NCBI GenBank assembly: GCA_030584085.1
Contig: CP129490.1
Coordinates: forward strand, 62,001-126,000
Origin: Melioribacteraceae bacterium
Lineage (GTDB): Bacteria > Bacteroidota > Ignavibacteria > Ignavibacteriales > Melioribacteraceae
DNA length: 64,000 nucleotides
Reading direction: 5' to 3'
The notes below the pieces were generated by a model. It worked only from the letters and a program-made list of their open reading frames with translations. It was not told the origin of the DNA and did no database searches. A program made the position numbers and the translations under genes. Positions 1 through 64,000 of this stretch are shown in pieces; within the stretch, counting starts at the first letter, position 1; the number at the start of each line of letters is the position of its first letter.

Positions 1-1
1 T

Positions 2-1243
2 AAACAGTTTGAAATGGTTCCAAAGTATCATGCTCGCGATGCCGCAATTATTAAGGCAATGTTTAATGATTGTCCGGTTCTACTTGGTTCGGCTACACCT
101 TCAATTGAAAGCATGTACAATGCGAAACAAGGTAAATACAAACTAGTTGAGTTGCTTTATAGAATCGATAACGCAAAGATGCCGGAGATTAAACTTGTTG
201 ATATTTCCGCGGCTAAGAAGCAGAAAAAATTGGAAGGATCTTTTTCATCAGATTTATTGAGCGCAATAAATCAAAAATTAAAAAAGAATGAACGTGTAAT
301 TATTTTACAAAACAGACGCGGTTTTTCAACTCAAGTTTTTTGTGAAGACTGCGGAAATATTGAAATGTGTGATGATTGCTCGGTTCCGAATGTTTATCAC
401 ATAAGTAAAAACATTATGCAATGCCATTATTGCGGAAATGTTAAACCTGTTCCCAAAGCTTGTTCGGTTTGCGGGTCTATTAAAATTAAATTTTTTGGTA
501 CCGGTACACAAAGAGTTGAAGACGAAATCGATTACTATTTTCCAGATGCAAAAATTGAACGAATTGATTCCGACAGCATTAACAAAAAAGGAAAACTAAG
601 TTCTATTCTTAATAGTTTTAAAAAGGGTGAGATTGATATTCTTGTTGGAACTCAAATGGTTTCAAAAGGATTGGATTTTTCGGATGTTACTTTGGTAGGA
701 GTTATTTCCGCGGAGACAACTTTGTGGATTCCCGATTTCCGTGCCGATGAAAGAACATTTCAATTATTGACTCAAGTCGCCGGAAGAGCCGGCAGAAGCA
801 GCGCGCCTGGACAAGTATTAATTCAAACCGCGAACAAAAGTAATTTTGTACTTCAAAAAGTTTTACAAACAGATTACGAAGGTTTTTACGAAAAAGAAAT
901 CGGGTTACGTAAACAAGGTGATTATCCTCCATTTACTAGATTGTGTTTAATAGAAACAAAAGACGGAAATGATCCGCGATCTAAAAATGCGATCAAACAA
1001 TTTTATGATATATTACAAAAGAAAAGTAAAGGATTAATGATAACGCCTCCGCAAGAAGCAATCATTCATAAACTTAAAGGCGAATACCGATATCACCTAT
1101 TGATAAAAAGTAAGCGTGAAACCGATCCAAACGGAAGAATATTGCGCGAGGCAGTATTAAACACTTTTATTGAATTTAATAGAGTTTCTCGATTTAGAGA
1201 TGTTAAACTTATTATTGATATCGATCCGCAAGGAATGTTGTAG
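2..1243 (+). CDS. priA: Primosomal protein N' (PriA helicase), 3' part
   Basis: This is the C-terminal part of the replication-restart helicase PriA, a 3'-5' helicase that reloads the replisome at stalled forks. The frame is open to the left edge (the residues before the first Met read KQFE), so the true start lies outside the window. Visible are YHARD and LGSATPS (helicase motif III), eight zinc-binding cysteines in CxxC pairs starting at CEDCG, GTQMVSKGLDF (motif V) and QVAGRAGR (motif VI). The zinc-binding insertion inside the helicase core is diagnostic of PriA. It converges with the next gene. Confidence 0.96.
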   Translation, partial: KQFEMVPKYHARDAAIIKAMFNDCPVLLGSATPSIESMYNAKQGKYKLVELLYRIDNAKMPEIKLVDISAAKKQKKLEGSFSSDLLSAINQKLKKNERVIILQNRRGFSTQVFCEDCGNIEMCDDCSVPNVYHISKNIMQCHYCGNVKPVPKACSVCGSIKIKFFGTGTQRVEDEIDYYFPDAKIERIDSDSINKKGKLSSILNSFKKGEIDILVGTQMVSKGLDFSDVTLVGVISAETTLWIPDFRADERTFQLLTQVAGRAGRSSAPGQVLIQTANKSNFVLQKVLQTDYEGFYEKEIGLRKQGDYPPFTRLCLIETKDGNDPRSKNAIKQFYDILQKKSKGLMITPPQEAIIHKLKGEYRYHLLIKSKRETDPNGRILREAVLNTFIEFNRVSRFRDVKLIIDIDPQGML

Positions 1244-1281
1244 ACTTTTTACTCGAAAAGATTTTTACACTTCAAAAACAA

Positions 1282-1872
1282 TCACAGCAAATTAAACGAA
1301 AGCATAATGTACTGAGAATTATAACCTTCGTTACCGCTGTATAATCCCGCGTTTGAAATATGTCTGAATAAATAAGAAAGTTCAACGCATATATCGGATA
1401 TATTAAAAAGTTCAATGCCAATACCAATCATATCGCTGAAGATTAAATTCCCGCCTAAATTTCTTCCCGCAATTTCCGGCATGCTGATATAGTTAATTCC
1501 AATACCGCCTTTAAAGAAAAACGGAAATCCTAAAAGAGTTACATCACATTTTAATAGTGGAGTTAAACCAAGTAAAAAGTTTGACCTTCCGATTCCCGAG
1601 AAATATTCGAACGTAAAGTCGTTTTCATAGGAAATATTTTCAGCAAGTTTGCCGAACTTCGGAAGTTTGAGCATGAACAAAATTTGATCGTTGATTACAT
1701 CATTGCTCAAACCATTTCCTTTTGCAATTGAAAAGTTGATACCGCCTTCTTCAAAAACTTGTTGAGCTGTAATATTGATTGAAGCAAAAAAGAATATTAA
1801 GATTATAATCCATGGAGAGAAACTGAAAAGTTTTGTTTGATATGTCTTTGTTGAATGGCTTTTAGTAAACAT
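1282..1872 (-). CDS. PagL-like lipid A 3-O-deacylase (acyloxyacyl hydrolase family)
   Basis: The 196-residue protein has a basic N-terminus and a hydrophobic signal segment (about residues 16-36), so it is exported. The C-terminal motif RHISNAGLY carries the His and Ser (H171, S173) that in PagL are two members of the catalytic triad of an outer-membrane beta-barrel that removes the 3-O acyl chain of lipid A. The position matching the third member (Glu in Pseudomonas PagL) is Asn185 here, with a Glu three residues earlier. This gives good confidence in the family and less in activity. Its ATG start is preceded by GGTGACAA. Confidence 0.72.
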   Translation of the reverse strand: MFTKSHSTKTYQTKLFSFSPWIIILIFFFASINITAQQVFEEGGINFSIAKGNGLSNDVINDQILFMLKLPKFGKLAENISYENDFTFEYFSGIGRSNFLLGLTPLLKCDVTLLGFPFFFKGGIGINYISMPEIAGRNLGGNLIFSDMIGIGIELFNISDICVELSYLFRHISNAGLYSGNEGYNSQYIMLSFNLL

Positions 1873-2009
1873 TTGTCACCACGCAGAGCGAATGACAGAA
1901 TCCGACTAAAAAGTTTTATTTCTATTAGAAAATTAGTATTTCAAAAAATAAGAAGCATTAAAAATCGATTATAAAGTTTATGAAAGATTGAAAAGTGATG
2001 TGAATCATG

Positions 2010-2043
2010 AGGAAAAAATAAAGAGTGCACCTAAGTGCACTCT
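2010..2043 (-). terminator. Rho-independent terminator after the YIP1-family gene
   Basis: On the minus strand a perfect 9-bp stem AGAGTGCAC/GTGCACTCT with a 4-base loop is followed by TTTATTTTTT. It begins eight bases after the stop codon of the gene ending at 2051. Confidence 0.85.
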
Positions 2044-2050
2044 AAAAATA

Positions 2051-2875
2051 TCAAACTCCAAACCAACGTAAAAACGGAAGCGCATCTGCGAGAAGCCAGA
2101 ATATAAATCCAACACCGAGCCACAATCCGAAAACCATTGCGAAATATTTACCGTAACTATCGGACTTAAACATTTTAGCGAAACCAACTGCAACAACCGC
2201 ATAAAACCAAATTGAAAAAATATCAAGTTTTGCGAGAGCCCATCCGGCAAATGTTGTTTTATCGCCGTCTAAGATTGCACCGACACTTGTTCCTTGAATA
2301 AAGCGATCGAGTACAAACGCAAGAATTACCATAACAATAACTTGAATAACAATTATGTAATGCGGTAATCCATATGCACCCATTGCGCCTTTGTAAACTC
2401 CTTCCCCTTTTAAGCCGAACTTTGTAACTGCAAAGAACACTCCCGATACAATGAAGAACATCAAGAAAGTAAAAATCAAAATACCTAATGTAGAAAATAT
2501 CATTTGTGTGTTTCCTTGGTTCTCCATAAAATCACGAGTCTGCTGAAGTTGCTGTTCTTTTTGAGCTTCGGTCATTTGTCCGGATTTAACCATTTCATCA
2601 AATCGTTCTTCAATTGCGGTCATCTGCTTTTCCATGATAGAATATTTGATGGTTGGATTACTCATCATAACGTAATTAGAAATGATCGAAACAATTATCA
2701 CAACAAAAATCGGAATCAGCCAGTCGGTTGTCTTAACTCCGACATTTGACATACGCTTGAAAGTATTACCCGGTTCTGAAAAAACACCGACAAGTTTATC
2801 GGTATGATTTAATTCAAAATCCTCTTCGGAAGTTTCCTCTTGTGGTTGAACTTCTTGGTCTTTTAATTCGTCCAT
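2051..2875 (-). CDS. YIP1 family integral membrane protein
   Basis: This polytopic inner-membrane protein of 274 residues has an acidic, Glu/Gln-rich cytoplasmic N-terminus, a first membrane segment at about 75-95, a charged coiled stretch (EKQMTAIEERFDEMV and following), then about five hydrophobic segments. The pattern fits the bacterial YIP1 family (PF04893), whose biochemical role is not known. I chose the ATG at 2875, which has GGAGGG three bases upstream; a longer reading from TTG at 2890 would place that ribosome site inside the gene. It stands alone with its own terminator. Confidence 0.8.
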   Translation of the reverse strand: MDELKDQEVQPQEETSEEDFELNHTDKLVGVFSEPGNTFKRMSNVGVKTTDWLIPIFVVIIVSIISNYVMMSNPTIKYSIMEKQMTAIEERFDEMVKSGQMTEAQKEQQLQQTRDFMENQGNTQMIFSTLGILIFTFLMFFIVSGVFFAVTKFGLKGEGVYKGAMGAYGLPHYIIVIQVIVMVILAFVLDRFIQGTSVGAILDGDKTTFAGWALAKLDIFSIWFYAVVAVGFAKMFKSDSYGKYFAMVFGLWLGVGFIFWLLADALPFLRWFGV

Positions 2876-3109
2876 TAACCCTCCAAACAATTAGTTAAAG
2901 TGAGATGCCTGTCCTAAAATTACTAATTTTTCATATCGCCGAGCAAGAACTCTTTTTAGCTTTATAAACTTAGTGTTCCTTTGTGCTCTTTGTGGTGAAA
3001 CCCAATATTTATACACAAAGCAAGTTGTTTTATTCAAGTAAAATTAGATTTATTTGCCTCTTTTTCACTATTGAGGTAAGTTTCTGTACTAAAATTTTAT
3101 GGAGATTGA

Positions 3110-4486
3110 ATGAAAACTATTATCGAACCTTTCAAAATCAAATCAGTTGAACCAATTAGATTTACTACAAAAGAAGAACGTATAAAAGTATTGGAGGATG
3201 CCGGTTATAATCCATTTTTAATCCACGCCGATGATGTTCTTATTGATTTATTAACCGACAGCGGAACTTCTGCTATGAGTTCTAAACAATGGGCGGGAAT
3301 CATGGACGGCGATGAATCATATGCCGGTTCAAGAAGCTTTTATAGATTTGAAGCCGCGGTTAGAAAAATTACCGGTGATAAATTTATAATCCCAACACAT
3401 CAAGGAAGAGCAGCTGAGAAAATATTGTTTTCCATTCTCGGCGGACCGGGCAAATATATTCCTAACAACACGCACTTTGATACAACACGAGCAAACATTG
3501 AATTCAGCGGTGCAGAAGCTGTTGATCTTCTTTGTGAAGTCGGTAAACACCCCGAACAAAAAGCTGACTTCAAAGGAAATATGGACGTAGAAAAACTTGA
3601 AAATTTTATCAAAGAAACAGGCGCTGAAAATATTCCGGTTGTAATGTTGACAGTTACAAACAATTCCGGCGGCGGTCAACCGGTTTCAATGCAAAATGTT
3701 AAAGACGTTAGTTCTGTTTGTAAAAAATATAACATTCCTCTTTTCTTTGATGCTTGCCGTTTTGCAGAAAATGCTTACTTCATTAAGAAGAGAGAAAAAG
3801 GTTACGAGAATAAATCTGTTTTGGAAATCTGTCAAGAAATGTTCTCATACGGTGACGGCGCAACGATGAGCGCAAAAAAGGATGCGCTTGTAAATATCGG
3901 CGGATTTCTCTCTCTAAACGACGAAGAACTTGCAATGAAATGTCGAAATCTTTTAATAGTTACAGAAGGATTTCCTACATACGGCGGATTAGCCGGAAGA
4001 GATTTGGAAGCCGTTGCGCAAGGCTTGGAAGAAGTCGTTGATGAACATTATTTACAGTACAGAATTAGAAGTACGGAATATCTGGGTGAGAAAGTTGTTA
4101 ATGCCGGTGTTCCGATTATCGAACCGCCGGGCGGACATGCAATTTATATCGATGCAAAAAGATTTTTACCGAATATTCCACCAAGCCAATATCCGGGACA
4201 ATCAATTGTTTGTGAACTATATATTGAAGGCGGAGTTCGAGCGGTAGAAATAGGAAGTGTTATGTTCGGTAAGTATGATAAGAAAACCGGAGAGTTAATT
4301 TCACCACCCATGGAACTTGTAAGATTAGCAATTCCAAGAAGAGTTTATACTCAAAGTCATATTGATTTTGTAGCTGAAGTCGTGATTGAAGTATTCAAAA
4401 ACAAAAATAAACTAAGAGGTTACGAAATAACATACGAAGCCCCGATGCTTCGTCACTTTACGGCAAAGTTTAAACCGGTACACTAA
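3110..4486 (+). CDS. tnaA: Tryptophanase (tryptophan indole-lyase)
   Basis: This PLP-dependent beta-eliminating lyase would split tryptophan into indole, pyruvate and ammonia. The 458 residues align end to end with the tryptophanase/tyrosine phenol-lyase family. The PLP lysine lies in MSAKKD (Lys257). Three substrate-pocket positions favour tryptophanase over tyrosine phenol-lyase: Asp124 (Thr in the phenol-lyase), Ile381 (Arg in the phenol-lyase) and His449 in LRHF (Phe in the phenol-lyase). The ATG is preceded by GGAG six bases upstream. No tryptophan permease gene and no obvious TnaC leader peptide lie beside it, so its regulation differs from the E. coli operon. Activity is inferred from sequence. 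Confidence 0.88.
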   Translation: MKTIIEPFKIKSVEPIRFTTKEERIKVLEDAGYNPFLIHADDVLIDLLTDSGTSAMSSKQWAGIMDGDESYAGSRSFYRFEAAVRKITGDKFIIPTHQGRAAEKILFSILGGPGKYIPNNTHFDTTRANIEFSGAEAVDLLCEVGKHPEQKADFKGNMDVEKLENFIKETGAENIPVVMLTVTNNSGGGQPVSMQNVKDVSSVCKKYNIPLFFDACRFAENAYFIKKREKGYENKSVLEICQEMFSYGDGATMSAKKDALVNIGGFLSLNDEELAMKCRNLLIVTEGFPTYGGLAGRDLEAVAQGLEEVVDEHYLQYRIRSTEYLGEKVVNAGVPIIEPPGGHAIYIDAKRFLPNIPPSQYPGQSIVCELYIEGGVRAVEIGSVMFGKYDKKTGELISPPMELVRLAIPRRVYTQSHIDFVAEVVIEVFKNKNKLRGYEITYEAPMLRHFTAKFKPVH

Positions 4487-4497
4487 AACTTTGCTAC

Positions 4498-4563
4498 CTC
4501 TGTGTCCAAAAAGCTTTTACACAGAAAACCACTGAGAAGACACGGAGAGCCACAGAGAAAGAT
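4498..4563. repeat. Degenerate CACAGAG-type intergenic repeat
   Basis: The gap between tnaA and the next gene carries the words CTCTGTG, ACACAGA, CACTGAGA, ACACGGAGA and CCACAGAGA. This resembles a class of degenerate intergenic repeat seen in many bacterial genomes. A related stretch with CACAAAG words lies near 2972-3000. The ribosome site of the following gene falls at its right edge. Confidence 0.4.
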
Positions 4564-4569
4564 TATAAA

Positions 4570-5385
4570 ATGAAATTTGAAAAACATATAGAATACAGAC
4601 CAAGCAAGCAAATCTGGCGGATTATAATTACAGATGATGAAAGTGTTGTTATTGAAAAACGAGATACATCGGATAAACAAGTGTATTTCGATAGTTTTGA
4701 ATTAGAATCCAACCAAGTCATTTTTTCCAATTTACAACTTGATGAAAAATTCTGGATTGGAATTGAGAAAGTATATAAAGGAGTAATTTTATTTCACAAA
4801 TATTCCAAGCCGGATATGCCGGGACATAAAGAAATTATTGCTTATGATATTAAATCCGGAAAAATACTTTGGCGCAATGAAGATTACGCTTACTTGTTTG
4901 TCCATGACGAAAAAGTATATTGTTACAAACAGCAATTTGAAGGACGAAACTTTTTTACTTTGGATTATTTATCCGGTGAACTTATAGAAGAACTTGGGAA
5001 CGACACTCAAAAAGTAAATTCGATTTATGATATGGCAAGAGAAAAAGAGTCATACAAGGATTACATATTCCCGGAAACGATTGAATCAAAGAATGAAAAA
5101 GTAACCGAAATAATAAAAGAGCTGAAGTCCAATCTTGCTATTGTGGATCAAGTTGAATATAATATTTATGGAAATTATCTTTTTGCAAGCTATCATACAA
5201 AAGCATTTGAAAATAGTATGATAAACAGATTTTCAGTAATTGATCTTGATTCCGGTAAAGAAACATTCACAGAAGTTCTTTCTCCAAATACTGCATCATT
5301 AATGACGGATTCTTTTTTTGTTTACAAGAATTTTCTATTTCTCTTAAAAGGAAAAGATGAGTTGCTGATTTATAAAATTGTATGA
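4570..5385 (+). CDS. DUF4905-like protein, predicted beta-propeller fold
   Basis: The 271-residue protein lacks a signal peptide and is probably cytoplasmic. It contains PQQ-like strands such as YDIKSGKILWR and DLDSGKETF, the kind of repeat that builds beta-propeller blades, and its overall look fits the DUF4905 family of Bacteroidota and Ignavibacteria, which has no assigned function. Its stop codon overlaps the start of the next gene (ATGA), so it is translationally coupled to the AmmeMemoRadiSam pair and may share their process. The family call is from memory of the pattern and only moderately sure. Confidence 0.6.
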   Translation: MKFEKHIEYRPSKQIWRIIITDDESVVIEKRDTSDKQVYFDSFELESNQVIFSNLQLDEKFWIGIEKVYKGVILFHKYSKPDMPGHKEIIAYDIKSGKILWRNEDYAYLFVHDEKVYCYKQQFEGRNFFTLDYLSGELIEELGNDTQKVNSIYDMAREKESYKDYIFPETIESKNEKVTEIIKELKSNLAIVDQVEYNIYGNYLFASYHTKAFENSMINRFSVIDLDSGKETFTEVLSPNTASLMTDSFFVYKNFLFLLKGKDELLIYKIV

Positions 5386-5972
5386 GTCACAAAATGGAAT
5401 TTACCATTGAACAGAAGAAACTGTTAATTAGACTCGCAAGAGAAAGTATTGAAGAACGTTTATTTAAGAAGAAAAAATCTCTCAACATTAACACAAAAAA
5501 AGATCCTGTTCTAAAATCAAAGTGTGGAGCGTTTGTTACATTAACAATAGAAGATCAACTAAGAGGATGCATCGGCTACATAACCTCAACTTCCCCATTA
5601 TATAAAACAATTCAAGATGCTGCAATCGGTGCGGCATTCAACGATCCTCGGTTTTACCCTTTAATCGAAACAGAGTATGAGCAGATAGAAGTGGAAATCT
5701 CCGTCTTATCTGAACCCTTTCCGATGAAAAACTATGATGATATTATTGTTGGTCTTCATGGATTAATATTAGAAGAAGCCGGTCAGCGCGGTTTATTACT
5801 TCCGCAAGTCCCAATTGAACATGGAATGGACAGAGAACAATTTTTAAATGCCATCTGTAGAAAAACCGGAGTTCCTCAAAACTTATGGCGGAAGAAATTG
5901 TTGAATATCTCTCTTTTTACCGCCACAGTTTTTAGCGAAAAAGATTTGGTGGATGAAAATGCAATTGATTAG
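5382..5972 (+). CDS. amrA: AmmeMemoRadiSam system protein A (AMMECR1 domain)
   Basis: This 196-residue AMMECR1-family protein has the family signature LRGCIGY at about residues 62-68, the segment DAAIGAAFNDPRF and the typical ISVLSEP strand. In many bacteria AMMECR1, Memo and a radical-SAM gene are found together; their joint chemistry is not established. The start overlaps the previous stop by four bases and its end overlaps the next gene by 20 bases, so all three are one transcript. The radical-SAM partner is not in this window. Confidence 0.9.
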   Translation: MSHKMEFTIEQKKLLIRLARESIEERLFKKKKSLNINTKKDPVLKSKCGAFVTLTIEDQLRGCIGYITSTSPLYKTIQDAAIGAAFNDPRFYPLIETEYEQIEVEISVLSEPFPMKNYDDIIVGLHGLILEEAGQRGLLLPQVPIEHGMDREQFLNAICRKTGVPQNLWRKKLLNISLFTATVFSEKDLVDENAID

Positions 5973-6774
5973 AGAACCGGCTGTTGCCGGAATGTTTTAT
6001 CCCGCAAGTGAAAAGAAATTAAAAGAACAATTAGAATATTTGTTTGATTTAACATCTTTGCAAAAAAAGTATAATAATGTTTACGGATTAGTTGCACCCC
6101 ATGCCGGATATATATATTCAGGCAAAACAGCAGCTTTCGGATATCATTCTGTTTCCCGAAAAATTTACGAACGCGCGATTATTATTTCACCAAGTCATAG
6201 AGAATACTTTCCCGGTATTTCGGTTTTCGATGGAGATGCATATAAAACACCTTTGGGAAATATGCCAATAGATATAGAGCTAAGAAAAAGGTTTGAGATG
6301 AATAGTAAGTTTATCTTCTCAAGTACGAAAGGACACATAGCCGAACACGCCGTTGAAGTCCATCTACCATTTATTCAATATCTTTACGGTAATATTCCAA
6401 TTGTACCGATTGTTATCGGCGATCAATCTAAAATATATCTAGATGAACTAGCGAAGAAGTTATCGGAAGTTAGTGATGAACACACTCTTATAATTGCAAG
6501 CAGCGATCTTTCACATTTCTATTCAAGAGTAGAAGCTAATCAGCTTGATTCTATTATTTCCGATAGAATTTCCTCTTTTGAATTTAAAGAGCTTCAAACA
6601 GATTTGGAAAAAAGGAATTGCGAAGCTTGCGGCGGTGGATGTATTGTTTCATTAATGAGTGCGGCTCAAAAACTTGGGAAAACAAACTCACAAATAATAC
6701 ATAGAAGTGATTCGAGTGAGACTAGCGGAGATACATCTGAAGTCGTTGGATATTTATCGGCCGTAATTTATTAG
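5953..6774 (+). CDS. amrB: AmmeMemoRadiSam system protein B (MEMO1 family)
   Basis: The 273-residue MEMO-like protein is related in fold to non-haem iron dioxygenases (LigB type). Segments recognised are APHAGYIYSG and SPSHREYF (the two metal-binding histidines in the family), EVHLPFIQYLYG, ASSDLSHFYS and EACGGGC (the conserved cysteine region). It starts inside the end of amrA (ATG at 5953, or two codons later) and its stop overlaps by four bases the stop region of the opposite-strand gene, so the two operons meet tail to tail with no spacer. Confidence 0.9.
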   Translation: MKMQLIREPAVAGMFYPASEKKLKEQLEYLFDLTSLQKKYNNVYGLVAPHAGYIYSGKTAAFGYHSVSRKIYERAIIISPSHREYFPGISVFDGDAYKTPLGNMPIDIELRKRFEMNSKFIFSSTKGHIAEHAVEVHLPFIQYLYGNIPIVPIVIGDQSKIYLDELAKKLSEVSDEHTLIIASSDLSHFYSRVEANQLDSIISDRISSFEFKELQTDLEKRNCEACGGGCIVSLMSAAQKLGKTNSQIIHRSDSSETSGDTSEVVGYLSAVIY

Positions 6775-7808
6775 TCTCCTTGTTGAAGTCGTTTTTCATT
6801 CCAAATTCTATTTGCCAAAAATCTCATGTCTTTATAAGTATCGGTTTCGTCAACAATCTCAAGTCCTAAAAGTGTTTCTATAATATCTTCCATTGTAACA
6901 ATTCCTTCCATCCCTCCATGTTCATCAATAACAAGTGCAATTTGTTCTTTGTTATCAATCATATCTTTAAAAAGTTTGGAGACGGGATAGTTTTCAAATA
7001 CAATTGTAATTTCTCTTTTTAACTCAACAAGTTTTTTACTGTAGTTTCTTTCTATCATCTCTAAAAGAACTTCATCTTTTAAAATATACCCGGTAATATT
7101 TTCGCGATGAGCTTTGTAAATAGGAATCCTTGAGAATATCTTGGTTTCAAACATTTTATGAAATTGTTCCACGGTAATATCTTCACTTACTGATTGCACT
7201 ACTGTTCTGGGGGTTAATATTTTTTTGACAAGTATCTTATTAAAATCGATCAAATGAATAAGCATTTTAGATTCGTCTTTATTTAAAACTCCTTTCTTGG
7301 AACTGATTTTTGCCATTATTGAAAAATCATTGCGTGAAAAGAATGTCTCTTCACTCCCCTTTCCTGTAATTCTGGCTAGTTGTTGACTAATAAACACGAA
7401 TGGGTATAGAATTAAAATCATCCATCTAATTGCATAGGTTGCAAAAGGAATCAACTCCTGCCAGTATGTTGCCCCAATTGTTTTAGGTATGATTTCCGAA
7501 AAGAAGAGAATTAATAATGTTAGGACAACCGATACTACGGAAAGATATTCATCTCCCCAAATTAGTTGTGCTTGTGCACCAACGCCGGCAGCACCAATTG
7601 TGTGAGCAAATGTATTAAGAGTTAAGATTGCAGCAAGCGGTTGATCGATATTTTCTTTTAAACGCTTGAGCTTGGCTGCGTATTTTTTTCCTTCTTCCAA
7701 TTTTATTTCAATAAACGTCGAATTGGAGCTAAGAATTATTGCTTCCAGCATCGAACAAAGGAATGAAAAGAATATAGCAATAGCCAGATATAGAATTAAC
7801 AGTGTCAT
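6771..7808 (-). CDS. CNNM-domain/CBS-pair membrane protein (CorC/hemolysin C family)
   Basis: The 345-residue inner-membrane protein has an N-terminal CNNM (DUF21) domain with about four hydrophobic segments (residues 1-150, including FFSEIIPKTIGA, a family hallmark), followed by two CBS domains (LTPRTVVQSV and VIDEHGGMEGIVTMEDIIETLLG). Members bind nucleotides through the CBS pair and have been linked to magnesium or cobalt transport. The usual C-terminal CorC_HlyC domain is absent: the protein ends about 30 residues after the second CBS. Start is ATG at 7808. Confidence 0.88.
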   Translation of the reverse strand: MTLLILYLAIAIFFSFLCSMLEAIILSSNSTFIEIKLEEGKKYAAKLKRLKENIDQPLAAILTLNTFAHTIGAAGVGAQAQLIWGDEYLSVVSVVLTLLILFFSEIIPKTIGATYWQELIPFATYAIRWMILILYPFVFISQQLARITGKGSEETFFSRNDFSIMAKISSKKGVLNKDESKMLIHLIDFNKILVKKILTPRTVVQSVSEDITVEQFHKMFETKIFSRIPIYKAHRENITGYILKDEVLLEMIERNYSKKLVELKREITIVFENYPVSKLFKDMIDNKEQIALVIDEHGGMEGIVTMEDIIETLLGLEIVDETDTYKDMRFLANRIWNEKRLQQGD

Positions 7809-7829
7809 AAATCAAATAGTAAATAATTA

Positions 7830-7860
7830 TTCCCGAAGGCAATATAAATACCTTCGGGAA
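7830..7860 (-). terminator. Hairpin after the tricorn protease gene
   Basis: A 10-bp perfect stem, TTCCCGAAGG/CCTTCGGGAA, with an 11-base AT loop lies ten bases past the stop codon of the minus-strand gene at 7871. The following minus-strand sequence is AT-rich but lacks a clean T run, so it is a weak terminator or a processing/stability hairpin. Confidence 0.55.
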
Positions 7861-7870
7861 ATAAACAAGA

Positions 7871-10800
7871 TTATTTCAATTGTTTTAAGATTTCGTCAAT
7901 TGCGTTATCGAGCTGTGGATCATTTCCTTCAAGCCGGTCTTTAAATGTATTTATAACGAGAATATCCGGTGCAACGCCAACTTTCTCAATGTTTTCTCCT
8001 TCAAGAGTGTAGCAACCCCACGAAGGAAGTCGGAAAATTGTTCCGTCAAGTAATGGGAGATTTGTTGTAAAAATAATCCAACGATAAGTTTCGTTACCGA
8101 TTATTGTTCCCAATTTCAAAGTTTGAAAACCTTCGGCAGTCATTTCGGCATCACTTAAAGATTGTTCATTAATCAATAAAACTATTGGCTTGTCTGACGG
8201 CGCAAAATTTGGTTGCGGAGTAAGTTTACCGTCTCTATATTTCCATTGCAGATAAGATTTTTGACTTAGCATTTGTAAAACTTCATCATGTACGTTCCCA
8301 CCACGGTTGTAACGGAGATCCAAAATTAATGCATCTCTATAATGCCATTCATCGGCAATTTCTTTTTTGAATCTTTGCAATTCACTTTGTCCCATGTTTT
8401 TCATGTGAATGTAAGCGATTCTTTCTTTACTCTTATCGTCAACACGTTTTTGGTTTCCATCCATCCACTCATCGTACAGTAGAACTTCGAAGTCGGAACT
8501 ATTCAGCGGCTTAATTTTCACTGAAAATTCTGAACCGGATCTTTCAAAGGTTAGTTCTATTTCTTCATCAAGAGAAGGTGAGATAAAATAACTTTCCCGG
8601 TTTTTTGATTCATCGATACGCACACCATTTACGGCTATAAGTTTGTCACCTTTGCGAATATCCTTATTTCCTTTGCTTGCGGGAGATTGATTAACTATTC
8701 TTTCAACTACAAATGGATTGCTATTAGAAAATAATATTCCCGTGTTAGCGGATTTATTATCATAAAATGTTTTTTCTTCATCGCCGGTACTGTAAAAACC
8801 AAGATGAGAGGAATTTAGTTCACCCAGAAGATCATCCATAATAACTCTTAGGTTTATCCTCGTTTTTACGTACGGTAAAAATTGTGCATAATAATCGCGA
8901 AGTTCACTAAAGTTTACGCCATGGTAATCTTCGTCATAAAAATTTTCCGCTAGCTTTGCCCACGCTTCATAATACATCTGCGTAAAATCCGATTGAAGAT
9001 TTCTGGTGAACTTAAAATCGACCAAAATTTTCTCAACCTTATTTCCCGAAAGGTTTAGTTTGTAAATATCGCTTCCCATCATAACATAGTATTTCCCATC
9101 GGCTTCAACTATATTAAAACCGTTTCCTTTTGCGCCATCGAGTTTTTTATGTTCTGTTTTTTCAAAAGGTTTAATAGTTGTTTTCCATAAATTCCATCCT
9201 TCATTATCATGGTTGGATGTATAAAAAACATAAGTTGCACCGTTTTCTTGAATAACATGAGTTCCAAATTGATTTTGTGGAAATGTTACAATTTCTTCCC
9301 AACGATTTTCAATATTGGTGTAATCAATTTTTACAATCGGTTTGCTTGTGTCTTTTTCTTCCTTCGTAAAAAGTTTTTCAAATTCATCGGACTTAAAGTC
9401 ATCGTCAATATTTTGGAGTGCAATTCGATATATCTCTGAATCCTTAAATCCGGAAGGGTAAGTTGGATTAAAACGATCGGCTGTAAAATAAAGGTACTTT
9501 CCATCGGGAGACCAATAAGGACTTGTTTCACTAACTCCGGTTTTTGTTAAATGTTGTGTGGTTTTTTTATCCAGATCATATATGAAAATATCTTGTTCGA
9601 AGTTTCTATAAGACGAATATGCTACATATTTATCATCGGGTGAAAAGTATGCTGTCGAGGGATAGACTGCCCAGAATTCATCTTCGATTAATTGTTCGCT
9701 TTCAAAACTTTTCAAATCAAGCATGTATAATCCTTGAGAGCCGCTTAAATAAAGAGCTTTACTTTTATCGCTGTTAAAAGTGATTGATTGATGACTTGCC
9801 GCGCCTTCAGTTCTTTGAACCGCACTTTCGTTGCCATTGGCTTTAATTGTAAAAATATTAGGCCAACCTCTAACGGTTTGTGTAAATAGAATTGTTTCAT
9901 TGTCCGAAAGCCAGAAAACATCAACGACTCTTTCGGAAGAATTTGTATTTAATTTTTTAACAAATTTTCCTTCAATATCAGATACAAACAAAACTCCTCT
10001 CGATACGAATGCAATTTTTTTATTGTCGGATGAAACATCGAATGAAGAAATTTTACTGTTTGTGCTGAATTCTTTGTTAAGAGATAATGTATTATTCCGA
10101 AATAAAGAGATATCAACTAATTGAGATGAACCGTCGGTTACATTGTATTTGTAAATCTGATAATCTTTTTCGAAGACAATAACGCTGCCGTCCGCACTTA
10201 CTCGGGGTCTTTTAATTGTCCTTTCAAAATCAGTTAGTCTAATGATGTTATTATTTTCATACTTATAAAGATTATATTCATTATTGAATTGAACGGATGC
10301 GAAATAAAGATTTCCGTTTCTATCAATTGTCGGCCAGGTATCTTTTCCTTCAAACGTAGTAAGCTTTTTATATTCACCAGTATCGAAATTATAGGATTGT
10401 ATATCAGAATTAAATGCACCGACGTAACGCTTCCTCATAGGGAAATTATAGCTTTCCCAGGATGTATTAAAGTAAACTATATTTTCCTTGGGATCTTCAA
10501 CTAAATTATGAGGCCAATTAAAATAGTGATCAAATAATCTTTCGGGCGTTCCGCCATTTATGGAAATCTTATAGGTCGATTTATAATTATATCGGCTAGA
10601 AGAAAAGTAAATGTACTTTGAATCCCATGACCAAGAATCAACGTAATCATTATCATCATGAAAAGTGAGTTGAACAATTTCACCGCCGGATGCGGGCATC
10701 AAGTAAACGTTCGGATTCCCGTCCTGTCTTCCGGTGAAAGCAATCCATTCCCCATCGGGTGAATATGCCGGTTCGGATTCACGACCATCCATACCGGTTA

Positions 10801-10963
10801 ATCGGAATGCTTGTCCGCCATTTGAATTGACGACCCAGATATCATTGTCATAACAAAATGCAATTTGTGAACCATCGGGTGAAAGTGTTGGATCAGTTGT
10901 GAAATAAGTATCGGAAGCAAAAAGTGAAAAGGTGAGAAATAGAAAAGTGAATATTGTTTTCAT
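7871..10963 (-). CDS. Tricorn-type protease (S41 family peptidase with beta-propeller and PDZ)
   Basis: The 1030-residue exported protease begins with a signal peptide (MKTIFTFLFLTFSLFAS). Residues about 20-640 are WD40-like/PD40 propeller repeats with recurring SPDG words; a PDZ domain follows near 740-830; the C-terminal S41 core carries Ser937-Asp938 in SLSDAE, His720 in NSSHLGFY and a Glu near 990, matching the His-Ser-Asp-Glu tetrad of tricorn. The C-terminus NDPQLDNAI is typical of tricorn homologues. Archaeal tricorn degrades peptides in the cytoplasm; this signal-bearing form would act in the periplasm on peptides or surface proteins. Likely transcribed alone. Confidence 0.93.
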   Translation of the reverse strand: MKTIFTFLFLTFSLFASDTYFTTDPTLSPDGSQIAFCYDNDIWVVNSNGGQAFRLTGMDGRESEPAYSPDGEWIAFTGRQDGNPNVYLMPASGGEIVQLTFHDDNDYVDSWSWDSKYIYFSSSRYNYKSTYKISINGGTPERLFDHYFNWPHNLVEDPKENIVYFNTSWESYNFPMRKRYVGAFNSDIQSYNFDTGEYKKLTTFEGKDTWPTIDRNGNLYFASVQFNNEYNLYKYENNNIIRLTDFERTIKRPRVSADGSVIVFEKDYQIYKYNVTDGSSQLVDISLFRNNTLSLNKEFSTNSKISSFDVSSDNKKIAFVSRGVLFVSDIEGKFVKKLNTNSSERVVDVFWLSDNETILFTQTVRGWPNIFTIKANGNESAVQRTEGAASHQSITFNSDKSKALYLSGSQGLYMLDLKSFESEQLIEDEFWAVYPSTAYFSPDDKYVAYSSYRNFEQDIFIYDLDKKTTQHLTKTGVSETSPYWSPDGKYLYFTADRFNPTYPSGFKDSEIYRIALQNIDDDFKSDEFEKLFTKEEKDTSKPIVKIDYTNIENRWEEIVTFPQNQFGTHVIQENGATYVFYTSNHDNEGWNLWKTTIKPFEKTEHKKLDGAKGNGFNIVEADGKYYVMMGSDIYKLNLSGNKVEKILVDFKFTRNLQSDFTQMYYEAWAKLAENFYDEDYHGVNFSELRDYYAQFLPYVKTRINLRVIMDDLLGELNSSHLGFYSTGDEEKTFYDNKSANTGILFSNSNPFVVERIVNQSPASKGNKDIRKGDKLIAVNGVRIDESKNRESYFISPSLDEEIELTFERSGSEFSVKIKPLNSSDFEVLLYDEWMDGNQKRVDDKSKERIAYIHMKNMGQSELQRFKKEIADEWHYRDALILDLRYNRGGNVHDEVLQMLSQKSYLQWKYRDGKLTPQPNFAPSDKPIVLLINEQSLSDAEMTAEGFQTLKLGTIIGNETYRWIIFTTNLPLLDGTIFRLPSWGCYTLEGENIEKVGVAPDILVINTFKDRLEGNDPQLDNAIDEILKQLK

Positions 10964-11124
10964 TATTCCCTCGTTTTTTACAGAATGTTTTTTAGACGTC
11001 TTACTTGATAGATTCGTTCATAAAAATAAGGATTAATTCTAAAAATCTTGCACGGATGAATCAGTTTGGCTAAGTTTATTCCTATCAATTATTTTCTCAC
11101 ATAAAGATCTAATGAGGATACAAA

Positions 11125-12318
11125 ATGGATAAAGCAATGATTCTCGAAAAACAAAAACAAGCCGTAGAAATTTTAAAAGAAAAAAATATTGATATGTGGA
11201 TGACTTTTGTTCGTGAAAGCGGAAACATTAACGATCCGATGATGGATATGATTGCCGGGACAAATTGTACGTGGCAGAGTGCGTTTATAATTACAAAAAC
11301 CGGACAAACAATAGCAATTGTCGGTTCGCTTGAAATTGCTAATATGAAACTTGTCGGTACTTTCCAAAGAGTTGAAGGGTATCTTAAGCATGTAAAAGAT
11401 AAACTCCTTGAAGTCTTGAACGAAATTAAACCAAATAAAATCGCTATCAATTATTCACGTAATTCAACTTTGGCGGACGGATTAACTCACGGAATGTATC
11501 TGGAACTTATGGAACATCTTAACGGAACACCTCATAAAGATAAATTGATTTCATCGGAAGAAATTGTCGCTGCTTTAAGAGGAAGAAAATCCGATAAAGA
11601 AATTGCAATCATGAAAGAAGCAATTACCGAAACCTTAAAAATATTTGATCAAGTTACGGAATACTTAAAACCCGGAATAAGTGAAAAAGAAGTCGCTCAG
11701 TTTGTTCATAAAATTGTTGAAGAAAAAGGATTCGGTTTGGCATGGGATAAAGAATATTGTCCGTCTGTTTTTACCGGTCCCGATACCGCAGGTGCGCATG
11801 CCGGTCCAACCGATAAAAAAATTGAGCCGGGACATGTTATTAATATGGACTTCGGTATAAATTACAAAGGTTACTGCTCCGATTTACAAAGAACATGGTA
11901 TGTTCTAAAACCCGGCGAAGATAAAGCTCCCGATCCTGTTCAAAGAGGATTTGATGTAATTCGTGATTCAATAACTCAGTCAGCAAATGCAATTAAACCG
12001 GGAAAACAAGGATGCGAAATTGATGACATTGCAAGAGGTTATATTGTAAACAGCGGTTACGAAGAATATCCTCATGCACTCGGTCATCAGTTAGGAAGAG
12101 TTGCTCATGACGGCGGTGCATTGCTTTCTCCAAGATGGGAGCGATATGGTAATTTACCATATCTACCACTTGAAGAAAACCAAGTTTTTACAATTGAACC
12201 GCGACTAACAATCGACGGTTACGGAATTGCAACCATTGAAGAAGAAGTTGTAATTACAAAAGATGGTTGTGAGTTTATTTCACCAAGACAAGAACATATT
12301 TACCTAGTGAAATCATAA
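11125..12318 (+). CDS. M24 family metallopeptidase (Xaa-Pro aminopeptidase-like)
   Basis: The 397-residue pita-bread-fold peptidase has an N-terminal creatinase-like domain (about 1-155) and a C-terminal M24 domain. Metal ligands are visible in order: Asp in NMDFGIN and Asp in GYCSDLQR, His in ALGHQLGR, Glu in FTIEPRL and Glu in ATIEEEVV. This set defines the dinuclear metal site of Xaa-Pro peptidases; the substrate is probably proline-containing peptides. GAGGA lies about seven bases before the ATG. No signal peptide is seen, so it is cytoplasmic. It is divergent from the tricorn gene, and both would serve peptide turnover. Confidence 0.9.
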   Translation: MDKAMILEKQKQAVEILKEKNIDMWMTFVRESGNINDPMMDMIAGTNCTWQSAFIITKTGQTIAIVGSLEIANMKLVGTFQRVEGYLKHVKDKLLEVLNEIKPNKIAINYSRNSTLADGLTHGMYLELMEHLNGTPHKDKLISSEEIVAALRGRKSDKEIAIMKEAITETLKIFDQVTEYLKPGISEKEVAQFVHKIVEEKGFGLAWDKEYCPSVFTGPDTAGAHAGPTDKKIEPGHVINMDFGINYKGYCSDLQRTWYVLKPGEDKAPDPVQRGFDVIRDSITQSANAIKPGKQGCEIDDIARGYIVNSGYEEYPHALGHQLGRVAHDGGALLSPRWERYGNLPYLPLEENQVFTIEPRLTIDGYGIATIEEEVVITKDGCEFISPRQEHIYLVKS

Positions 12319-12328
12319 TAAAATTTTT

Positions 12329-12356
12329 GTAGAGACTTGATTAATCAAGTCTCTAC
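12329..12356. repeat. Perfect 28-bp palindrome of the GTAGAGAC type
   Basis: GTAGAGACTTGATT is followed directly by its reverse complement. Similar GTAGAGAC...GTCTCTAC palindromes occur as dispersed intergenic repeats in several bacterial phyla. It lies 11 bases after the M24 peptidase stop and could also fold as a 3' hairpin for that mRNA, but no T run follows. Confidence 0.7.
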
Positions 12357-12391
12357 ATATTATATTAAGTTTTAATTCGAAAGGGATTGTG

Positions 12392-12595
12392 ATGTTAAAA
12401 GATAAGAAGAAACATAGAATAAAATATATTACCGATAAAAAGGGAAATAAAAAGGAAGTCATTCTGAGTATAAATGATTACAACCAACTTCTTGAAGATA
12501 TCGAAGATTTAGCAATTGCCGCGACTAGAGAAAAAGATGTCTTAGTTGATCACGATAAAGTTTTAGAACAACTCAGAAAAGATGGATTATTATAA
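12392..12595 (+). CDS. Antitoxin of a RelE/ParE-type pair
   Basis: The small 67-residue protein has a lysine-rich N-terminus, a short strand (KEVILSINDYNQLLEDIEDL) like the Phd/RelB-type antitoxin fold, and an acidic C-terminus that would bind the toxin. It overlaps the toxin gene by 14 bases, the usual antitoxin-first arrangement. I prefer the ATG at 12392 (AAGGGATT eight bases upstream) over the GTG one codon earlier. Antitoxins of this kind normally repress their own promoter; no clear operator was seen besides the palindrome upstream. Confidence 0.82.
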   Translation: MLKDKKKHRIKYITDKKGNKKEVILSINDYNQLLEDIEDLAIAATREKDVLVDHDKVLEQLRKDGLL

Positions 12596-12845
12596 AATAA
12601 AATGGACAAGTTCTTCGCTTAAAGAGCTTAAAAAACTACCTCACAATATTATTCAAAGGGTAGTCAAAAAAGTTGAAGATTTGTCAAAAAATCCCCTCCC
12701 TAAAAAAGTTCGAAAATTAGCAGGCTCAACGGACCTCTTTAGGATTCGGATCCAAGATTATAGAATTATATATAGGATAGAAAAAAACGAGTTAATTATT
12801 GTAATTCTAAAAGTAGGGCATAGAAAAGCTGTATATAAGAAATAG
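12582..12845 (+). CDS. RelE/ParE family toxin
   Basis: The 87-residue toxin of the RelE/ParE superfamily has a basic N-terminal helix (SSLKELKKLP), and a C-terminal half with DLFRIRIQDYRIIYRI and VGHRKAVY, which are the RelE-type core strands and the C-terminal His-Arg motif. RelE members are mRNA interferases acting at the ribosome and ParE members poison gyrase; the RIRIQDYR...GHRK pattern favours the RelE side. It is intact and translationally coupled to the upstream antitoxin. Confidence 0.88.
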   Translation: MDYYKIKWTSSSLKELKKLPHNIIQRVVKKVEDLSKNPLPKKVRKLAGSTDLFRIRIQDYRIIYRIEKNELIIVILKVGHRKAVYKK

Positions 12846-12846
12846 T

Positions 12847-12874
12847 GGGCGAGTATTAAACTCACCCTTATTTT
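12847..12874 (+). terminator. Terminator after the toxin-antitoxin operon
   Basis: GGGCGAGT, a 5-base loop and ACTCACCC (one mismatch) are followed by TTATTTT. It begins one base after the toxin stop codon. Confidence 0.6.
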
Positions 12875-12904
12875 GGCTTCTGTGTTCTGAATTCTGACTA
12901 CCGA

Positions 12905-15289
12905 CTACTTTATCAAAAACATCTTCCAGCTAATTCCATCCATGTTGAAATTGCTAACAGAATTACTTAAACGAATAACTTCATCCGAAGTTAAGTTTAC
13001 AATTTCATTAGCGTTATAAACTGGTGGCAAATTCAATTCAACATTTTGTGGATTTTCATTTTTATTTATTACTACGAGTATTCTTTCATTCATATATGAA
13101 CGGATGTAAGCAAAAATATTTTCATCAGCTTTTATGTTATAATAATCTCCGTAGCGTAAGGCGGGATGTTCTTTTCTTAGATTAACAATTTCTCTTACAT
13201 CTTGTAAAGTTTCTTTTTCGTATTCATTAAGTTCATTACCGAATCGCATCATTCTTCTATTATCGGGATCAGATGCTCCGGTCATTCCAAATTCGCTTCC
13301 ATAATAAATTACCGGTAATCCCGGAATCGAATTCATGTAAGCCATGTACAATTTCATTTTATCATAACTTTTTGGATCATCAACTCGCGGTGGGTTATTC
13401 CATCCTTCTTCAACAGCACTCCATTGTGCAAGTTCCAAATCGCCATCGGTATAAGCCATAAATCTATTTTTGTCATGACTATCCATTATGTTGCCCATGT
13501 AATGAATTGTGCCGTAAACTTCGGATGTCTTTTTTATTTCATCATCCAAATTTTTAAATGAATAGTCGGGATCAATAAATGCGGCTTGTGCAGTATTATA
13601 GAGTTCAAAATTAAATTGAGAACTAAGCTGACCATTATTTACATATGAACTTACAAGTTCATAATCACCGAACGTTTCACCGATTTGATAAACGTATTTA
13701 TTTTCCGGATCGGAAATTTCCTTTTTTATTTTTCTGGTAAGTTCTCTCCAAAATTCATTTGGGACATGTTTGACTGCATCGTGACGGAAGCCGTCGGCTC
13801 CGGTACTCTTCAACCACCAGACAGCATTTTCGGTCATTACATCCAATGCTTCTTGAGAACCTATATAATCAAAAGATGGGAGGTAAGGTTCAAACCATGT
13901 TGTTAATCTGAATTCATCCCAGAATCTTAAGTTCAATCTTCCGTCCGGCAGTTCAAGCTGACCAAACCATTCGGGATGATTTTTATAAAACTGATGATCT
14001 TTGTGAACATGATTCGAAACAAAATCTAAAAGTACTTTTATGTTTTTGCTATGAGCGGTTTTTATAAGTTCTTTAAGCTTATCCATCGATCCAAATTTTT
14101 CTTCCAAATTCAAATGATGAATCGGCCAATAGCCGTGATAACCGCTGAAGTAACGATGCGGTTCGGGATATTCTCTATATGCTTCATTTGGATTATCGTA
14201 AACCGGGGAAATCCATATTACATTTACGCTTAATGAATCGAAATAGCCGGCGTTAATTTTATTAATTATACCTTGTAAGTCTCCGCCCATGTAATTCGCT
14301 TTATCCGCAAGTGAATCATGTTTAATGGGATTATTTAATGAAAGATCACCGTCATAAAAACGATCTACCATTAATGAGTAAATCACACCATCATACCAAG
14401 TCCAGTAATTGTTATCAATAGGTTTACCGTCGTAAGTGTGTACATATTGAATATTGGAAACTTGTCCGTTATTTGTTACACCGACCCGTATTAAATTTTC
14501 TCCATTTGGTTTATCCAATTTTATTTTAACGATAGAACCGTTAACCGATAAATTCGTTGACTCAACTTTTTTATTGTTGACCAAAGCAACAACATTATCC
14601 GTGTTGATAAATGTTTCTTTGCTCTTATTCTCAAATTCAAAAATGTACTGGTTAAATTCCTCTTCATATTTTAGTTGATGAAGATAAATTTCATCTGTAT
14701 GGCGAGGTTCAATTTTTATAATTGAATTTTCACCACCGATTCCATTGGGTCGTTTTTCAGGATTGGAAGGATCTAATAACTCTTCTCCATCTGCAAAAAA
14801 TTTGTATTCATAAACTCCGGCCTCAAATGGAAGAGTAATTTCATAAGTTCCATTTCCATCTTCATCTGTCATCGGTAAATTTTGTCTGTTCCATTGATTG
14901 AAACTACCAAAGAGATTAATTGAATTGTATTTTTTATTTGGTGCAAAACTAAAAGTGTGTGACTGTAGAAGTTCAACCGTAACCGGAATTGAATAAGTTT
15001 GACCACTATAATCAAAATCAACCAAAGTCATTCCCTCATAATCATCTCCGGCTTGAAGAACTAAGGTTTTCGACTCTTTTAAGTAATCGATTTTGATGTT
15101 GGGATTTTTCTTAAAGGTAAGATCATAATTTTCCGCATAAAACAAATCACTTACAAGAATAGAATCAGTTTGTCCGGCAAGTAATTTTACTACGGGAATT
15201 ACATCTTTAATGTCGGAATTAGTTTTTTGCGAACAACCGAGAAAGAAAAATAGTCCTAATAGAAATATCACATTTGAATATAGTTTCAT
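12905..15289 (-). CDS. Lipoprotein alpha-amylase/cyclomaltodextrinase-like (GH13) with CBM48-like domain
   Basis: The 794-residue glycoside hydrolase is anchored as a lipoprotein (lipobox ending FLGC, Cys19). A CBM48/E-set-like module (about 110-195, with LFGSFNQWNR and YEYKFFADGE) precedes the GH13 barrel. Catalytic residues: nucleophile Asp504 in GFRHDAVKH, acid/base Glu538 in QIGETFGD and transition-state Asp606 in MDSHDKNR; DFVSNHVH is conserved region I. It probably degrades starch or maltodextrins at the cell surface. No transporter or other saccharide gene is beside it. AAGGAA precedes the ATG. Confidence 0.92.
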   Translation of the reverse strand: MKLYSNVIFLLGLFFFLGCSQKTNSDIKDVIPVVKLLAGQTDSILVSDLFYAENYDLTFKKNPNIKIDYLKESKTLVLQAGDDYEGMTLVDFDYSGQTYSIPVTVELLQSHTFSFAPNKKYNSINLFGSFNQWNRQNLPMTDEDGNGTYEITLPFEAGVYEYKFFADGEELLDPSNPEKRPNGIGGENSIIKIEPRHTDEIYLHQLKYEEEFNQYIFEFENKSKETFINTDNVVALVNNKKVESTNLSVNGSIVKIKLDKPNGENLIRVGVTNNGQVSNIQYVHTYDGKPIDNNYWTWYDGVIYSLMVDRFYDGDLSLNNPIKHDSLADKANYMGGDLQGIINKINAGYFDSLSVNVIWISPVYDNPNEAYREYPEPHRYFSGYHGYWPIHHLNLEEKFGSMDKLKELIKTAHSKNIKVLLDFVSNHVHKDHQFYKNHPEWFGQLELPDGRLNLRFWDEFRLTTWFEPYLPSFDYIGSQEALDVMTENAVWWLKSTGADGFRHDAVKHVPNEFWRELTRKIKKEISDPENKYVYQIGETFGDYELVSSYVNNGQLSSQFNFELYNTAQAAFIDPDYSFKNLDDEIKKTSEVYGTIHYMGNIMDSHDKNRFMAYTDGDLELAQWSAVEEGWNNPPRVDDPKSYDKMKLYMAYMNSIPGLPVIYYGSEFGMTGASDPDNRRMMRFGNELNEYEKETLQDVREIVNLRKEHPALRYGDYYNIKADENIFAYIRSYMNERILVVINKNENPQNVELNLPPVYNANEIVNLTSDEVIRLSNSVSNFNMDGISWKMFLIK

Positions 15290-15361
15290 AGAAATTCCTT
15301 CGGTAAATAGTTATGAAGGAAAAATACAAATATGAATTTATTTAATGAAGTACTAATGGGA

Positions 15362-16003
15362 TCAGTTGGTTCTCTCTTTTATGAATTCTTCCAAAACATC
15401 GAGAGAAGAAATGAAATGAACTTTATCAAATTGTGATAAAGACTTGGTTACTTCTTCATCGAGAGCTTGTCCGCCAATTATAACTTCTTGTTCTGGGAAC
15501 TCAGCTTTAATTTTTTCAATCATTTTAAGAAGTCTGGCAACATTTATATAGAAACTGTTAGAAATACCTACAAGATCGGGTTTTTCTTCTTTTATTAAAT
15601 TGAGGATATCATCCTGGGGAGTATTTGCTCCAAGAAAAATTGAATTCCAACCCATCAGTTCGAAATAATCCGAGACGATTTTGGGACCAAGTTCATGAAA
15701 TTCTTTATCGATGCAGGTAATTATTACTTTCTTCGAATTTTTCTCGGTCTCTAAAATTTTAGGATAAACAAGGTTTAATAGACTTTCGGTAATTTTTGTG
15801 GCGCGGTGTTCATTTGCTACTGATGTACGATTATGTTCCCAAAGGTAGCCAATACGATACATCGATTTTTGGAAGATTTTCGTGTATATATCTTTAACAC
15901 TTTCGTTTCTTTCAAGCAAATCGGCTATAATTTTTACACACTCTGCCTTATTTCCTTCAAGTAGTGCGTTTAAGTAATGATAATAAACTGCGTCAGAAAT
16001 CAT
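15362..16003 (-). CDS. Stand-alone cobalamin-binding protein with CarH-type light-sensor motifs
   Basis: The 213-residue protein comprises a helical B12-binding cap domain and a Rossmann-type B12 domain, with no DNA-binding domain. In the cap, Trp55-x9-Glu65-His66 matches the Wx9EH motif of the photoreceptor CarH; in the B12 domain, Glu101-x-His103-x-x-Gly106 is the ExHxxG variant whose His binds cobalt in CarH-like proteins, rather than the DxHxxG of methyltransferases. GWNSIFLGANTP is a conserved cofactor-binding stretch. I chose ATG 16003 with GGGAG upstream over an upstream TTG (16036). It may act as a light- or B12-responsive partner of a separate regulator. No photolyase or carotenoid gene is adjacent. 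Confidence 0.82.
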   Translation of the reverse strand: MISDAVYYHYLNALLEGNKAECVKIIADLLERNESVKDIYTKIFQKSMYRIGYLWEHNRTSVANEHRATKITESLLNLVYPKILETEKNSKKVIITCIDKEFHELGPKIVSDYFELMGWNSIFLGANTPQDDILNLIKEEKPDLVGISNSFYINVARLLKMIEKIKAEFPEQEVIIGGQALDEEVTKSLSQFDKVHFISSLDVLEEFIKERTN

Positions 16004-16069
16004 AACATCTCCCAAGTTGAACACAATTCCAAACAAAAATATGACATAGAAAATTCCATTACAAGTAAA

Positions 16070-16690
16070 TTACTTTTCAAATTTATTATTGATCCATTTT
16101 GAGAATACGAAAGCACCATAGCCAAAAAACGGAGCAGCAATAACATCTATTGTGTAATGCACATGCTGAAGCAATACAAAAGCTCCAACGAATATTGTTC
16201 CGACTAAAAATAAATTTTTATAAACTCGATTTCTTGCAGTTAAATAAAATATAAACATCGTAGATGTGTGACCCGAAAAAAATAAATCTTTGGTTAGTAT
16301 TTCTCCCGTTCCAAAAAACTGCACAAATGGATCATTCAGAAGAATTATGGTTGAAGGAGGATTTAACGGAAGAAAATACATCGCAATAATTCTGAAGATT
16401 GCGGTAATTGTATAAGCTTTAAGAGCGAGCAATAATATCCCGGGATAATTGCGAAGATGAAAAACCGCAAGTATTAATCCGAGATAAATAATTATAAACG
16501 TCCACCATGTAAGATCAACCGGGCTGAATAAATCCAGTAAAGGATCGGTGAAGGCAAATCCATCACGAGTTTCAATATGTGTCAGATACATTGGTAGGAA
16601 AATTAAAACCGGAATGAGAACTGAAAATGTTGTTGTGAGATTATAAACGTTTCGTTTGTTAGATAAATATTCTTGCCAGGCTGAGATCAT
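16070..16690 (-). CDS. PAP2/sphingomyelin-synthase-like membrane protein
   Basis: The 206-residue protein with about six membrane segments carries DLFFSGHTS (His141) and HYTIDV (His178, Asp182), the catalytic triad pattern of the sphingomyelin-synthase-like PAP2_C family, distinct from ordinary PAP2 phosphatases. Such enzymes transfer or remove lipid head groups; in a bacterium a phosphatase or head-group transferase role on phospholipids or sphingolipids is plausible. It lies 66 bases upstream of the B12-binding protein on the same strand and may be co-transcribed with it. Confidence 0.8.
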   Translation of the reverse strand: MISAWQEYLSNKRNVYNLTTTFSVLIPVLIFLPMYLTHIETRDGFAFTDPLLDLFSPVDLTWWTFIIIYLGLILAVFHLRNYPGILLLALKAYTITAIFRIIAMYFLPLNPPSTIILLNDPFVQFFGTGEILTKDLFFSGHTSTMFIFYLTARNRVYKNLFLVGTIFVGAFVLLQHVHYTIDVIAAPFFGYGAFVFSKWINNKFEK

Positions 16691-16770
16691 TTACGAATAA
16701 TTTTTTATTTGAAATTACAAAATAAAAAAGGCTGTTGAAATAACAGATCAAAAAAAATGATGAGGAAATT

Positions 16771-16803
16771 AAAACGGTCTCCCAATGAGAGACCGTTTTT
16801 TTA
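16771..16803 (+). terminator. Strong terminator-like hairpin between divergent contexts
   Basis: An 11-bp perfect stem AAAACGGTCTC/GAGACCGTTTT with a 7-base loop is followed by T residues on the plus strand, although both neighbouring genes are on the minus strand. On the minus strand it would end with TTTTAATTT, which is weaker, and would lie about 160 bases after the stop of the gene ending at 16964. It may be a bidirectional terminator or the 3' end of a small plus-strand RNA. The rest of the 273-base gap shows no gene. Confidence 0.7.
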
Positions 16804-16963
16804 GGGTGCTTATTATCTAACACTATAGCTAAAAAGAGTGATTCGTTTTTACAGCCATGCTAAGTAGTGTTAGTGATTATTCGAATAAAATGCTTTTCGC
16901 ATTTTCTCATCTCCCAATTTATGTTGATTGCTTGATACCAAAAGTGCAACTCAACAAACAGTA

Positions 16964-19900
16964 TTATTTTATGAGAATCATTTTTTTAACTGCAATATTT
17001 TTACCTGCCGTAACTCTATAAATATAAACACCTGCCGAAACTTGCGAACCATAATTATTCTTTCCGTTCCAAACAATTTCATAAACACCTGAGTTCATTT
17101 CAGTATTTACCAATGTATTAACCAGTTGACCAAGTATGTTGTAAACCTTTATTGTTACAAAGCCGGCATCCGGTACTGTATACTTAATCTTTGTTGTCGG
17201 GTTGAACGGATTCGGATAATTTTGATAGACTTCGAATTTCGAAGGCATTTCTTCATCCACAACTTCAGTTACACCATTTGGTGAAACTGTTAGAGTTGGT
17301 CCAGAGAGTGTTTCTTTTCCGTTGAGAGTATATTTTGTTTTAACATTTGTTTCGGTAAAGCTCATTTCATTAATTCTAAAATAGATTTCACCCGGAGTTA
17401 TTGTGCCATTTAATTCCTTATTCGAAAAGAATGTAAAGACTGAAATACCTTGCTGCTTTTCATAACCTAGTACTGTATACCCATCAATTTTATATAGAGA
17501 AGAAAATGATTGATAATTCAGTATAGCTGGGTCATATTCAAATTCAACAGTTATGTTGAATAAGTGCTCGGCGTTAATAATTTCTAAAGGAATTTGAACG
17601 AGTTTTTCTTCCTTCATAATTACTGCATTTGCTAAATTGAATCCACCGTTAGCTATAACAGAACTCGGAGTTTCGCCGGTTATGAATGCATAAAGTTCAT
17701 TAAGATCGGTAAGATTAATAACACCGTCATCGTTGAAATCCGCGTTATCCAAAGCTTGCGGATCGGTTATAAGATTACTGCTGCCGTTTAAGTATAAAAG
17801 AAGCAGATAGAAATCGTCCATTGTTACTTGTTTGTCGAGTGTTACGTCTCCTTTATCTGCTACTATGCCCGTTGGAGCAAAGTAATCTATAATTCCGTTG
17901 GTGACATTAACAGTATAGTCAATCGCGTTGGTATTTAACGCGGTAAAGTCAAATGAATTTCCCTCGATTACCGCAGTGCCGGGAGCAGCTGCGTCACCAC
18001 GGACTTTCATTTGCAGTGTAAAGAGTTTACCCGGTTCATCAATTGCTGATAACCCCCAACCGGCGAATGTTAGTTCGCCGATACCTCCGGTAACTGTATT
18101 TGAAACAGAGAAGTAAGACCAAGTAGCATCATTAATTAATCCGTCATTCAAGTAGCCGAGATATTCTAACTTAGTATTATCATAAGTGAATTCTCCGGTA
18201 AGTAGAACATAACCTTCAAGTTTAGGATTGAAATAAACATCTAAAAGATATGTAGCACCGGTATATGCAGGGTTTACACTTTCCACAGTAATTTCCGGAT
18301 TTAGACTAACACTGGAACCCGAGAAGTCCACTAAACCAAGTTCATTCATATCCACTTTGTGATAAATCAATCTCTCAATATCATTATAATCAACAGCATC
18401 AAGGAAAATATTATTACGAGCATCGACATTATTAATGGCAGCAGAAGACATATTTGTTAGGGAAATAGCTGATTGATCCAAATAACCTGAAAAGAGTGAA
18501 TTATTAATTTTAATGTTCTCCGGCTGTAATCCAGGGAAACCCCCATAGCCTCCGATTGCAAAACCTCTCCCTGCTACTGAGGTAGAGAGTTCTATTCCAT
18601 CAAATAGGGTTCCGGTTATATTTCCTTCTAAATAGATTTCAGCAGTCCAATTATCTATAAATTTAGAACCAAATAGGAATGAAATATTCTTCATCTCAAG
18701 ACCGCTATATTGTGAAGACAGAAATACTCCGAATGAATTTCGAAAGATTTCAAAATCACCAGAAAATGTTATATCAAGTAATTCATGCAACATTTGTGGT
18801 CCCAATATACTTATGGGGTTTGCAACAAAGTTGCTTTGAGTCATATAGATTCCAAAATTTGTATTGTAACCAATAATTCCGCCATTAAATGAAATATTTT
18901 CGTTTGCACCTAAAGAAATACCAATTTCTTGAGTTGGTATACCACCCAAAAGATTATTAAACTCATCAGTAGTTAATCCTGCTTTTATATTGTTGAATCC
19001 TAAGTCCACATTATCTGTTAGCGCAAAGCCAATTGCCTCATTTTGTTTCGCTGTGACATAATTAAATGTAGAATTACTGCATGAGTAGAATGACATACCC
19101 AAGAGATTTTCATTTGCAATAACGTTATCAAATAAAACATTACTGCATTGCAACAGCTCAATGCCAATATTAGAATTATTTGAGAAATTACAGTTTGTAA
19201 CTGTCAGGTAATCAACAAGATAAGCTACAAAGCCATTAGTGAATGTACTTCCACTTACCGTTTGTATGTTATCTAATGAAATGTTTGAAATAGGTAGAAA
19301 CGGCCCAATAGAAACACCATAAGGATTTGATGACAGTAGTTTGAAATTCGCGATATTCACAAAGGAAGAAGTTATTCGTAATCCAACTATGCTTGGGTAA
19401 GAACTACCGTAGCCAATTATTGTTAAAGGTATTTCAACTTCAACCAACTCATAGTATACACCGTTTTTAACTTTTATAAGACTTCCAGGCGGAACATTAT
19501 CTATTGCATAGTTAATAGATAAATATGGTGATGCTTCAGTTCCGGGATTACTATTGTTTCCTGTTGTTGCTACATAGTATGTATTTCCAGATGTAAAATT
19601 GAAGGATGTTGCAGCGTCAAGCTTAATTCCATCGTTGGAAGCAATAACATTCCATTGGAAATGACTTGACCCGGGAAGCTCAGGAACAACATATTGGATG
19701 TCTGTAGTAATAATATTTATTAAGGTATCAGGTGTAGGATTTGTTATATCTACGATTATCAGATTATAACTTGATGCATTTTGTGACGCTTCCCAAGAAA
19801 AGGGGGTATTTATACCCGAAATGTTAAATCCGTTATAAGGAAATAGAAGACTGAAAGGTTCCGGTGGTAAAATCTCTTTTGTGGTAAAACTCCACGTGTC

Positions 19901-20779
19901 GGAAGTAATAGAGCCCGTTGCAGTGGTTGCAATTACTTTCCAGAAGTATTGTGTTAGCGGAACTAATGCAGCACCTGTGACATCATGGTAAAGTGCATCG
20001 ATATCGCTTGCCTGTTTAACTAAGTCAATTATGGTTGTTGCGAAAGTATCCTCTGTAGAAACTTGTAAATTATAAGATGTTGCACCGATATAGGCATTCC
20101 ATGAAAACCTAGGATATAATGTCACTTCATCAGCTTCATTGTCTGGGGAAACTAGAATCGGGCTTGCTGGAAGTGTGAAGGTTGCAGTGAAATATTTATT
20201 ACTGTTCATTGTAACTAATAGAGGATTTGAAGTACCGCTCGCATCGCCACTCCAACCGCTGAAAATCCATCCACTGGCTGGAACAGCATTTAAGCTTACG
20301 GTTGATCCGGTTATATAAGATGTTAAGTCGGGAGTTTTTGTAACAGTTCCGTTTCCGACAACACTCACAGCGAGTGAATAACCTGTTGGATCAGTATAGC
20401 CCGATGAAGGAGTCATACTCCAGATGGCTGAATAAGTAGTTCCAATTCCAACCCTCCAGTAATATGTTATACCGACGACTAATCCTGCACTGGAAGGAAC
20501 AGTTAAATAACCCGCACCATAAGTAGATATTGAAGTGATGTAAACTAAATTTGAACCTGAAAAATCAGTTGAGCTAGTACTGATTTCCACCGAGAAAGTA
20601 AAAGGACCCGGCGAGTAATCAGAAGCGACATACCACCAACTAAGCGTTGGTGAAGTAGTAATGTAAGTTGCACCGTTAATTGGTGCGGAAAGGTTCGGCG
20701 TACCTATCTGAGCATTTATTGCTAATGTAGAAAAAACAAATAGCAAAAATACAGGTAGGAATCCTCGTAAAGATTTCAT
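16964..20779 (-). CDS. Large secreted beta-helix protein with cohesin/dockerin-like modules and a C-terminal sorting domain
   Basis: The 1271-residue exported protein (signal peptide ending INAQ) has Ig/FN3-like modules, an InlB-B-type repeat near 135-200 (TGSTVSLNAVPASGWIFSGW), two FN3-like repeats, then from about 395 a YYVATTGNNSNPGT segment leading a right-handed parallel beta-helix to about 790. About 830-975 looks like a cohesin-type module; 977-1036 holds two EF-hand-like dockerin loops (NADFNDDGVINLTDL); a second cohesin-like module follows at about 1045-1150. The last 90 residues (YQNYPNPFNPTTK to KKMILIK) are the type 9 secretion-like sorting domain. The substrate is unknown; a polysaccharide-binding or lyase role is possible. 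GAGGGT precedes the ATG. Confidence 0.85.
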   Translation of the reverse strand: MKSLRGFLPVFLLFVFSTLAINAQIGTPNLSAPINGATYITTSPTLSWWYVASDYSPGPFTFSVEISTSSTDFSGSNLVYITSISTYGAGYLTVPSSAGLVVGITYYWRVGIGTTYSAIWSMTPSSGYTDPTGYSLAVSVVGNGTVTKTPDLTSYITGSTVSLNAVPASGWIFSGWSGDASGTSNPLLVTMNSNKYFTATFTLPASPILVSPDNEADEVTLYPRFSWNAYIGATSYNLQVSTEDTFATTIIDLVKQASDIDALYHDVTGAALVPLTQYFWKVIATTATGSITSDTWSFTTKEILPPEPFSLLFPYNGFNISGINTPFSWEASQNASSYNLIIVDITNPTPDTLINIITTDIQYVVPELPGSSHFQWNVIASNDGIKLDAATSFNFTSGNTYYVATTGNNSNPGTEASPYLSINYAIDNVPPGSLIKVKNGVYYELVEVEIPLTIIGYGSSYPSIVGLRITSSFVNIANFKLLSSNPYGVSIGPFLPISNISLDNIQTVSGSTFTNGFVAYLVDYLTVTNCNFSNNSNIGIELLQCSNVLFDNVIANENLLGMSFYSCSNSTFNYVTAKQNEAIGFALTDNVDLGFNNIKAGLTTDEFNNLLGGIPTQEIGISLGANENISFNGGIIGYNTNFGIYMTQSNFVANPISILGPQMLHELLDITFSGDFEIFRNSFGVFLSSQYSGLEMKNISFLFGSKFIDNWTAEIYLEGNITGTLFDGIELSTSVAGRGFAIGGYGGFPGLQPENIKINNSLFSGYLDQSAISLTNMSSAAINNVDARNNIFLDAVDYNDIERLIYHKVDMNELGLVDFSGSSVSLNPEITVESVNPAYTGATYLLDVYFNPKLEGYVLLTGEFTYDNTKLEYLGYLNDGLINDATWSYFSVSNTVTGGIGELTFAGWGLSAIDEPGKLFTLQMKVRGDAAAPGTAVIEGNSFDFTALNTNAIDYTVNVTNGIIDYFAPTGIVADKGDVTLDKQVTMDDFYLLLLYLNGSSNLITDPQALDNADFNDDGVINLTDLNELYAFITGETPSSVIANGGFNLANAVIMKEEKLVQIPLEIINAEHLFNITVEFEYDPAILNYQSFSSLYKIDGYTVLGYEKQQGISVFTFFSNKELNGTITPGEIYFRINEMSFTETNVKTKYTLNGKETLSGPTLTVSPNGVTEVVDEEMPSKFEVYQNYPNPFNPTTKIKYTVPDAGFVTIKVYNILGQLVNTLVNTEMNSGVYEIVWNGKNNYGSQVSAGVYIYRVTAGKNIAVKKMILIK

Positions 20780-21111
20780 TAGAGCACCCTCGTATTTATG
20801 TTTCTAAAGAAATAATACTAAGTATGAATATGATTGTTAATTTGATTGAATTTGATAACACTCAAAAGAACATCATATCATGATGCTATTGTGGCTGGTC
20901 AATAACATTTACTCGGAATGTTCAGTAATACGTTCGCACCCATTGGTGGATTTATATGATAATGTGTATATGGAGTCTATGTGAGAAAAAAGACGCTAAT
21001 AAACTATACTTTTATATTTTAATACACAATAAAATTATTTAATATATTAAAAGATATGTTGACATAATATCACATTTAAAGCGGGTAATCGATGAGATTG
21101 TGAAACTTCAG
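20780..21111. other. Gene-free stretch upstream of the beta-helix protein gene
   Basis: The 332 AT-rich bases hold the promoter region of the minus-strand gene starting at 20779 and the 3' side of the gene ending at 21112. A small inverted repeat CATCAT-atc-ATGATG lies near 20871-20885. I see no RNA gene or further coding region. Confidence 0.6.
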
Positions 21112-21621
21112 TTATTTTCGCTTATAAAAAATCTGCCAGCGCAACTCCCAAGTTTGTCCGCCATCTAGGGACATCTCCCAATTCCAAATCAACGAGTTTT
21201 TTTCAATTGAGTGGAAAATCATTCGCTGATAGATCTCATTTCCTTCGGGGTTTATAAAGTTTCTCGACAAGATCATATTCTCTTTATCAACACCGCCTCC
21301 AAAGACCATAAAGTTTCCGGTATTATCGACCCATGTTTGAAGCCACTTATTTTTCAGAGAAGAATAAGTTGTAACACTTTTACCTCTGAATCCCGAATTA
21401 TAATCTTCAAAATTTTCTTCGATAACACAGTCGTCTAAAATTTTAGAAATAGAGTTATGACCTTTATACTCGTTTCCATCAGAATCATACCAGGTTAAAT
21501 CCCACTCACCAATCCAAAAATCAAATTGGGAGAAGTTTAACGATTCACAAGATTTTTGAGTTTGTGCTTTGCTTGATAAAGTAAAAGTAAGCACTAAGAT
21601 ACACAGATATATTAGTTTCAT
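21112..21621 (-). CDS. Exported DUF1579-like (lipocalin-like) protein
   Basis: The 169-residue protein begins with a signal peptide (MKLIYLCILVLTFTLSSKAQ). The mature part carries FDFWIGEWDLTW near its start and a run of beta strands, the pattern of DUF1579/lipocalin-like proteins; function unknown. I start it at ATG 21621 (AAGGA seven bases upstream) rather than the ATG at 21660, which adds 13 residues in front of the signal peptide. It follows the FG-GAP protein on the same strand with a 71-base gap. Confidence 0.7.
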   Translation of the reverse strand: MKLIYLCILVLTFTLSSKAQTQKSCESLNFSQFDFWIGEWDLTWYDSDGNEYKGHNSISKILDDCVIEENFEDYNSGFRGKSVTTYSSLKNKWLQTWVDNTGNFMVFGGGVDKENMILSRNFINPEGNEIYQRMIFHSIEKNSLIWNWEMSLDGGQTWELRWQIFYKRK

Positions 21622-21692
21622 AATGTTATCCTTGAATAGATGCCGTGTCCATCCCCCCATTGCTAAATGAACACGGCATTGTTAGGAGGTGA

Positions 21693-23984
21693 TTATTTTA
21701 TGAGAGTCATTTTTTTAACCGTTGAAAAATTTCCGGCTCTCAAACTGTAAAAATATATTCCGCTTGAAAATTGATCAGCATTGAAATCGACTGAATAAGT
21801 CCCGGTTGATTTTTGCTCGTTAACTAAAATTGCAATTTCATTTCCAAGTACATCAAATAATTTTAATGTGACATGTGAATGTTTTGGAATCGAGTAATTA
21901 ATTGTTGTTGACGGATTAAACGGATTAGGATAATTTTGCGCTAAACTATATTCCGTTGGAATTGATTCATCTTCAACACTTGTGGGATCGTCCACAACAT
22001 TTACGAACCAAGTTTTTGAAATTGAGTTCATCGGATTAGAAATTGTAACAGAAACAGTATCTGTTCTTGGTGTCGGTAAAATAAATGATGAACTGTAATT
22101 GTATGTTGAACTTGTTGAAGCGCTGATGCCATTCTTTGTCCAAGCATAATCTAGCTCATATCCGGTTGGATCTTCGGCGGTAACACTGAATCCAACCGAT
22201 CCGTTTTTGGCAATTAATGTATAGGAAGCCGATGGATTAGAACTTAGAATTACCGGTATTCCGGGTTCTACTTTCACTTCAATATAATTTTCTCTAGTTA
22301 ATTCCTGGCTACCACTTGAATTAGTAACGATCAGTTTTACGGTATAAATACCGACTTCGCTATATGTCCATTGTGGATTTTGCTCGGTAGCATCAATTGT
22401 ACCGTCATTGTTTAAATCCCATTCCCAATTTGTAATAGGGTTGGCGGGATCGGTAAAAGTTAAGTCTTCAAACTGCACAGTTATTTCACCAAAATCTTCA
22501 ATTTCATCAGCGGAAAAATTTGCTCGCATAAAACCGTTTGGTATAGTCTCGGTTACATTATGAGTTTCGTTAATCGTAAGATTAGATAATTCACTTGTTT
22601 GACCCGATGGCCATTCAATAGTTGCTTGTTCAATTACGGAAGCGTCTTTCAAACCAAAATGGACGACCAAACTATTGTGAGCGCCGAAACTATTTTGAGC
22701 AAGCAACTCTCTGATTTGCCAAGTTTCATTGCCGTCAATTATTGCTTTCACTTTCACTTTAGCGCCAATTGCGGTTTTGCTTGATACGGTTCCTTGAAGA
22801 ATAAATTTTACCCAATTGTTGTCGTTGTCTAATTCATTAATGTATAAACCTCTTCCCAATGAATTACCGGAAATGAAAAGATCGAGATCACCGTCATCGT
22901 CATAATCACCGAAAGAAGCTCCGCGTGTTGCACCGGTTGGGCTAATACCATTGTCGGTAATTTTTGTAAAAGTACCATCACCGTTATTTCTGTAAAAAGA
23001 GTTCCCGTTTTCACTTGTTACAAGTAAATCAAGATCTCCGTCGTTATCAGTGTCCCCCCAATTGTTTGCCAAGTTTGAGCCTGTGACAGTAAATGCTGTT
23101 GATGTTGAAACGTAAGTTCCATTATCGTTAATATAAAATCGATCAGGGACAGCACTATAATTAGTTAAGAAAATATCAAAGTCGCCATCGTTGTCATAAT
23201 CGATAGTGTTATAAGTTTGACCATCTTGTAAATCAGTACCTAATGGACCATCTTCCAATCGAATGAAATCGACTGAACCGGTTTCAATAAGTTGATTTAT
23301 GTAAATATAATCACGTGCTGCACTTCCTGCCGGTCCGCTACCAATGAACAAATCTAAATCTCCGTCCTGATCATAATCTGTCCAAGTCGGAATTGTATAA
23401 GGTGCAAGGTTTTGTGTGAATTCATAATCTTCTATACGTGTAAATCTGCCGTCGCCGTTGTTCATAAAAAGAAATGTGGGGTTATTTCCCCCATTATGAA
23501 AACCAACAGCATGTGTAACAACAAGATCAATGAAGCCGTCGTTATTATAATCTGCCCAAGCAGGTGCCCAACCTCTATAATCGTTGGTGGGATTAAAAAC
23601 CGTATTAGTTATCCTTTCGAAAGAGGAACCTTCTCCTTTAAATAGAAATATAGGTGAGCCGGCCATTGCAAAGTCTAAAATTCCGTCATTGTTATAATCA
23701 GCCCAACTCACGCCGTTAGCATTTCCGGGGTTGTTTGCTTGAATACTGCTGTTATCATAAATAAAAGTCCCGTCTCCGTTATTTATGAACAAATGATTTT
23801 TTGTTGCATGGAGATCGAGGTCACCGTCATTATCAAAATCAATCCATGCGGCACCTGCATAATTTACATCTGTGCTTGTTTGGTTGATTATATTTGCGGC
23901 ATCTCTGTTAAAAGTCTGCGCGTTAATCAGAAGTTGACTTATCAATGCAACAACAATGGCGATTAGAATATCGAATAGTTTCAT
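21693..23984 (-). CDS. Secreted FG-GAP/VCBS repeat protein with ASPIC/UnbV, PKD and C-terminal sorting domain
   Basis: The 763-residue protein has a signal peptide ending INAQ. Residues about 40-390 contain at least seven FG-GAP/VCBS repeats with calcium-loop words such as DYDNDGDFDIF and WADYNNDG, forming a propeller; an ASPIC/UnbV domain follows (about 400-480, with VHFGLKDASV and TIEWPSGQ), then a PKD domain (about 500-570) and an Ig-like segment. The last 85 residues (AQNYPNPFNPST to KKMTLIK) are a type 9 secretion-like sorting domain. The family resembles CRTAC1-like surface proteins, probably adhesive and calcium-binding. Confidence 0.88.
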   Translation of the reverse strand: MKLFDILIAIVVALISQLLINAQTFNRDAANIINQTSTDVNYAGAAWIDFDNDGDLDLHATKNHLFINNGDGTFIYDNSSIQANNPGNANGVSWADYNNDGILDFAMAGSPIFLFKGEGSSFERITNTVFNPTNDYRGWAPAWADYNNDGFIDLVVTHAVGFHNGGNNPTFLFMNNGDGRFTRIEDYEFTQNLAPYTIPTWTDYDQDGDLDLFIGSGPAGSAARDYIYINQLIETGSVDFIRLEDGPLGTDLQDGQTYNTIDYDNDGDFDIFLTNYSAVPDRFYINDNGTYVSTSTAFTVTGSNLANNWGDTDNDGDLDLLVTSENGNSFYRNNGDGTFTKITDNGISPTGATRGASFGDYDDDGDLDLFISGNSLGRGLYINELDNDNNWVKFILQGTVSSKTAIGAKVKVKAIIDGNETWQIRELLAQNSFGAHNSLVVHFGLKDASVIEQATIEWPSGQTSELSNLTINETHNVTETIPNGFMRANFSADEIEDFGEITVQFEDLTFTDPANPITNWEWDLNNDGTIDATEQNPQWTYSEVGIYTVKLIVTNSSGSQELTRENYIEVKVEPGIPVILSSNPSASYTLIAKNGSVGFSVTAEDPTGYELDYAWTKNGISASTSSTYNYSSSFILPTPRTDTVSVTISNPMNSISKTWFVNVVDDPTSVEDESIPTEYSLAQNYPNPFNPSTTINYSIPKHSHVTLKLFDVLGNEIAILVNEQKSTGTYSVDFNADQFSSGIYFYSLRAGNFSTVKKMTLIK

Positions 23985-24078
23985 GTTACCCCCTTTTGAT
24001 TGAAAGAATTCTAATGCAATGATACTAATGAATTGGCAAGGGTTGTATTACCCAATCGGGGTATTTTGAAATGAATTT

Positions 24079-24699
24079 TTAGATTAGTCTTTCTCGAATT
24101 GCTTTTGCGACAGCTTCGGATTTTGAATGAACTTCCAACTTCTTGTAAATATTTTTAAGATGCTTACGAACGGTTTCTTCACTTATGAAAAGTTTATCGG
24201 CAATTGTTTTATAACTTGAACCGTTGCATAATTCGGTAAGGACTTCTGTTTCTCTTTTGGTTAATTGTTCGGGAGCGGGTTGGACTTTAAAAGAACCAAC
24301 AACCATTCGAGCAATTTGTGAGCTCATTGGCGCACCGCCGTTGTGGGTTTCTTTAATTCCTTCTAATATTTTTTGCGGTGAAGAATCTTTAGTTAAATAC
24401 CCTGAAGCTCCCGAACAAAGTGCATCAAAAACGTATTCGTCATTTTCATGAATGCTCAAAACCAGGACATCCAAATTTGGATATTTTGTTTTAATCTTTT
24501 TTATAGCATCAATTCCACTCATACCCGGTAAACCAATATCCATCAATACAACATCGGGGATTTCATCATCAAGCCATATTAATGCAGATTCGGCATCTTC
24601 AAAAGTTTGAAGACATTCGTAAACCACTGTTCCGTTAATTAGTAATTGTAAACTTTCACGGATCTCGGAATCATCTTCAACAATGATCACTGATATCAT
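24079..24699 (-). CDS. NarL/FixJ-family response regulator
   Basis: The 206-residue regulator has a receiver domain with acidic pocket ED-D (residues 8-10), phospho-acceptor Asp54 in LMDIGLPG and Lys in LTKDSSP, followed by a LuxR-type helix-turn-helix (LTKRETEVLTELCNGSSYKTIADKL begins the domain). I start it at ATG 24699, where the receiver fold begins; an upstream ATG (24828) would add 43 residues overlapping the kinase gene. It is 67 bases after the hybrid sensor on the same strand, clearly its partner. Confidence 0.92.
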   Translation of the reverse strand: MISVIIVEDDSEIRESLQLLINGTVVYECLQTFEDAESALIWLDDEIPDVVLMDIGLPGMSGIDAIKKIKTKYPNLDVLVLSIHENDEYVFDALCSGASGYLTKDSSPQKILEGIKETHNGGAPMSSQIARMVVGSFKVQPAPEQLTKRETEVLTELCNGSSYKTIADKLFISEETVRKHLKNIYKKLEVHSKSEAVAKAIRERLI

Positions 24700-24766
24700 T
24701 AAAATAAGCCGGATAGTTTTTGAGTGAGGGAAAGTTATAAATATGACTAGATAAAATAAAGCCGTA

Positions 24767-27700
24767 TTATGATAATTGTGAATGAAGTCGTATGCTTGTT
24801 CCTTCTCCTTTTGTACTTTCAATATCAACCTTGCCGTTTAAACTAGCCGCTCGCATACGAATATTTTTTAATCCTCTGCCTTGCTTAATTTTGTTTAGAT
24901 CAAAGCCGTCACCATCATCGGTAAGTGAAATATCAATTTCGTTTTCGTGAATCGAAAAAGTTAAAAGAACATTTTTTGCATTGGAATATTTAAGAATATT
25001 ATTCATAGCTTCTTTAAATATGAGCATTGTATGTCGCCGCCAATCCATTGGCATAGTTATATTACTATATCTCTCTTCAACCCCGCTTGTTCTAAACGAT
25101 ATTGAAGATTTATCAAAAAGATCATCACCAAAATCTTTTAATCTGATTGCAACATCATAAAGAGTATCTTTGCCGGGATCCAGAGTCCAAATAAAATCTT
25201 TAACCCCGGAAGAAAGATTCGACGATAACTCACTTATCTTTTGCATATAAGTTAAACTACCTGATTCTTGATCTTTGAGAGTTCTCTTCAATAGCTCATT
25301 ATAGAGTGAAATTTTTGTAATTCTATGACCAAGTTCATCGTGGAAATCTTCCGCAGCTTTTTTGCGTAGTTTTATTTCTTCTTCCGCTCTAATCCTTTCA
25401 ATCTCTTCAGCGTATTTTAGTTCTCTCGCCAATTTAAATTTGTGAAGAGAATATATAGTAATTCCAATTACAGTTAAGATAGACAGTATAAACCACCAAG
25501 TTTGCCAAAAAGGCGGAGTTACGATTACAGATAATGATGAACTTTCACTACTTTCAAATCCTGTGGAATTTGTTGCCTTAACAATCAATTGATATTTCCC
25601 CGGTGGAAGAACAGCATATTCGGCAAATGGTTTATTGTAAGAATTAATCCAAGTTGTATCAAAGCCATCGAGTTTGTATTTAAAGTTGATGTTTTCCGCT
25701 GATATAAAATCCATAGAAGTGAAATAAAACCGGAGATAATTTGTGTTATAAGGGATTTCAATTTCGCAACTTCGTTATAAGCAAAATTCGGGAAGAGATT
25801 TTCTTCAGCACTAGTTACGGATAAAATTTTAATTGGTGTGGTTACAGAAGATTTAAGATAATTTTCGGTATCAATTATACTCAGACCATTTACACCTCCG
25901 AAATAAATTTCATTTCCAGAAACTGAATACGATCGAGCTGTAAACATATTTCCGTGTAAACCATGTTCGGAAGTAAATGAATTTATTTGTCCGGATTCTA
26001 AATCTAAAACAGAAATACCATTTGCCGTGCTGAGAAAAAGATGATTGTTAAATTCAACGATACCGAATATCACAGAATTACCAAGTCCGTGCTGCTCCGA
26101 TATTAATTCGAAAGTCCCATCATCACGATTAAATTTATTCAATCCGCCGCCGGTTCCAATCCATAGATTTCCATAAGCATCTTCGCAATAACTAAAAACA
26201 TAATTGTTTGATATTGTATTAGGGATTTCCGGATCATTTCTAAAAATCCTAAACGTATTTGTCTTTGGATCGTATTGATTCAAACCGTTATATGTCCCGG
26301 CATAGATATAACCTTTTGCATCCTCATAGAGAGATAAAATTGTATTGCCGGTAATATCATTATTGATTGCGGGATCATCAGTAAGCCGTATAACTTTATC
26401 AGTTGTTTTGTCAATTTTGTTTAATCCGAAATTTGTTCCTGCCCAAATATTGTTTGAGCTATCTATCAATAAACAAATTATTGGTCCGGCTGTTAATGAA
26501 TTTTCTTCTTGGGGATTATGAGTAAAATGTTTTTCAATATTGAGAGAATTATCCGTCAAATATAAACCGGAATTTGTACCAATTAAAAAGTTGGTTTCAG
26601 AAATTTGCTTAATCGAAAAAATCGATTTGTTTAAGAAGTAGTTCTCGAAGGAATTGTTTTGTTTATTGTGCTTTGATAAACCTGCATTTGTACCGATTAA
26701 TAATTCATTATCATTAACCGGTAATATTGAGCTGACAATATTACCGGGCAATTTAGTTAAGTCATGTTCATTATAGTTAATTGATTTGAAAACATTCTCA
26801 CGGGAAAATATTTTATTTATTCCACCGGTATATGATCCAATCCAAATTGTTCCTTCGCGATCTTCAACTATAGAAACTACCGCCCCTCTATGAATTTTAT
26901 TTTTTCCCGTATCGGAAGAAGAAAATATATGTACTTGCTCTAATTCGTAGTTTAATACTGCAACAATTCCAAGCGAACCGAACCATACATTGTTTTTAGA
27001 ATCGACAAAAATTTCAGTAATATTTTGAATTGAGTTTATTTCGGGGAACTTATCGGAAATTACTTCATGTTCGTGAGTGCTTTCATCATAGCGAATTATT
27101 TTTCCGTCAGAGTAGATCCATGCAATATGATTTTTAAAGTAAACTGAACGAACTTTGTCTAAATCCAAAACTTCAAAGGAATATTTGCTGAATGAATTTG
27201 AGATGTCATTGTATTTGTAAAGCGTATAAGATTTTGAAATTAAGAAAATCTCGCCGGAAGAGTTTATTGCAAACTTTTTTTCTCCATTTACCTCATCGTT
27301 GTTCTCAAAATCATTTACGAAAATGGAAGAACCATTTTTTTGATCAAGAACTATTATTCCATAATTATCTGTAGCAATCAATATTTTCCCATTTTCAGAC
27401 TGCTTTATATCCCAGACAATTCCATTGCATTCATCAACTAAATTCAGCGAGGAAGGGGTGTACCTTGTGAACTTGTTCTTCTTTATATCGAATTTGTTAA
27501 AACCGCCTCCAAAAGTTGCAATCCAAAAATTTCCATCTCTATCTTCGAAAATTTTTGTCACATCATCGTTTGATAATGAATTCTTATTGTTCGGTTCGTG
27601 ACGGTAAACATTTGTGTGAGCACCCATGTAGTGGACTAAACCGTACATGGTTCCAAACCAAAGAAAACCTTTACTATCTTTATAAATATTATATACAGTT

Positions 27701-27825
27701 TGGTGAGAGATGCCTTCTTCAAATGAAAATGACGAGACCTGTAGATTTTGAAAGACATGATCATTTTTTGCAGTAAGAAAAATTGCGAGGATGATAAATA
27801 GAAATACTAAAGTGATTTTATTCAT
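24767..27825 (-). pseudogene. Hybrid propeller sensor histidine kinase, split by a one-base frameshift
   Basis: If one base is restored this reads as a 1019-residue membrane sensor: signal/anchor (MNKITLVFLFIILAIFL), 14 or so two-component propeller repeats (GNFWIATFGGGFNKFD type), a Y_Y_Y domain, one membrane segment, a HisKA_3-type box with the phospho-His in FHDELGHR, and an ATPase lid (DDGDGFDL, GRGLKNIRMRA). The frame breaks near 25761-25764, just before the Y_Y_Y domain: upstream reading gives NEVAKLKS, whereas one extra A gives KIEIPYNTNYLRFYF in the correct family pattern. It precedes its response regulator. Start ATG 27825 is chosen for the signal sequence; an ATG at 27864 is also in frame. 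Confidence 0.85.
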
Positions 27826-27897
27826 TGTCCATAATGTGTTAATTATGGCAATAATATAAAGCATTAGAATGAAAAATGAATCACCCGAATGGGGTAG

Positions 27898-28374
27898 TTA
27901 TAATCCAAACGGAATTTTACCGGTAAGTTTTAGAACTCCCTTTAAACATTTATGGGGGAAATCAACTTTACCAACGTACATCATCGGGCATCCGCGCGGA
28001 ATTAATTCAATGTCGTTTTCATTACAGTATCTCTCAGCTTCACTATTATAACTTCCGTTACCGATTGAACTATGGATCCACGCATATTTGATTCCGGCTT
28101 CTTTGCAATCTTTCAAAACACTCATCGTAACCGAAGGAGACGTATTGATGAAAACTCCATCAACAGGTGAAGGAATTGATTTTAAATTAGGATAACATTT
28201 ATCGCCCTCAATCTCAACCGCATTAGGATTAACGGCAAAAACATTATACCCGTTATCTTTGAATTTCTTATAGATGATGTTCCCTGTTTCGGTCGCGGGT
28301 TTTCTTGAAACTCCGGCGACGGCAATATTTTTTAGTGAAATAAACTTTTGGATTCTTTCATTAATTGGATTCAT
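27898..28374 (-). CDS. CoA-binding protein (YccU-like)
   Basis: The 158-residue Rossmann-fold protein matches the CoA_binding_2 family: IAVAGVSRKP near the N-terminus, VFAVNPNA, DGVFINTSP and the late motif ELIPRGCPMMY. Members bind CoA or acyl-CoA; the cellular role is not established. It starts one base after the stop region of the small gene at 28377 and is co-transcribed with it. Confidence 0.88.
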   Translation of the reverse strand: MNPINERIQKFISLKNIAVAGVSRKPATETGNIIYKKFKDNGYNVFAVNPNAVEIEGDKCYPNLKSIPSPVDGVFINTSPSVTMSVLKDCKEAGIKYAWIHSSIGNGSYNSEAERYCNENDIELIPRGCPMMYVGKVDFPHKCLKGVLKLTGKIPFGL

Positions 28375-28376
28375 TT

Positions 28377-28607
28377 TTATGCCGGTCTGTTGTCTGCGGA
28401 TAAATCTTTTATTGGTTCTCTGGCTTCAAGTAAATTCTTGACATTTTTGATATCGAGCACCCACTTGTTTAAATAAGAGATTAAATTCTCTGTATAAATT
28501 CTCGATTGTTCAAAATCCTGAGTTGCCGGTTTATGCTCGATTGCATCAATCAAATCAGAATAAACATCATTAAGAATTAGTATTTCATTTTCGAATTCAT
28601 TGTTCAT
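28377..28607 (-). CDS. Small acidic helical protein of unknown function
   Basis: I do not recognise this 76-residue protein. It is acidic and predicted helical (ILNDVYSDLIDAIEHK and NLISYLNKWVLDIKNVKNLLEA). The ATG at 28607 is preceded by AAGGTGA, a good ribosome site, and it ends three bases before the CoA-binding gene, which supports it as real and as part of that two-gene operon. No signal peptide or known motif is visible. Confidence 0.7.
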   Translation of the reverse strand: MNNEFENEILILNDVYSDLIDAIEHKPATQDFEQSRIYTENLISYLNKWVLDIKNVKNLLEAREPIKDLSADNRPA

Positions 28608-28679
28608 AAGTTCACCTTGTCTTTATCAATTTACTAAACAAAAATAACACAACTAAAAAATAAAGACAAGAATGACTTT

Positions 28680-31600
28680 TTATAATTCTCTTGCAACAAC
28701 AACAACTTCTTTAAATGTATCGGTTGTTCCGCTTGCACTATTCAAAGCTTCGATAAACAAAATATATATTCCTATTTTAAGCGGTTGACCGTCATCACTG
28801 TAACCATCAAATATAATTGAACCTTGACTTCCCCAAATATTGTCTTCGTTTATTGTCCGGACTTTTCTTCCTTTTGAATCAAACACTTTTATTTGAATTG
28901 AAGTTACCTCGCGCGGAAGATTGTAATTTATAATTACGAAATCTTCATATCCATCTCCGTCGGGAGAAAATGGATTTGGTGTGACGGAAATAGTTTTATT
29001 AGATGATTTGTTGTCAATAAAAATTGAATTTGATTTACCCGGAGTTGCGCCCTCACTTGCAACCGATGTTGACCAATTGTTGTTATCGTTTCCATCCAAG
29101 AAAGGATTGATTCTTTCCAAACTTTTATTTCGTGTTGAAATTGTTTTTTGATTATGCCAAGAATTTTCGTAATGAACAGAATCAACAGTATTTCCGAATG
29201 CATCGGTAATGATAACTAAATCATCCGAGTTGTTGAGACTTAAATTTCTGTTCGCAATTATTAGCTGATTAAAAGCACTTAGCTCGGGATAATTAATTAG
29301 TATTGAAGAATCTCCCGCAACAATAAAATATGATTTAGGAGAAACCACGAAGCTCGTTCTACTTAGATTAGTCCTATTGTTTGATTCATCTGCAACAATC
29401 CAATTTGCAATTTCTATGAATTCATCAGAGGTATTAAAAAATTCTATGAACTCGGAATTATCGGTTTCCGGGTTAAACATAATTTCATTAATTACAATTT
29501 TCTTTTCATCAATTGGAGTCACATTTACAGTTGAGTTTGAAATCCCGGGTGTAGAACCACCAAGCATAATTGAAGGAAGCCAGTTTGATCTATCGTTTGT
29601 TGGTAATGCCAGAGAAATTCTTTCTAAAGAAATTCCGGCTCCTGCACCCCAAGAAGAAAAATATTTCAGACTATCTATGAGGGCACCTCTAAAATCAAAA
29701 ATTGTTACAATGTCTTCCGTAGTGTTCATCGTTCCGAAATCGACTTGAAAAATATGTACACCGGGCATTGGTTGAAATTTACCGCCTGAGGTATCATCTG
29801 CAACAATTATATATTCACCCGGCAGAATAGTAATATCTTGATCGGTTATTGTTCTTGGTGAATTGTAAGTACTTCCTTCGGCAATTTTCCAATCTTTGAT
29901 ATTAATACTCGTGTTGGTCGCGTTTATAAGCTCAACCCACTCTGTGCCATCGCTAGTCGGGGCATACAATACTTCATTAATGAGGACCGATGAAGGAGAA
30001 TAACCCGAATAAAAAGTTTTTGTTAAACTATTATTTGCTTGGTCTTCATCTAAAGCATAAACAATCGTTGCTTTTGCAGTAAAGCTTTCCTGCATTTGGA
30101 AGTACGAAGAAACAGTAATCAAATCTGTTTGTCCAGCAGCTAGTGTTTGACCTTGAAACTCTTCATAAACTCCAAAGTCCGCTTCGAAAATTACAGTGTA
30201 CTGATTTGCTTCGAACAAACCGTTATTTGTGATATACATGGATATGGAAATCTCATCACCGAGTTCCGGAAAACTTGGTTGAATGAAAATATCATCTACG
30301 AGCAAATCATAATTTTTGGGGATTCTGCTGTTGATAAATCCGGGAGTTCCTCGTTGCGGTGAAATTGAATAATTCCAGTTCGCGGGATCAATGGAACTGC
30401 CGTCATAATCTAATCTTTCGATAGAGTGTCCCGCTCGTTTTGAAAATTGATTATTATAAAAAACCGAATCGATTGTTTCATCGAAACGATTATAAATAAC
30501 AACTCCATCATCAGTATTATTAAGTGTCGCAAAGTTTAATAAAATTACATCTTCTGACAAATTGGGATGATAACCAAAAATCCCCGAGTCTTTCGATAGC
30601 ACGACAAACTTACCCGGTTCGATGTAAAAATTTTCTCTAATGATTGTTGTAGAAACCGGATTAGTTATCACATCAGATACTTGCCAATCTCTTAAGTTAA
30701 TAGTGTTAGTCGAGTTGTTATAAAGTTCGATCCATTCGGGTTCGTCATCTTGCGGATTAAACATTATTTCATTTATAATAATAGAAAGCGGTGCCGCTGC
30801 AGATGAAACAAATAACAAAGATGAATTATTAGAAAAATCCTGATCAACTTCATAATTAGCTTCAGCGATAAAAAACTTTTCTCCTTCAAAAGATTCAATT
30901 CTATAATTGAAATTATATGTCTGCCAATTTCCGGCAATTAAATTTTCTACTTGCAGAGTTTCCAACAAATTAAGTTTATCACCTTCTGTATTTGATTCAT
31001 AGAGGCTGACAACAAAGGAAGCAATGTTTAGTCCAAGGTTAGCTAGATCAATTGAAAATGTAACCGGTTCGCCAATTATTGGCTGCTGGGGATTGCTGTA
31101 AAAATCAATTACAGCCACATCATAATCTTTAGGTGCCGAAGAATTTAATCTGCCCGGAGTCCCGTTGCTGGGATCAGTTGATGTTACCCAATTTGATTGA
31201 TCGGAAGAATTACCAAAAGGATTAATTCGTTCTAGAGATTTTCCTCCGGTTCCTCCCCAAGTGGATGAGTATTCAAGAGAATCTATAATTCTTGTATAAT
31301 TATCGAGCAGCATAATTCTATCATCTGAATTATTTAGCGTAGGGAAGGAACGAACAATTACTTGCGATGGAATATCATATAGCTGAGTTATTATGCTGTC
31401 GCGCGAAATGACTAGATATGAATCCGGCTGCAATAAAATGTTTTGTGTACTAATCGTTACAGTATCATTTAAATCGGCAATTTTAAAATCCCGCAATTGA
31501 AAAGCTGTTGCAGAGGAATTATAGATTTCAATCCACTCCGGATAAGGAGCGGTTGGAGCATACATAAATTCATTAATAACAATTTGATCGCGTTCAACGT

Positions 31601-34600
31601 TAGGTTTAACAATCTCCTTTTGCAGAAATAGAGAATCATTTGTTGGGTAAGTATCTTCTTGATGATTTATTACCGCAAGCATGCTAATGTTACCGATTGA
31701 ACTAAAAGTATAATTAAATTCTCTGGATATTTCTTGATTCGATTCAAAATCAATTTCGGTAAACTGTGCAATAATTTCATCTTCGGTAAAAAGTTCATCA
31801 TTGTTAGAATCGAGATATACATTTAAGTTCGCATCTTGTAGGCTGCTTGTTCCTAAGTTCACTATATTTACTTCGAATGAAGAAATTTCATCTACAAAAA
31901 GAAATGAACTAGTTGAATTGAAATATGTAATTGCTAAATCAAATTCTCTCGGTATAACTGAATTAACTTTACCGGGAGTTCCGCCTTTCGGATCAATCGA
32001 TTCAGACCAATTGCTTTGTAAAGTACTTGGCAAATTAACATCTATTCTTTCCAATGATTTACCGCTTGATCCGCCCCAAGAGCTTGTATAGGATAGTGAA
32101 TCGATTACAAACATATTTTCGTTCATTAACAGAACGTCATCGCCGGGATTATTTAAAACAGGTAAATTCATTTCAATAATTTTTGATGGGATAGAATAAA
32201 AATTTACAATTGAGGAATCCTTAGTCAATACAATATATTCACCCGGTTCAATTATTGTAGGTAATGTTGTTATAACCGAAGAACTTGTCGCATCACCTAA
32301 TTGCCAGTTAGTTAACAAATAAGAAGTTTCTGATCTATTATAAATCTCAACCCATTCAGGTTGTCCGCTTGAAGGAGCATACATAATTTCATTAATAACT
32401 ATATCATTATAGTCCGGAGGTGGAGGGAATACAGTGAACTCATAAATTAATTCGTTGTTAGAGTTATCCTCATCTGCACCGAAAACAACCAACCCAATTA
32501 ACTGAACATTCCCTACATTAAAAGCACCAAGATTGAATTGCTCAACAAGTGAATCACCCGAAGCCAGATTTCCTCTAGTAAATGATTGAATCAATTCTTC
32601 GGGCTGAGGAGTTGAGTCATAATTAATATCATTGTACAATCTCACAATAAATGAGTTTGCTGAATTCTGTCCACGATTTTCAACTAACACATTTGCCGTC
32701 AGTTCGTTGCTTTCAATAACCGGTTGCGGAGAAATCGTTATCGAACTAAGAGAAAGATCAAATTCTTTTGGTGCAAGAGAATTAACATTACCGGGTGTTG
32801 CCCTATTTGAACTGACTGATGTTCCCCAGTTTTCTTGATCATGGCTTGGAGAATCGTATTTAATTCTTTCAAGTGACCGTCCTCCTGTTCCACCCCAAGA
32901 ACTTTTGAAGGTGAGTGAATCAATAATAGAAGATGTTCCATCAAGTAAAACTGCTCTATCTCCCGGATCATTTAATGCCGGCAAGTTGAACACAATAATT
33001 TTAGCATCAATATCAAAATAATCAGAAATGGTTTCATCCTTTGCTAAGACAACAAATTCACCCGGTTCTATAATTATTGGATCGACTGTTATAATTACCG
33101 GATCAACTAAGCTTGCATCGGAAAATTTCCAATTTGCTAAACTATAGGAGTTGCTTGATCTATTATAAATTTCAATCCATTCCGGTTCCTCAGAACCGCT
33201 AGGGCGTGTGTACATAATTTCATTTATAACAACGGAATTAAAGGGCGGAGGGGGTTGATTAACGTCGAATTCTGCGATTAATTCATTGTTTGTATTGTCT
33301 TCATCCGCAGCAAATTCGACAAGTGCAATTAATTGTAAATTTCCGGCAGAAAAAGAACCGATACTAAAGTTTTGTGTAAGTGAATCACCGTCAGCAAGGT
33401 TTGTATGGTTAAATGAATTTATTAGTTCACCCGGTTGTGGTGTCGAATCAAAATTTTCATCATTATATAATCTTATCACAAATGTATTTGCTGAATTATT
33501 TCCAAGATTTTTTACCTTAACTTGAGAAGTGAGATTTGTGTTTTCAATTAAAGGAAAAGGAGTTACGGTTAAGGAAGTCACAGCCAAATCAAAATCTTTT
33601 GGTGCAAGAGAGTTAACATCACCGGGCGTTGCATTGTTTGGACTAACAGACGTTCCCCAATTTGATTGATCATGACTCGGTGAATCATAATCAATTCTTT
33701 CTAGTGATCTACCGCTAGTTCCGCCCCAGGAACTAGTATAAGTTAGTGAATCAATTATTAAAGAAGTGCCATCCATTAGTATTGCTTTATCACCAGTATT
33801 ATTTAGTGCGGGCAGATTGAAAACAATAATGGTAGAATTAATATCAAAAAAATCAGAAACTGTTTCACTTCGTGCTAATACAATAAATTCTCCCGGTGCA
33901 ATTGTAATTGGATCCACCGTGATATTAACTGTAGTGCCGGCATCTGCAAATTTCCAATTTGCCATATTATAGGTGCTTGGAGATCTATTATATATTTCAA
34001 TCCATTCCGGTTGACCTGAAGCCGGAGCGTACATAATTTCATTAATAACTACAGAGTTGAAAGGAGGCGGAGGATAATTTACAGTAAACTCCTCAATGAG
34101 TTCATTGTTATCGTTGTTTTCATCGGAAGCATAAACAACCAGAGCGATTAGCTGCAACGCTCCGGCAGAAAATGATCCTATATTTAAATTTTGTATTACC
34201 GAATCTCCGCTTGCAAGATTACTTAAATTAGCTGAAGCAATTAATTCCCCAGCTTGAGGAGTTAAATCGAAATTTTCATCGTTATAAATTCTTACCGTGT
34301 ATGTATCGGCAGTATTTTTACCAATATTTTTTACAGTAATATTTGATGTTAGAGTAGTGTTTTCAATCAAGGGAAAAGGAGTTACATTTAATGAAGTAAC
34401 GGAAAGATCAAAATTCTTGGGTGCAAGAGAGTTGACATCACCGGGTGTCGCATTGTTCGGACTGACAGAAGTTCCCCAATTTGTTTGATCATGACTCGGT
34501 GAATCATAATCAATTCTTTCTAGTGATCTACCGCTAGTTCCGCCCCATGAACTTGTGTAGGTTAACGAATCCACAATAAAAGAATTGTTATCCTTCAAAA

Positions 34601-35792
34601 CAGCCCGATCACCAGTATTGTTCAGCGCAGGCAATGAAGTCACTATAATTGTTGAACTTATATCAAAAAAATCTTCTATTGAGGAATTTGCAGAGATAAC
34701 AATAAATTCATCCGGAGCAATTGTGATCGGATCATTTGTAATTGTTACCTCAGAAACGGCATCGGCAAATTTCCATCCAGCAAGGTTGTAAGTATTCGTA
34801 GAACGATTATAGATCTCAATCCATTCCGGTTGACCTGTTGAAGGTGCATACATAATCTCATTTATAATTACAGAATTAAACGGCGGTGGAGGTGGAAGCA
34901 CATCGAAATTATAAAGCAGTGTATCGTTGAATGCAGCTTCGTCATTAACTAAATCTGCAATACCAATGAGTTGATAATTTCCTTCAGCAAGAGAACCAAT
35001 GTCAAACTGTTGAATAATTGAATCACCGGAAGCAAGATTGGTTATTGTGAAATCATCAATTAATTCACCGGCTTCGCCAATAGAATTCAAGTTAGCGTCA
35101 TTATATAGTTTTAAATCAAATGAGGAAGCAGTAAGTGTTCCGTTATTCAATACTTTTACATCTGCGGTTAACAAATCACCTTCAACTGCAGGCGAAGGAC
35201 TTGTTGTAATGTTTGTAACTGCGACATCTAATTCTGTTGGTGCAACAGAATTCTTAGAGCCGGGTGTTCCGTTTAATACTAATGAATTTGCCCAGTTAGA
35301 TGAAGTGTTATCGTTATTTAAAATTATTTTTTCATCTGAAATTCCGGCACTGTTATTTGCAGAATATGTATATGTTGAAACTGTATCACCGACTCCGTTG
35401 ATCAGATAAACTTCTCTATCGGAAGTATTGGCCATCCCGCTGCTTCCGAAAGCATTATCGTCAATTTTTACAATTATTGCCGAACCGGGAATTGAATAGG
35501 GAGTATCGTTAGAATCATAGTCACCCTCAACAATAACACCATAACTATTAGGAGCCAATAATGTTGAGCCGCTAAAGACTAATATGAAATCAGAAACACC
35601 GGCCACACCAATTTGATAATCAAGCAAGTCTTTTGTTTGAGCTGTCGGATTATATATTTCCACAAACTCATTTCTAGTTCCATTAACACTTGGCGAGAAC
35701 ATAATTTCCGTTAGTATTAAATCAGTCTGTGCAAATAATGAAGTTGTAGATAGAAATAAAATGAGGAATGCTAAGTAGTTTTTTGAAATCAC
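28680..35792 (-). CDS. Giant secreted lamin-tail/CARDB repeat protein
   Basis: The 2370-residue exported protein has a signal peptide (FLILFLSTTSLFAQ) and starts at GTG 35792; no ATG alternative exists near it. Nine lamin-tail domains, each opening with a variant of INEIMYAP...PEWIEIYN, alternate with seven CARDB-like adhesion domains (FDLAVTSLTVTPFP type), except the last two lamin-tail domains, which are adjacent. The C-terminus (TPNPFSPDGDGYEDF to VVVVAREL) is a FlgD-like/gliding-motility type C-terminal domain. Units of about 273 residues repeat in tandem. A role as a long surface adhesin or matrix protein is inferred from architecture. Confidence 0.88.
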   Translation of the reverse strand: MISKNYLAFLILFLSTTSLFAQTDLILTEIMFSPSVNGTRNEFVEIYNPTAQTKDLLDYQIGVAGVSDFILVFSGSTLLAPNSYGVIVEGDYDSNDTPYSIPGSAIIVKIDDNAFGSSGMANTSDREVYLINGVGDTVSTYTYSANNSAGISDEKIILNNDNTSSNWANSLVLNGTPGSKNSVAPTELDVAVTNITTSPSPAVEGDLLTADVKVLNNGTLTASSFDLKLYNDANLNSIGEAGELIDDFTITNLASGDSIIQQFDIGSLAEGNYQLIGIADLVNDEAAFNDTLLYNFDVLPPPPPFNSVIINEIMYAPSTGQPEWIEIYNRSTNTYNLAGWKFADAVSEVTITNDPITIAPDEFIVISANSSIEDFFDISSTIIVTSLPALNNTGDRAVLKDNNSFIVDSLTYTSSWGGTSGRSLERIDYDSPSHDQTNWGTSVSPNNATPGDVNSLAPKNFDLSVTSLNVTPFPLIENTTLTSNITVKNIGKNTADTYTVRIYNDENFDLTPQAGELIASANLSNLASGDSVIQNLNIGSFSAGALQLIALVVYASDENNDNNELIEEFTVNYPPPPFNSVVINEIMYAPASGQPEWIEIYNRSPSTYNMANWKFADAGTTVNITVDPITIAPGEFIVLARSETVSDFFDINSTIIVFNLPALNNTGDKAILMDGTSLIIDSLTYTSSWGGTSGRSLERIDYDSPSHDQSNWGTSVSPNNATPGDVNSLAPKDFDLAVTSLTVTPFPLIENTNLTSQVKVKNLGNNSANTFVIRLYNDENFDSTPQPGELINSFNHTNLADGDSLTQNFSIGSFSAGNLQLIALVEFAADEDNTNNELIAEFDVNQPPPPFNSVVINEIMYTRPSGSEEPEWIEIYNRSSNSYSLANWKFSDASLVDPVIITVDPIIIEPGEFVVLAKDETISDYFDIDAKIIVFNLPALNDPGDRAVLLDGTSSIIDSLTFKSSWGGTGGRSLERIKYDSPSHDQENWGTSVSSNRATPGNVNSLAPKEFDLSLSSITISPQPVIESNELTANVLVENRGQNSANSFIVRLYNDINYDSTPQPEELIQSFTRGNLASGDSLVEQFNLGAFNVGNVQLIGLVVFGADEDNSNNELIYEFTVFPPPPDYNDIVINEIMYAPSSGQPEWVEIYNRSETSYLLTNWQLGDATSSSVITTLPTIIEPGEYIVLTKDSSIVNFYSIPSKIIEMNLPVLNNPGDDVLLMNENMFVIDSLSYTSSWGGSSGKSLERIDVNLPSTLQSNWSESIDPKGGTPGKVNSVIPREFDLAITYFNSTSSFLFVDEISSFEVNIVNLGTSSLQDANLNVYLDSNNDELFTEDEIIAQFTEIDFESNQEISREFNYTFSSIGNISMLAVINHQEDTYPTNDSLFLQKEIVKPNVERDQIVINEFMYAPTAPYPEWIEIYNSSATAFQLRDFKIADLNDTVTISTQNILLQPDSYLVISRDSIITQLYDIPSQVIVRSFPTLNNSDDRIMLLDNYTRIIDSLEYSSTWGGTGGKSLERINPFGNSSDQSNWVTSTDPSNGTPGRLNSSAPKDYDVAVIDFYSNPQQPIIGEPVTFSIDLANLGLNIASFVVSLYESNTEGDKLNLLETLQVENLIAGNWQTYNFNYRIESFEGEKFFIAEANYEVDQDFSNNSSLLFVSSAAAPLSIIINEIMFNPQDDEPEWIELYNNSTNTINLRDWQVSDVITNPVSTTIIRENFYIEPGKFVVLSKDSGIFGYHPNLSEDVILLNFATLNNTDDGVVIYNRFDETIDSVFYNNQFSKRAGHSIERLDYDGSSIDPANWNYSISPQRGTPGFINSRIPKNYDLLVDDIFIQPSFPELGDEISISMYITNNGLFEANQYTVIFEADFGVYEEFQGQTLAAGQTDLITVSSYFQMQESFTAKATIVYALDEDQANNSLTKTFYSGYSPSSVLINEVLYAPTSDGTEWVELINATNTSINIKDWKIAEGSTYNSPRTITDQDITILPGEYIIVADDTSGGKFQPMPGVHIFQVDFGTMNTTEDIVTIFDFRGALIDSLKYFSSWGAGAGISLERISLALPTNDRSNWLPSIMLGGSTPGISNSTVNVTPIDEKKIVINEIMFNPETDNSEFIEFFNTSDEFIEIANWIVADESNNRTNLSRTSFVVSPKSYFIVAGDSSILINYPELSAFNQLIIANRNLSLNNSDDLVIITDAFGNTVDSVHYENSWHNQKTISTRNKSLERINPFLDGNDNNNWSTSVASEGATPGKSNSIFIDNKSSNKTISVTPNPFSPDGDGYEDFVIINYNLPREVTSIQIKVFDSKGRKVRTINEDNIWGSQGSIIFDGYSDDGQPLKIGIYILFIEALNSASGTTDTFKEVVVVAREL
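32420..34885 (-). repeat. Three tandem ~819-bp coding repeats inside the lamin-tail gene
   Basis: The second to fourth lamin-tail/CARDB units are near-copies at DNA level. A 63-base block at 33666-33728 is identical to 34485-34547, exactly 819 bases (273 codons) apart, with further similarity around it. Such identity supports unequal recombination that changes repeat number without breaking the frame. Confidence 0.85.
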
Positions 35793-35900
35793 TTTTTGCT
35801 CTCAATTTTTTCGAAACTTCTTCAATATAATCAAAATGGAAAAAACAGACACGAACATTAAAAAATTTTGTCGATTATTTAATCTATTTTTGTAAGTAAA

Positions 35901-37211
35901 ATGACCGAAGAAAAACTTACATACAGACAAATACTAATCTTTTGGATACCGTTAGCTGCCACATGGTTAATGATGTCAATCGAAAACCCTATACTTACGG
36001 CAATTATTGCGAGAATGGCAGAACCTAAATATAATCTTGCAGCTTACGGTGTTGCTTTCTCTTTTGCTTTGTTAATCGAGTCCCCTGTTATTATGATGAT
36101 GAGCGCTTCAACGGCACTTGTTAAAGATTATCAATCATATCTAAAACTAAAGAAGTTTACTTACATATTAAATTTCTCTCTAACCGCAATCATGCTGCTG
36201 ATACTCGTCCCGGTTATCTTTGATTTTATTGCGTACGATTTGATCGCTTTACCGAAAGAAGTTGCCGACTTGACATATATCGCGATGGCTATTCTTGTAC
36301 CTTGGCCGGGATCAATTGGCTATAGAAGATTCTATCAAGGGATTCTAATCAATTCCAACCAAACAAGAAAAGTAGCGTATGGAACAGTTGTTCGATTAAT
36401 CTCGATGACCGGAACCGCATTAGTACTTTATTTCTTTTTCGATTTGCATGGCGTAATTGTCGGTGCAAGTGCACTATCAGCCGGAGTAATGATGGAGGCT
36501 GTTGCAAGCAAGTTTATGACGAAAAGTATTTTGAATGAATATTTGATTCATGAAAAAGATATAGTCAATGAACTTAGTTTTAAAGAAATATTTGAGTTTT
36601 ATTATCCTCTTGCATTGACTTCAGTTATTGCGCTCGGCGTTCATCCGATGGTAACATTTTTTCTCGGACAGAGTAGAATGGCATTGGAATCGTTAGCGGT
36701 TCTTCCCGTATTAAATGGATTTGTATTTATCTTTAGAGGAATCGGACTTTCTTTTCAAGAAGTTGGTATTGCGTTGCTTGATACAAAAAAGAAATTACAC
36801 AACTATAAAAAGTTGAGAAATTTTGCGGCATTAGGAGGGACAATCGTTGTTCTCACTTTAGCAATTGTTGCATTCACTCCACTTTCTACTTTTTGGTTTG
36901 AAGGTGTTGCCGGTTTAACAATTGATCTTTCAGAATTTTCTATTCCGCCGTTAATGATAATGGCATTAATGCCGGGACTAACATTTTTAATTTCATTTCA
37001 AAGATCGGTTTTGGTGAGTTCTAAAAAAACGAAACCAATTACTATTGCAACAATCACAGAAGTATCAAGCATCTTATTAATATTACTTGTTACAATTAAA
37101 TGGTTAGATTGGGTTGGAGTTATTGCCGCCACTTCTGCTTTTGTGTTGGGAAGACTTGCCGCAAATATTTACTTGATGAAACCGTTTTTAAAAGAAGTTA
37201 AACAATATTAA
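35901..37211 (+). CDS. MOP-superfamily transporter, MATE/ANKH-like
   Basis: The 436-residue protein has about twelve membrane segments and no signal peptide. The paired six-helix layout with FYYPLALTSVIAL opening the second half resembles MATE flippases and the ANKH (progressive ankylosis) branch of the same superfamily. The substrate cannot be told from sequence. It is divergent from the giant repeat gene and its stop overlaps by four bases the end of the opposite-strand response regulator. Confidence 0.7.
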   Translation: MTEEKLTYRQILIFWIPLAATWLMMSIENPILTAIIARMAEPKYNLAAYGVAFSFALLIESPVIMMMSASTALVKDYQSYLKLKKFTYILNFSLTAIMLLILVPVIFDFIAYDLIALPKEVADLTYIAMAILVPWPGSIGYRRFYQGILINSNQTRKVAYGTVVRLISMTGTALVLYFFFDLHGVIVGASALSAGVMMEAVASKFMTKSILNEYLIHEKDIVNELSFKEIFEFYYPLALTSVIALGVHPMVTFFLGQSRMALESLAVLPVLNGFVFIFRGIGLSFQEVGIALLDTKKKLHNYKKLRNFAALGGTIVVLTLAIVAFTPLSTFWFEGVAGLTIDLSEFSIPPLMIMALMPGLTFLISFQRSVLVSSKKTKPITIATITEVSSILLILLVTIKWLDWVGVIAATSAFVLGRLAANIYLMKPFLKEVKQY

Positions 37212-37903
37212 TCCGGACAGATAAGTTTAAACCCGCTGCCATGTAAATTTACTATCTCGATTTTACTATCATCCTTTAAGTATCGTCTTAACTTACTGAT
37301 GTAAACATCCATACTTCTGGATGTAAAATAATTATCATCTTTCCAGATATGTTTTAAAGCAGCCGTTCGATCCAACAATTGATTTCTGTTTATGCAAAGC
37401 AGCTTAAGTAATTCAGCTTCTTTGGAAGTCAATTTGATTTCAGAGTTTTTAGAAGCAAGAACTCTTTTGTTATAATCAAATCGAAAGTTGCCAATTATAT
37501 ATTCAGTTCTGTTATCTTCGAAAAGTAAATTAGAATTTTCAACACGCTTTAAAACATTCTTCATCCGCAATAATAACTCTTCTGTGCTGAAGGGTTTAGT
37601 TAAATAATCATCTGCACCGATTTTTAATCCTTCAACTCTATCTTCGGTCATTGATTTGGCTGTTAAAAATATTATTGGTGTTGACTTATCATTCAAGCGA
37701 ATTTTTTTCGCAAGTGAAAATCCGTCTAATTTAGGCATCATAATATCAAGAATTAGCAAGTCATACTTTGTTTGTGAATATTTTTGAAATCCTTCTTCAC
37801 CGTTTTTTGCCAAGGTTACCTTATAACCCTTCATTGATAAATAATCGGTTAAAACTATTCCAAGATTTTCATCATCTTCAACAAGTAAAATGTTTTTATT
37901 CAT
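37208..37903 (-). CDS. OmpR-family response regulator
   Basis: The 231-residue regulator has a receiver domain with Glu-Asp-Asp at 9-11, phospho-acceptor Asp53 in LDIMMPKLDG, and the Lys in LTKPFSTEELLLR, then a winged-helix DNA-binding domain (KLTSKEAELLKLL and VYISKLRRYL). Its start lies eight bases inside the end of the kinase gene, so the two are translationally coupled. It resembles the RprY-type regulators of Bacteroidota. A likely target is the divergent small exported protein at 39562. Confidence 0.93.
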   Translation of the reverse strand: MNKNILLVEDDENLGIVLTDYLSMKGYKVTLAKNGEEGFQKYSQTKYDLLILDIMMPKLDGFSLAKKIRLNDKSTPIIFLTAKSMTEDRVEGLKIGADDYLTKPFSTEELLLRMKNVLKRVENSNLLFEDNRTEYIIGNFRFDYNKRVLASKNSEIKLTSKEAELLKLLCINRNQLLDRTAALKHIWKDDNYFTSRSMDVYISKLRRYLKDDSKIEIVNLHGSGFKLICPD

Positions 37904-39431
37904 TATCGACTACCGGTAAAGTGATTGTAAATGTACTTCCGAAATTTACTTTGCTAATCAGTTCAATTTTACCATTATGCGCGGTCACCATTTTTTTAAC
38001 GTAACTAAGACCAATTCCGTTTCCTTTTACATTATGAATATTTCCGGTAGGTACTCTGTAAAAAGTTTCGAATATTTTTGCTTGATGTTCCTTGGAAATT
38101 CCAATACCGTTATCCTTGAACGAAATTAATATTGACGAATTTTTATTTACCGTGCTGATTTCAAGTTTAGGCTTTGCTTCATTATACTTAACGGCATTCT
38201 CTAAAATATTTTTAAAAACATTTGAAAGATGAAACTTATCAACTAATGAAAAGCTATTTGCGGCATTAAGGAATAAAGTTACTTCAGCAGAATGCATTTT
38301 AAAAAATGTTGAGTTATCCTCGACAACTTTTTCAATTATCGAATGAATGCTTAACTTCTCTAATTTTAGTTTATAGTCGTTTGATTCAAAAGCCGCTGCA
38401 CTTAGTAAACTTTCTACCATTGCGGTTAAGCGCTTATTTTCGGTTGAAATCAACGAAGTATATTTCTTAAGTTGAGCTGAGTCGTTGTTAAAATCCGGAT
38501 CGATTAGAGTTTCTGTGGCAATTGAAATAGTTGAAAGCGGTGTTTTAAACTCGTGTGTGATATTGTTAATCAGATCATTTTTAATTTCTGTAATTTTCTT
38601 CTGACGAAGAAGCATCTGAATTGTTATAAAGAATATTATTCCGATGGTCAGAATAAACAATCCCGATAATAGTAGCATCCATGTGATATTACCAAGGATG
38701 TATGTCGAAGTATCAGCAAAGTATACTTTGAGTTGATTGCGGTTTCCGGTTAAATCCAGCGGAAATAACGTAACACTGTACTCCGAATTAACAACCTTGT
38801 TACTATCACTGACTTCGGAAACGAAAATAAATTTGCTTTCTTTATTGACTACTCCATATTCATGTGATAATTCTATTCCGCGGTTGACTAATTCTTGGCT
38901 TAAAAGTGAATCTAAAGAAAGTGAACTCAAGCGTGTTTCAAGATCTATTTTTTTTGTGAGAAGATCAGTTACTACTTCAGTAACCAAGTTAAATTTTGAT
39001 ATAAGAACTGTGTCTTGATTTTCGTCGATAAAAATTTCCTCTCCCGTTAATCCTCTTACTTTTTCTTCTAAAATTACAACTTTGTTTGTTGATGAAGCAT
39101 CATTTGATTTAACAACAAATCTAAAACCGTCCTGGTTCTCCATTATCTGTTCAACATCGACCAATGAATCATTTGTCACTTTTTTTATTGTTATACCATT
39201 TGCATGACGTATGGTATCTATTTTCTGAGCCATTTTATTTTGGACTGCACTTAACGCTTCTTTCCTATCAATTTTAGTTACTACAGAATTAAGAGCTTCA
39301 CTAACAAGACGGTCGAATCTTTCTTGTTCTACTTTCACCAAACTTTTAATCAAGTAGTATTGAAAACCTAATAATCCGAGTAATGCAACAGTCATTAATC
39401 CAATTATAATTTTTATGCGTCGCTCTTTCAT
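37896..39431 (-). CDS. Sensor histidine kinase (RprX-like)
   Basis: The 511-residue membrane kinase has a first membrane segment at about 7-27, a periplasmic sensor region to about 250, a second membrane segment (ITWMLLLSGLFILTIGIIFF), then HisKA with the phospho-His in ITHEFKTPLSTI, and an ATPase domain with NILENAVKY, DNGIGIS and GNGIGLSYVK. The periplasmic region has no motif I can name. It is first in the operon with its regulator and is read divergently from the gene at 39562. Confidence 0.93.
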   Translation of the reverse strand: MKERRIKIIIGLMTVALLGLLGFQYYLIKSLVKVEQERFDRLVSEALNSVVTKIDRKEALSAVQNKMAQKIDTIRHANGITIKKVTNDSLVDVEQIMENQDGFRFVVKSNDASSTNKVVILEEKVRGLTGEEIFIDENQDTVLISKFNLVTEVVTDLLTKKIDLETRLSSLSLDSLLSQELVNRGIELSHEYGVVNKESKFIFVSEVSDSNKVVNSEYSVTLFPLDLTGNRNQLKVYFADTSTYILGNITWMLLLSGLFILTIGIIFFITIQMLLRQKKITEIKNDLINNITHEFKTPLSTISIATETLIDPDFNNDSAQLKKYTSLISTENKRLTAMVESLLSAAAFESNDYKLKLEKLSIHSIIEKVVEDNSTFFKMHSAEVTLFLNAANSFSLVDKFHLSNVFKNILENAVKYNEAKPKLEISTVNKNSSILISFKDNGIGISKEHQAKIFETFYRVPTGNIHNVKGNGIGLSYVKKMVTAHNGKIELISKVNFGSTFTITLPVVDNE

Positions 39432-39550
39432 ACCGTAAATTTACCGCCTCTTTTGTAAAGATACTCACCTTTTAACATTTTTTAACACTTGTTAACAACT
39501 ATTAAATATTTCTTTTGGGATCTGCTTTATATGTTTGTCCTAAACACAAA

Positions 39551-39556
39551 AGGAGG
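39551..39556 (+). promoter_or_regulatory. Perfect Shine-Dalgarno AGGAGG
   Basis: AGGAGG lies five bases before the ATG at 39562. Most starts in this window have only partial matches, so this gene is probably translated at a high rate; the site also fixes the start codon. Confidence 0.9.
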
Positions 39557-39561
39557 TTCTA

Positions 39562-40152
39562 ATGAAAAACAAACTATTCATATTTATCGTTCTAGCTTTA
39601 ACAGCATTTACATTTACAATGTTACATGCACAATCAAAAAAAGAAATAAAAGAAAAACTTGCAAAATTGAAAGGTGAAATTGAGAAAATAGTAATATCGA
39701 CCGATGAGGGAGCAGTTACATTCGAAGGAGAAGAAGCAAAAGAAATCGGTGAGCGACTGACCAATTTTTATGGTGAAAAGGATTGGATCTTCGAGATAAA
39801 ATCAGATGATGATAAAGAGGAAATCTTTATTCTTAGGAAAGGGGATTCAAAAGGTAATATCAATTGGGTAACTTCCGGCGGTGATAGCAGCGGTAATTTG
39901 ATATTTCTTGAGAAAATGAAAGGTGCATCAAAAAAATTTCAAATTGAAGTAGAGGAAGGAAGCAAAAAAGTTACCGTAACAAAAATTGATGAAAACGGAG
40001 AAGAAATTACTGAAACATTTGAAGGCGATGAAGCTGACGAATATCTAAAGGAACTTGAGGAAGAAGGTGATATTAGAATTCTTCAAATTGATAAGTTAGG
40101 CGGAAAAAAAGAAAAAGTGAAAATTATGATTGAGAAGTTAAAGGATAATTAA
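39562..40152 (+). CDS. Small acidic exported protein of unknown function
   Basis: The 196-residue protein has a clear signal peptide (MKNKLFIFIVLALTAFTFTMLHAQ). The mature part is very rich in Lys, Glu and Asp and consists of repeated short strands (KKFQIEVEEGSKKVTVTKI type) with acidic stretches such as EELEEEGD; it has no cysteine and no named domain. The position, divergent from a two-component operon with a 130-base shared upstream region, suggests that the regulator controls it, perhaps as an envelope-stress protein. That link is inference. Confidence 0.75.
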   Translation: MKNKLFIFIVLALTAFTFTMLHAQSKKEIKEKLAKLKGEIEKIVISTDEGAVTFEGEEAKEIGERLTNFYGEKDWIFEIKSDDDKEEIFILRKGDSKGNINWVTSGGDSSGNLIFLEKMKGASKKFQIEVEEGSKKVTVTKIDENGEEITETFEGDEADEYLKELEEEGDIRILQIDKLGGKKEKVKIMIEKLKDN

Positions 40153-40160
40153 CAAACAAA

Positions 40161-40323
40161 GAGGCTGTTTCAAAACCCTTAGTTTTCTCGATACATTCCG
40201 ACATACTACGTCGGAACACTCGAAAACCGCAGAAATTCAACGGTCATTAAGTAGTCCGGAATTTTTCGGACGTACCTGTACTGAACTTGTCGAAGTATCG
40301 AAATGACCTTGTAAGACAGCCTC
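40161..40323. mobile_element. MITE-like element with GAGGCTGT terminal inverted repeats
   Basis: A 163-bp non-coding segment begins GAGGCTGTTTCAAAAC and ends GTAAGACAGCCTC, giving an inverted terminal repeat with few mismatches, like the ends of some insertion sequences. Inside are a hairpin TTCCGAC/GTCGGAA and CTGAACTTGTCGAAG, a word known from dispersed repeats. No target duplication is obvious. It sits between two convergent genes, where it could also serve as a terminator structure. Confidence 0.65.
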
Positions 40324-40329
40324 TGTATT

Positions 40330-42435
40330 TTACTTGTTATTTTGTTCAACTTCGTTTTCATCTTCGGCCTCTAGAGCGCCCATCATAATTCTTCCAATAA
40401 GTGCTGCATGTCTATTAATTCGAAGAAGTATATCAATAAGCTCAAGATGCATTTCATTTGTTTGAATAGCTTCGGGAATGTCTTGTCGAAGTCTGTCAAA
40501 ATGTGAACGTTTCAGATTAAGCTCACCGGCTTTATATTTCTGGTATTTCTGCTCAAGCTTTTTACCGCGTTCGAATTTTGTATCCTTGAAAACATCAATT
40601 GCGCGGGCAACTTGTTTAACTGTCTGTGAATGAAACTTTGTTAACTCAGCTTTACCATCATTTGAAAATGCTAAATTAAATCGAATACGTTTTTTTGCTA
40701 AGTTCCTTAGTCGAGTTGAAATGAGATCTGCAATGATTTCAAACTCAGCTGAACATTGTAAAATTTGAAATGATTCCTCCGCTGTATTTTCGTCTATGTC
40801 CTGCTGACTTATTTTTGTTAGGTACTTTGCCGTTTTGTGTTGTAAATAATCCACTTCTTTTTCTAATTCTTTTACTTCATCAAGAACTTGCTCGTTATCT
40901 TCGAAGAACGGGATAATAATAATTTCGGACATTCGTTTTACTTTTTCGGCAAACTCCAGTACCTCAGCCTTTGCTAAATTTAATGCAAGCGTTGGAGTTG
41001 AGATCAACGAATCTTCTAAAAATCTTGTTTTGTATGGTGCTATTTCTTCTTCCTCCTTATCGGGTAAAATTTTATAAAGCAGATTAGCTATTGGTTTTAA
41101 GAAAGGAAGAAATGCCAAAGTAAATAATACATTGAAGACTGTGTGTGCATTCGCAATTTGTCGAGGTATTATTACATCCATCATCTCAGCCGACGTTTCA
41201 TTACCATTAATTGTAGGTGGGATTGATTTGATTAATTCGGTAAATGTTGGAATCCACCAAACAAAAAGTATAACGGCAAAAACTTTAAAGAATGTATGTG
41301 AGAGAGCTACACGTTTAGCATCACGATTTGAATTAATTGTTGCCAATAAAGCCGTAACAGTTGTCCCGATATTTGCACCGAAGATTAACGGAATTGAAGC
41401 TTCCAATGAAATTAATCCTTGCATACTAAAGACTAGAACAATACCGAGGAAAGCCGCACTGCTTTGTATCAAGGCAGTAAAAAGTGTCCCGATAAGAATT
41501 CCAAGAATAGGATTTTCAAGTTGAAGAACAATATCAATAAACGGCTGGAATGTTCTAAGCGGTTCCATAGAGTCCGACATGATATACATTCCAAAAAATA
41601 AAATACCGAAGCCGAAAATAGATTCACCGACATTTTTAATTTTTTTGGCAGAAAAGAAAAAATATAACATAAAACCTATACCGATAATCAATAAAGAATA
41701 ATCGGTAAGTTTGAAGGCAATTAACTGTAATGTTATAGTTGTTCCGATTCCCGCACCTAGAACAATTCCCATTGTTTGTGTGAACGAAATTAGTTTTGCT
41801 TGAACAAAGCTTACAAGCATAACAGTAGTTGCACTTGAACTTTGGGTAATCATTGTAACAATTGTACCGATTCCGACTGCGACAAATCTATTAGTAGTAA
41901 CCGTGTTGAGAATTGAACGCATTTTATTGCCCGCGGTTTTCTTAAGACCGTTACTTAACATATGCATGCCGTAAAGGAATAAACCAAGTCCGCCAATCAC
42001 ACCCATTATTAACATTGCTACCCAATTATCTTTTCGAGCTATGACGGATAAATAAATTGGGTCTATCTCGCCGCTATAATTTTTAATATGAGCAGAAAAG
42101 ATGTAATTGCCTTGCGATGATCCCAAACGAATATTTGTTTCAGCTTTTCCGGTTGAATCACTGTAAACAATATTCTGTTCAATAAATGTGTGTTTCTCTT
42201 TTTCGGGATGTGAAACAATATTAAAAACAACCGGGATGTTAGGAATTGGATGTTTCGCGCTGTCTAATATAAATACGGTAAATGGTTCTTTTAACATTTC
42301 GCCGGCGGTTGCATAGTAAGATTTGGAAATGCGTATTGATTCTTTTAAGACAAGCTGAATTTTTAATGAATCTAAATTTGCATTTGCATTAATAGTTAAG
42401 AATAGCAAGAATATGTATAGAAACAATTTTTTCAT
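40330..42435 (-). CDS. Na/Pi cotransporter family protein with Ig-like N-terminus and PhoU-like C-terminus
   Basis: The 701-residue protein has a signal peptide (MKKLFLYIFLLFLTINANA), an Ig-like (invasin Big_1 type) domain at about 40-135, then a Na/Pi-cotransporter II core with two QSSSA/QSSAA repeats (MITQSSSATT and ALIQSSAAFLG), the inverted-repeat hallmark of the family, and a C-terminal cytosolic PhoU-like helical domain (about 480-690). It probably imports phosphate with sodium. The periplasmic Ig-like domain in front of the transporter is an unusual addition seen in this lineage. Confidence 0.88.
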   Translation of the reverse strand: MKKLFLYIFLLFLTINANANLDSLKIQLVLKESIRISKSYYATAGEMLKEPFTVFILDSAKHPIPNIPVVFNIVSHPEKEKHTFIEQNIVYSDSTGKAETNIRLGSSQGNYIFSAHIKNYSGEIDPIYLSVIARKDNWVAMLIMGVIGGLGLFLYGMHMLSNGLKKTAGNKMRSILNTVTTNRFVAVGIGTIVTMITQSSSATTVMLVSFVQAKLISFTQTMGIVLGAGIGTTITLQLIAFKLTDYSLLIIGIGFMLYFFFSAKKIKNVGESIFGFGILFFGMYIMSDSMEPLRTFQPFIDIVLQLENPILGILIGTLFTALIQSSAAFLGIVLVFSMQGLISLEASIPLIFGANIGTTVTALLATINSNRDAKRVALSHTFFKVFAVILFVWWIPTFTELIKSIPPTINGNETSAEMMDVIIPRQIANAHTVFNVLFTLAFLPFLKPIANLLYKILPDKEEEEIAPYKTRFLEDSLISTPTLALNLAKAEVLEFAEKVKRMSEIIIIPFFEDNEQVLDEVKELEKEVDYLQHKTAKYLTKISQQDIDENTAEESFQILQCSAEFEIIADLISTRLRNLAKKRIRFNLAFSNDGKAELTKFHSQTVKQVARAIDVFKDTKFERGKKLEQKYQKYKAGELNLKRSHFDRLRQDIPEAIQTNEMHLELIDILLRINRHAALIGRIMMGALEAEDENEVEQNNK

Positions 42436-42543
42436 TTCGAATAACCGGCAATCAAAACTTATGAAGATAGTAAAATGAAGATAATTGTCAATAATAATTT
42501 GTTAGATGATATACACAACAACTTCTCCGATTGAAGGCCAGTG

Positions 42544-43317
42544 CTATATATCTGCCTTAAATTCAATATCAAAATATATTTTCAATAGTTGATAAAAGCG
42601 TTTGTCGTTTACAATTTCTATTTCCCGAACCGTATCATTACTTGTAATCTTAAGAGATTTATCTGTGAGTGTGATGCGTCCGTTTAAAGTTGCAATACTG
42701 CATAGTTTTTTCTGTGTAAAAGTTGAATCGGGAGAAGATTGGTGATAATTGCATTTATCCGAAAACTCTGAAATATTTCTTGGTCTTAAAGAAAAGAGAT
42801 ATTCATTTTTCCAACCATCCGAAGATTTCTTCTGAACAGCCAAATAATCTTTATTGAAAGAGATTATTCTAAAAATTCCTCGCTCATCTTTTTGTTCAAT
42901 TCCGGTTATAATTTTGAGAGGAGAAAAGGCAAACTCTCCGAAGCCGACATCCACAATCCAATTGTCATTATCTATTTTTACAATAATAGCAAGGTGATCG
43001 AATTCATCGCCATATTTTTCTTGTGTGTTAAAAACCCGTGCCGAGACTAAATGTGTTTTAAATCCAAGACTTTTTAGAAGCTCATTAAACAAGCCATTTA
43101 ATTCATAACAAAATCCACCACGTTTATTTTCTACAATTTTATTGTAAAAGTACTCGAGATTAATCGAGATAGGAATCTTGTGATGAATATCTAAATTCTC
43201 AAATGGAATATTCAATAAATGAGACTTTTGCAATGCACTAAGCGTATCAAGATTATTGCAAATTTTGTTTCTAAAATTGATACGCTCAAGATACTTGTCT
43301 AGTTGAACTTTATCCAT
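42544..43317 (-). CDS. Arylamine N-acetyltransferase
   Basis: The 257-residue cytosolic enzyme would transfer an acetyl group from acetyl-CoA to arylamines or hydrazines. The catalytic Cys-His-Asp triad is visible: Cys in RGGFCYELNG, His in FDHLAIIV and Asp in WIVDVGFGE. IPFENLDIH is a further family motif. Length is typical. It starts 15 bases after the CopD-like gene and is probably co-transcribed. Confidence 0.93.
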   Translation of the reverse strand: MDKVQLDKYLERINFRNKICNNLDTLSALQKSHLLNIPFENLDIHHKIPISINLEYFYNKIVENKRGGFCYELNGLFNELLKSLGFKTHLVSARVFNTQEKYGDEFDHLAIIVKIDNDNWIVDVGFGEFAFSPLKIITGIEQKDERGIFRIISFNKDYLAVQKKSSDGWKNEYLFSLRPRNISEFSDKCNYHQSSPDSTFTQKKLCSIATLNGRITLTDKSLKITSNDTVREIEIVNDKRFYQLLKIYFDIEFKADI

Positions 43318-43332
43318 ATTTGTCTTCAGATC

Positions 43333-43800
43333 TTACCACAACATTGAAGCCATGCCTAATATAATCAAAGCAAAAATTAGATTAGTAGCAGCCAATGTTT
43401 TTAGTCTTTTTTGAAATCTAAAGAATTCTTGTACCGGACTTTCGCCGGGTTTAGGTGCATACTTTTGAAGATTTGGAACAACGTATAGGGCAATAGTCAA
43501 TCCGACAATTATCGCCAAAAGAATAAATACATGTTTTATCAATAAGATAACACCAAAATTTGAAGTTGTATCAAGCAATAAAGAAGATGGTGTTTTTAGA
43601 AAACCGGTTATGATCAGTACGATTATACTTGACCAGGCAACGATTGAAAATCTTTTTGCGATAATCCCTTGCAATTTGCCGCTTTCACGAGCATCGATTG
43701 ATTTTAGAGAAGGCTGCAATACCAAATGCATATAAATTGCACCGCCAATCCAAACGATAGAACCAAGTAAGTGTAGGTAATTGATTAAAATACGATCCAT
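43333..43800 (-). CDS. CopD-like four-helix membrane protein
   Basis: The 155-residue protein has four hydrophobic segments. NYLHLLGSIVWIGGAIY near the start, with a membrane His, and a later LLIKHVFILLA match the CopD/DUF2269-like group, which may bind haem or copper in the membrane. Function is not settled. It is first of a two-gene unit with the N-acetyltransferase. Confidence 0.75.
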   Translation of the reverse strand: MDRILINYLHLLGSIVWIGGAIYMHLVLQPSLKSIDARESGKLQGIIAKRFSIVAWSSIIVLIITGFLKTPSSLLLDTTSNFGVILLIKHVFILLAIIVGLTIALYVVPNLQKYAPKPGESPVQEFFRFQKRLKTLAATNLIFALIILGMASMLW

Positions 43801-44052
43801 TTTCGCCTCATTTTAATTACGTTGGTTTTGAAACGTAATTATGACGCTAAAGCGGATAATAAGTTTCTTTAAAAATCACATGTATGAAAAACACCTTGAA
43901 ATTTGTTTACGTTTACTCGAAATATAATAGACGAGTATAGCAGCTAACAAATAAAGCAACTCAATCTCAAGTGGAAGATTAGAATTTTGTTTGTGAAATA
44001 ATGATATTATAAATAAGAATTTATTCTACAATAACTTAATCAAGGCACAACA

Positions 44053-44394
44053 ATGATCAAAGTAAAACGAGTTTACGAAGAACCATCAAAAGATGATGGA
44101 TTGAGAATTTTAGTCGATCGGCTTTGGCCGAGAGGATTAACTAAAGAGAAAGCAAAAGTTGATTTGTGGCTTAAAGAAATTTCACCAAGCAACGAATTAC
44201 GAAAATGGTATCACGATAATTTTGATGAGTGGAACGAGTTTAAAAAGAAATACAAAAATGAGTTAAAAGATAAAACGGAAACAGTTGCCGAATTAAAACA
44301 ATTGATTAAGAAAAATAAGATTGTAACGTTTGTTTATTCATCGAAGGAAGAAGAAAAAAATAATGCGGTTGCGTTGAAAGAGTTTGTTTCTTAA
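44053..44394 (+). CDS. DUF488 family protein
   Basis: The 113-residue cytosolic protein shows the DUF488 signature [30 protein letters not shown] and a C-terminal [10 protein letters not shown] strand. The family is widespread with no settled function. It stands alone; the 252 bases upstream hold its promoter region and no other gene. Confidence 0.9.
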
Positions 44395-44536
44395 ATGTTT
44401 TTATTCAACTCTTCTGTTTTATTCGTGCATTAATGGCTTGCGTTTTTGACTTTGAATTGTATGAATAACAGCAGAGTCCCGCGAAGTAGCTTTCCTTTTT
44501 TAGCCACAAATTAATGAATTAGGTGCTAAAGATTTT

Positions 44537-45070
44537 TTACTTCAAGCGCACATACGTTTTGATTAATTCTTCTTCTGCTTTCTCGGTGAAAGTTTCGAAT
44601 CCTTTGTCTTCCATAATTTTAAGTAGCGGCGCCGGGATAAATGGAGTGATTAATAAGTAATTTTCATTTTCTTTTAATTCAAGTATCTCTTTCGTGACTT
44701 TTACCGCTGGATGATTTCCGTTTTCCAAATCTTCCCGTGCATCGTATTTTTTTTTAATAGGATTTTCTTCAACCCAAACCGGTTTTGGTTTTATTTTTTC
44801 AAAAATATCTTCTTCGACTTCAATATCATCTAATCCCGTAGCATTACGAAGCTCGTTTATTAACAAAGATAATGAAACACCGCCGACAACAGAGGCTTGT
44901 TTCAAAGTTGTTACTTTTGCAACGGTTCTTCTTAATACAGGATTTTTTAATTTCTTAAAAACCGGTGCGATCTCAATAAGTTTATCTTCAAGCTGCGGAT
45001 AATTTTTAAGTAAATCACCAACTAAAGTTTTCGGCGTTATATCTAATTTAATATCTTCTTTAATTGTCAT
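44537..45070 (-). CDS. DUF1858/DUF2249-like protein
   Basis: The 177-residue protein has an N-terminal DUF1858-type domain (ITPKTLVGDLLKNYPQLEDKL, about 10-75), and a C-terminal domain (about 115-177) resembling DUF2249, a TusA-like fold (LLITPFIPAPLLKIMEDKGFE). Such proteins occur beside hemerythrin and nitric-oxide-response genes. The ATG at 45070 is preceded by AGGAGA; the upstream GTG start would bury that site. It overlaps the DUF438 gene by 11 bases and belongs to the same operon. Confidence 0.78.
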   Translation of the reverse strand: MTIKEDIKLDITPKTLVGDLLKNYPQLEDKLIEIAPVFKKLKNPVLRRTVAKVTTLKQASVVGGVSLSLLINELRNATGLDDIEVEEDIFEKIKPKPVWVEENPIKKKYDAREDLENGNHPAVKVTKEILELKENENYLLITPFIPAPLLKIMEDKGFETFTEKAEEELIKTYVRLK

Positions 45071-46283
45071 ACTGCAAAATTCTCCTTTCACCTTCTAATT
45101 CTCTAAACTCGGCTATGTCTTGTGTTAGTTCGAGTGTTCCTAAATATTTTCCTTCTTTGTCTCTCACCGCATAGTAAGAAATGTGAACATACTTACCGTG
45201 AAAATCTATCCAGAACTTTGCTGCATCTTGTTTGCCGGATTTAAAATCATCTAAAATTTGATTAACAATATGAACGCTTGACGGAGGATGGCAATATTGA
45301 ACTTCCCTTCCGAGTATTGCTTTACTTCTTTGGAATATTCTGTCTGTTCCGTGTGAGAAGTAACGAACTTTATCTTCTTTATCAACAAATGTTATATCAA
45401 GTGGAATAGAATTAAAAATTCCTTCCAATTCTTCAGGCGATAAACTTCCTGTTGAGAGTTTGAATTTTGTTTCTTCTTTCCCCAATGGATCCAACTTTGT
45501 ATCAAACTCGGGCTGCCATCTTTTATCGGGATAAAAAATACAGAAACCAATTTCATCACTCTGTTGATCAATTTCATACCACTCGATATCTGTGAATGTG
45601 TCGATACACATAGGAAACAAAATATTATCTTCTTTGTAAATCATTTCTTCGATCGATTTAAGCGTCGGTTCAAACATAAATTCAATGAATCCGTTCAAGG
45701 TTTCTAAATCAATATTTTCTTTTTCCTCGAACACAGAAAAGGCAGATTTTAACAAACCTCTCGTTTCATCATGCTTCCCCCACATAACCATCGGTGGTCC
45801 CGTGATGTTGTGTTTTTCCAAAAAAGGAAACACTAAGTTTTCTTTTCTTACATAATGCTTTTCAATATCCATCAGCAAATTAAATTGTTTGTTGATTTCG
45901 TTAAGTGTCTCCGCCGGTGATCCGTTATAATCTTCAGTTGGATAAAGTTTACGAATGCTTTCGATTACTTTTTCTATTTCACGATTTTCATTTATGAAAA
46001 CATCAACCGGATGCCCTTCCGGAATTTCTTTTGAAAACTTACTCATTAAATTTCCTTTAAGAGCATCAGAATGAAGATCACAGAATTTTAAGACTTCTTC
46101 TCTATCCAATCCTTCTTTAATTAGTTCTTCTTCTGCTTGCACCACTTCACCGTAAGGGACTTCACCCATAATTTTTTTGAGTTCTTTTTGTGTCTCTTCT
46201 ACGGTTTCACCAGCGTGAAGTTTTAGAATAAGGGTCTTTAAGTTTTTTACTCTTTGTTCGCTGTTGTTTATAAATTCACTCAT
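45060..46283 (-). CDS. DUF438 protein with hemerythrin-like and PAS domains
   Basis: The 407-residue cytosolic sensor-like protein has, in order, a DUF438 domain (about 1-80), a hemerythrin HHE domain (about 85-230) with His and Glu ligands in DIEKHYVRKENLVFPFLEKH and WGKHDE, and a PAS domain (about 285-400; FNSIPLDITFVDKEDKVRYFS). Hemerythrin di-iron sites bind oxygen or nitric oxide and PAS domains sense small ligands. No output domain is present. It lies in the minus-strand operon opposite the nitrite reductase genes, so a role in nitric oxide or oxygen sensing is likely but inferred. Confidence 0.88.
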   Translation of the reverse strand: MSEFINNSEQRVKNLKTLILKLHAGETVEETQKELKKIMGEVPYGEVVQAEEELIKEGLDREEVLKFCDLHSDALKGNLMSKFSKEIPEGHPVDVFINENREIEKVIESIRKLYPTEDYNGSPAETLNEINKQFNLLMDIEKHYVRKENLVFPFLEKHNITGPPMVMWGKHDETRGLLKSAFSVFEEKENIDLETLNGFIEFMFEPTLKSIEEMIYKEDNILFPMCIDTFTDIEWYEIDQQSDEIGFCIFYPDKRWQPEFDTKLDPLGKEETKFKLSTGSLSPEELEGIFNSIPLDITFVDKEDKVRYFSHGTDRIFQRSKAILGREVQYCHPPSSVHIVNQILDDFKSGKQDAAKFWIDFHGKYVHISYYAVRDKEGKYLGTLELTQDIAEFRELEGERRILQYDN

Positions 46284-46305
46284 GTTGTTACCTTATATTT
46301 TAATA

Positions 46306-46426
46306 GGGCTGAAGCCCAGTATAATTATGAATCAAATTATCGGCAATGAAAAATGATTTATGTATAAATTGCCGTCCACTTTAGCGGACGGACTAAAAAA
46401 GTAAATATGATTGGGGCTTTAGCCCC
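46306..46426. repeat. Cluster of palindromic repeats (GGGCT..AGCCC, CCGTCC..GGACGG, GGGGCT..AGCCCC)
   Basis: Within 121 bases lie GGGCT-GA-AGCCC (46306-46317), CGGCAAT paired with ATTGCCG (46341-46374), CCGTCC/GGACGG (46372-46391) and GGGGCT-TT-AGCCCC (46413-46426). This is a REP-like composite unit between the ferredoxin and the DUF438 gene; it could fold in their mRNA. Confidence 0.75.
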
Positions 46427-46437
46427 ATTCGATTATT

Positions 46438-47271
46438 TTAATTTATTTGTGTTTCTTTTAAAACTTTTCCATCTATACCGATTAATTTTACATCGACTAC
46501 AATGTCACTTCCGGTCATTTCAATCGCTTGCTGAACCATTTGAACTAAACCGCCGCAACATGGGACTTGCATAACTAAAACTGTGATAGCTTTTAGTCTG
46601 CTTTGTTCGACCATAGTTATCAACTTATCAAAATAAACTTGTTTGTTGGTGTCTAGTTTTGGACATGCAATTGCGAGACTTTTCCCTTTGAGAAAATCTT
46701 TATGAAAATCGGGATAGGAAAATCCGCAGCAATCAGCCGCGAGTAGTAAATGTGCATCTCTGTAATACTGAGCTTGAGGGGAAACAAGATGTAATTGAAT
46801 TGGCCAATGTGTTAAATGTGATTGTCTTGATCCGGATTCATTTTCAGAATAATCATCTGCTTCGAATGACATTTCTTTTGAGCCGGGACAACTTGTATGT
46901 TCAACCTTTTCCTTTCGTAACTCGGGGATCGGAATATTATATTTATTCAAGTATTCAATTGCCTCGGTTACAAAGTCCAATTCATTATGATCAATCAAAT
47001 GTTCAAGATGCGCTTTGATTACATTTGGTCCGCCTTTTACAATATAATCCATAACTTTAGATTCATTATACGGCTCGGCTTCACGCTTTTCAATTGTCAA
47101 AGCACCTTGAGGACAATGACCGATGCACGCACCTAGACCGTCGCAAAAAAGATCGCTAATAAGTCTGACTTTACCGTCAATTACTTGAAGAGCACCTTCA
47201 TGACAGGAGGGAACACATTCGCCGCAGCCATCGCAAAGTTCTTCGTCTATTTTTATTATTTCTCTTTGCAT
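46438..47271 (-). CDS. Ferredoxin-type iron-sulfur protein
   Basis: The 277-residue protein begins with a two-cluster ferredoxin domain (CDGCGECVPSC and CDGLGACIGHC with following Cys-Pro), then a region of about 210 residues with further cysteines (TSCPG, ADCCGFSY, ACPKLD, VPCCGG) that may hold another cluster or bind a partner. Homologues occur in anaerobes beside hemerythrin/DUF438 and hybrid-cluster genes. It is divergent from the nrf operon and may pass electrons in nitrogen-oxide stress; the exact reaction is unknown. Confidence 0.85.
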   Translation of the reverse strand: MQREIIKIDEELCDGCGECVPSCHEGALQVIDGKVRLISDLFCDGLGACIGHCPQGALTIEKREAEPYNESKVMDYIVKGGPNVIKAHLEHLIDHNELDFVTEAIEYLNKYNIPIPELRKEKVEHTSCPGSKEMSFEADDYSENESGSRQSHLTHWPIQLHLVSPQAQYYRDAHLLLAADCCGFSYPDFHKDFLKGKSLAIACPKLDTNKQVYFDKLITMVEQSRLKAITVLVMQVPCCGGLVQMVQQAIEMTGSDIVVDVKLIGIDGKVLKETQIN

Positions 47272-47428
47272 ATTATCTCATTTATAAAAAGAAAAAATAT
47301 TCTGATTATAAAATAAAGAACATGCGTGTCTCTTGCAAGGGGAATCGAAAACAATACAGTTTGTCCTTGGAAAGCAGATCAAAATAAACGATTTCAATTG
47401 ACAAATAAATGAAATTCTGCTAATTTTT

Positions 47429-47450
47429 AATCAGAAATATAATTCTGATT
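47429..47450. promoter_or_regulatory. Perfect 8-6-8 inverted repeat upstream of the nrf operon
   Basis: AATCAGAA, six bases and TTCTGATT end 16 bases before the NapH-like start codon, in the region shared with the divergent ferredoxin gene. A single half-site TTCTGATTA recurs near 47300. It does not match the usual FNR or Crp sites. It is a candidate operator for a regulator of nitrite reduction, or a 5' mRNA hairpin. Confidence 0.6.
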
Positions 47451-47466
47451 AAATGAAAGAAGTAAA

Positions 47467-48591
47467 ATGAAGGAAAAAAAGAAGTTCATAAGAAATACAG
47501 AAAAATCGATACAGAAACATAGATTTTGGGTTCAATCAGCAGTAGTACTGATTTGCATTTGGATTGGTATTGAGTTTCATCTTTTTGTTGAGTCATTAGA
47601 AGGCGGAAACCCGTCAGATGTCGGATATCGCCCACCCGGAGTTGAAGGATTTTTACCTATCAGTGCATTAATGAGTTTATATTATTTCTTTTTAACGGGC
47701 GAAATTCATCAAGCACATCCGGCGGGATTCGTAATTCTCGTTGGCATAGTTTCTGTCTCATTTATCTTCGGTAAGGCTTTTTGCAGTTGGATGTGCCCGA
47801 TCGGTTTCTTGTCTGAATTGATTGGTGATTTTGGAGACAAAGTTGCCAAGAAATTATTTAAGAAAAGAATTAAAATGCCGAAGATTTTGGATTATCCGCT
47901 TCGAAGTATAAAATACCTTTTGCTTGCGTTCTTTGTTTATTCAATATTTTTTGCCATGACCGCCGCCTCGTTGAAATACTTTCTCGATAGCCCGTATAAT
48001 ATGGTTGCCGATGTTAAGATGTATGGATTTTTTGCAGATATTTCTCGATTTGCATTAATTGTTATTGCGGTGTTATTTGGATTGTCGATTATCTTTAGAA
48101 ACTTCTGGTGCAGATACCTTTGTCCGTACGGGGCCTTGCTTGGTGTTTTTAGTTTGCTAAGCCCAAACAAAATCAAACGTGATCCAATTTCATGCATTGA
48201 TTGCGGTTTATGCAACAAAGCTTGTCCGTCATTTATTAAAGTCGATAGTGTAAAAACAGTTTGGTCGGATGAATGTTCAACATGTATGAGTTGTGTTGAT
48301 GCTTGTCCTGTTGAGGATACTCTACAATTAAGACCTCAATTTGGAAAAAATAAAATCAATAAAAAATTTGTTGCAGTTGGAGTTGTGGGTCTTTATATTC
48401 TAATTATTGGTCTCGGAATGTTAACGGGCAACTGGCAAAATAATATTTCGAATGAACAATATATTCTACATCAAAAAAATATACAAAGCTTAGGACATCC
48501 AAGAAGTACAGCCGACATCGAAAGGTTAAACAAAATTACAGAAACAGGGGATAATAATGTCTCAAGAAAATCAGAAAAGAGGACTAATTAA
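47467..48591 (+). CDS. NapH-like membrane polyferredoxin
   Basis: The 374-residue membrane protein has about four to five membrane segments, the paired motifs FCSWMCPIG and CRYLCPYGALLG, and two 4Fe-4S clusters (CIDCGLCNKAC and CSTCMSCVDAC). In NapH-type proteins these pass electrons from quinol across the membrane to periplasmic cytochromes. Its end overlaps nrfH by 35 bases, so it is the first gene of the nrf operon and probably supplies or replaces an electron route to NrfH. A maturation role as in CcoG is less likely. Confidence 0.85.
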   Translation: MKEKKKFIRNTEKSIQKHRFWVQSAVVLICIWIGIEFHLFVESLEGGNPSDVGYRPPGVEGFLPISALMSLYYFFLTGEIHQAHPAGFVILVGIVSVSFIFGKAFCSWMCPIGFLSELIGDFGDKVAKKLFKKRIKMPKILDYPLRSIKYLLLAFFVYSIFFAMTAASLKYFLDSPYNMVADVKMYGFFADISRFALIVIAVLFGLSIIFRNFWCRYLCPYGALLGVFSLLSPNKIKRDPISCIDCGLCNKACPSFIKVDSVKTVWSDECSTCMSCVDACPVEDTLQLRPQFGKNKINKKFVAVGVVGLYILIIGLGMLTGNWQNNISNEQYILHQKNIQSLGHPRSTADIERLNKITETGDNNVSRKSEKRTN

Positions 48592-49174
48592 GAAAATACT
48601 GAATTTCCTTACTCCACCGCCTCAATGGAGGTTCCCGGTAATAATTATGCTTGGAATTTTCTTTGGAATAGGTGTTCACATCTTTTATATCTCGAATGCC
48701 GTATCATATCTTTCAGATGACCCGCAAGCATGTATAAATTGCCACGTTATGACCCCTCAATTCGCAACTTGGGAAAGAAGCAGTCACGCTAAAGTTGCAA
48801 CATGTAATGATTGTCACGTTCCGCAAGACCACATTGTAAGAACTTATTACTTTAAAGCGATGGACGGATTACGACACGCAACTATGTTTACATTCAGACT
48901 AGAACCACAAGTAATAAGAATTAAAAGTGCGGGAAGAGAAGCTGTTCAAGAAAATTGTATTAGATGTCATTCAAACCAAATTCACCCGATCGCATTAAGA
49001 GCAATCAATAATAGAAATGTAGAAGATCAACGACCCGGTTACTGCTGGGATTGTCATAGAGAAGTCCCTCACGGAAAAGTAAAAGGTTTATCAACAACAC
49101 CGTATGCACAAACTCCACAATATGAACCTATTACACCGGAATGGATGCAAAAGTTTTTTGCAAAAGAAAATTAA
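48557..49174 (+). CDS. nrfH: Cytochrome c nitrite reductase small subunit (NrfH, NapC/NirT family)
   Basis: The 205-residue membrane-anchored tetrahaem cytochrome has one N-terminal membrane segment (about 27-48) and four CxxCH haem sites: CINCH, CNDCH, CIRCH and CWDCH. The spacing matches NrfH, which oxidises menaquinol and feeds NrfA. It is followed by nrfA after 21 bases. Confidence 0.95.
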   Translation: MSQENQKRGLIKKILNFLTPPPQWRFPVIIMLGIFFGIGVHIFYISNAVSYLSDDPQACINCHVMTPQFATWERSSHAKVATCNDCHVPQDHIVRTYYFKAMDGLRHATMFTFRLEPQVIRIKSAGREAVQENCIRCHSNQIHPIALRAINNRNVEDQRPGYCWDCHREVPHGKVKGLSTTPYAQTPQYEPITPEWMQKFFAKEN

Positions 49175-49195
49175 TAATAACAAAAGAAGGGTTTA

Positions 49196-50683
49196 TTGAT
49201 GAGACCAATTCAAGACATCATTAAAGAAAAACCATGGGTTGGGTGGTTTTTATTTTTTGCTACCGTGGTAATTGTATTTTTAATCGGGTTATTCGCATCT
49301 TCTATTGTTGAAAGAAGAAGTGAAGCGTTAACATTGCAAACGGTAAAACCAATTGCCGAATGGGAACCTAGAAACGAAGTTTGGGGCGAAAATTATCCCC
49401 GAGAATACGAGACTTATTTGAAGACACTTGATACAAATTTTGTAAGTAAATACGGCGGTTCGGCATTCAGAGATTATTTAGAAGAATATCCCGAACTTGT
49501 AGTTATGTGGGCAGGTTACGGATTCTCGAAAGAATATAATCAAGGAAGAGGACACGCCCACGCAATTGAGGATATAAGAGAAATTTTAAGAACCGGTGGA
49601 AACGATGTTCGTCCAATGCCTTCAACTTGCTGGACTTGTAAAAGTACAGATGTTCCAAGATTAATGGCGGAAGAAGGTGTTGAAGAATTTTACAAAGGAA
49701 ATTGGTTTGATAAAGGTCATCAAGTTGTAAATCCAATCGGATGTCAGGATTGTCACGATCCCAACACAATGAATTTAAGAATAACACGTCCCGCATTAAT
49801 TGAAGCTTTCGAAAGACAAGGTAAAAAGATTTCGGAATTTTCACACAACGAAATGCGTTCACTTGTTTGTGCACAATGCCACGTTGAATATTATTTCAAA
49901 GGAGAAGGAAATTATTTAACATTCCCATGGGATAAAGGATTTACCGCTGATGATATGGAAGAATACTACGACGAAATCAATTTTACTGATTGGACACATT
50001 CATTAAGTAAGACTCCTATGTTAAAGGCACAGCATCCGGATTTCGAACTTTATATGACAGGAACTCATGCCGAACAAGGAGTATCATGCGTTGATTGTCA
50101 TATGCCTTATAGAACAGAAGGGGGAGTTAAGTTTACTGATCATCATATTCAATCACCACTTAACAATGTCGAGAATTCTTGCTTTGTTTGTCACAGAGAC
50201 GAGACAGACAAAATGATTCAAAAAGTTTACAGCAGACAAGATCGAATTATGGAATTAAGAGGTTTGTTGGAAGAAGCATTAGCAGCTGCACATATTGAAG
50301 CTAAAACAGCTTGGGATAACGGCGCACAACAAAATGAAATGGAAGCAGCATTAAAACTAATCCGTCATGCACAATGGAGATGGGATTGGGTTGCTGCCGC
50401 TAACGGTGCCGGATTCCACTCACCTGATGAATCATTGCGAGTTCTTGGTACCGGTATCCAAAAAGCAGAACAAGCCAGAAAAGAATTAGCATTAGTTCTT
50501 GTAAAGCACGGAGTGAGTTACCCGATTGCAATGCCGGATATTTCAACAAAAGAAAAAGCTCAAAAGTATATCGGTCTTGATATGGAAATGTTGAAAAAAG
50601 ACAAAGAAAACTTCCTTAACACTACTGCAAAAGATTGGGATAAAATTGCTAAGGAAAGACAAGGTACGTTAAAAGAATATTAA
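49196..50683 (+). CDS. nrfA: Ammonia-forming cytochrome c nitrite reductase (NrfA)
   Basis: The 495-residue periplasmic pentahaem enzyme would reduce nitrite to ammonium with six electrons. The active-site haem has the special CWTCK motif (Cys145-Lys149); four further sites are CQDCH, CAQCH, CVDCH and CFVCH. An N-terminal membrane segment (about 15-35) is an uncleaved anchor or signal. KFTDHHIQSPL carries the conserved distal histidine region. Together with NrfH this gives respiratory nitrite ammonification. A strong terminator follows. Confidence 0.97.
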   Translation: MMRPIQDIIKEKPWVGWFLFFATVVIVFLIGLFASSIVERRSEALTLQTVKPIAEWEPRNEVWGENYPREYETYLKTLDTNFVSKYGGSAFRDYLEEYPELVVMWAGYGFSKEYNQGRGHAHAIEDIREILRTGGNDVRPMPSTCWTCKSTDVPRLMAEEGVEEFYKGNWFDKGHQVVNPIGCQDCHDPNTMNLRITRPALIEAFERQGKKISEFSHNEMRSLVCAQCHVEYYFKGEGNYLTFPWDKGFTADDMEEYYDEINFTDWTHSLSKTPMLKAQHPDFELYMTGTHAEQGVSCVDCHMPYRTEGGVKFTDHHIQSPLNNVENSCFVCHRDETDKMIQKVYSRQDRIMELRGLLEEALAAAHIEAKTAWDNGAQQNEMEAALKLIRHAQWRWDWVAAANGAGFHSPDESLRVLGTGIQKAEQARKELALVLVKHGVSYPIAMPDISTKEKAQKYIGLDMEMLKKDKENFLNTTAKDWDKIAKERQGTLKEY

Positions 50684-50717
50684 TCTGATATTTACTAATA
50701 GCAGTTAAGTATAGAAT

Positions 50718-50744
50718 AGCCCGTCATGCGACGGGCTTTTTTTT
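50718..50744 (+). terminator. Rho-independent terminator of the nrf operon
   Basis: AGCCCGTC, loop ATGC and GACGGGCT are followed by eight T residues, 34 bases past the nrfA stop codon. It touches the stop codon of the convergent gene. Confidence 0.95.
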
Positions 50745-51429
50745 ACTGCTGCACTAATGAAGACGAATATTGAATTGGTAAGCCATCATCATCCAAAGTG
50801 CAGAATGCAATGTGCACTTTTATGGTGGGATATAATGAGAATAGCGTATTATCGGTTTCCTCGAAAGTGACGCTGAATGAAAGCGGATTCTCGAGATCGA
50901 GTGGTTGAGCTACGGTAGTTAAGGGAAAGAAATGTACCTTCTCATTATTTGCTTTTTCTGGATCGTTCACTTCAATAATGAAGTATGCTTCTATGTTCTT
51001 TTCTACTTCGGTATTAAACAGAGTAGGATTTGAGAACTGCATTAATGAAAGGTTAATCCCGTTTTCATCTCTTGCATAAGTATTAATTGAAAATGCAAAA
51101 CCAAAACCCGGAACAATTGAAAAACCATCCACAGTACCGCTGCCTGTAATGTAAGGATAGTTCTTTTTGATGCAGTAATTGTAAGCGGATTGTTTTGGTC
51201 CTGCCGCTTCTTTCCAAAAATATCTCAGACTATTAATCGAGTTTATTTTTTTTGAAGCTTTGATACCCGTAAGAAATCTGTTTCTCCTTTCAACGCCTTC
51301 AGGGGAAGTATCGATTTTTCTATTGGAAGTTTTACGCATAACAAAGTTATCATCTCCTTTAATGACGCCGATGTAATCACCGAACGTACCGGAGAGTTTT
51401 CCGAAAAATTTCTCTTTGAATGAAGCCAT
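50743..51429 (-). CDS. Unknown protein, DUF6266-like N-terminus
   Basis: I do not recognise this 228-residue protein with certainty. Its first 90 residues (FFGKLSGTFGDYIGVIKG, an RRNRFLTGIKA stretch and YFWKEAAG) recall the DUF6266 family of Bacteroidota, which has no known function. The rest looks like beta strands with no signal peptide or cysteine motif. GGAG lies nine bases before the ATG. It is the last gene on the minus strand of the island, downstream of the QueC-like pair and the 11-bp repeat array. Confidence 0.6.
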   Translation of the reverse strand: MASFKEKFFGKLSGTFGDYIGVIKGDDNFVMRKTSNRKIDTSPEGVERRNRFLTGIKASKKINSINSLRYFWKEAAGPKQSAYNYCIKKNYPYITGSGTVDGFSIVPGFGFAFSINTYARDENGINLSLMQFSNPTLFNTEVEKNIEAYFIIEVNDPEKANNEKVHFFPLTTVAQPLDLENPLSFSVTFEETDNTLFSLYPTIKVHIAFCTLDDDGLPIQYSSSLVQQ

Positions 51430-51477
51430 TTTTTGTTTCTCCTAATTATTAGTCAATTATATTTATTTTGTTTTGAG

Positions 51478-51592
51478 CCCGCCTACGCTAAGGCTTCTTA
51501 GATTCCGGCTAAATGATTGCCGGAATGACCGGTTGTTTGAGATTCCTCAGTAATCAAGAGGCGATTCCTTCGGAATGACAGAAATGGAAAGA
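51478..51592. repeat. REP-like repeats with CCGGAATGAC / CGGAATGACAG words
   Basis: ATTCCGGC (51502) pairs with GCCGGAAT (51519), followed by ATTCC-TTC-GGAAT at 51564-51576 and the word GGAATGACAGA. This pattern is typical of dispersed intergenic repeats. A spurious reading frame of 93 codons covers it but shows no protein-like character. Confidence 0.65.
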
Positions 51593-51620
51593 TGGGGGGT
51601 GAGCGGGGATTGGTGGTTGT

Positions 51621-51730
51621 TCGAGAATGGGACGGTACTGTTACGGCACTATGACGGCACTGTAACGGCAACTCTTCGAGTATTGTTCGAGAATTATTCG
51701 ACAAGTATTCGAGAACTATTCGACAAATTA
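51621..51730. repeat. Ten phased 11-bp tandem repeats
   Basis: Ten consecutive 11-mers in exact register: one TCGAGAATGGG, four of ACGGyACTGTT type (51632-51675), then five of TCGAGAACTAT/TCGACAAGTAT type (51676-51730). Variation is confined mostly to the last six positions. Eleven bases is about one helical turn, so each copy faces the same side of the DNA, and the period is not a multiple of three, which argues against coding. The remaining bases to 51912 show no gene. Confidence 0.88.
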
Positions 51731-51912
51731 GTATGAATCGGGTATGGAGTGAGGTGTATTGATTTATGAAATTGTACATCGTTTTCCCTTTTTGATTAGT
51801 GCTCGAAGCAGTTTTAATTACTTTTAGAACACGAGAGGAAAAATGGATGCCATTTCCATTTCCAATTATGGAGGTATTTTTGGAAGTTTAAATTTGGAAG
51901 TGATTTCCAAAA

Positions 51913-53640
51913 TTAGAGGATGTTATAATCCATGCAGCGTCTTTTTGCGGTGTGGTTTGAACAGCCTAATTCATCACCAAGCTTTTTAAAGTTAATTGTA
52001 CCATTATTCTTTCTACATTTTTCGTTGATAATTTTTAATAGTTTATCTTTTGTAAGTCCGTGTTTCTGCAAGTAATTTTTCTTTTTCAGTTTCTTAATTA
52101 GATTATTCGCAGCTTCATGCTCGGTAATATTTCTTTCTCTCTCTTCTCGAGTTGTATCCTTAACCGTGTTATGAATCTTTATTGGATTTGCAGTTTTCTG
52201 ATATGCCCTGGGACGAATTATCAGTGTGAAAAATGAGTTGGGTTTTGCCGGTGCCAACGGTTTGTCGTACTTGATCTGCATTTGATTAATTGCGTGCTCA
52301 ATATCGGTCGAGTGATTTTGACATAGTTGATAAATTTTCTTTACTCTTTCTTCATCGTTTTTACCGTTTATATAAGGAATTATATCTGCCAGCTCAGGAC
52401 CATATTTTAAGAAAAAGCCGTCGAGGGTAAAACCTCTAAAGTTTTGAGCCATGCGTATAAATTCCAAAAGTGTTTTGAGAACAAGGTCATCGGTTAAGCT
52501 GTCCTTAAGAAAATCGAAATCATAGTTATTCTGATCATCCCATTTGTCTATTTCGGCAGAGAATGAAGCGAATCTTCTATCTACACATTGTGAGCATTTG
52601 CCGCAATGAGGTTTTGAACTTGTATTATCACGCGTACTGCTGCATGAAATAGAGTTAATAAATAGATTTGCACTTTCGTGTTTTTTCAAAATTTTTATAA
52701 CATCGGTTTTTGTTTTATCGAAAAATTTATTTTTTATAACAAAAGGTTCTTCCGCAATTGCTGAGAATAGGCTTCCAAGTAGAGCGAGGGTTTTAGGATG
52801 GGTTGTTCTGCTTGAACGTGCATTCATAAGATCTTGAGTTTCTGCAAAGTTAAGAGAGGTCATGCCGTTTTCGTGAACGTATATTTCCTTTTGACCGTAA
52901 GCTTCCGCCACAACAAAAGCTGTTGATGTATATAGAAATGATCTTGTTCTCTGACTCTCTTCGGCGGAACTTTCATTACTCAAACCGCATTCAAATTTGT
53001 AATGACTTACTCGGCCAGGATAAGTTTGCTGGAGTAAGTTAAAGAGTTTGTTCTGAACACTAATAGTAGTTTTTTGACCGGAACGATGACTAACCAAGCA
53101 AACGTGAGAGTGGTTTGTCTGAAGACTTTCAACCGCACCGGCGAGTGAATCTATACCGCCCGAAAAGAGAAGAACTTTTAATTGATCTTCTTTCTGCATA
53201 TTGAAATTATCGTTATCGAAAATTGATGAAGGAAAATCTTCATCGGACTGATAGAAAGAAAATTCATACTTGCTGTCACCGGTCATAAATTCGAGCGCGT
53301 CGGTTAAAAGTTTTTGAATATCGGGTCGTACCCAAAAAGCATAGTCGATAACTCCGATATGAAACACGATATGACGGCTCCATGAATGATACTCCTGCGC
53401 TGAGGGACTTCCACGTTTTATTTTTCGGTCGGCGGCAAAGAGATAGCCCGCAATGTTAAGTAAATCTTTGTGACGTGGTTTAACGGTTAGTACTGCATCA
53501 ATCAACTTATCAAGTTTTATTCTTGTATTATACTCAGGTAATTCTTTTCTGTGTTCAAGTATGATTTTCTTAGAATCCGGATAGTTTACAGCCGCACCAA
53601 AACCACCGCATGAGACAATATGTTTTTTACTATTGCTCAT
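51913..53640 (-). CDS. QueC-like PP-loop ATPase (QatC-like), candidate defence enzyme
   Basis: The 575-residue protein has an N-terminal extension (about 1-150), then a PP-loop domain with SGGIDS at 160-165, a segment ENGMTSLN...SSRTTHP (257-282) typical of QatC-like proteins, and the QueC zinc set Cys333, Cys346, Cys349, Cys352 (HCGKCSQC). The last 100 residues are basic and end in a possible helix-turn-helix (FKKLGDELGCSNHTAKRR). True QueC is about 230 residues and makes preQ0; this long form fits the QueC-like proteins of Qat and type IV CBASS defence. Its start overlaps the partner gene by four bases. No other queuosine gene is near. Confidence 0.78.
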   Translation of the reverse strand: MSNSKKHIVSCGGFGAAVNYPDSKKIILEHRKELPEYNTRIKLDKLIDAVLTVKPRHKDLLNIAGYLFAADRKIKRGSPSAQEYHSWSRHIVFHIGVIDYAFWVRPDIQKLLTDALEFMTGDSKYEFSFYQSDEDFPSSIFDNDNFNMQKEDQLKVLLFSGGIDSLAGAVESLQTNHSHVCLVSHRSGQKTTISVQNKLFNLLQQTYPGRVSHYKFECGLSNESSAEESQRTRSFLYTSTAFVVAEAYGQKEIYVHENGMTSLNFAETQDLMNARSSRTTHPKTLALLGSLFSAIAEEPFVIKNKFFDKTKTDVIKILKKHESANLFINSISCSSTRDNTSSKPHCGKCSQCVDRRFASFSAEIDKWDDQNNYDFDFLKDSLTDDLVLKTLLEFIRMAQNFRGFTLDGFFLKYGPELADIIPYINGKNDEERVKKIYQLCQNHSTDIEHAINQMQIKYDKPLAPAKPNSFFTLIIRPRAYQKTANPIKIHNTVKDTTREERERNITEHEAANNLIKKLKKKNYLQKHGLTKDKLLKIINEKCRKNNGTINFKKLGDELGCSNHTAKRRCMDYNIL

Positions 53641-54419
53641 TTCAATTCCTCAAACAGAATTTCACTTCTCATTTTCTTGAAGGTATTGCGAATGAGCTTG
53701 TTGATATCTTTACCCGAAGGTTTATTTTCTTTGGAATGTTTGTTGTACCACCCCGCGGCGTAGGACTGAGTGATCTTTGAAGTTTGGTAAGCGTGTTTGG
53801 ATACTTCATCGGTGAAGGTTTCAATTGCTTCGGTAAAATTGTTGATTAGATTTATATCCTTTATGCGCGGTGCTGCTTCGCGTTCAAGAAAATATTTTAG
53901 ATATCTTTCGGTAAACTTAGCGAAAAAGAGCCGTGAGATTTCGGAGAAGCCGCCGCCGCTTGCAGCTTTTGCAAATACGTTTTCGGGTTTAATTTCTGCC
54001 GAAAAGAAATTTTTACCATGATCTATATTTGAATGATACCAATGGTTGAGCGCATCTATTGTTGCCTGCTTTGCAATTGATTGATACTCTTTTGAATGAA
54101 ACGATTCCTGTTTATAATAATTGATAGCTACGGCAAGCGACATAGGGGAAAGATTATCGGTTGGAAGGATTCCGTTTTCTACAAGATACTTACCGGGATT
54201 TTGAGTTTTGAAAGCGTATGAAAACTCCACTAAAAAAGATAATGAAGCTTTAACGGAAGGATCTTTCTCGAGTTCGTTATATAAATTTCTGACATTGGAG
54301 AGGGTGTTTTTAGCGACTTCTTCTACTGGGACTTTACCGCTTGTACAGGCTTCAATAGCCCTGACAATATCCCGCCACTTTTTAGATTTGGGTAGAACTC
54401 CTAATCTTTTATGCCCCAT
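53637..54419 (-). CDS. Met-Gly-starting partner of the QueC-like enzyme, unknown function
   Basis: The 260-residue protein matches no family I can name. It begins MGHKRLGVLPKSKKW, and the Met-Gly start with no signal peptide is notable because QueC-like enzymes in Qat-type systems have been linked to modification of an N-terminal glycine on a partner. The body is helical; KAASGGGFSEISRLFFAKFTER (152-173 region) is a Gly-rich then aromatic stretch. It lies directly before the QueC-like gene with an ATGA overlap, so they form one unit. A functional parallel to QatB is inference, not homology that I can show. Confidence 0.7.
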   Translation of the reverse strand: MGHKRLGVLPKSKKWRDIVRAIEACTSGKVPVEEVAKNTLSNVRNLYNELEKDPSVKASLSFLVEFSYAFKTQNPGKYLVENGILPTDNLSPMSLAVAINYYKQESFHSKEYQSIAKQATIDALNHWYHSNIDHGKNFFSAEIKPENVFAKAASGGGFSEISRLFFAKFTERYLKYFLEREAAPRIKDINLINNFTEAIETFTDEVSKHAYQTSKITQSYAAGWYNKHSKENKPSGKDINKLIRNTFKKMRSEILFEELK

Positions 54420-54724
54420 TTTACCCGCAATTTAATTTAAGGTATCGGTAGCCGTAGTAAGAGTATTTTCTTTTTAATTCTAAAGGATGCCGATTATAAT
54501 CTAATGATATCATTTTAAAACATCAAGAAATACACATGATAATCTCATATTTCTGTTTGTAAGATCTCAATCACAGTGATTTTATTAATATCTTAATTAG
54601 ATACTTAATAGACTCACAACGTTGTTAATGTATTTTGATGTTCTTGAAATTCTTAATATATATTATTTATTACATTCTGATTTACATATATTTGTAAAAT
54701 TGAGAAAACAATTAATTACTGCCT
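54420..54724. other. Divergent promoter region between the QueC-like pair and mod
   Basis: The 305 very AT-rich bases separate the minus-strand QueC-like unit from the plus-strand modification gene and must hold both promoters. I see no RNA gene, no strong hairpin and no clear operator. Confidence 0.6.
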
Positions 54725-57700
54725 ATGTCAAAATTAGTTAAAGCTCCCCTTGACCAACTAAAAGATTTCCTCAACAAACTTTTTCAATTTGAAAGCCAGG
54801 ACTTAGACTTCGGGGTCTACAAAATTCTGCATTATAAGAGGAAAGAGATAAAGAAATTTATCGATGAACTGCTTGTCGATAAAGTAAAGGAAGAATTAAC
54901 AATTTTGACCGAAGAGGAAGTCAAAAAAGCAAAAAAAGAACTGAAAGAGTTAGAAGAAAATTCGGTTATAAAAGAATGGCTGAAAGCAAAAAAGGAAAAG
55001 GATAAAGAAACTCTCGAATTTTTAGAGAAAAAGTTTGAAAAAGATATTGAACTATATAACGAAACTAAAGCTGCCGCCGAAAGCGCCGATGTATCTATTG
55101 AAACACAAAACCAAATTTACAATCATCTTACTTTGTTCTTTTCACGGTATTACGATAAAGGCGATTTTATAAGCAAACGCCGGTTCGGAAAAAATGAAAA
55201 ATATGTTGTGCCTTATAACGGTGAGGAAACGCATTTCTATTGGGCTAATCACGATCAATACTATATAAAATCATCGGAGCATTTTCAGAAGTATTCGTTT
55301 ACAAGTCCAAAGCCGAGCGACCCCCTTAAAGTACATTTCAAACTTACCGAGGCACAGGTTGAGCAGGGTAACGTTAAAGAGGATGAAAACAAGTATTTCG
55401 TTCTTTCGGAAAAAGAGCCGGAGTTGGAAAATAACGAGCTTTCAATTTTCTTTGAGTACCGTGCTTTAACCGAAGACGAAAAGAAAGAAGTCGGCACACA
55501 GAATAAGCAGGAAAAATTGAACGAATCTGCATCTGTAAAACTGCAGAAAAAGTTAAGTAAAAAACCGGCTGCAGCGTTTTTGTGGGAAAAGAAAGATGAT
55601 GAAACCTACCTGCTCAAAAAGCTGAATCACTACACACGTAAGAACAACTACGATTTTTTCATTCACAAAAACCTCAAAGGTTTTTTGGGGAGAGAACTCG
55701 ACTTTTATATTAAAAGCGAATTGATAAATGTAGACGACCTTTACGTTCAGGAAACAGAAACTCATTTCAGCAGGGTTAAGCATAATTTGAAGTCGATAAA
55801 AGTTTTTAAAAATGTTGCCGATACGATTATAGAATTCCTCGCACAGATTGAAGACTTCCAAAAGAAACTTTGGGAAAAGAAAAAGTTTGTTCTCTCTACC
55901 GAATGGATAATTACAATTGATAAACTTACCGGCTGGCTTGGTGAAAAAGAAGCCGAACCAATATTAAAAGAAGTACTTAAAAACAAAATCCAACTTGAAG
56001 AATGGAAAGAGCTGTTTGGTGAAGAGATTTTTGAGGATTGGAAGAAATTAAAAATTGATAATCTTTACACAATTGCCGAACAGGGGGAACTTGGTAAAGA
56101 CGATAGCGAAGAAAAAGTCTGGAAAAAACTTCCGGTTGACACAGTACATTTTGATGATGACTTTAAGTGGAACTTGCTAAACAAACTCTCCGATAAAATA
56201 GACATTGAAGAAAACTCGGACGGACTCGTTATTCATTCGGATAATTTTTACGGGTTGAAGTTACTCTATGATAAGTACAATTCTAGAATAAAAAGTATCT
56301 ATTTAGACCCACCGTATAATACATCTGCAAGCGAAATTAATTATAAGAATGGATTCAAAGATTCAAGTTGGTGTTCATTAATTGAAAATAGAATTGAAGT
56401 TGGCAAATTATTAGGAGCTGAAGATGGAATGCATTGTATCACCATAGATGATGTCGAACTTAAAAATCTAAAGCAAATTTTAGAAGAGCAGTTTAGTAAA
56501 GATCTTATTCACGCTACTGTTGTAATACGAAATAATCCCTCCGGACGATCAACAGTAACAGGTTTTTCGATTAATCATGAATATGCATTATTTGTCTCCA
56601 ATACTGATAAAGTAAAAGAAGTTGGTAAATTACCTCATACTGAAGAGCAAAAGAAAAGATACACTGAGAGAGATAAAAATGGTAAAATGTTTGAATGGGA
56701 AAACTTAAGAAGAAATGGCCCTGAATCAAACCGAGAGGATCGCCCCAAACAATACTTCCCGATACTTTTAAAGAATGATAACAAAATAGCACTTCCTAAA
56801 ATGGAATGGAATGAAACTAAAGAAATTTGGGAAATTACTACAAAACAAACTGATAAAGAAAAATTGATATATCCATTACATCCAAATGGAAAGGAAAAAG
56901 TTTGGAGATATAGCCATGATAATATTGAAAATGAACCTGATAGATTTAAATGGGAAATAGTGAATGATAGAGTAGAAATTTATCGTAAAAAATATTTAAA
57001 CGAAGAAGGATTACTACCTAGAACTTAGTGGGATAAGCCAGAATATTCAGCGAGAGATAACGGTACGAGAGATTTAGGAAATCAATTTAATAATTCAAAG
57101 ATTTTTGATTTTCCTAAAGCGGTTGGAGCTGTTGTAGATTGTATGAAAGTTGCAAAAACTAAGCAAAATGATATTGTATTGGATTATTTTCCTGGATCTG
57201 GAACTACCTTTATGGCTACCCAGGAACTAAATCGAGAAGATAAAGGTTTTAGAAAAACTATTTTAATTGAACAAGGGGGTTATGTATATGAGCTAATCCT
57301 TCCCCGCATCAAAAAAATAGCATACACATTCGACTGGAAAGAGGGGAAACCGAAAAACGGAAGTATGAACGGATTGGGAGTTTTCCTTAAATACCAAAAA
57401 CTTGAGCAGTACGAGGAATCATTAGAAAACATTTCATTCAACTTAAGTGAAGACGCACAGCAGAAAGCGCTTGAGTTTGAAGAGTACATTCCAAAGTACT
57501 TTTTAGAGTTTGAGACTAAAAACAGCCGTACGCTCGTCAACACCGAAGCGATGGAAAATCCTTGGGATTACAGATTAAAAGTATGGGACGGTTACACATA
57601 CGATACACAAAAAGCCGTTGATTTGGTAGATACGTTTAATTACTTAATCGGTCTGCACGTTCAAAAATACATAACTAAAGATATTGACGGAAAGAGATAT

Positions 57701-57916
57701 CAATTTGTTTACGGCAATAACAATTCAAACAAAAAGATACTTGTAGTTTGGCGCAGCATAAAAGAATGGCAGAAAGAAGATTATGAAAAAGACAGGGAAA
57801 CACTTAAAGAAGAATTAAGAAATTACGAATATGATCTGCTTTATATAAACGGGCAGGCGCATTGGGAAGGTTATCAGCCCGTGGAGCAGGTGTTTAAGAG
57901 TAAGATGGTATCATAA
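54725..57916 (+). pseudogene. Type III-like DNA methyltransferase (Mod) with an in-frame amber codon
   Basis: The frame runs 1063 codons apart from one TAG at 57026-57028 (codon 768). Before it lies a Lys/Glu-rich region of about 500 residues and the catalytic motif DPPYNT (Asp528); after it the S-adenosylmethionine motif DYFPGSGTT (820-828) and a C-terminal domain. DPPY before the glycine-rich motif is the beta-class order of type III Mod proteins. Around the stop the reading is LPRT-stop-WDKPEYSA, where homologues typically continue; TTG to TAG is one change. The stop separates the two catalytic motifs, so ordinary translation gives no active enzyme. The central part is more AT-rich than both ends. 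Confidence 0.85.
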
Positions 57917-58024
57917 ACCGATGAATCGGTTGAATGTATGTGGGGCTGTATTATTAACCAACGGCTTAAGCCGTTGGTTAGCGAGAAGGTAAAGTTTACT
58001 TAGAACCGTTTTAACGGTTTCTAA
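57916..58024. repeat. Three palindromes after mod (REP-like unit)
   Basis: AACCGAT-GA-ATCGGTT (57916-57931), a perfect 26-bp palindrome opening TAACCAACGGCTT (57955-57980) and AACCGTT-TT-AACGGTT (58004-58019) lie in a row between mod and the DUF559 unit. The first overlaps the last base of the mod stop codon. Confidence 0.78.
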
Positions 58025-58035
58025 ATTGTTTATTG

Positions 58036-58095
58036 AACTCAACCCCCTAGCCCCCTTCTCTTGGTAAGAGAAGGGGGAATAAAGGGGGATGAGTT
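58036..58095. repeat. Nested palindromic repeat, left copy of the DUF559 unit
   Basis: AACTCA...TGAGTT encloses CCCCCT...AGGGGG, which encloses CCCCCTTCTCTT...AAGAGAAGGGGG, so the whole 60 bases fold as one bulged hairpin. It ends 20 bases before the DUF559 start codon. A close copy begins at 61819. Confidence 0.88.
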
Positions 58096-58115
58096 ATATT
58101 CATAAAATAATTTTT

Positions 58116-58502
58116 ATGAGTTTAAATAAAAAAAGAGAACTGACGGAAATTGCAAAGTTAATCTGTTGTGATCTAAGAAAAAATTCTACTGAAGCAGAAA
58201 AGATTCTATGGAATAAATTAAGAAACCGAAAACTAGACGGTAAAAAGTTTTTACGACAGCATCCCATATTTTATGATTTAAAGGGGAGGGAATCATTTTT
58301 TGTAGCTGACTTTTATTGTTTTGAAGAGAAAATGATAATTGAGCTTGACGGTCATTATCATAAATATAGATTAAGAGAAGATGAAGAAAGAACGGAGATA
58401 TTGAATTTGCTTGGACTGAAAGTGATACGTTTTTCTAATGAAGATGTGTTAAACAATATAGATAATGTTCTGAAGTTGATTGAAGAAAATTGTAACATGT
58501 AG
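58116..58502 (+). CDS. DUF559 (Vsr-like nuclease fold) protein in a repeat-flanked unit
   Basis: The 128-residue DUF559-domain protein belongs to the PD-(D/E)xK-like endonuclease group related to Vsr. NSTEAEKILWNKLRNRKLDG, VADFYCFEEKMIIELDGHYH and GLKVIRFSNEDV are the family motifs, with Asp and Glu-x-Asp-Gly-x-His as likely catalytic residues. I start it at the ATG at 58116 (MSLNKKREL) because the related remnant at 61926 aligns from there; the ATG at 58089 lies in the flanking repeat. It interrupts the mod-res order. Its role is unknown; it may be carried as, or help move, a small mobile unit. Confidence 0.82.
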   Translation: MSLNKKRELTEIAKLICCDLRKNSTEAEKILWNKLRNRKLDGKKFLRQHPIFYDLKGRESFFVADFYCFEEKMIIELDGHYHKYRLREDEERTEILNLLGLKVIRFSNEDVLNNIDNVLKLIEENCNM

Positions 58503-58510
58503 AAACTTAT

Positions 58511-58593
58511 GAACTCATCCCCCAGCCCCTTCTCTTGAAAAGAGAAGGGGGGAAAGTCCCTCTCTTTTTAAGAGAGGGATTTAGGGTGAGTTC
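58511..58593. repeat. Nested palindromic repeat, right copy of the DUF559 unit
   Basis: GAACTCATCCCCC at the left pairs loosely with GGGTGAGTTC at the right, enclosing two hairpins (CCCCTTCTCTT/AAGAGAAGGGG and TCCCTCTCTT/AAGAGAGGGA). It starts eight bases after the DUF559 stop and ends 23 bases before res. Confidence 0.85.
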
Positions 58594-58616
58594 AAAAATC
58601 AAATACAACCAAGACT

Positions 58617-61600
58617 ATGCAGCTAACAAAACACTTAGTTTTATTCAGATACATACTAAAGCAATTCGGTTATGATGATTTTGAAACTCTCCGGGAAGAG
58701 TTCAATAATATTCAAACCGGGTATGATTCAGCCGGCAGAAGTTCATTTGCCGGAGTGCTTGGATGGAAACCAATTAGAATACCGCAAGAAACTTTATTTC
58801 GCTACGATGAATCAATTAGAACTTATGAAGAAAGACTGAAAACAAATCGTGCCGAACCGAAACTTACATTTAAGTATTTTCAATGGTTTGCACTTCTTTT
58901 TACAGAATATTATTTCGATAGACTAACTACCGATACAAATCAACTTATTACCGATCTGAACAACTTTAAAAATACTTATGATGATTACTCTGCGATTGAA
59001 AATTACAATGAAAACGATCTAAAAAAACTTGCTTTTTGGATGGCGACAGGAAGCGGCAAGACTTTAATAATGCACTGCAATTATTGGCAGATAAGAAAGT
59101 ACTTCAAAGATTGGGAAAATATAATTCTCATTACTCCGAATGAAGGAATGAGTCAGCAGCATTACGAAAGTTTTACCGCAAGCGGAATTGATTCGAAAAT
59201 ATATTCCGGCAGCGAAGAAAGTTTGAAGACTAAAGAAGGTGAGATATTAATTATTGAGATAACAAAGTTAGTTAAAGAAAAAGAGGGAGAAGGCGTAAGT
59301 GTTGATGTTGACTATTTTGCAGAGACCAAAAATTTAGTCTTTATAGATGAAGGGCATAAAGGGCAGCGTTCGGAAGAAAAGAAATGGAAATCTTTACGCG
59401 AACATATAACGAGAAGCAATGATTCTTATACTTTTGAATATTCCGCAACATTCGGACAAATAATTACTTCGCGCACCAATGAGTTACTCCAAGAATACGG
59501 GCGATCAATTATTTTTGATTATTCATACAGACATTTTTACGCTGACGGTTACGGGAAAGATTTTGCGGTTTTTAACATTGAAGCCGAAGAGGAATACAAC
59601 GATGAACAGATCGATCTGCTGCTTACTGCCGGTTTGCTTACCTACTATGAGCAAGTAATTCTATTTGAAAAGTTTGAAAGTGAAATACGACAGTATGAAA
59701 TTGAAAAACCGCTTTGGATATTTGTCGGAAGTAAGGTTATAGGAAACGGTTCATCAACACTAACTCAAACCGATAAGAAAAACATTTCCGATGTAACACG
59801 TGTAATTAAATTCTTACAAAATATTTTGTCTTCACCAAAATTGCTGCAGCAAAATGTGGATAAGATTTTATCCGGTAGTTCGGGGTTAATGAATTCCGAT
59901 GGTGTAGATATATTCGAAGACAGGTTAAGATACTTGAAAGAAAATAGACCTTCTATTGATGATGTGTTATCGAAATTATTTAACGGCAGCGGACAAATTG
60001 AAGCTTATCAAATAAAAAACGCTGAAGGTGAAATAGGGTTAAAAACTAAAACGAGTGATAAATATTTTGCTGTTATTAATATCGGTGATGTTGCGAAGTA
60101 TTCCAAGAAACTTGAAGAAGACACCGATGGCAAACTTGTAATACAAGAGGATAATTTTACATCGTCGCTCTTTTATAATTTATCGGAAACGGATTCAACT
60201 GTTAATTTATTAATCGGATCGAAGAAGTTTATTGAAGGTTGGAATTCCTGGCGGGTTTCTTGTATGGGACTGCTCAATATGGGAAAAGGTGAGGGCGCCC
60301 AGATAATTCAATTGTTCGGAAGAGGGGTTCGCTTAAAAGGGAAAGAACTTTCTCTAAAAAGAGAAAATGAATTATCCGGTTACCCGGTTAGAGCGTTACA
60401 GACAATTTCGATATTTGGTTTGAATGCTTCGTATATGAACAACTTCTTGACTAATATAGAAAAGGAAACACCGGAATATAAAGAGTACCCTGTTGAGATA
60501 AGGTTTAATTACGAAGGTAAATGGGCAAATAAGATTGTTACTTTTAAAAAAGATGATAACCATAACTTCAAAGAATATTTGGTTGTACTGGATTACAACG
60601 AAGAAATCGCAAAGCGTGTAACGATTGATTTAAGAAATAGAGTTATGGCTGCCGTAAGCGGTTTCAACAATCAAATTGCCGAAAATATTGAGGAATACTC
60701 AGGCAGTTTATTGAAAGAATTCTATGATTTCATCGATTTGGAAAACCTATTAACCGAGATAAAAAACTATACTCTTATTAGAGGTTATACAAATTTAGTA
60801 ATTACAAAGGAAGCCGTTGTTGAAATACTGTTGAAACTTAGACCTGAATCGATTCTTTGCGGTAAAGATCAATTTACTATAAAAGATGCAATAGAAGGAA
60901 AAATACAACGTGTGGCAGAGGCGGCATTAAAAGATTATGTGCAGAAATTTTATTCTGATAAAGAAAAAGACAGCCTAACAAGAAATCTTAGTATTGATCT
61001 TATTAATTATGATTCATATCGAGATATTTTTCCTACCGACAAAAGAATGATTATCAAAGCCCCAAAAGAGCACCGAAGGATAGTAGATCAACTAATTAAA
61101 GACATGAATCAATTTTATGAAAATGACTTAAATGAAATTCCAACAATTCATTTTGATAAACATTTATACTCACCTATAGCTACATTCCGGAAAGGAGAAA
61201 TTTATCAGCAAATTAAAACAATCCCGGTTAAACTTAATGCAGGTGAAACAAAATTTGTAAAACAAATAAGAGACTTTATTCGAGACAACTCCAAAAAATT
61301 AACAGGGATTGAAATATTTTTATTGAGGAACTTATCGCAGCGAGGAGTTGGTTTCTTTTTGGAAAGTTCCTCGTTTTTCCCCGATTTTATTTTATGGGTA
61401 GTGAAAGATAAAAAGCAGTATATCTATTTCTTAGATCCGAAAGGAATAAGAATGATGACGAATTTTAATCACCCGAAGGTTTTATTCTGCACAAAACAAG
61501 TGAAGGAAATCAACGAATCTCTGAAAGAAAAAATAGCAAAAGAGAAGAAAGGACTTGAAATAGAGCTCTCCGCATTTATTTTATCGGTTACCAAATACAA

Positions 61601-61727
61601 TGATATTAAAGAGAACTGGGGTTCTGAGAGAACATCAAAAGAAGACTTCACGCGGAACAATATTTTATTTGTTGATGATAATAAAGCATACTTGCAGCAA
61701 TTGTTTGATGAGTTTGTAGAAAATTAA
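58617..61727 (+). CDS. Type III-like restriction endonuclease subunit (Res), helicase-nuclease
   Basis: The 1036-residue superfamily 2 enzyme has Walker A ATGSGKT (about 143-149), DEGH box (244-247), SATFG motif III and QLFGRGVRLKG motif VI. The C-terminus carries a PD-(D/E)xK-type nuclease, FFPDFILW...FLDPKG. Such Res subunits need Mod for target recognition and cut DNA with ATP-driven movement. The frame is intact although mod is interrupted. The usual tight mod-res operon is split by about 700 bases of repeats and the DUF559 unit, so its expression may depend on a promoter in that insert. Confidence 0.9.
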   Translation: MQLTKHLVLFRYILKQFGYDDFETLREEFNNIQTGYDSAGRSSFAGVLGWKPIRIPQETLFRYDESIRTYEERLKTNRAEPKLTFKYFQWFALLFTEYYFDRLTTDTNQLITDLNNFKNTYDDYSAIENYNENDLKKLAFWMATGSGKTLIMHCNYWQIRKYFKDWENIILITPNEGMSQQHYESFTASGIDSKIYSGSEESLKTKEGEILIIEITKLVKEKEGEGVSVDVDYFAETKNLVFIDEGHKGQRSEEKKWKSLREHITRSNDSYTFEYSATFGQIITSRTNELLQEYGRSIIFDYSYRHFYADGYGKDFAVFNIEAEEEYNDEQIDLLLTAGLLTYYEQVILFEKFESEIRQYEIEKPLWIFVGSKVIGNGSSTLTQTDKKNISDVTRVIKFLQNILSSPKLLQQNVDKILSGSSGLMNSDGVDIFEDRLRYLKENRPSIDDVLSKLFNGSGQIEAYQIKNAEGEIGLKTKTSDKYFAVINIGDVAKYSKKLEEDTDGKLVIQEDNFTSSLFYNLSETDSTVNLLIGSKKFIEGWNSWRVSCMGLLNMGKGEGAQIIQLFGRGVRLKGKELSLKRENELSGYPVRALQTISIFGLNASYMNNFLTNIEKETPEYKEYPVEIRFNYEGKWANKIVTFKKDDNHNFKEYLVVLDYNEEIAKRVTIDLRNRVMAAVSGFNNQIAENIEEYSGSLLKEFYDFIDLENLLTEIKNYTLIRGYTNLVITKEAVVEILLKLRPESILCGKDQFTIKDAIEGKIQRVAEAALKDYVQKFYSDKEKDSLTRNLSIDLINYDSYRDIFPTDKRMIIKAPKEHRRIVDQLIKDMNQFYENDLNEIPTIHFDKHLYSPIATFRKGEIYQQIKTIPVKLNAGETKFVKQIRDFIRDNSKKLTGIEIFLLRNLSQRGVGFFLESSSFFPDFILWVVKDKKQYIYFLDPKGIRMMTNFNHPKVLFCTKQVKEINESLKEKIAKEKKGLEIELSAFILSVTKYNDIKENWGSERTSKEDFTRNNILFVDDNKAYLQQLFDEFVEN

Positions 61728-61818
61728 TTGCTACTAGCAGAGACTGTGAAATAAGAAGTAGAGATTAAATGCGGGTAGAAATAATTACTATTCGCAATTA
61801 TGTTTAGGATGTCGAAAT

Positions 61819-61900
61819 AAACTCAACCCCCTAGCCCCCTTCCCCGCCTGTCGTCGGGCAAGTCTTGGAAAGAGAAGGGGGAATAAAAGGAGGATGAGTT
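61819..61900. repeat. Third copy of the nested palindromic repeat
   Basis: It begins with the same AACTCAACCCCCTAGCCCCC as the copy at 58036 and ends GGATGAGTT, but has an internal insert with GCCTGTCGTCGGGC. It lies 91 bases after the res stop and just before a decayed DUF559 gene, repeating the layout of the intact unit. Confidence 0.85.
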
Positions 61901-61925
61901 GGTTTAAAAAACATAAAATAGTTAT

Positions 61926-62050
61926 ATGAGTTTAACTTACAAAGAGAAATAAGTGAATTAGCAAAACAAGTATGTCGTGAATTAAGAAAGAATTCTACTG
62001 AAGCAGAAAATATATAATGGGAGAGACTTAGGGACAGAAAAATGGGTGGT
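61926..62050 (+). pseudogene. Remnant of a second DUF559 gene
   Basis: After the repeat comes CATAAAATA...ATGAGTTTAA as in the intact unit. With one frameshift near 61938 the bases read REISELAKQVCRELRKNSTEAENI-stop-WERLRDRKMG, against RELTEIAKLICCDLRKNSTEAEKILWNKLRNRKLDG in the intact copy. The rest of the gene and any right-hand repeat are gone. It is a clear relic, diverged from its neighbour rather than a recent duplicate. Confidence 0.85.
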
Positions 62051-62079
62051 TATTGCAAATAGTATAATGAATTATAAAT

Positions 62080-62131
62080 GAAAAAAGTATGTTTCTTTTA
62101 CAGCAATTTAATACTGAAGAGAAACATACTT
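62080..62131 (-). terminator. Rho-independent terminator of the chemotaxis receptor gene
   Basis: On the minus strand AAGTATGTTTCT pairs with AGAAACATACTT across a loop of about 22 bases and is followed by TTTTCATTT. It begins six bases after the receptor stop codon. Confidence 0.75.
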
Positions 62132-62137
62132 AATTTT

Positions 62138-64000
62138 TTAAACTACTTGTTCAGATTTAATAGCGACAAAATTCTTTTCACTTTTGTTCAAACCATGAGT
62201 TTCGTTTTCATCGATCTTAAAATTATCTATTAGTTCGTTAAGGTTGTTTGACATATTGTTCAATGATGCGACAAAGTTTGTAATCTTTTCAAATTGACTA
62301 TTCATCTCTTCTGTTGCCGAGGCTACTTCCAAAACGCTTGTGTTATTATCCTTACTCACATAAGCAATACTCTGGAGATTCTTTTCAATAGAATCTGAGT
62401 TTTGAACTAATTGAACTGTGGAAGCGGAATATTCTTCAACTACGGCAGAAACATTCTCGGTATTTTCAACTAGCTCTATAGAAGATTTAGAAAGAATCTG
62501 GCAATCATCCTGAATCAATTTCATCTTTATACTTAAGTTTTGCATAACATCGTTAATTGAGAAGAATGCTTTTCCGGCATCTTCAGCTAAGATAACTCCT
62601 TTCTCCACTTCTTTATGTCCTTGGTTCATCGCGGTAAATGCTTCGTCAATAGTTTTTTGAATATCTTTTATTAACTCTCCGATTTCCTTAGTTGCTTTAG
62701 AAGACTTCTCCGCTAATTTGAAAACTTCATCGGCGACCACGGCAAAGCCTCTTCCATGCTCACCGGCGCGGGCAGCTTCAATTGCAGCATTTAAGGCAAG
62801 CAGATTTGTTTGAGAAGCTATCTCTTCTATAGTTTCGATTATTAATCCAATTTGTTCGGAGTGTTCGCTCATCTTTTTAACTTTCTCAGTAGAATAATCT
62901 ACTTTCTCTTTTATGTTATTCATACCGGTAATTGTTTCTTTTATAGTTGTAACACCGTTAAGAGAAACGGTTTTACCTTCATCGGATTTTTCATAACCTT
63001 CTTGTACATTTTTATTTACTACCCGAACGATACTTTCCATTTCACCGACAAGCTTGTTTGATGTATTGATTGAATTGGCTTGATCTTTAGCTCCCTCGGC
63101 TATTCCGTTTATGCCGGAGGACATTTGATCGACCGAATTATTAACAAGCAAAATATCTTCGTTCTGTTTGCCGATTCCTATTGTTAATCTGTTTACGGCT
63201 TCAGCTATATGATCGGAAGCTATTTTTGTTTGCTCGGAAATGATCTTCAGTTGACCCGATCCAGTGTTGACTTCGTGAACGTTTATTCTTGTTTTCTCAA
63301 CTAACTTTCTAAGATTGCTCATAGTCTTTTTGAATGAATCACTTGATTCCTGTAATTGGGAAACCATCATATTGTATGCGTTTTCTATCTTGCTTTCATT
63401 ACCCTTTAAGTTGAGTTTGGAAGGTTCTGCAGTTACTTCAAAATTCACGGTCAAGTCTCCGTCAGATAATCTTTGAAGCGCGTTTTTTAAATCCTTAAGA
63501 TCATGTTCGGCAACAGAGCTGATACCTTTTAGTAAAAGATTATCAAGAGCGAATGTAGTTTTATGCAATCTGAACTGATAAACCACAATTCCGATAAAAC
63601 CAAACAAGAAGATTCCTATATGCAGTAATACAATAGAATATTTTTGACTGTTAGCGGCTGCAAAGAAACTTGAAGCCGGAAGCGTGACGGATATTCCTCC
63701 TCTTATTTCTCCAACTTTGTATCCTTGTTTTTCATGACATGTCATACAGCCTTGTTTAACTAGTAGAGGCTTCATGTATCTGAATACGGATTCGTTTTTA
63801 TTTTCAATCAGCTCAAAACTTTCTTCATTCCCTTCTTCAAAAGATTGTAAAGCTCTAGACTCCCATTCATCAGGTTTGTTTGCCGGTCTAATGGGATTAA
63901 GACTTGTGATATGAAAACCAGTTGCCCCTTCATCTTGGGCAACATTTGAGATTATTCTTGTCATAAACGCTGGATTGATTTTAGTCAACAGCTTTCCGTC
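62138..64000 (-). CDS. Methyl-accepting chemotaxis protein with haem-binding DUF3365 sensor, 5' part missing
   Basis: At least 620 residues, open to the right edge (the frame continues as DGKLL before the first TTG), so the N-terminus lies outside. A DUF3365/Tll0287-like sensor domain with a c-type haem motif CMTCH and RGGISVTLP is followed by a membrane segment ([19 protein letters not shown]), a HAMP-like region ([12 protein letters not shown]), and the signalling tip [20 protein letters not shown] and [13 protein letters not shown]. It probably steers movement by redox state or a haem ligand, which would suit a nitrite-respiring cell. A terminator follows. Confidence 0.93.

What the first reader, a model, noticed from the sequence alone, without database searches (positions are those of the whole stretch)
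51913..54419. Compact two-gene QueC-like system with a Met-Gly partner
Seen: a 575-residue QueC-like PP-loop enzyme with SGGIDS and a full CxxCxxC zinc set, overlapped by four bases with a 260-residue partner starting MGHKRLG, inside a restriction-modification island and with no queuosine or preQ0 genes nearby. Known: QueC-like proteins occur in the Qat defence system (QatABCD) and in type IV CBASS; as I recall, such enzymes can attach a deazaguanine to the N-terminal glycine of a partner. Inference: the exposed Gly after Met removal is the modified residue, making this a two-gene, ATPase- and TatD-free relative of Qat. I know no named system with just this pair.
Basis: partly seen in the sequence, partly recalled or inferred. 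Interest (0 to 1): 0.85.

Follow-up and report, generated by a model that had tools for sequence, protein, structure and literature searches.

The report
Two-gene Qat-like defence pair
Two overlapping genes encode a diverged, stripped-down version of the bacterial anti-phage system Qat, in which an ATP-using enzyme probably modifies the very first amino acid of its partner protein; related pairs occur in many bacterial phyla, and in most of them the enzyme carries a built-in DNA-cutting domain, which points to how such systems may act.

Summary
In detail: a 575-aa QueC/QatC-type enzyme (51913-53640, -) overlaps by 4 nt a 260-aa partner starting MGHKRLG (53637-54419, -), beside type III restriction-modification genes. 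Enzyme residues 5-476 superpose on solved QatC (Z 31.8) and keep its catalytic and zinc residues. The partner has no sequence hit, but its predicted fold matches QatB best (Z 11.4; next unrelated 6.4): probably a diverged QatB without the long tail, with a new N-terminal signature, MGHxRxGxLPKTxxW. The pair recurs in many phyla: 34 of 35 partner loci have the enzyme gene adjacent; 33 of 34 readable N-termini have Gly2; the one exception sits beside a deleted enzyme. QatA, QatD and canonical QatB were not found in 38 sequences around pairs, though the same profiles find them beside canonical QatC. New here: all 30 enzymes compared carry a C-terminal module that canonical QatC lacks, a DpnII/MboI-type nuclease in 18; the window's clade has a short helical module instead. 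Best reading: a stand-alone QatBC variant with fused effectors, probably acting through N-terminal-glycine conjugation. Chemistry and defence activity are untested. New variant of a known kind.

The parts
53637..54419 (-). partner gene, 260 aa, probable diverged QatB (predicted all-helical, 11 helices)
   Evidence: homologues
54375..54419 (-). partner residues 1-15, MGHKRLGVLPKSKKW: predicted disordered (pLDDT under 50) yet the most conserved of the eight segments compared; Gly2 = proposed acceptor
53637..53640 (-). 4-nt overlap of the two genes
   Evidence: same overlap in 25 of 35 rows
51913..53640 (-). QatC-like QueC-family enzyme, 575 aa
52213..53628 (-). enzyme residues 5-476: complete QatC fold including the QatC-specific N- and C-terminal extensions
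   Evidence: 9y01_B, Z 31.8, 399 aligned, rmsd 3.1; model range 5-474, with 9y02_B 5-476
53146..53163 (-). SGGIDS pyrophosphate-binding (PP-loop) motif, residues 160-165
52795..52815 (-). residues 276-282, SSRTTHP: hydroxyl pair S277/T279 in place of the Tyr/Asp of QueC/Cap9
   Evidence: residue equivalence from the alignment and PMC13279940
52585..52644 (-). zinc cysteines C333, C346, C349, C352
51916..52212 (-). enzyme residues 477-575: extra C-terminal module (linker, then short helices; HTH-like, unconfirmed); most relatives carry a DpnII/MboI-type nuclease here

Best explanation
The two genes are a stand-alone, diverged QatBC module: a natural Qat variant without QatA and QatD. Shown by computation: the enzyme is a full QatC plus an extra C-terminal module, the partner has a QatB-like predicted fold with a short conserved tail, and the two co-occur and co-evolve. 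Inferred, step by step: (1) the initiator Met is removed, exposing Gly2; (2) the partner docks on the QatC core and its flexible tail (GHxRxGxLPKTxxW) reaches the ATP site; (3) the enzyme uses ATP to activate a small carboxylate, or otherwise drives an N-acylation, conjugating a group to Gly2; the group may be a 7-deazaguanine acid or something else; (4) the modified complex is the armed sensor, and phage infection switches on the module fused to the QatC C-terminus: a PD-(D/E)XK nuclease in most relatives, and in the window's Ignavibacteriota clade a short helical, possibly DNA-binding, module that would regulate, bind DNA or act with another protein. Steps 1-3 rest on homology with QatB/QatC and Cap9; step 4 rests on domain architecture only.
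For: QatC profile matches 27 of 27 enzymes scanned; window enzyme on solved QatC Z 31.8 over 399 residues, against QueC 14.1 and Cap9 13.8. In 30 of 30 enzymes compared (5 of 35 dropped as cut, short or broken) the residues equivalent to D71, R76, W87, R89, SGGxDS, R231, R233, ENG, R278, T279, H281, P282, T310, K311 and the four Cys are invariant. Partner fold: QatB first at Z 11.4, 192 aligned, next unrelated 6.4. Gly2 in 33 of 34 readable N-termini although the retrieval patterns were internal. The single Gly2 loss (L041) is in a locus with most of the enzyme deleted. In the phylum sample the full-length partner and the strong enzyme match are in exactly the same 5 of 395 genomes. QatA, QatB and QatD profiles: 0 hits in 38 sequences around pairs; on 13 canonical-size QatC loci not used for training they hit 11, 12 and 11. 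Fused nuclease PF18742 in 16 of 27 enzymes scanned whole, and in 18 of 18 C-terminal domains that I picked by eye.
Against: The partner-QatB relation is not significant by sequence (hhalign probability 7%; no PDB hit for the profile), Foldseek alone gives E 0.65 at rank 18, and helical folds can reach Z 11 by chance arrangement (warning printed). No chemistry, binding or defence was measured. The nucleobase-reading Tyr/Asp pair is absent (paper). 7 of 31 host genomes show neither QueC over its cut-off nor a QueE-like match at E 1e-10, which does not help a host-made deazaguanine substrate; all seven are MAGs of unstated completeness. In the window itself the fused module has no nuclease match.
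Confidence: 0.74

Rival explanations
1. Toxin-antitoxin-like pair: the enzyme's C-terminal module (nuclease in most relatives) is the toxin and the upstream partner is a tail-inserting inhibitor; Gly2 is conserved because the tail plugs the ATP site, not because it is modified.
For: Upstream small gene with 4-nt overlap and tight co-occurrence; C-terminal nuclease in 18 of 30 enzymes; some mobile-element and defence neighbours.
Against: Residues equivalent to the ATP-binding and zinc residues of an active enzyme are invariant in 30 of 30, which a mere scaffold would not need; in the canonical system both the catalytic residues and Gly2 are essential for defence (PMC13279940, Results read).
Confidence: 0.12
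2. Same pair, but acting as a type IV CBASS-like deazaguanylation: 7-carboxy-7-deazaguanine from the host's QueE is attached to Gly2, exactly as Cap9 does.
For: The host has QueC and a QueE-like gene; 24 of 31 host genomes have QueC over cut-off or a QueE-like match at E 1e-10; the MG start resembles the CD-NTase MGGS described in PMC13279940.
Against: The Tyr/Asp pair that reads deazaguanine is replaced (S277 and T279 in the window; Ser 27 or Thr 3, then Thr 30, of 30); 7 of 31 hosts show neither gene; the host test has no background rate, and the QueE matches are below the curated cut-offs in all but one genome.
Confidence: 0.25
3. A DNA- or tRNA-modifying 7-deazaguanine enzyme that belongs to the restriction-modification island.
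For: Neighbouring type III restriction-modification genes; PF06508 QueC match.
Against: The closest relatives found are QatC, not QueC; the recurrent partner has a QatB-like predicted fold and matches no nucleic-acid enzyme; E. coli QatC does not restore queuosine (PMC13329287, section read); the neighbours differ between genomes.
Confidence: 0.03

Closest known systems
QatB-QatC core of the QatABCD anti-phage system (structures 9y01/9y02, 9zee/9zef, 9vlk/9vll)
   Same: QatC core fold (Z 31.8) and all tested motifs; partner whose predicted fold is closest to QatB; upstream partner gene overlapping the enzyme gene; nearly invariant Met-Gly start; QatBC alone sufficient against some phages in the literature.
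   Different: No QatA/QatD found; partner without the 30-90-residue disordered tail and with MGHxRxGxLPKTxxW instead of MGTS; Ser for Thr278 in 27 of 30; extra C-terminal module of 82-226 residues on the enzyme in 30 of 30 (0-9 residues in 8 comparison QatC); separate side of the tree (96/90).
Type IV CBASS Cap9 with its CD-NTase
   Same: QueC-family ATP enzyme paired with a partner starting Met-Gly.
   Different: Partner matched no CD-NTase in the searches made; enzyme is far larger; nucleobase-reading Tyr/Asp pair absent; structural match to Cap9 only Z 13.8.
QueC (7-cyano-7-deazaguanine synthase)
   Same: Shared PP-loop core and zinc cysteines.
   Different: Far below the QueC model's curated cut-off (22.6 against 150.3 bits); host has its own QueC elsewhere.
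DpnII/MboI-type restriction nucleases (PF18742)
   Same: C-terminal domain of 18 of 30 related enzymes.
   Different: Fused to QatC; not found in the window's own protein.

Membership tests
QatABCD system | QatC-type enzyme with full QatC fold and catalytic/zinc residues | tested here: met
   (NCBIfam QatC score 206.8, below its cut-off of 280)
QatABCD system | QatB partner: QatB-like helical fold | tested here: inconclusive
   best structural match QatB, Z 11.4, but no sequence support and helical-fold caveat
QatABCD system | QatB N-terminus MGTS plus long disordered tail | tested here: not met
   MGHxRxGxLPKTxxW, low-confidence part about 15 residues; the 6 comparison QatB all start MGTS
QatABCD system | QatA (KAP NTPase) encoded alongside | tested here: not met
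   0 hits in 38 sequences around pairs, flanks up to about 9 kb, several shorter at contig ends; profile hits 11 of 13 unseen canonical-size loci
QatABCD system | QatD (TatD nuclease) encoded alongside | tested here: not met
   0 hits in the same 38 sequences; profile hits 11 of 13 unseen canonical-size loci
QatABCD system | Anti-phage activity needing the QatC active site and QatB Gly2 | not testable with these tools
   -
Type IV CBASS (Cap9) | CD-NTase partner | tested here: not met
   partner has no Pfam, NCBIfam or PDB sequence match to a CD-NTase and is predicted all-helical; the flanks were not searched for a separate CD-NTase
Type IV CBASS (Cap9) | Tyr/Asp nucleobase-reading pair | tested here: not met
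   S277/T279 in the window; Ser or Thr, then Thr, in 30 of 30
Canonical QueC | Match over the QueC model's cut-off | tested here: not met
   22.6 bits against 150.3
PF18742 nuclease fusion (feature of most relatives) | DpnII/MboI domain at the enzyme C-terminus | tested here: not met
   no match in the window protein; present in 18 of 30 enzymes

The most novel reading that the evidence does not exclude
A widespread, unnamed class of two-gene immune systems in which a protein N-terminal conjugation (QatC acting on Gly2 of a QatB-like sensor) directly gates an effector fused to the conjugating enzyme itself. Effectors are swapped between lineages (DpnII/MboI nuclease, another possible nuclease in L030, helical/HTH-like modules), so nucleobase-like protein tagging would be a general, modular trigger for nucleases rather than a CBASS or QatABCD peculiarity.
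Probability: 0.4. Interest if true: 0.88.

Novelty: new variant of a known kind. Interest (0 to 1): 0.72.

Why it matters
What QatC does chemically and how QatBC stops phages are stated to be open questions (PMC13279940, Discussion read). This family offers natural two-gene versions with a minimal tail, so the candidate substrate segment shrinks to about 15 residues and can be tested by one mass-spectrometry experiment. The nuclease fused to QatC in most relatives is a direct hint of an effector for a QatBC-type complex. If the pairs prove active, nature does without QatA and QatD, as the published two-gene constructs already suggest.

Tried and rejected
Sequence routes to the partner: Pfam, PADLOC, NCBIfam and PDB searches gave nothing meaningful (PADLOC 'JAB' at E 0.0006 in 1 of 31 members, and a few other weak hits, are taken as chance). 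hhalign against six comparison QatB gave only 7% probability over 68 columns. Plain Foldseek put QatB at rank 18 with E 0.65; only the VIA re-alignment of Foldseek's own list separates it.

Host deazaguanine supply as a test of the substrate: of the 30 host genomes reached through loci (L017's host was not included), 15 have QueC over cut-off. With the window's genome, 24 of 31 have QueC over cut-off or a QueE-like match at E 1e-10 or better; 7 of 31 have neither. It does not discriminate: nearly all hosts are MAGs (29 of the 31 genome-contig records are titled MAG), there is no background rate, and the QueE matches are under the curated cut-offs in all but one genome. Left as inconclusive.

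C-terminal module of the window's clade: no significant family or PDB match (best weak HTH hits at E 0.02-0.06, in the window protein only of the three tried). 'HTH-like' is therefore a guess from helices and these weak hits. PDC-M36A similarity (E 7e-12) of the L030 C-terminus was seen; reading that domain as a second PD-(D/E)XK type is by eye only, and Pfam gave it no match.

Defence-island context: 77 neighbour proteins from 27 loci, chosen by hand as larger near neighbours out of 214 candidates from 28 loci. Among the families shown (25 of 323 in PADLOC, 25 of 104 in Pfam) are type I and IIG R-M, DrmD, BREX helicase, integrase and Prim-Pol matches. No background set was run, so this is supportive colour, not a test.

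Paper searches for a named or described two-gene version or a QatC-nuclease fusion: (PMC CC-licensed library; no bioRxiv). Nothing seen in the listings. Wassarman 2025 (Science) and Oh & Bae 2026 are not held; of the former only the start of the preprint's abstract was seen in listings, of the latter only its entry in a reference list. PMC13279940: abstract, Results, Discussion, part of the references and search passages read. PMC13329287: abstract and two Results sections read.
Full report
Observation. Both ORFs, the 4-base overlap, the SGGIDS motif, the zinc cysteines and the MGHKRLG start are in the sequence at the stated coordinates. Upstream and divergent lie a type III methyltransferase gene and a type III restriction gene. 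The genome (one contig, 3.74 Mb; window = 62001-126000) has one QueC over the model's cut-off, far outside the window.

What the enzyme is. It matches QatC in PADLOC (E 5e-55), NCBIfam (206.8 bits, under the 280 cut-off) and PDB (9zee_B, E 1e-28); all 27 relatives scanned match PADLOC QatC. The AlphaFold2 model (mean pLDDT 81) superposes from residue 5 to 474-476 on solved QatC with Z 31.8, rmsd 3.1, 394-399 aligned, against 14.1 for QueC and 13.8 for Cap9. Over 30 family enzymes (five of 35 rows dropped: L012 and L033 run off the contig, L032 frameshifted, L041 deleted, L013 a short ORF in a near-duplicate of L014) the residues equivalent to D71, R76, W87, R89, SGGxDS, R231, R233, ENG, R278, T279, H281, P282, T310, K311 and the four Cys are invariant. 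The P. aeruginosa T278/T280 pair, essential in PMC13279940 and standing where QueC/Cap9 have Tyr/Asp, is Ser (27) or Thr (3), then Thr (30 of 30); eight comparison QatC have Thr/Thr in 8 of 8 (seven of the eight come from plasmid loci with QatA and QatD beside them, the eighth, L045, has neither annotated). The residue equivalence comes from numbering the alignment printed against residues quoted in the paper.

What the partner is. No library names it. The model (30 sequences, mean pLDDT 76) is all helical with residues 1-15 under pLDDT 50. VIA-align ranks QatB of the QatBC complex first (9y01_A, Z 11.4, rmsd 4.0, 192 of 215 aligned, 11% identity, model 11-258 on QatB 72-287); the next unrelated chain has Z 6.4. 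The tool warns that helical bundles can score this high without kinship, so fold alone does not settle it; with a QatC partner in the same gene order it makes homology likely. Sequence comparison with six comparison QatB is not significant. Published QatB has ten helices, an MGTS start and a 30-90-residue disordered tail (PMC13279940); this partner has almost no tail beyond the first 15 residues.

Recurrence. Relatives of the partner: 31 loci in genome contigs, 2 in viral contigs, 1 plasmid of 72,556 records, none in 50,697 phage records. They come from Ignavibacteriota, Bacteroidota, Chloroflexota, Planctomycetota, Verrucomicrobiota, Bipolaricaulota, Omnitrophota, Rhodothermota, Krumholzibacteriota, Actinomycetota, Bacillota, a proteobacterial and a KSB1 bin, and Leptospira; 29 of the 31 genome records are titled MAG. 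With the window that is 35 rows. In 34 of 35 a QatC-type gene is adjacent (L012 and L033 run off the contig, L032 is frameshifted); in 25 of 35 the overlap is exactly 4 nt by the script's choice of start codon. Of 34 rows with a readable N-terminus (L017 is cut), 33 have GH after the start codon; in all 34 the start is ATG in 30, TTG in 3 and GTG in 1. The retrieval patterns were internal, so this conservation is not a product of the search. L013 and L014 are near-duplicates. In the 31-row alignment M1, G2, H3, R5, L9 and W15 are invariant (L013, L017, L034 and L041 were left out), and residues 1-15 are the most conserved of eight segments although predicted disordered: mean top-residue fraction 0.75 against 0.53 overall, with residues 151-185 next at 0.72.

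The exception. L041, a viral contig, reads MRHERLG. Downstream the enzyme is missing except for a C-terminal remnant, read by eye. Gly2 lost together with the enzyme is what a modification or docking requirement predicts; it is one case.

Same genomes, no QatA/QatD. In 395 genomes of the phylum sample, full-length partners are in 5 (four more genomes have short relics). Enzyme matches split cleanly: 5 genomes at 313.8 bits or more, the same five, and 13 matches at 55-112 bits in 13 genomes (one genome has both kinds) with canonical-size frames. Local QatA, QatB and QatD profiles trained on 6-7 Qat plasmid loci find nothing in 37 pair loci and the window (38 sequences, three of them second copies of a locus, flanks up to about 9 kb and several cut short by contig ends). 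On the 13 canonical-size loci, which were not used for training and hold only about 1.5 kb each side, they hit 11, 12 and 11, while the partner profile hits none. So this is a separate arrangement, not a truncated QatABCD. Partner and enzyme-core identities correlate at r 0.92 over 28 pairs, maximum 0.45 in 2000 permutations.

Fused C-terminal modules. All 30 family enzymes compared continue 82-226 residues beyond the end of the QatC core; the eight comparison QatC continue 0-9. Eighteen carry a domain matching PF18742 DpnII-MboI: 16 of 27 enzymes scanned whole, plus L023 and L034 among the 18 domains picked by eye, which all match (best E 1e-13). The domains share conserved E31, P-D-H 65-67 and E77-x-K79 of the domain alignment, the PD-(D/E)XK pattern (pattern recalled). 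Eight, the window among them, carry a shorter module, helical in the window's model; L026, L030, L038 and L039 carry others. On a tree of the enzyme cores (L034 left out) the comparison QatC form one side (96/90) and the eight short-module rows are one clade (100/100) lying among nuclease-bearing rows. The likeliest reading is that the nuclease was replaced or lost in the Ignavibacteriota lineage, so the window is an atypical member of its own family.

Mechanism. Published work shows that QatB and QatC form a 1:1 complex, that the pair alone defends against lambda but not against all phages that the full operon stops, that Gly2 (G2D), the PP-loop and the Thr pair are needed, and that the reaction is unresolved (PMC13279940, Results and Discussion read). 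Libby et al. report about a third of QatC-cluster genes with qatA or qatD nearby (PMC13329287, section read), which leaves room for families like this one. By homology the tail with exposed Gly2 enters the ATP site and is conjugated; by architecture the fused module is the effector. These steps are inference. The deazaguanine identity is the weakest link: the reading residues are absent, and the host-pathway test does not discriminate.

Context. Several relatives lie near restriction-modification and other defence genes (hand-chosen neighbours, no background set). In L010, L014 and L015 the pair is followed by genes that look, by size, order and the 5 integrase and 4 Prim-Pol matches among the 77 neighbours, like an integrase and a primase-polymerase (the call does not name the matching members), which suggests transport by integrative elements.

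Verdict. A genuine, recurrent two-gene variant of Qat, not described in the papers that I could search. Confidence in 'diverged stand-alone QatBC' is high; confidence in the full mechanism is moderate.

Noticed in passing
window 54725-57916 (+): The type III methyltransferase gene is interrupted by a single in-frame TAG (ORFs of 767 and 257 aa match the same profile co-linearly): a broken gene or a sequencing or assembly error.
   Followed up: partly
L057, L058, L059 (genomes G172, G348, G082, one genus) and L060 (G144): Short decayed relics of the partner, mostly its N-terminal part; three lie beside the same helicase gene, one beside the end of what looks like a restriction/helicase gene, suggesting repeated loss of the system.
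   Followed up: partly
L045:3674-4514 (Halolamina plasmid): The place of QatB is taken by two small ORFs (153 aa starting MGTA, then 136 aa) before a QatC-like gene; no QatA or QatD annotated in 10 kb, and none of my QatA, QatB and QatD profiles hit there: possibly a split QatB.
   Followed up: no
L044:4522-5778 (Rhodobacteraceae plasmid): A QatC-like gene cut at its N-terminus beside IS3 elements, no partner seen; its sequence resembles the L038/L039 branch by eye.
   Followed up: partly
L010, L014, L015 downstream of the pair: Integrase-like and primase-polymerase-like genes (by size and order) follow the pair in the same order: the pair seems to travel on an integrative element.
   Followed up: partly
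G302-G305, G307, G309, G311, G318 (hosts of L015, L016, L018, L019, L021, L023, L025, L032): Host genomes with a QueE-like match (E about 1e-19 or better, below the curated cut-off) but no QueC over cut-off: they might make 7-carboxy-7-deazaguanine without converting it by a canonical QueC.
   Followed up: no
L067 (genome G231): The one canonical-size QatC-like locus of 13 in which none of the QatA, QatB and QatD profiles hit; it may be another arrangement.
   Followed up: no
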